Part shown: positions 1-5,783 of the stretch, piece by piece | Layout: each line of letters starts with the position of its first letter | Position numbering within the stretch: the first letter of the stretch is position 1 | Assembly (NCBI GenBank): GCA_021161545.1 | Contig: JAGHAJ010000024.1 | Span: 1 to 5,783, forward strand | Origin: Synergistota bacterium | Lineage (GTDB): Bacteria > Synergistota > JAGHAJ01 | Direction: 5' to 3' | Length of the DNA: 5,783 nucleotides | Program-made: the position numbers and the translations under genes | Notes under the pieces: generated by a model | The model's database searches: none | What the model was told of the DNA's origin: nothing | Seen by the model: only the letters and a program-made list of their open reading frames with translations

Positions 1-2
1 AA

Positions 3-89
3 TTTCAGAATATCTTGGAATATATATTCAATGAAGTTCTTGAGTATTACGAAATGATAAAGAATGGGAAAAGAGACCTCTACTTTTAG
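3..89 (+). CDS. C-terminal end of an upstream gene, probably the [FeFe]-hydrogenase maturase HydG (partial)
   Basis: An open frame enters from the left edge and ends at TAG 87-89, giving the last 28 residues of a protein that finishes LEYYEMIKNGKRDLYF. The composition is protein-like and the helix-rich tail ending in G-K-R-D-L-Y-F resembles, as I remember it, the C-terminus of HydG, the radical-SAM tyrosine lyase that makes the CO and CN ligands of the H-cluster. The gene order fits: hydG, a small gene, then hydE, which as I recall is also the arrangement in Thermotoga maritima. The next gene begins inside this one, overlapping it by 26 bases, which argues for one transcript. The identification rests on a short tail and on context. 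That a gene ends here is fairly sure; that it is HydG is a moderate inference. Confidence 0.5.
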   Translation, partial: FQNILEYIFNEVLEYYEMIKNGKRDLYF

Positions 90-330
90 AGAATTTTCTG
101 AGCTGGCATTCGAGATAAAGCGAAAGTATGGAATTGGCCTTCAGTTAGTTGAAATAATTGGTAGTAGATGGTCTTTTGTGGCAGGAGAGGAAGACGAGCA
201 AAGTTTTCTTCCCCCTGAGCGCATTCGTGTAGGGAGGCGATTTGGCATTGTTTCTGCATGTTGGAGTAGATTACCGGATTTCGAAAAGGAGAAGATACTA
301 ACTGTGGTGAAACGATATGACAAAAGATGA
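64..330 (+). CDS. Small uncharacterised protein between the putative hydG and hydE (88 aa)
   Basis: I do not recognise a named family. The 88-residue product is soluble, with no signal peptide or membrane segment. It starts with a probable amphipathic helix (about residues 7-22), followed by a mixed segment containing GSRWSFVAGEEDE, a proline/arginine stretch LPPERIRVGRRFG, and a C-terminal charged helix ending KRYDKR. There is one cysteine (in SACWSRL) and no metal-binding Cys/His cluster. ATG at 64 is the first possible start because TGA and TAA lie just upstream in frame; the ribosome site is weak, so translation probably relies on coupling to the overlapping upstream gene. Its end overlaps the hydE start by 14 bases. 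Being locked between two neighbouring genes suggests a part in H-cluster maturation or its control, but no function is shown by the sequence itself. Confidence 0.7.
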   Translation: MGKETSTFREFSELAFEIKRKYGIGLQLVEIIGSRWSFVAGEEDEQSFLPPERIRVGRRFGIVSACWSRLPDFEKEKILTVVKRYDKR

Positions 331-1372
331 AATTTTGTATTACCTTAAAACCCATCACGAAGTGGATATGTACAGAATTTTTGAGTTGGCAGATAGAGCT
401 CGTAAGAGATACTGCGGTGATGGGGTGCATCTGAGGGGCATAATAGAGTTTTCAAATTGTTGTGTGAGAAACTGCCTGTATTGTGGTTTAAGGAGGGGAA
501 ATGGGAGGGTCCGCAGATACAGAATGACGGTGGATGAGGTTTATCAGGTTGCAAAGTACGCTGCAGATGCTGGTGTGAAGACGATAGTGTTACAGTCAGG
601 TGAAGACCCATACTATACGGTGAGTGAATTATGCAGGATGGTTGAGCGTGTAAAGGAACTTGATGTTGCTGTTACGCTTTCCCTGGGTGAGAAGAGCTAT
701 AGGGACTATAGGTCTCTAAGGGAGGCTGGGGCAGATAGATATCTGCTAAAATTTGAGACATCTAATAAGAGACTTTATGCATTTTTGAAACCAGATTCTT
801 CGTATGTAAACAGGTTTAGATGCCTTGAGTATCTCTCAGAGTTGGGGTATCAGGTGGGCTCTGGTAATATGGTAGGTTTACCCAACCAGTCTTCTGAAAG
901 TATTGCTGATGATATACTTCTATTTGGGATGCTTGAGCTCGATATGGTGGGTATAGGCCCTTTTATACCGCACCCTGATACCCCTTTGGGTAGCTTTAAT
1001 GGTAGTTCATCTTGTTTAACTGTAAAGGTCATAGCACTGACGAGGATACTTACAAGAAATGCCCATATACCTGCAACAACTGCTCTGGCCACGGTGGACC
1101 CTGAAGGTAGGAGGAAAGCCCTGTGTTGCGGTGCAAATGTTGTAATGCCTGATGTGACGCCGCTTTCATATGCAGCCGATTACGAAATATATCCAGATAA
1201 ATTGACCGAGGGTTCCATTGATGAGGTTAGGAGGCTTATTTTTTCTGTCGGTAGGTATGTTGCCAAAGGATATGGTCATAGCCTGAAGATGGGTGGAAAT
1301 GTTAACATTAGGGGTTCTAATATATCTACCTGCAATTATACTGCCACCGTCAATTTCAATCTGCTGATATGA
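317..1372 (+). CDS. hydE: [FeFe]-hydrogenase maturase HydE, radical SAM enzyme
   Basis: HydE is a cytoplasmic radical S-adenosylmethionine enzyme that works with HydG and HydF to build the di-iron subcluster of the H-cluster. The radical-SAM [4Fe-4S] motif CX3CX2C is present at Cys49, Cys53 and Cys56 within NCCVRNCLYCGLRR. HydE-typical blocks follow in order: RYRMTVDEV (67-75), VLQSGEDPYY (91-100), VTLSLGE (119-125), DRYLLKFET (140-148), NMVGLPNQ (184-191), VGIGPFIPHPDTPL (211-224) and IPATTALAT (251-259). The pattern matches T. maritima HydE closely through a TIM-barrel length of about 325 residues. The accessory C-terminal Cys cluster of the Thermotoga enzyme is absent, which is common and known to be dispensable. 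About 25 extra residues follow the usual end (GNVNIRGSNISTCNYT and on). ATG 317 lies inside the end of the small gene, with GGTGA 6 bases upstream. Confidence 0.95.
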   Translation: MTKDEILYYLKTHHEVDMYRIFELADRARKRYCGDGVHLRGIIEFSNCCVRNCLYCGLRRGNGRVRRYRMTVDEVYQVAKYAADAGVKTIVLQSGEDPYYTVSELCRMVERVKELDVAVTLSLGEKSYRDYRSLREAGADRYLLKFETSNKRLYAFLKPDSSYVNRFRCLEYLSELGYQVGSGNMVGLPNQSSESIADDILLFGMLELDMVGIGPFIPHPDTPLGSFNGSSSCLTVKVIALTRILTRNAHIPATTALATVDPEGRRKALCCGANVVMPDVTPLSYAADYEIYPDKLTEGSIDEVRRLIFSVGRYVAKGYGHSLKMGGNVNIRGSNISTCNYTATVNFNLLI

Positions 1373-1378
1373 TATAAT
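1370..1378 (+). promoter_or_regulatory. Extended -10 promoter for the malic enzyme gene
   Basis: TG-A-TATAAT gives a full consensus -10 hexamer at 1373-1378 with the TGn extension, and the TGA stop codon of hydE supplies that TGA. No good -35 box lies 16-18 bases upstream (TCAATT at 1350-1355 is poor), as expected for an extended -10 promoter. Transcription would begin near 1385, leaving a leader of about 30 bases before the ribosome site GGGGAG (1402-1407) and the ATG at 1416. This would let malic enzyme be expressed independently of the hyd operon. It is motif evidence only. Confidence 0.5.
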
Positions 1379-1415
1379 TTCTTGGTAGTTTTAAAACCTG
1401 TGGGGAGATGATTGC

Positions 1416-2714
1416 ATGGACAAAGATGTGGAAAGGCTTTTACAGAGAGCGGAGAAGCCTTCTGCTGATGCAGTAAGATTGCATCCGTTATATGGTGGAA
1501 AGGTGCAGGTTGTACCAAAGGTGCCTATCAGGAGTTTGGATGATTTTGCCGTGTGGTATACGCCGGGTGTGGCTGCGGTTTGCAGGCTTATTGCCAATAA
1601 TAAAAAGAAATCCTTTGAGTACACTAACCGCATGAACACAATAGCTATTGTATCTGATGGAACGAGGGTGTTGGGTCTGGGTGATATAGGACCGGAAGCA
1701 GGCTTACCTGTTATGGAGGGTAAAGCTTTGATTTTCAAGTATCTTGGAGGAGTGGATGCTGTGCCCCTGTGTGTTTCTGCTACTGAAATTGATGAGCTGG
1801 TTTCTCTCTGTAAGTGGATTTCTCCGTCATTTGGTGGAATAAACATCGAGGATATAGAAAGTCCCAAGTGTTTTTTTCTCCTCGATAAGCTTCAGAGTGA
1901 ACTTCAGATACCTGTCTTCCATGATGACCAGCAGGGGACTGCTGTGGTTGTCCTCGCAGCTTTGAAGAGTGCCATGCGTGTGGTAAACAAAAGCCTTGAG
2001 GACATAAAAGTTGCAATGGTAGGCATGGGGGCTGCCAATGTGGCAAACCTCAGGTTGTTGTTAAAAGCGGGAGTGCGCATAGAAAATGTTGTGGCGTGTG
2101 ATAAGGATGGGATAGTTGCTGATAGTGAGGTAAGTGGCCCTTTGGGTGAACTTTTGATGGGTAGTAACCCCGAAGGTAAAACGGGTGGAATACCCGAAGC
2201 GCTTGAGGGGACCGATGTCTGTATCGCCTTTTCGAAGCCTGGTCCGGATACCATAAGGCCTGAATGGCTCTCTCGAATGAATGAGGATGCTGTTGTGTTT
2301 GCATGTGCCAACCCGATACCTGAGATATGGCCGTGGGATGCAAAGGCTTCAGGTGCAAAAGTGGTTGCGACGGGAAGAAGCGATTTCCCTAATCAGGTTA
2401 ATAATTCACTGGGATTTCCAGCGATTTTCAGGGGGGTATTGGATGTAAGGGCAAAGAAGATAACCGATGAGATGTGTATAGCTGCGGCAGATGCTATATC
2501 GGATTTTGCATACAGAAAGGGGATAGATGAGGAGCACATTGTACCCTCTATGGATGATGAGAAAATGTATGTAGAAGAGGCGATTGCAGTTGCTAAAATG
2601 GCTATGAAGCAGAAGGTTGCGCAAATTTACCTGGATGATGACGAATTGGAAGAAAAAGTGAGACGAAATATAAAAAGTGGGAAAGAGATTATGTCTAAAA
2701 TGTTTGGAATTTAG
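1416..2714 (+). CDS. Malic enzyme (malate dehydrogenase, oxaloacetate-decarboxylating), short bacterial/archaeal type
   Basis: The enzyme oxidatively decarboxylates L-malate to pyruvate and CO2, reducing NAD(P), with a divalent metal. The 432 residues match the short malic enzyme class without the phosphotransacetylase-like extension. The N-terminal domain has FAVWYTPGVA with the catalytic tyrosine (Tyr48), then LGLGDIGPEAGLPVMEGKA with the catalytic lysine (Lys103), metal-site acids in INIEDIESP (Glu145/Asp146) and FHDDQQGTA (Asp170/Asp171). The NAD-binding domain starts at VAMVGMGAANVA (199-210), followed by VVACDKDG, whose Asp229 at the end of the second strand points to NAD rather than NADP. 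GRSDFPNQVNNSLGFP (320-335) is the conserved substrate/cofactor loop. The start is fixed by GGGGAG eight bases before ATG 1416. The nucleotide loop reads GMGAAN where GAGAAG is usual. A terminator follows directly. Confidence 0.93.
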   Translation: MDKDVERLLQRAEKPSADAVRLHPLYGGKVQVVPKVPIRSLDDFAVWYTPGVAAVCRLIANNKKKSFEYTNRMNTIAIVSDGTRVLGLGDIGPEAGLPVMEGKALIFKYLGGVDAVPLCVSATEIDELVSLCKWISPSFGGINIEDIESPKCFFLLDKLQSELQIPVFHDDQQGTAVVVLAALKSAMRVVNKSLEDIKVAMVGMGAANVANLRLLLKAGVRIENVVACDKDGIVADSEVSGPLGELLMGSNPEGKTGGIPEALEGTDVCIAFSKPGPDTIRPEWLSRMNEDAVVFACANPIPEIWPWDAKASGAKVVATGRSDFPNQVNNSLGFPAIFRGVLDVRAKKITDEMCIAAADAISDFAYRKGIDEEHIVPSMDDEKMYVEEAIAVAKMAMKQKVAQIYLDDDELEEKVRRNIKSGKEIMSKMFGI

Positions 2715-2747
2715 TGGGAATCCGTGTGGATTCCCACCTTTTAATTT
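2714..2747 (+). terminator. Intrinsic terminator of the malic enzyme gene, shared with the convergent gene end
   Basis: A perfect 10-bp inverted repeat, GTGGGAATCC (2714-2723) and GGATTCCCAC (2728-2737), closes a GTGT tetraloop and is followed by CTTTTAATTTTT. The stem begins on the last base of the malic enzyme stop codon, and the T-rich tail overlaps the stop codon of the opposite-strand ligase gene. On the minus strand the sequence beyond the stem (TAAATTCC) is only weakly T-rich, so termination in that direction would be less efficient. Confidence 0.9.
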
Positions 2748-4792
2748 TTGCCTGAATGCTTCTTTGCATCTAATATATTTATTGCATTTATTACAGCTTC
2801 AACAGATGCTAATATTATATCGTCTTTTGCTGCGTGGGAGTTTGCAGTGATACCATTCTCTTCTATTTCTACATATACGTCACCGAGGGCATCTGAGCCA
2901 CCTGTTACTGCTTCTACGGAGAACTCTTTGAGTTTGAAGTTTATGTGTTCTTTTAGAAGGCTCCTTATAGTATTTAGTGATGCATCTACAGGCCCTTTTC
3001 CTATGCCTGCACCTGTGTATTCTTTTCCGTCAACGAGTAGAGATACTGTGGATGTAGCTTTTATATTATTTCCTACTACTGTGGTTATGCCTTTTAATAG
3101 TACCTTTGGTTTTATTTCTTTTTCCTTCTTTTCTGGAGAGATAAATTCCTCTTTGAGCTTGAATTTTTGTATCTTCCCTGATGCGGTCATAGGAAATTTG
3201 TCAACAAATTTTACTACCTGAGGTACCTTGAAGTCAGCAACCTTCTCCTTACAGAACGCTTTTACCTCTTCTTCTGTAAGGTTTTCACCAGGTTTTAATA
3301 TGATAAATGCTGCAACCTGCTCACCGTACTTCTTGTCTGGTATGCCAACCACTTGTGCCTCTTTTACCTTTGGGTGCTCAAGCAGCAATTCTTCTATCTC
3401 TCTGGGAGAGATATTTTCTCCACCCCTTATGATTATGTCTTTAGATCTGCCAGTTATCTTTACATATCCGTCTTCGTCCATTATGCCGATATCTCCAGTG
3501 TGGAGCCAACCCTCTTCATCTATGACCCTTCTTGTTGCGCGAGGTTCCTTGTAGTATCCTTTCATTACATTGTATCCTCTGGTACAAACCTCTCCAGGGG
3601 TGTTTACAGGACAGATTTCTCCTGTATAGAGGTCTGCAATCTTTACTTCTACATGTGCCATAGGTTTGCCAACTGTCTTTACCCTGTGTTCCAGTGTGTC
3701 ATTTGTTTCTGTCATGGTGACTCCGGGAGATGCTTCTGTAAGGCCATAAGTGATTACGACTTCGCTCATATTCATCTCGGTATTGACGCGTCTCATGACC
3801 TCTACCGGGCATGTAGCACCTGCCATTATACCTGTCCTCAGACTTTTCAAGTTAAAGCTCTTGAAATCTTGATGATTTAACATGTTTATGAACATGGTTG
3901 GAACCCCATGAACAGCTGTGCACCGCTCTTTTTCGATTGCTTTTAGAGTAGATTCGGTGTCAAATGCTGCTGATGGTAAAACAGAAGTAGCTCCATGGGT
4001 AGTGCACGCAAGGACCCCTAACACCATACCGAAACAGTGGAATAAGGGCACTGGGATGCAGAGTCTATCTTTACTTGTAAACCTCATGTGTTCTCCTATA
4101 TCATATGCATTATTGATAAGATTGTGGTGGGTGAGCATAACGCCTTTGGGAAAACCGGTTGTTCCACTGGTAAACTGTATGTTTGCTACGTCGTCGAACT
4201 TCACCTTTGACTTTATGAACTTGTAATCTTCATCTGGGTAATCCATTTGCAGTATTTCATTGAATGTAAACATACCTTCTAAATGCTTGTCACTCAGGTG
4301 TATGACGTTTTTCAGGTTTGGGAAAGCCTTGCTCTTGAGTTCTCCCAGTTTTGAACTCTTTAGCTCTGGTACAAGCTCATAAACCATTTCTGCGTACTTT
4401 AAGTTCTTATATTCATCTTCTATTATTAATGTAGATGTCTCTGACTTCTTTATCACATATTCGAAATCTCTTGTCTTGAATGCAGAGTTCACGTTTACCA
4501 GTATGGCTCCTATCTTCATGCAACCAAGCATTACGATAACCCATTCAGCGTTGTTAGTTGACCACAGGGCAACTCTGTCACCCTTTTTCACTCCCAGGCT
4601 TAATAATCCCTTTGCAAAGCTGTCTACTACATCGTTTAGGTCCTTATAGGTATATCTTTTTCCTTGATGGAACGAAACTAATGCCTCGTTGTTTGGATGT
4701 TTGCTCACTATCAGCTCAAAATCCTCTCCTATTGTTTTTCCTATGAGTGGAAAACTCCCCAGTCCGTGAAGGTAGCTTTTCTCAAGCTTCAT
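2741..4792 (-). CDS. Acyl-CoA synthetase (AMP-forming, ACSF2/FadD-like) fused to a C-terminal LeuA regulatory domain
   Basis: This 683-residue protein should activate a carboxylic acid to its acyl-CoA through an acyl-adenylate, in the cytoplasm. Residues 1-550 form a complete ANL-family ligase: P-loop FTSGTTGFPKG (207-217), YGLTEAS (349-355), GWLHTGD (428-434), the hinge/core motif GRSKDIIIRGGENISPREIE (448-467) and the catalytic lysine in MTASGKIQK (Lys540). The N-terminus (SYLHGLGSFPLIGKTIGE) and overall pattern resemble medium/long-chain ACSF2-type ligases; the actual acid cannot be read from sequence. After a lysine/glutamate-rich linker (551-561), residues 562-675 match the C-terminal domain of 2-isopropylmalate synthase, including GKGPVDAS and TGGSDALGDVYVE. 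The frame is unbroken. ATG 4792 follows AAAGGGGTG with an 8-base gap and lies behind a consensus promoter. It ends tail to tail with malic enzyme. The fusion is unusual: family ligases normally stop near residue 550. Confidence 0.93.
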   Translation of the reverse strand: MKLEKSYLHGLGSFPLIGKTIGEDFELIVSKHPNNEALVSFHQGKRYTYKDLNDVVDSFAKGLLSLGVKKGDRVALWSTNNAEWVIVMLGCMKIGAILVNVNSAFKTRDFEYVIKKSETSTLIIEDEYKNLKYAEMVYELVPELKSSKLGELKSKAFPNLKNVIHLSDKHLEGMFTFNEILQMDYPDEDYKFIKSKVKFDDVANIQFTSGTTGFPKGVMLTHHNLINNAYDIGEHMRFTSKDRLCIPVPLFHCFGMVLGVLACTTHGATSVLPSAAFDTESTLKAIEKERCTAVHGVPTMFINMLNHQDFKSFNLKSLRTGIMAGATCPVEVMRRVNTEMNMSEVVITYGLTEASPGVTMTETNDTLEHRVKTVGKPMAHVEVKIADLYTGEICPVNTPGEVCTRGYNVMKGYYKEPRATRRVIDEEGWLHTGDIGIMDEDGYVKITGRSKDIIIRGGENISPREIEELLLEHPKVKEAQVVGIPDKKYGEQVAAFIILKPGENLTEEEVKAFCKEKVADFKVPQVVKFVDKFPMTASGKIQKFKLKEEFISPEKKEKEIKPKVLLKGITTVVGNNIKATSTVSLLVDGKEYTGAGIGKGPVDASLNTIRSLLKEHINFKLKEFSVEAVTGGSDALGDVYVEIEENGITANSHAAKDDIILASVEAVINAINILDAKKHSGKN
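2768..3109 (-). other. LeuA-type dimerisation/allosteric domain within the ligase gene
   Basis: Codons 562-675 encode the two beta-beta-beta-alpha units typical of the leucine-binding regulatory domain of 2-isopropylmalate synthase (Pfam LeuA_dimer). The first unit runs from VLLKGITTVVGNN through the strand VSLLVDGKEYTGAG to GKGPVDASLNTIRSLL (598-613). The second runs from LKEFSVEAVTGGSDALGDVY to the helix ILASVEAVINAINIL (660-674). Both units look complete, and the glycine-rich GGSDALG segment that helps form the effector pocket in LeuA is kept. No part of the LeuA catalytic TIM barrel is present. Leucine or a similar molecule as ligand is an inference from homology. Confidence 0.88.
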
Positions 4793-4831
4793 GCCTATTA
4801 CACCCCTTTCTCTGTGAAGATATTAGGCGTG

Positions 4832-4860
4832 ATTATATCTTAAAACTTTACTGTTGTCAA
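4832..4860 (-). promoter_or_regulatory. Consensus SigA promoter of the ligase-LeuA gene
   Basis: Reading the minus strand, TTGACA (4860-4855) is separated by exactly 17 bases from TATAAT (4837-4832): both hexamers and the spacing are perfect consensus. Transcription should start near 4825, giving a leader of about 32 bases that contains the Shine-Dalgarno AAAGGGGTG (4809-4801) before ATG 4792. There is no room in this leader for a riboswitch or attenuator, so control would be at initiation or at the protein. Confidence 0.85.
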
Positions 4861-4905
4861 ATACCGGAATTGGGTAATGTCAACTTTATCTCCTCAATCA
4901 TATTC

Positions 4906-4933
4906 TTGAATTCCTTTGCCAGTTGTGTAATAA
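4906..4933 (+). promoter_or_regulatory. Possible forward promoter upstream of the rhodanese remnant
   Basis: TTGAAT (4906-4911) and TAATAA (4928-4933) are separated by 16 bases and lie about 55 bases before the ATG of the remnant. Both boxes deviate from consensus. A 10-bp palindrome, CAATTAATTG (4958-4967), sits between this candidate and the ribosome site and could be an operator, though so short an AT-rich palindrome may be chance. Confidence 0.3.
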
Positions 4934-4988
4934 TTGAGCTGTTCAAAGGGGCTGATGCAATTAATTGTACACTACGAGGTGATTAAGT

Positions 4989-5226
4989 ATGAAAAAATTA
5001 ATCTATGCTATTATTGTATTCCGAGGGTTTTTTAGAATTTGCTATAGGCAAATTGCTGCCGGATGGCAGTGATACTCTTGTAATTATCGTTTACTGTAGG
5101 ACGGGTAAGAGGTCTCTGCTTTCAGCGAAGACATTGCGCAATATGGGTTACTGAAATGTGTTCGGTATAAAGGGTGGTTTTATGGCTTGGAAGGTTAAGG
5201 GCTATCCGGTGAAACATCTGCCTTGA
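4989..5226 (+). pseudogene. Remnant of a rhodanese-domain protein (deleted, frameshifted, in-frame stop)
   Basis: Rhodaneses are sulfurtransferase-fold proteins with a cysteine loop. The remnant starts with a good ribosome site (GAGGTGAT) and ATG 4989 encoding MKKLIYAIIVF, which looks like the start of a signal peptide or lipoprotein leader, but that frame ends at TGA shortly after. From about 5023 a different frame encodes a recognisable C-terminal half of a rhodanese domain: EGFLEFAIGKLLPDGSDTL, then the active-site loop VYCRTGKRS (Cys codon 5095-5097), SAKTLRNMGY, an in-frame TGA (5152-5154), and NVFGIKGGFMAWKVKGYPVK to the TGA at 5224-5226. The first half of the domain, where DVR and GHIPGA motifs are expected, is missing, so roughly 50-60 codons appear to have been deleted. 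Three independent lesions argue for genuine decay. A product made from ATG 5005 would stop at the inner TGA. Confidence 0.8.
5036..5069 (+). repeat. Two adjacent short inverted repeats within the rhodanese remnant
   Basis: AATTTGC (5036-5042) pairs with GCAAATT (5048-5054) around a 5-base loop, and CTGCC (5056-5060) pairs with GGCAG (5065-5069) around GGAT, one base later. Neither is followed by a T-run, so they are not an intrinsic terminator. They lie close to where the frame changes in the remnant. They may be coincidental, as they fall in the conserved-looking coding stretch FAIGKLLPDGS. Confidence 0.4.
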
Positions 5227-5251
5227 TATTTTTATGCCTTTGTCCTATAAT
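5223..5251 (+). promoter_or_regulatory. SigA-type promoter of the WecA/MraY-like gene
   Basis: TTGATA (5223-5228, five of six consensus bases) and TATAAT (5246-5251, perfect) are 17 bases apart. The -35 box overlaps the final TGA of the rhodanese remnant. Initiation is predicted near 5258, only about 12 bases before the TTG start at 5270, so the Shine-Dalgarno GGGGGTGG would lie at the very 5' end of the transcript. Confidence 0.65.
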
Positions 5252-5269
5252 CTTTCTGGGGGTGGATAG

Positions 5270-5783
5270 TTGGAGGTTTTAATTTTATCTATTACACTTT
5301 CTGCTTTCCTTTCTTTGGCTGTGCTTAGGGCAAAAAGACACGATAACATTTCCCTTGCGTTTATTAGGGAGTTTGGTGTTTTTGTGGCTTTTGTGGGTGT
5401 TGTTGTGCTCGAAAGATGGACTTCTGTTCCGCTCCTCAAGGCAGTTGTAGTGGGTAGTTTTGCCTTCTATCTGGTTGGACTCTCTGTTGCAAATAACCTC
5501 CTTTCGTGGAGATGGGGTTTGCTCTTTGAAGTTGTGGTTGCCGTTATCCTCACAAGATATGGTTTAAGAGTGGACTTTATTCTTGGACTTGACGGTAGAT
5601 TTCACTATTTGGGATGGTATAGTATTCCTATTTCTGTGTTGTGGGTAGTCCTCGTCTCCAACTCTATAAGATTTCTTGACATTATTGAAGGTGTGGCAAG
5701 CGGAGTAATAGTTATTAGTGCTATTACATTTTACCTTGTTGCCTACTTTCAGCAGCAAGCATTGTTTGATGCTATGAATCTGA
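5270..5783 (+). CDS. Divergent WecA/MraY/TagO-family membrane protein, partial, probably lacking canonical catalytic residues
   Basis: The frame runs open for 171 codons to the window edge. It encodes a very hydrophobic protein with about five membrane segments visible (near residues 3-19, 35-48, 55-71, 84-95 and 117-130), plus a sixth at 144-160. The pattern fits the polyprenyl-phosphate phosphosugar transferase family (glycosyl transferase family 4), which loads the lipid carrier for cell-wall or surface polysaccharide synthesis. GLSVANNLLSWRWGLLFE (70-87) aligns without gaps to the family's GL-x-DD-x-x-x-LSPR segment, but the two aspartates are Val73 and Ala74. SNSIRFLDIIEGVASG (130-145) corresponds to the NAxNxxDGxDGLAxG motif, with the second Asn as Arg134 and the DGxDG as DIIEG. 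TTG 5270 is chosen because TAG precedes it directly and GGGGGTGG lies 4 bases upstream. GTG codon 18 is an alternative start. It could be a pseudoenzyme. Confidence 0.7.
   Translation, partial: MEVLILSITLSAFLSLAVLRAKRHDNISLAFIREFGVFVAFVGVVVLERWTSVPLLKAVVVGSFAFYLVGLSVANNLLSWRWGLLFEVVVAVILTRYGLRVDFILGLDGRFHYLGWYSIPISVLWVVLVSNSIRFLDIIEGVASGVIVISAITFYLVAYFQQQALFDAMNL

Follow-up and report, generated by a model that had tools for sequence, protein, structure and literature searches.

An acyl-CoA ligase carrying a LeuA-type regulatory domain in a Synergistota draft genome: evidence for a single fused gene and a proposed amino-acid control of acid activation

The locus described here raises the question of why an acyl-CoA ligase should end in the regulatory domain of 2-isopropylmalate synthase (LeuA), and whether such a tail could place acid activation under amino-acid control. 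The window, meaning the whole stretch of 5,783 nucleotides that was analysed, is a complete contig of a draft genome comprising 1.58 Mb in 288 contigs, with an estimated completeness of 82%. A single open reading frame on its minus strand encodes both halves of the 683-residue protein, and all three Pfam domains detected in it lie far over their cut-offs. The features of the locus, together with those of a related gene pair discussed below, are collected in Table 1.

Table 1. Coordinates of the fusion gene, its domains and flanking signals in the window, and of the related gene pairs at three other loci
Feature	Position	Strand	Details
Fusion gene, acyl-CoA ligase and LeuA regulatory domain	2741..4792	-	683 aa; ATG at 4792, stop at 2743-2741
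AMP-binding domain, residues 29-414	3551..4708	-	PF00501, E 1.7e-103; TSGTTGFPKG 208-217, YGLTE 349-353
AMP-binding_C mobile domain, residues 465-540	3173..3400	-	PF13193, E 9.3e-23; ends at catalytic Lys540 in PMTASGK
Charged linker, residues 549-561 (EFISPEKKEKEIK)	3110..3148	-	free-standing relatives end here; low pLDDT at 554-580
LeuA regulatory domain, residues 562-674	2771..3109	-	PF08502, E 7.9e-29, and alignments
Predicted sigma-70 promoter, TTGACA-N17-TATAAT	4832..4860	-	12/12 consensus match; 39 nt upstream of the start codon
Ten-pair hairpin, terminator-like	2714..2737		the fusion gene and the malic enzyme gene converge on it
Synthase and barrel-ligase pair, genome G009	L173 5878-9830		uncharacterised conserved pair
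Synthase and barrel-ligase pair, genome G005	L175 6347-10164		uncharacterised conserved pair
Synthase and barrel-ligase pair, genome G028	L176 11596-15267		uncharacterised conserved pair

The AMP-binding and AMP-binding_C domains follow one another in the order typical of the ANL superfamily, and the accompanying motifs are all in place: the P-loop TSGTTG..KG (here TSGTTGFPKG), YGLTE, D434 and R449 in the hinge region, and Lys540 within P....GK, which is invariant among 44 aligned ligases. Residues 4-552 align end to end with the fatty acid CoA ligase family PRK12583 / NF009233, the best NCBIfam match, with a score of 781.2 bits that falls below the curated cut-off of 832. Judged from these features, the protein is most likely an AMP-forming acid-CoA ligase, predicted to make thioesters at the expense of ATP and CoA. 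The LeuA_dimer match spans residues 559-673, corresponding to positions 18-129 of the 131-position model, and scores 100.7 bits against a cut-off of 24.9. It comprises two strand-helix units, residues 562-616 with the motif GKGPVDA (598-604) and residues 617-674 with GGSDAL (631-636) and KDDIILAS (656-663). The HMGL-like catalytic barrel (PF00682) was not detected in the protein by Pfam, so it does not qualify as a 2-isopropylmalate or citramalate synthase, and no HMGL-like gene was found in the genome. The first-pass annotation had described a ligase with all ANL motifs through Lys540, running without a break into both LeuA regulatory units and lacking the LeuA barrel, and each part of this description is borne out. 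The identity of the two halves and their fusion are thereby established as far as sequence allows.

The nearest ligase relatives are 54-55% identical to the window ligase, which forms a deep separate branch, and no characterised member of its subfamily was found. Among the loci of the named relatives (within L007-L068), a gene for an XRE-cupin regulator lies near the ligase in 49, a thioesterase gene in 18, a leuS-like synthetase gene downstream in 9, and ilvB in 6. In the 18 loci with a thioesterase, mainly from methanogens, this gene directly precedes the ligase, outlining a widespread and uncharacterised regulator-thioesterase-ligase group. The XRE-cupin regulator and thioesterase neighbours do not point to branched acids as the substrate, and since the neighbouring genes as a whole give mixed signals, they were not used to assign one.

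The reality of the join is supported by several features of the locus. Downstream of the predicted promoter, AGAAAGGGGTG stands at ribosome-binding distance ahead of the ATG, and the hairpin begins 3 nt past the stop codon, its T-rich tail being scored on the plus strand with a minus-strand reading also made. No stop or frameshift occurs near codon 555 in the contig sequence. Free-standing ligase relatives end 10-25 residues past position 546, which is where the linker and LeuA domain start, and the in-frame join lies no more than about 15 residues from where either domain naturally stops or starts. Under the codon usage of the ligase, the tail scores -1.06 per codon compared with a mean of -1.075 for pieces of the ligase itself, whereas pieces of the neighbouring malic enzyme gene fit less well (-1.29). 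That two unrelated contig pieces were joined by chance during assembly is very improbable: fragmentation of the draft and near-duplicate contigs suggestive of mixed strains would favour such an error, but the join respects both domain limits in frame, one promoter and one hairpin enclose it, and codon choice is alike on both sides. Furthermore, the tail is the only LeuA_dimer found in the source genome, and therefore no repeat was available to cause a false join. Concerning the near-duplicates, two contigs (C184, L243; C115, L244) are 95% identical over 2747 bases and carry the same aminotransferase and butyrate kinase genes, indicating that the draft genome either mixes strains or holds a duplication. 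The fusion, proposed earlier as one uninterrupted gene, thus looks real on the strength of its single frame, promoter, ribosome-binding site, hairpin and uniform codon choice, forming a putatively genuine and complete gene from promoter to terminator.

The combination appears to be rare. Matches to the best 80 ligase relatives, drawn from 84,980 species, stop at about residue 542-573, and no relative of the tail occurs in the DNA retrieved for them. Searches with the tail revealed no second fusion, either in the phylum (185 genomes) or in the 49 named genomes that contain ligase relatives. When residues 431-683 were compared with 243 and 25 further genomes, all of the matches listed stop in the ligase part or the linker, and the longer ones among them arise only by reading through stop codons. 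The genomes searched outside the phylum number about 315, and a literature search on LeuA_dimer with acyl-CoA synthetase, or on a fusion of these domains, returned no relevant paper. Absence of the fusion from every relative had been named beforehand as an outcome that would speak against it, and this is what was seen as far as the search extended; it marks the fusion as rare rather than false, because its family was represented in the search by the source genome alone and the nearest ligases are only 54-55% identical. Both parts of the fusion are known and their combination is new; a single metagenome contig, in one draft genome, is so far its only source.

The affinity of the tail lies with archaeal-type LeuA. 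Ordinary LeuA proteins of the phylum reach up to about 40% identity with it among the 185 genomes, and the best match within the 49 genomes with named ligase relatives is a methanogen LeuA-type protein of Methanosarcina spelaei (E 7.8e-27, about 45% identity); the matching methanogen proteins score as the archaeal isopropylmalate synthase subfamily (NF002085). In the domain tree the tail falls beside the archaeal-type group and outside the phylum's own LeuA, on a branch of length 1.32 compared with a median of 0.18. Derivation from the phylum's own LeuA is weakened by the mean identities (0.41 to methanogen-type LeuA versus 0.35 to that of the phylum), though the branch is long. A scan of viral contigs for LeuA relatives of the tail yielded one match, unusable for deepening the alignment. 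One supposed viral contig (IMGVR_UViG_3300010430_000687; L184 1-643) opens with the last part of a LeuA-like regulatory domain that continues in frame into charged sequence of an unrelated kind, and the contig is possibly chimeric.

Despite its long branch, the tail bears the marks of a maintained domain. Of 38 columns that are strongly conserved in the archaeal-type set, the tail agrees with the consensus in 29, compared with 9 of 38 variable columns, and of the 18 columns conserved throughout LeuA it agrees in 16; this preference for conserved columns indicates constraint and not decay. The residues lining the isoleucine pocket of the Leptospira domain, which we take to be Tyr430, Leu451, Tyr454, Ile458, Thr464, Ala466 and Val468, consistent with the chain letters, align with V602, L621, F624, A628, S633, A635 and G637 of the tail, as in ordinary LeuA. 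The alignment thus displays both the hydrophobic pocket and the helix-end motif G.GP.DA, in the form GKGPVDA. Searching with a LeuA domain profile retrieves the Leptospira domain (3F6G/3F6H) and LeuA of M. tuberculosis, and leucine or isoleucine is the ligand in this domain family (PDB 3FIG, 3F6G/3F6H). The first-pass annotation was therefore right to call the regulatory domain complete, given a PF08502 match of near full length, the 29 of 38 conserved columns and the retained pocket residues.

The second helix-end motif is KDD (656-658), in place of the STD of most bacterial LeuA, at a site that is also non-STD elsewhere (HPD in Leptospira, NPD or RED in methanogens). Together with the long branch, this substitution means that the ligand may differ. 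A sensor for something else, for example a 2-oxo acid, an amino acid of another kind or the very acid that the ligase activates, would accommodate both observations, but is quite improbable given hydrophobic pocket residues equal to those of ordinary LeuA. It is somewhat unlikely, too, that the tail has lost ligand sensing and acts purely as a dimerisation or stability module: the domain does form the dimer in LeuA and the second helix motif is changed, yet the pocket residues persist, motifs are present at both helix ends, and agreement with the consensus is concentrated in the conserved columns.

The metabolic setting provides a context in which sensing of branched-chain amino acids could be useful. 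In the genome, a branched-chain aminotransferase gene (ilvE) is directly followed by a butyrate kinase gene, and a PorA/PorC-type 2-oxoacid:ferredoxin oxidoreductase and an IorA fragment are also encoded. The predicted gene set has the profile of fermentation of branched-chain amino acids to acids with a gain of ATP, in keeping with the fermenting lifestyle suggested at first reading. An HMGL-like (LeuA barrel) gene, IlvC and an acyl-CoA dehydrogenase were not found in the 82% complete draft, which is moderate evidence of their absence. Two further contigs (C16, L157 1806-4895; C192, L169 2-1270) carry glyoxalase-like, methylisocitrate-lyase-like, LeuB-like, LeuC-like and LeuD genes, a cluster lacking LeuA that perhaps serves a pathway via a dimethylmalate- or methylisocitrate-like acid. 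Leucine synthesis by the organism from these LeuBCD-like genes was considered and rejected, as they sit with the methylisocitrate-lyase-like gene and without LeuA or IlvC. The window also holds a gene for a HydE-like radical SAM protein, an [FeFe] hydrogenase maturase (317-1372, plus strand; 320 bits, cut-off 255), and its presence suggests that the source organism metabolises hydrogen.

Structure prediction treats the two halves differently. AlphaFold2, run with 44 sequences, models the ligase confidently, with most of residues 21-550 above 90, and the predicted fold matches 4-coumarate-CoA ligase (TM 0.70/0.89). The tail has low confidence (under 60) because the alignment held no tail relatives, yet it shows the expected strand-helix order; single-sequence folding of the tail gave no confident fold. 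The C-terminal domain of ANL enzymes swings between the two half-reactions, and the tail is attached to this swinging domain, about 20 residues past Lys540, and is therefore proposed to gate the swing.

The preferred reading, to which a probability of about 0.5 is assigned, is that an acyl-CoA ligase has acquired a LeuA/CimA-type amino-acid-binding, dimerising domain and is inhibited by leucine, isoleucine or valine; the dimer, the ligand, the sign of control and the substrate are what we infer. Under this proposal, the mobile C-terminal domain of an AMP-forming ligase would have been extended at its end by the regulatory domain, and two tails would pair to form a pocket for leucine (or isoleucine or valine), the carboxylate of the ligand lying between the ends of two helices. 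As the pocket closes, it would restrain the swing of the AMP-binding_C domain bearing Lys540 and slow acid activation. When amino acids are plentiful, inhibition would spare ATP otherwise wasted on re-activating excreted acids; when they are scarce, the ligase would take acids back, to be converted through the ferredoxin oxidoreductases and the aminotransferase into 2-oxo acids and amino acids. Since re-activation at the cost of ATP would amount to a futile cycle, a leucine-type sensor on the ligase would be a sensible guard.

Counting against the proposal is the fact that LeuA control is mostly known only as inhibition of the barrel enzyme. The opposite sign, in which the ligase is activated by branched-chain amino acids, for instance to supply branched acyl-CoA for lipid synthesis or another use at times of amino-acid plenty, draws on the divergence of the tail and on the seeming lack of branched-chain amino acid synthesis, which leaves the organism no pathway of its own for end-product inhibition. 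Activation is nevertheless unlikely, as every characterised LeuA/CimA domain mediates inhibition and an activated ligase would waste ATP beside butyrate kinase. If the tail does act as a sensor of this kind, and we hold the odds to be even, the protein would be an ANL acid-activating enzyme directly controlled by amino acids via a LeuA-type domain on its mobile domain, and the domain a portable sensor outside the synthase family.

A second association of LeuA with this ligase family occurs within the phylum. In three genomes of family f2 (G009, G005 and G028), a LeuA-type synthase gene (HMGL-like and LeuA_dimer) lies immediately upstream of, and overlaps or abuts, a gene encoding a xylose-isomerase-like (IolE-type) barrel fused to an acyl-CoA ligase that is 47-49% identical to the window ligase. 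The pair in G028 is preceded by ilvH, ilvC, ilvB and ilvD-like genes, and the pair in each of the other two genomes is followed by a pyruvate:ferredoxin oxidoreductase-like gene, these names being assigned by sequence reading and BLAST among the loci. The pairing raises the likelihood that this ligase family is linked to the metabolism of branched-chain amino acids while leaving the substrate unfixed. This arrangement was rejected as a direct ancestor of the fusion, because its ligases fall in a clostridial clade and the window ligase is a separate deep branch; with ligases of different clades, the two associations probably arose independently.

Acyl-CoA ligases are controlled by transcription and lysine acylation, and to our knowledge none is under the control of an amino acid bound to the enzyme itself. 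Should the tail work as proposed, the LeuA regulatory domain would prove transferable to an enzyme of another kind, in the way that ACT domains have been transferred. An anaerobic fermenter would then provide a natural case of leucine-type control over acid activation, and the fusion would lend itself to testing how a dimerising sensor can gate the swing of an ANL C-terminal domain.

Several known systems invite comparison. The protein matches PRK12583 / NF009233 ligases across residues 4-552 with all core motifs, but these relatives end near residue 560 and lack the regulatory tail. With LeuA and CimA (NF002085; TIGR00973; TIGR00977) it shares PF08502 with both units, closest to methanogen members, whereas it lacks the HMGL-like barrel and the subdomain by which barrel and regulatory domain are joined, and the enzyme that carries the tail is a different one. 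The paired genes of the phylum likewise tie a related ligase to a LeuA-type protein, yet there the LeuA domain resides on a separate synthase and not on the ligase. The actinobacterial AAPatA proteins (ACT-GNAT) are amino-acid-sensing acetyltransferases that control an AMP-forming acyl-CoA synthetase (PMC6434083). Amino-acid control of such a synthetase through a borrowed sensor domain is common to both cases, as a prediction in that of the window; the ACT sensor of AAPatA belongs to the acetylating enzyme, which is separate from the ligase that it modifies (PMC6434083), whereas the LeuA-type sensor is part of the ligase.

Follow-up and report, generated by a model that had tools for sequence, protein, structure and literature searches.

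TagO/WecA makes undecaprenyl-PP-GlcNAc, to which TagA then adds ManNAc (PMC6493773). On its own, TagA is a peripheral membrane protein and becomes active only at the membrane, and work on T. italicus TagA has established the importance of Thr37, Asp65, Arg83, Gln167, Glu168, and two C-terminal arginines (PMC6493773). Among the PNPT enzymes (PF00953), D117 acts on undecaprenyl phosphate and D265 is found near Mg, and an HHH motif is conserved in MraY (PMC5039524). For MraY, binding of the product, lipid I, is known, as is dimerization with undecaprenyl phosphate (PMC9046198).

The window analyzed here, 5,783 nucleotides in length, is an entire contig from a Synergistota genome of 1.58 Mb that is 82% complete. 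Its last gene encodes the beginning of a membrane domain that resembles WecA/TagO, its best profile match, in fold, helix order, periplasmic hairpin motif, and the position of every motif column. It belongs to a family that departs from WecA/TagO in the residues that fill those columns and in carrying, in its complete members, a GT26 (PF03808) domain at the C terminus. This C-terminal half is related to TagA/TarA and WecG and is 40 to 41% identical to T. italicus TagA, but unlike known TagA, which is free, it is attached to a polytopic, catalytically degenerate TagO domain.

The membrane domain has the PNPT fold and has lost the catalytic motifs

The gene (positions 5270 to 5783, + strand) starts with TTG just downstream of a G-rich putative ribosome-binding site recognized by eye (5253 to 5265, +) and encodes 171 residues with no stop codon before the contig end, which cuts off the 3′ part. 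The product matched PF00953 (E = 1e-8) with 35.8 bits, above the curated cut-off of 27, so the match is not due to chance. An AF2 model of the window part retrieved MraY or DPAGT1 structures as its top 16 PDB entries (Z of 10.1 to 12.6, next unrelated entry 6.8). When a complete fusion was modeled with AlphaFold (pLDDT 83), residues 1 to 290 matched MraY 9b70, the closest solved fold, with a Z of 24.1 over 283 aligned residues at 3.2 Å. The domain is thus homologous to the PF00953 enzymes in both sequence and fold. HHalign comparisons of subsets of the degenerate domain with intact WecA/TagO gave pairwise E values, uncorrected for database search, of 4e-23 for the subset nearest the window and of 5e-12 and 3e-18 for others, while the corresponding pairwise values against MraY were weaker (1e-9 to 2e-4). 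The domain further differs from MraY in lacking the PxHHHxE motif and in having an 11th helix, located at residues 292 to 316 after the MraY-like part in the model of the complete fusion. Pfam assigns the membrane half to PF00953 in just the families closest to the window, and in most members it fails to recognize this half.

A preliminary description made from the sequence alone had proposed that Val-Ala at residues 73 and 74 replaces the catalytic Asp-Asp pair and that NSIRFLDIIEG stands in place of NxxNxxDGxDG. Alignment with intact relatives bore out both readings, and the numbering was exact. Val73-Ala74 (5486 to 5491, +) fall in the columns where all 14 intact WecA/TagO proteins have Asp-Asp. 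NSIRFLDIIEG (residues 131 to 141; 5660 to 5692, +) retains the first Asn, Asp137, and the last Gly of the intact N[AS]xNxxDGxDG, with the second Asn changed to Arg, DG to DI, and the second Asp to Glu. The positions of the Mg-binding GD and of HxHHR fall 3′ of the contig end and are readable in relatives only. An alternative alignment placing an Asp-Asp pair elsewhere in the window protein was not found. A frameshift or an assembly or sequencing error was rejected as an explanation for the missing motifs, because independently assembled relatives from the same phylum share the losses in uninterrupted frames.

The losses extend through the family. The 14 intact WecA proteins all keep the Asp-Asp pair, the Asn and Asp positions of NxxNxxDGxDG, and the GD Mg site. 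By comparison, none of 54 aligned fusions kept the Asp-Asp pair. Within NxxNxxDGxDG, the second Asn survives in 3 of them and the second Asp in 1, and the GD Mg site survives in 4. The Mg-site Asp is mostly replaced; the position holds Lys, Arg, or Asn in some fusions and Asp or Glu in others. In five groups, 98 distinct fusions were compared, and neither NxxNxxDGxDG nor HxHH in place occurs in any of them. A single one, Armatimonadota L290, keeps the Asp-Asp pair (VGVADDVHTL) and has lost the other three motifs, and it may well be an intermediate of stepwise decay. No intact bifunctional TagO-TagA fusion was found among the best loci of the five groups, L290 being the nearest. Pattern matches to Asp-Asp or HxHH in G014, G035, L241, and L260 were rejected as lying outside the motif positions, the HxHH match of L260 being in sequence upstream of the domain.

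Other positions have been retained. The best-conserved part of the domain, GLRVDFILGLDGRFHYLG (5561 to 5614, +), contains G98 and F103, which do not vary in the alignment of the window protein with its relatives, and is predicted to form a periplasmic beta-hairpin, with strands at residues 103 to 105 and 111 to 113 in the AF2 model of the window part; this stretch is conserved in several phyla. In the degenerate halves the hairpin Gly is present in 100% and the Phe in 94%, a Lys and a Pro in 96% each, and Asp137 with the following Gly in 85% (46/54), while a Tyr occupies the place of the catalytic His in 79%. Some residual ligand contact is possible, given that Asp137 and the following Gly are mostly kept. 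Elsewhere the sequence of the membrane half diverges rapidly between families (16 to 33% identity to the window).

Both halves of the fusion are under purifying selection. For pairs of relatives in which dS was not saturated, dN/dS was 0.08 to 0.14 for the membrane half, similar to the 0.05 to 0.14 of the GT26 half. A decaying pseudogene was accordingly rejected for the family, on values near 0.1 among relatives; the window species has no close relative in this comparison.

Fusion to a GT26 glycosyltransferase in relatives

Homologues from the same phylum are encoded by frames of 500 to 630 residues, in which a degenerate TagO/WecA-like domain of 11 helices is followed by a WecG/TagA (GT26) glycosyltransferase domain. 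All 39 Synergistota genomes that are at least 90% complete contain this fusion, with a length of 555 to 620 amino acids. Each of the 39 has exactly one GT26 gene, and in every case that gene has a same-frame upstream extension of at least 330 residues, one of them split over two contigs. The identity of the GT26 half was confirmed by Pfam and NCBIfam (PF03808 down to 4e-69, TIGR00696 above cut-off), and residues 323 to 522 of the model matched TagA 5wfg with a Z of 27.7. The catalytic residues of TagA (Thr37, Asp65, Arg83, Gln167, Glu168, and the two C-terminal Arg) are kept in 79 of 79 fusions, with Asn or Asp at the Asn39 position. With a pTM of 0.66, the fusion model places the two halves relative to each other only with uncertainty. 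We found no description of a fusion between a degenerate TagO domain and TagA in the open-access papers that were searched.

The rest of the window species' own 82%-complete assembly has no PF03808/GT26 match, and for this species the fusion is therefore inferred rather than seen. Residues 1 to 171 of the window protein align from the start codon onward with complete fusions of relatives, and the window gene itself would continue into a GT26 domain beyond the contig end. A contig break inside this same gene occurs in 3 of 41 assemblies (G008, contigs C61/C12; G037, C15/C91; and the window, G000, C120), and in G008 and G037 the GT26 remainder is present on another contig. The preliminary description had taken the protein for a pseudoenzyme. 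That reading stands insofar as the fold is kept, the catalytic residues are lost, and the domain is retained by selection, and it is supported by structure models, dN/dS, and phylum-wide conservation; what did not stand is the picture of a stand-alone protein, since in relatives it is fused to GT26. The fusion was invisible in the window because the contig ends inside the gene.

The same fusion is found in Atribacterota, Bipolaricaulota, Armatimonadota/WS1, and Riflebacteria. Judged by frame length, it is present in at least 19 of 41 GT26-bearing Atribacterota genomes, of which the best 16 were read, and in about 21 of 42 Bipolaricaulota genomes; 13 fusions were read in Armatimonadota and WS1 and 1 in Riflebacteria. 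GT26 without the fusion occurs in many genomes of Atribacterota, Bipolaricaulota, and Armatimonadota, which indicates that GT26 chemistry in general can do without the degenerate half. In a GT26 tree, fused sequences clustered strongly, with 3 label changes versus 22 in shuffles. One unfused Bipolaricaulota sequence lies inside the fused cluster, and some deep branches are unresolved. The Synergistota fusions did not all group together, the window-like families G002, G004, and G006 being placed outside the main clade, so that the tree is compatible with a single vertical origin but does not demonstrate one.

Active PNPT enzymes and neighboring genes

Complete Synergistota genomes contain at least two further PF00953 genes, of intact MraY and WecA types. 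Motif reading covered 28 MraY genes and 11 WecA-type genes; the latter have the Asp-Asp pair and the Mg-site GD in 11 of 11 and HxHH, by pattern, in 9 of 11. In two Atribacterota loci (L149, positions 3746 to 11285, and L158) the second gene upstream of the fusion is an intact tagO, the gene between them encodes a sugar-nucleotide epimerase, and mreD-like, PBP2-like, and rodA-like genes follow downstream; these neighbors were identified by eye from sequence. This gene run would link the glycan step to the cell-elongation machinery. Neighbors of the fusion in Synergistota (riboflavin genes, serS, and V-ATPase-like genes) provided no functional lead.

Observations were also made on three other loci in the window. 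The region from 64 to 1372 (+) holds a HydE maturase gene, which scored 320 bits against a cut-off of 254.6 and is preceded by an overlapping open frame of 88 amino acids with no Pfam match. An acyl-CoA ligase gene (2741 to 4792, −) has a LeuA allosteric (dimerization) domain fused at the C terminus (PF08502, E = 1.7e-29), the only such fusion among 41 genomes of the phylum. Other LeuA dimerization domain matches, none of them in the window genome, are in frames of at most 580 amino acids, mostly as long as isopropylmalate or citramalate synthases. Either the ligase is feedback-regulated or the gene is an assembly chimera. Just upstream of the membrane protein gene lies a decayed rhodanese-like fragment (5020 to 5223, +) that is interrupted by an in-frame stop and lacks the N-terminal part, and of which the first piece gave a weak Pfam match (E = 0.003, below cut-off).

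Possible roles of the degenerate membrane half

The explanation that we favor, and consider reasonably probable, is that the window holds the start of a two-module glycosyltransferase in which a pseudo-TagO domain anchors TagA and receives undecaprenyl-PP-GlcNAc from an active WecA. The GT26 half would add ManNAc, or ManNAc-uronate, to this acceptor, and the membrane half would hold TagA permanently at the membrane. The former lipid groove of the membrane half may capture the lipid acceptor made by active WecA/TagO; alternatively, PNPT-type pairing with active WecA/TagO may bring the acceptor or its maker close. The product binding and dimerization of MraY provide a precedent for product binding and pairing by the degenerate half. 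E. coli WecA has 11 helices and a cytoplasmic C terminus. By this comparison, the modeled helix at residues 292 to 316, which likewise brings the count to 11, would put the fused TagA on the cytoplasmic side, where nucleotide sugars are found. Among the roles suggested in the preliminary description, that of a carrier-binding protein comes nearest to this explanation.

A more specific version holds that the degenerate domain and active WecA/TagO form a heterodimer that replaces the PNPT homodimer, and that the fused TagA is thereby handed lipid-linked GlcNAc directly. We think this unlikely as it stands; if it were true, a two-step channel built on a pseudoenzyme would start a surface-glycan pathway and would be conserved in several phyla.

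The main rival to docking is that the N-terminal half is a mere membrane anchor for TagA, its PNPT origin being accidental and no ligand or partner being bound. Anchoring alone would help an enzyme that in its free form needs the membrane for activity (PMC6493773), and both the disappearance of the catalytic residues and the rapid divergence between families agree with it. Yet the entire 11-helix fold has been retained although a single helix could serve as an anchor, dN/dS matches the low values of the catalytic half, and conservation falls on specific residues (the hairpin Gly and Phe, Asp137, the Lys, and the Tyr that replaces His), with the hairpin stretch conserved across several phyla. 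We consider a plain anchor rather unlikely.

It is improbable that the N-terminal half is still an enzyme, either a divergent phosphotransferase or a catalyst of some other reaction with a re-made active site. The near invariance of Asp137, the Asp or Glu still found at the Mg-site position of some sequences, and the Asp-Asp pair of the one Armatimonadota fusion would suit this idea, but NxxNxxDGxDG and HxHH are missing from every fusion, other sequences carry Lys, Arg, or Asn at the Mg position, a replacement set of conserved acidic residues is not seen, and intact WecA and MraY are encoded in the same genomes. That the window gene is an unfused, truncated PNPT relic at a contig end is very improbable: the missing GT26 match in its own assembly and the local decay of the rhodanese-like fragment are compatible with it, but the frame is open to the contig end and aligns with complete fusions, the fusion is universal in near-complete genomes of the phylum, and G008 and G037 break inside the same gene yet hold the GT26 part elsewhere.

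With the reading of pseudo-TagO as both anchor and acceptor site for TagA, one enzyme of the pathway, in a copy that has lost its activity, seems to have been turned into a membrane base for the enzyme of the following step. For most members, the TagA half is all that profile databases detect. TagA/WecG annotations in these phyla conceal a polytopic domain, and PF00953 matches there may not be transferases. How undecaprenyl intermediates are handed over between consecutive membrane-bound steps of surface-glycan synthesis is poorly understood, and a universal, single-copy fusion that joins a catalytically dead first enzyme to a second one that appears to be live is a natural experiment on that handover.
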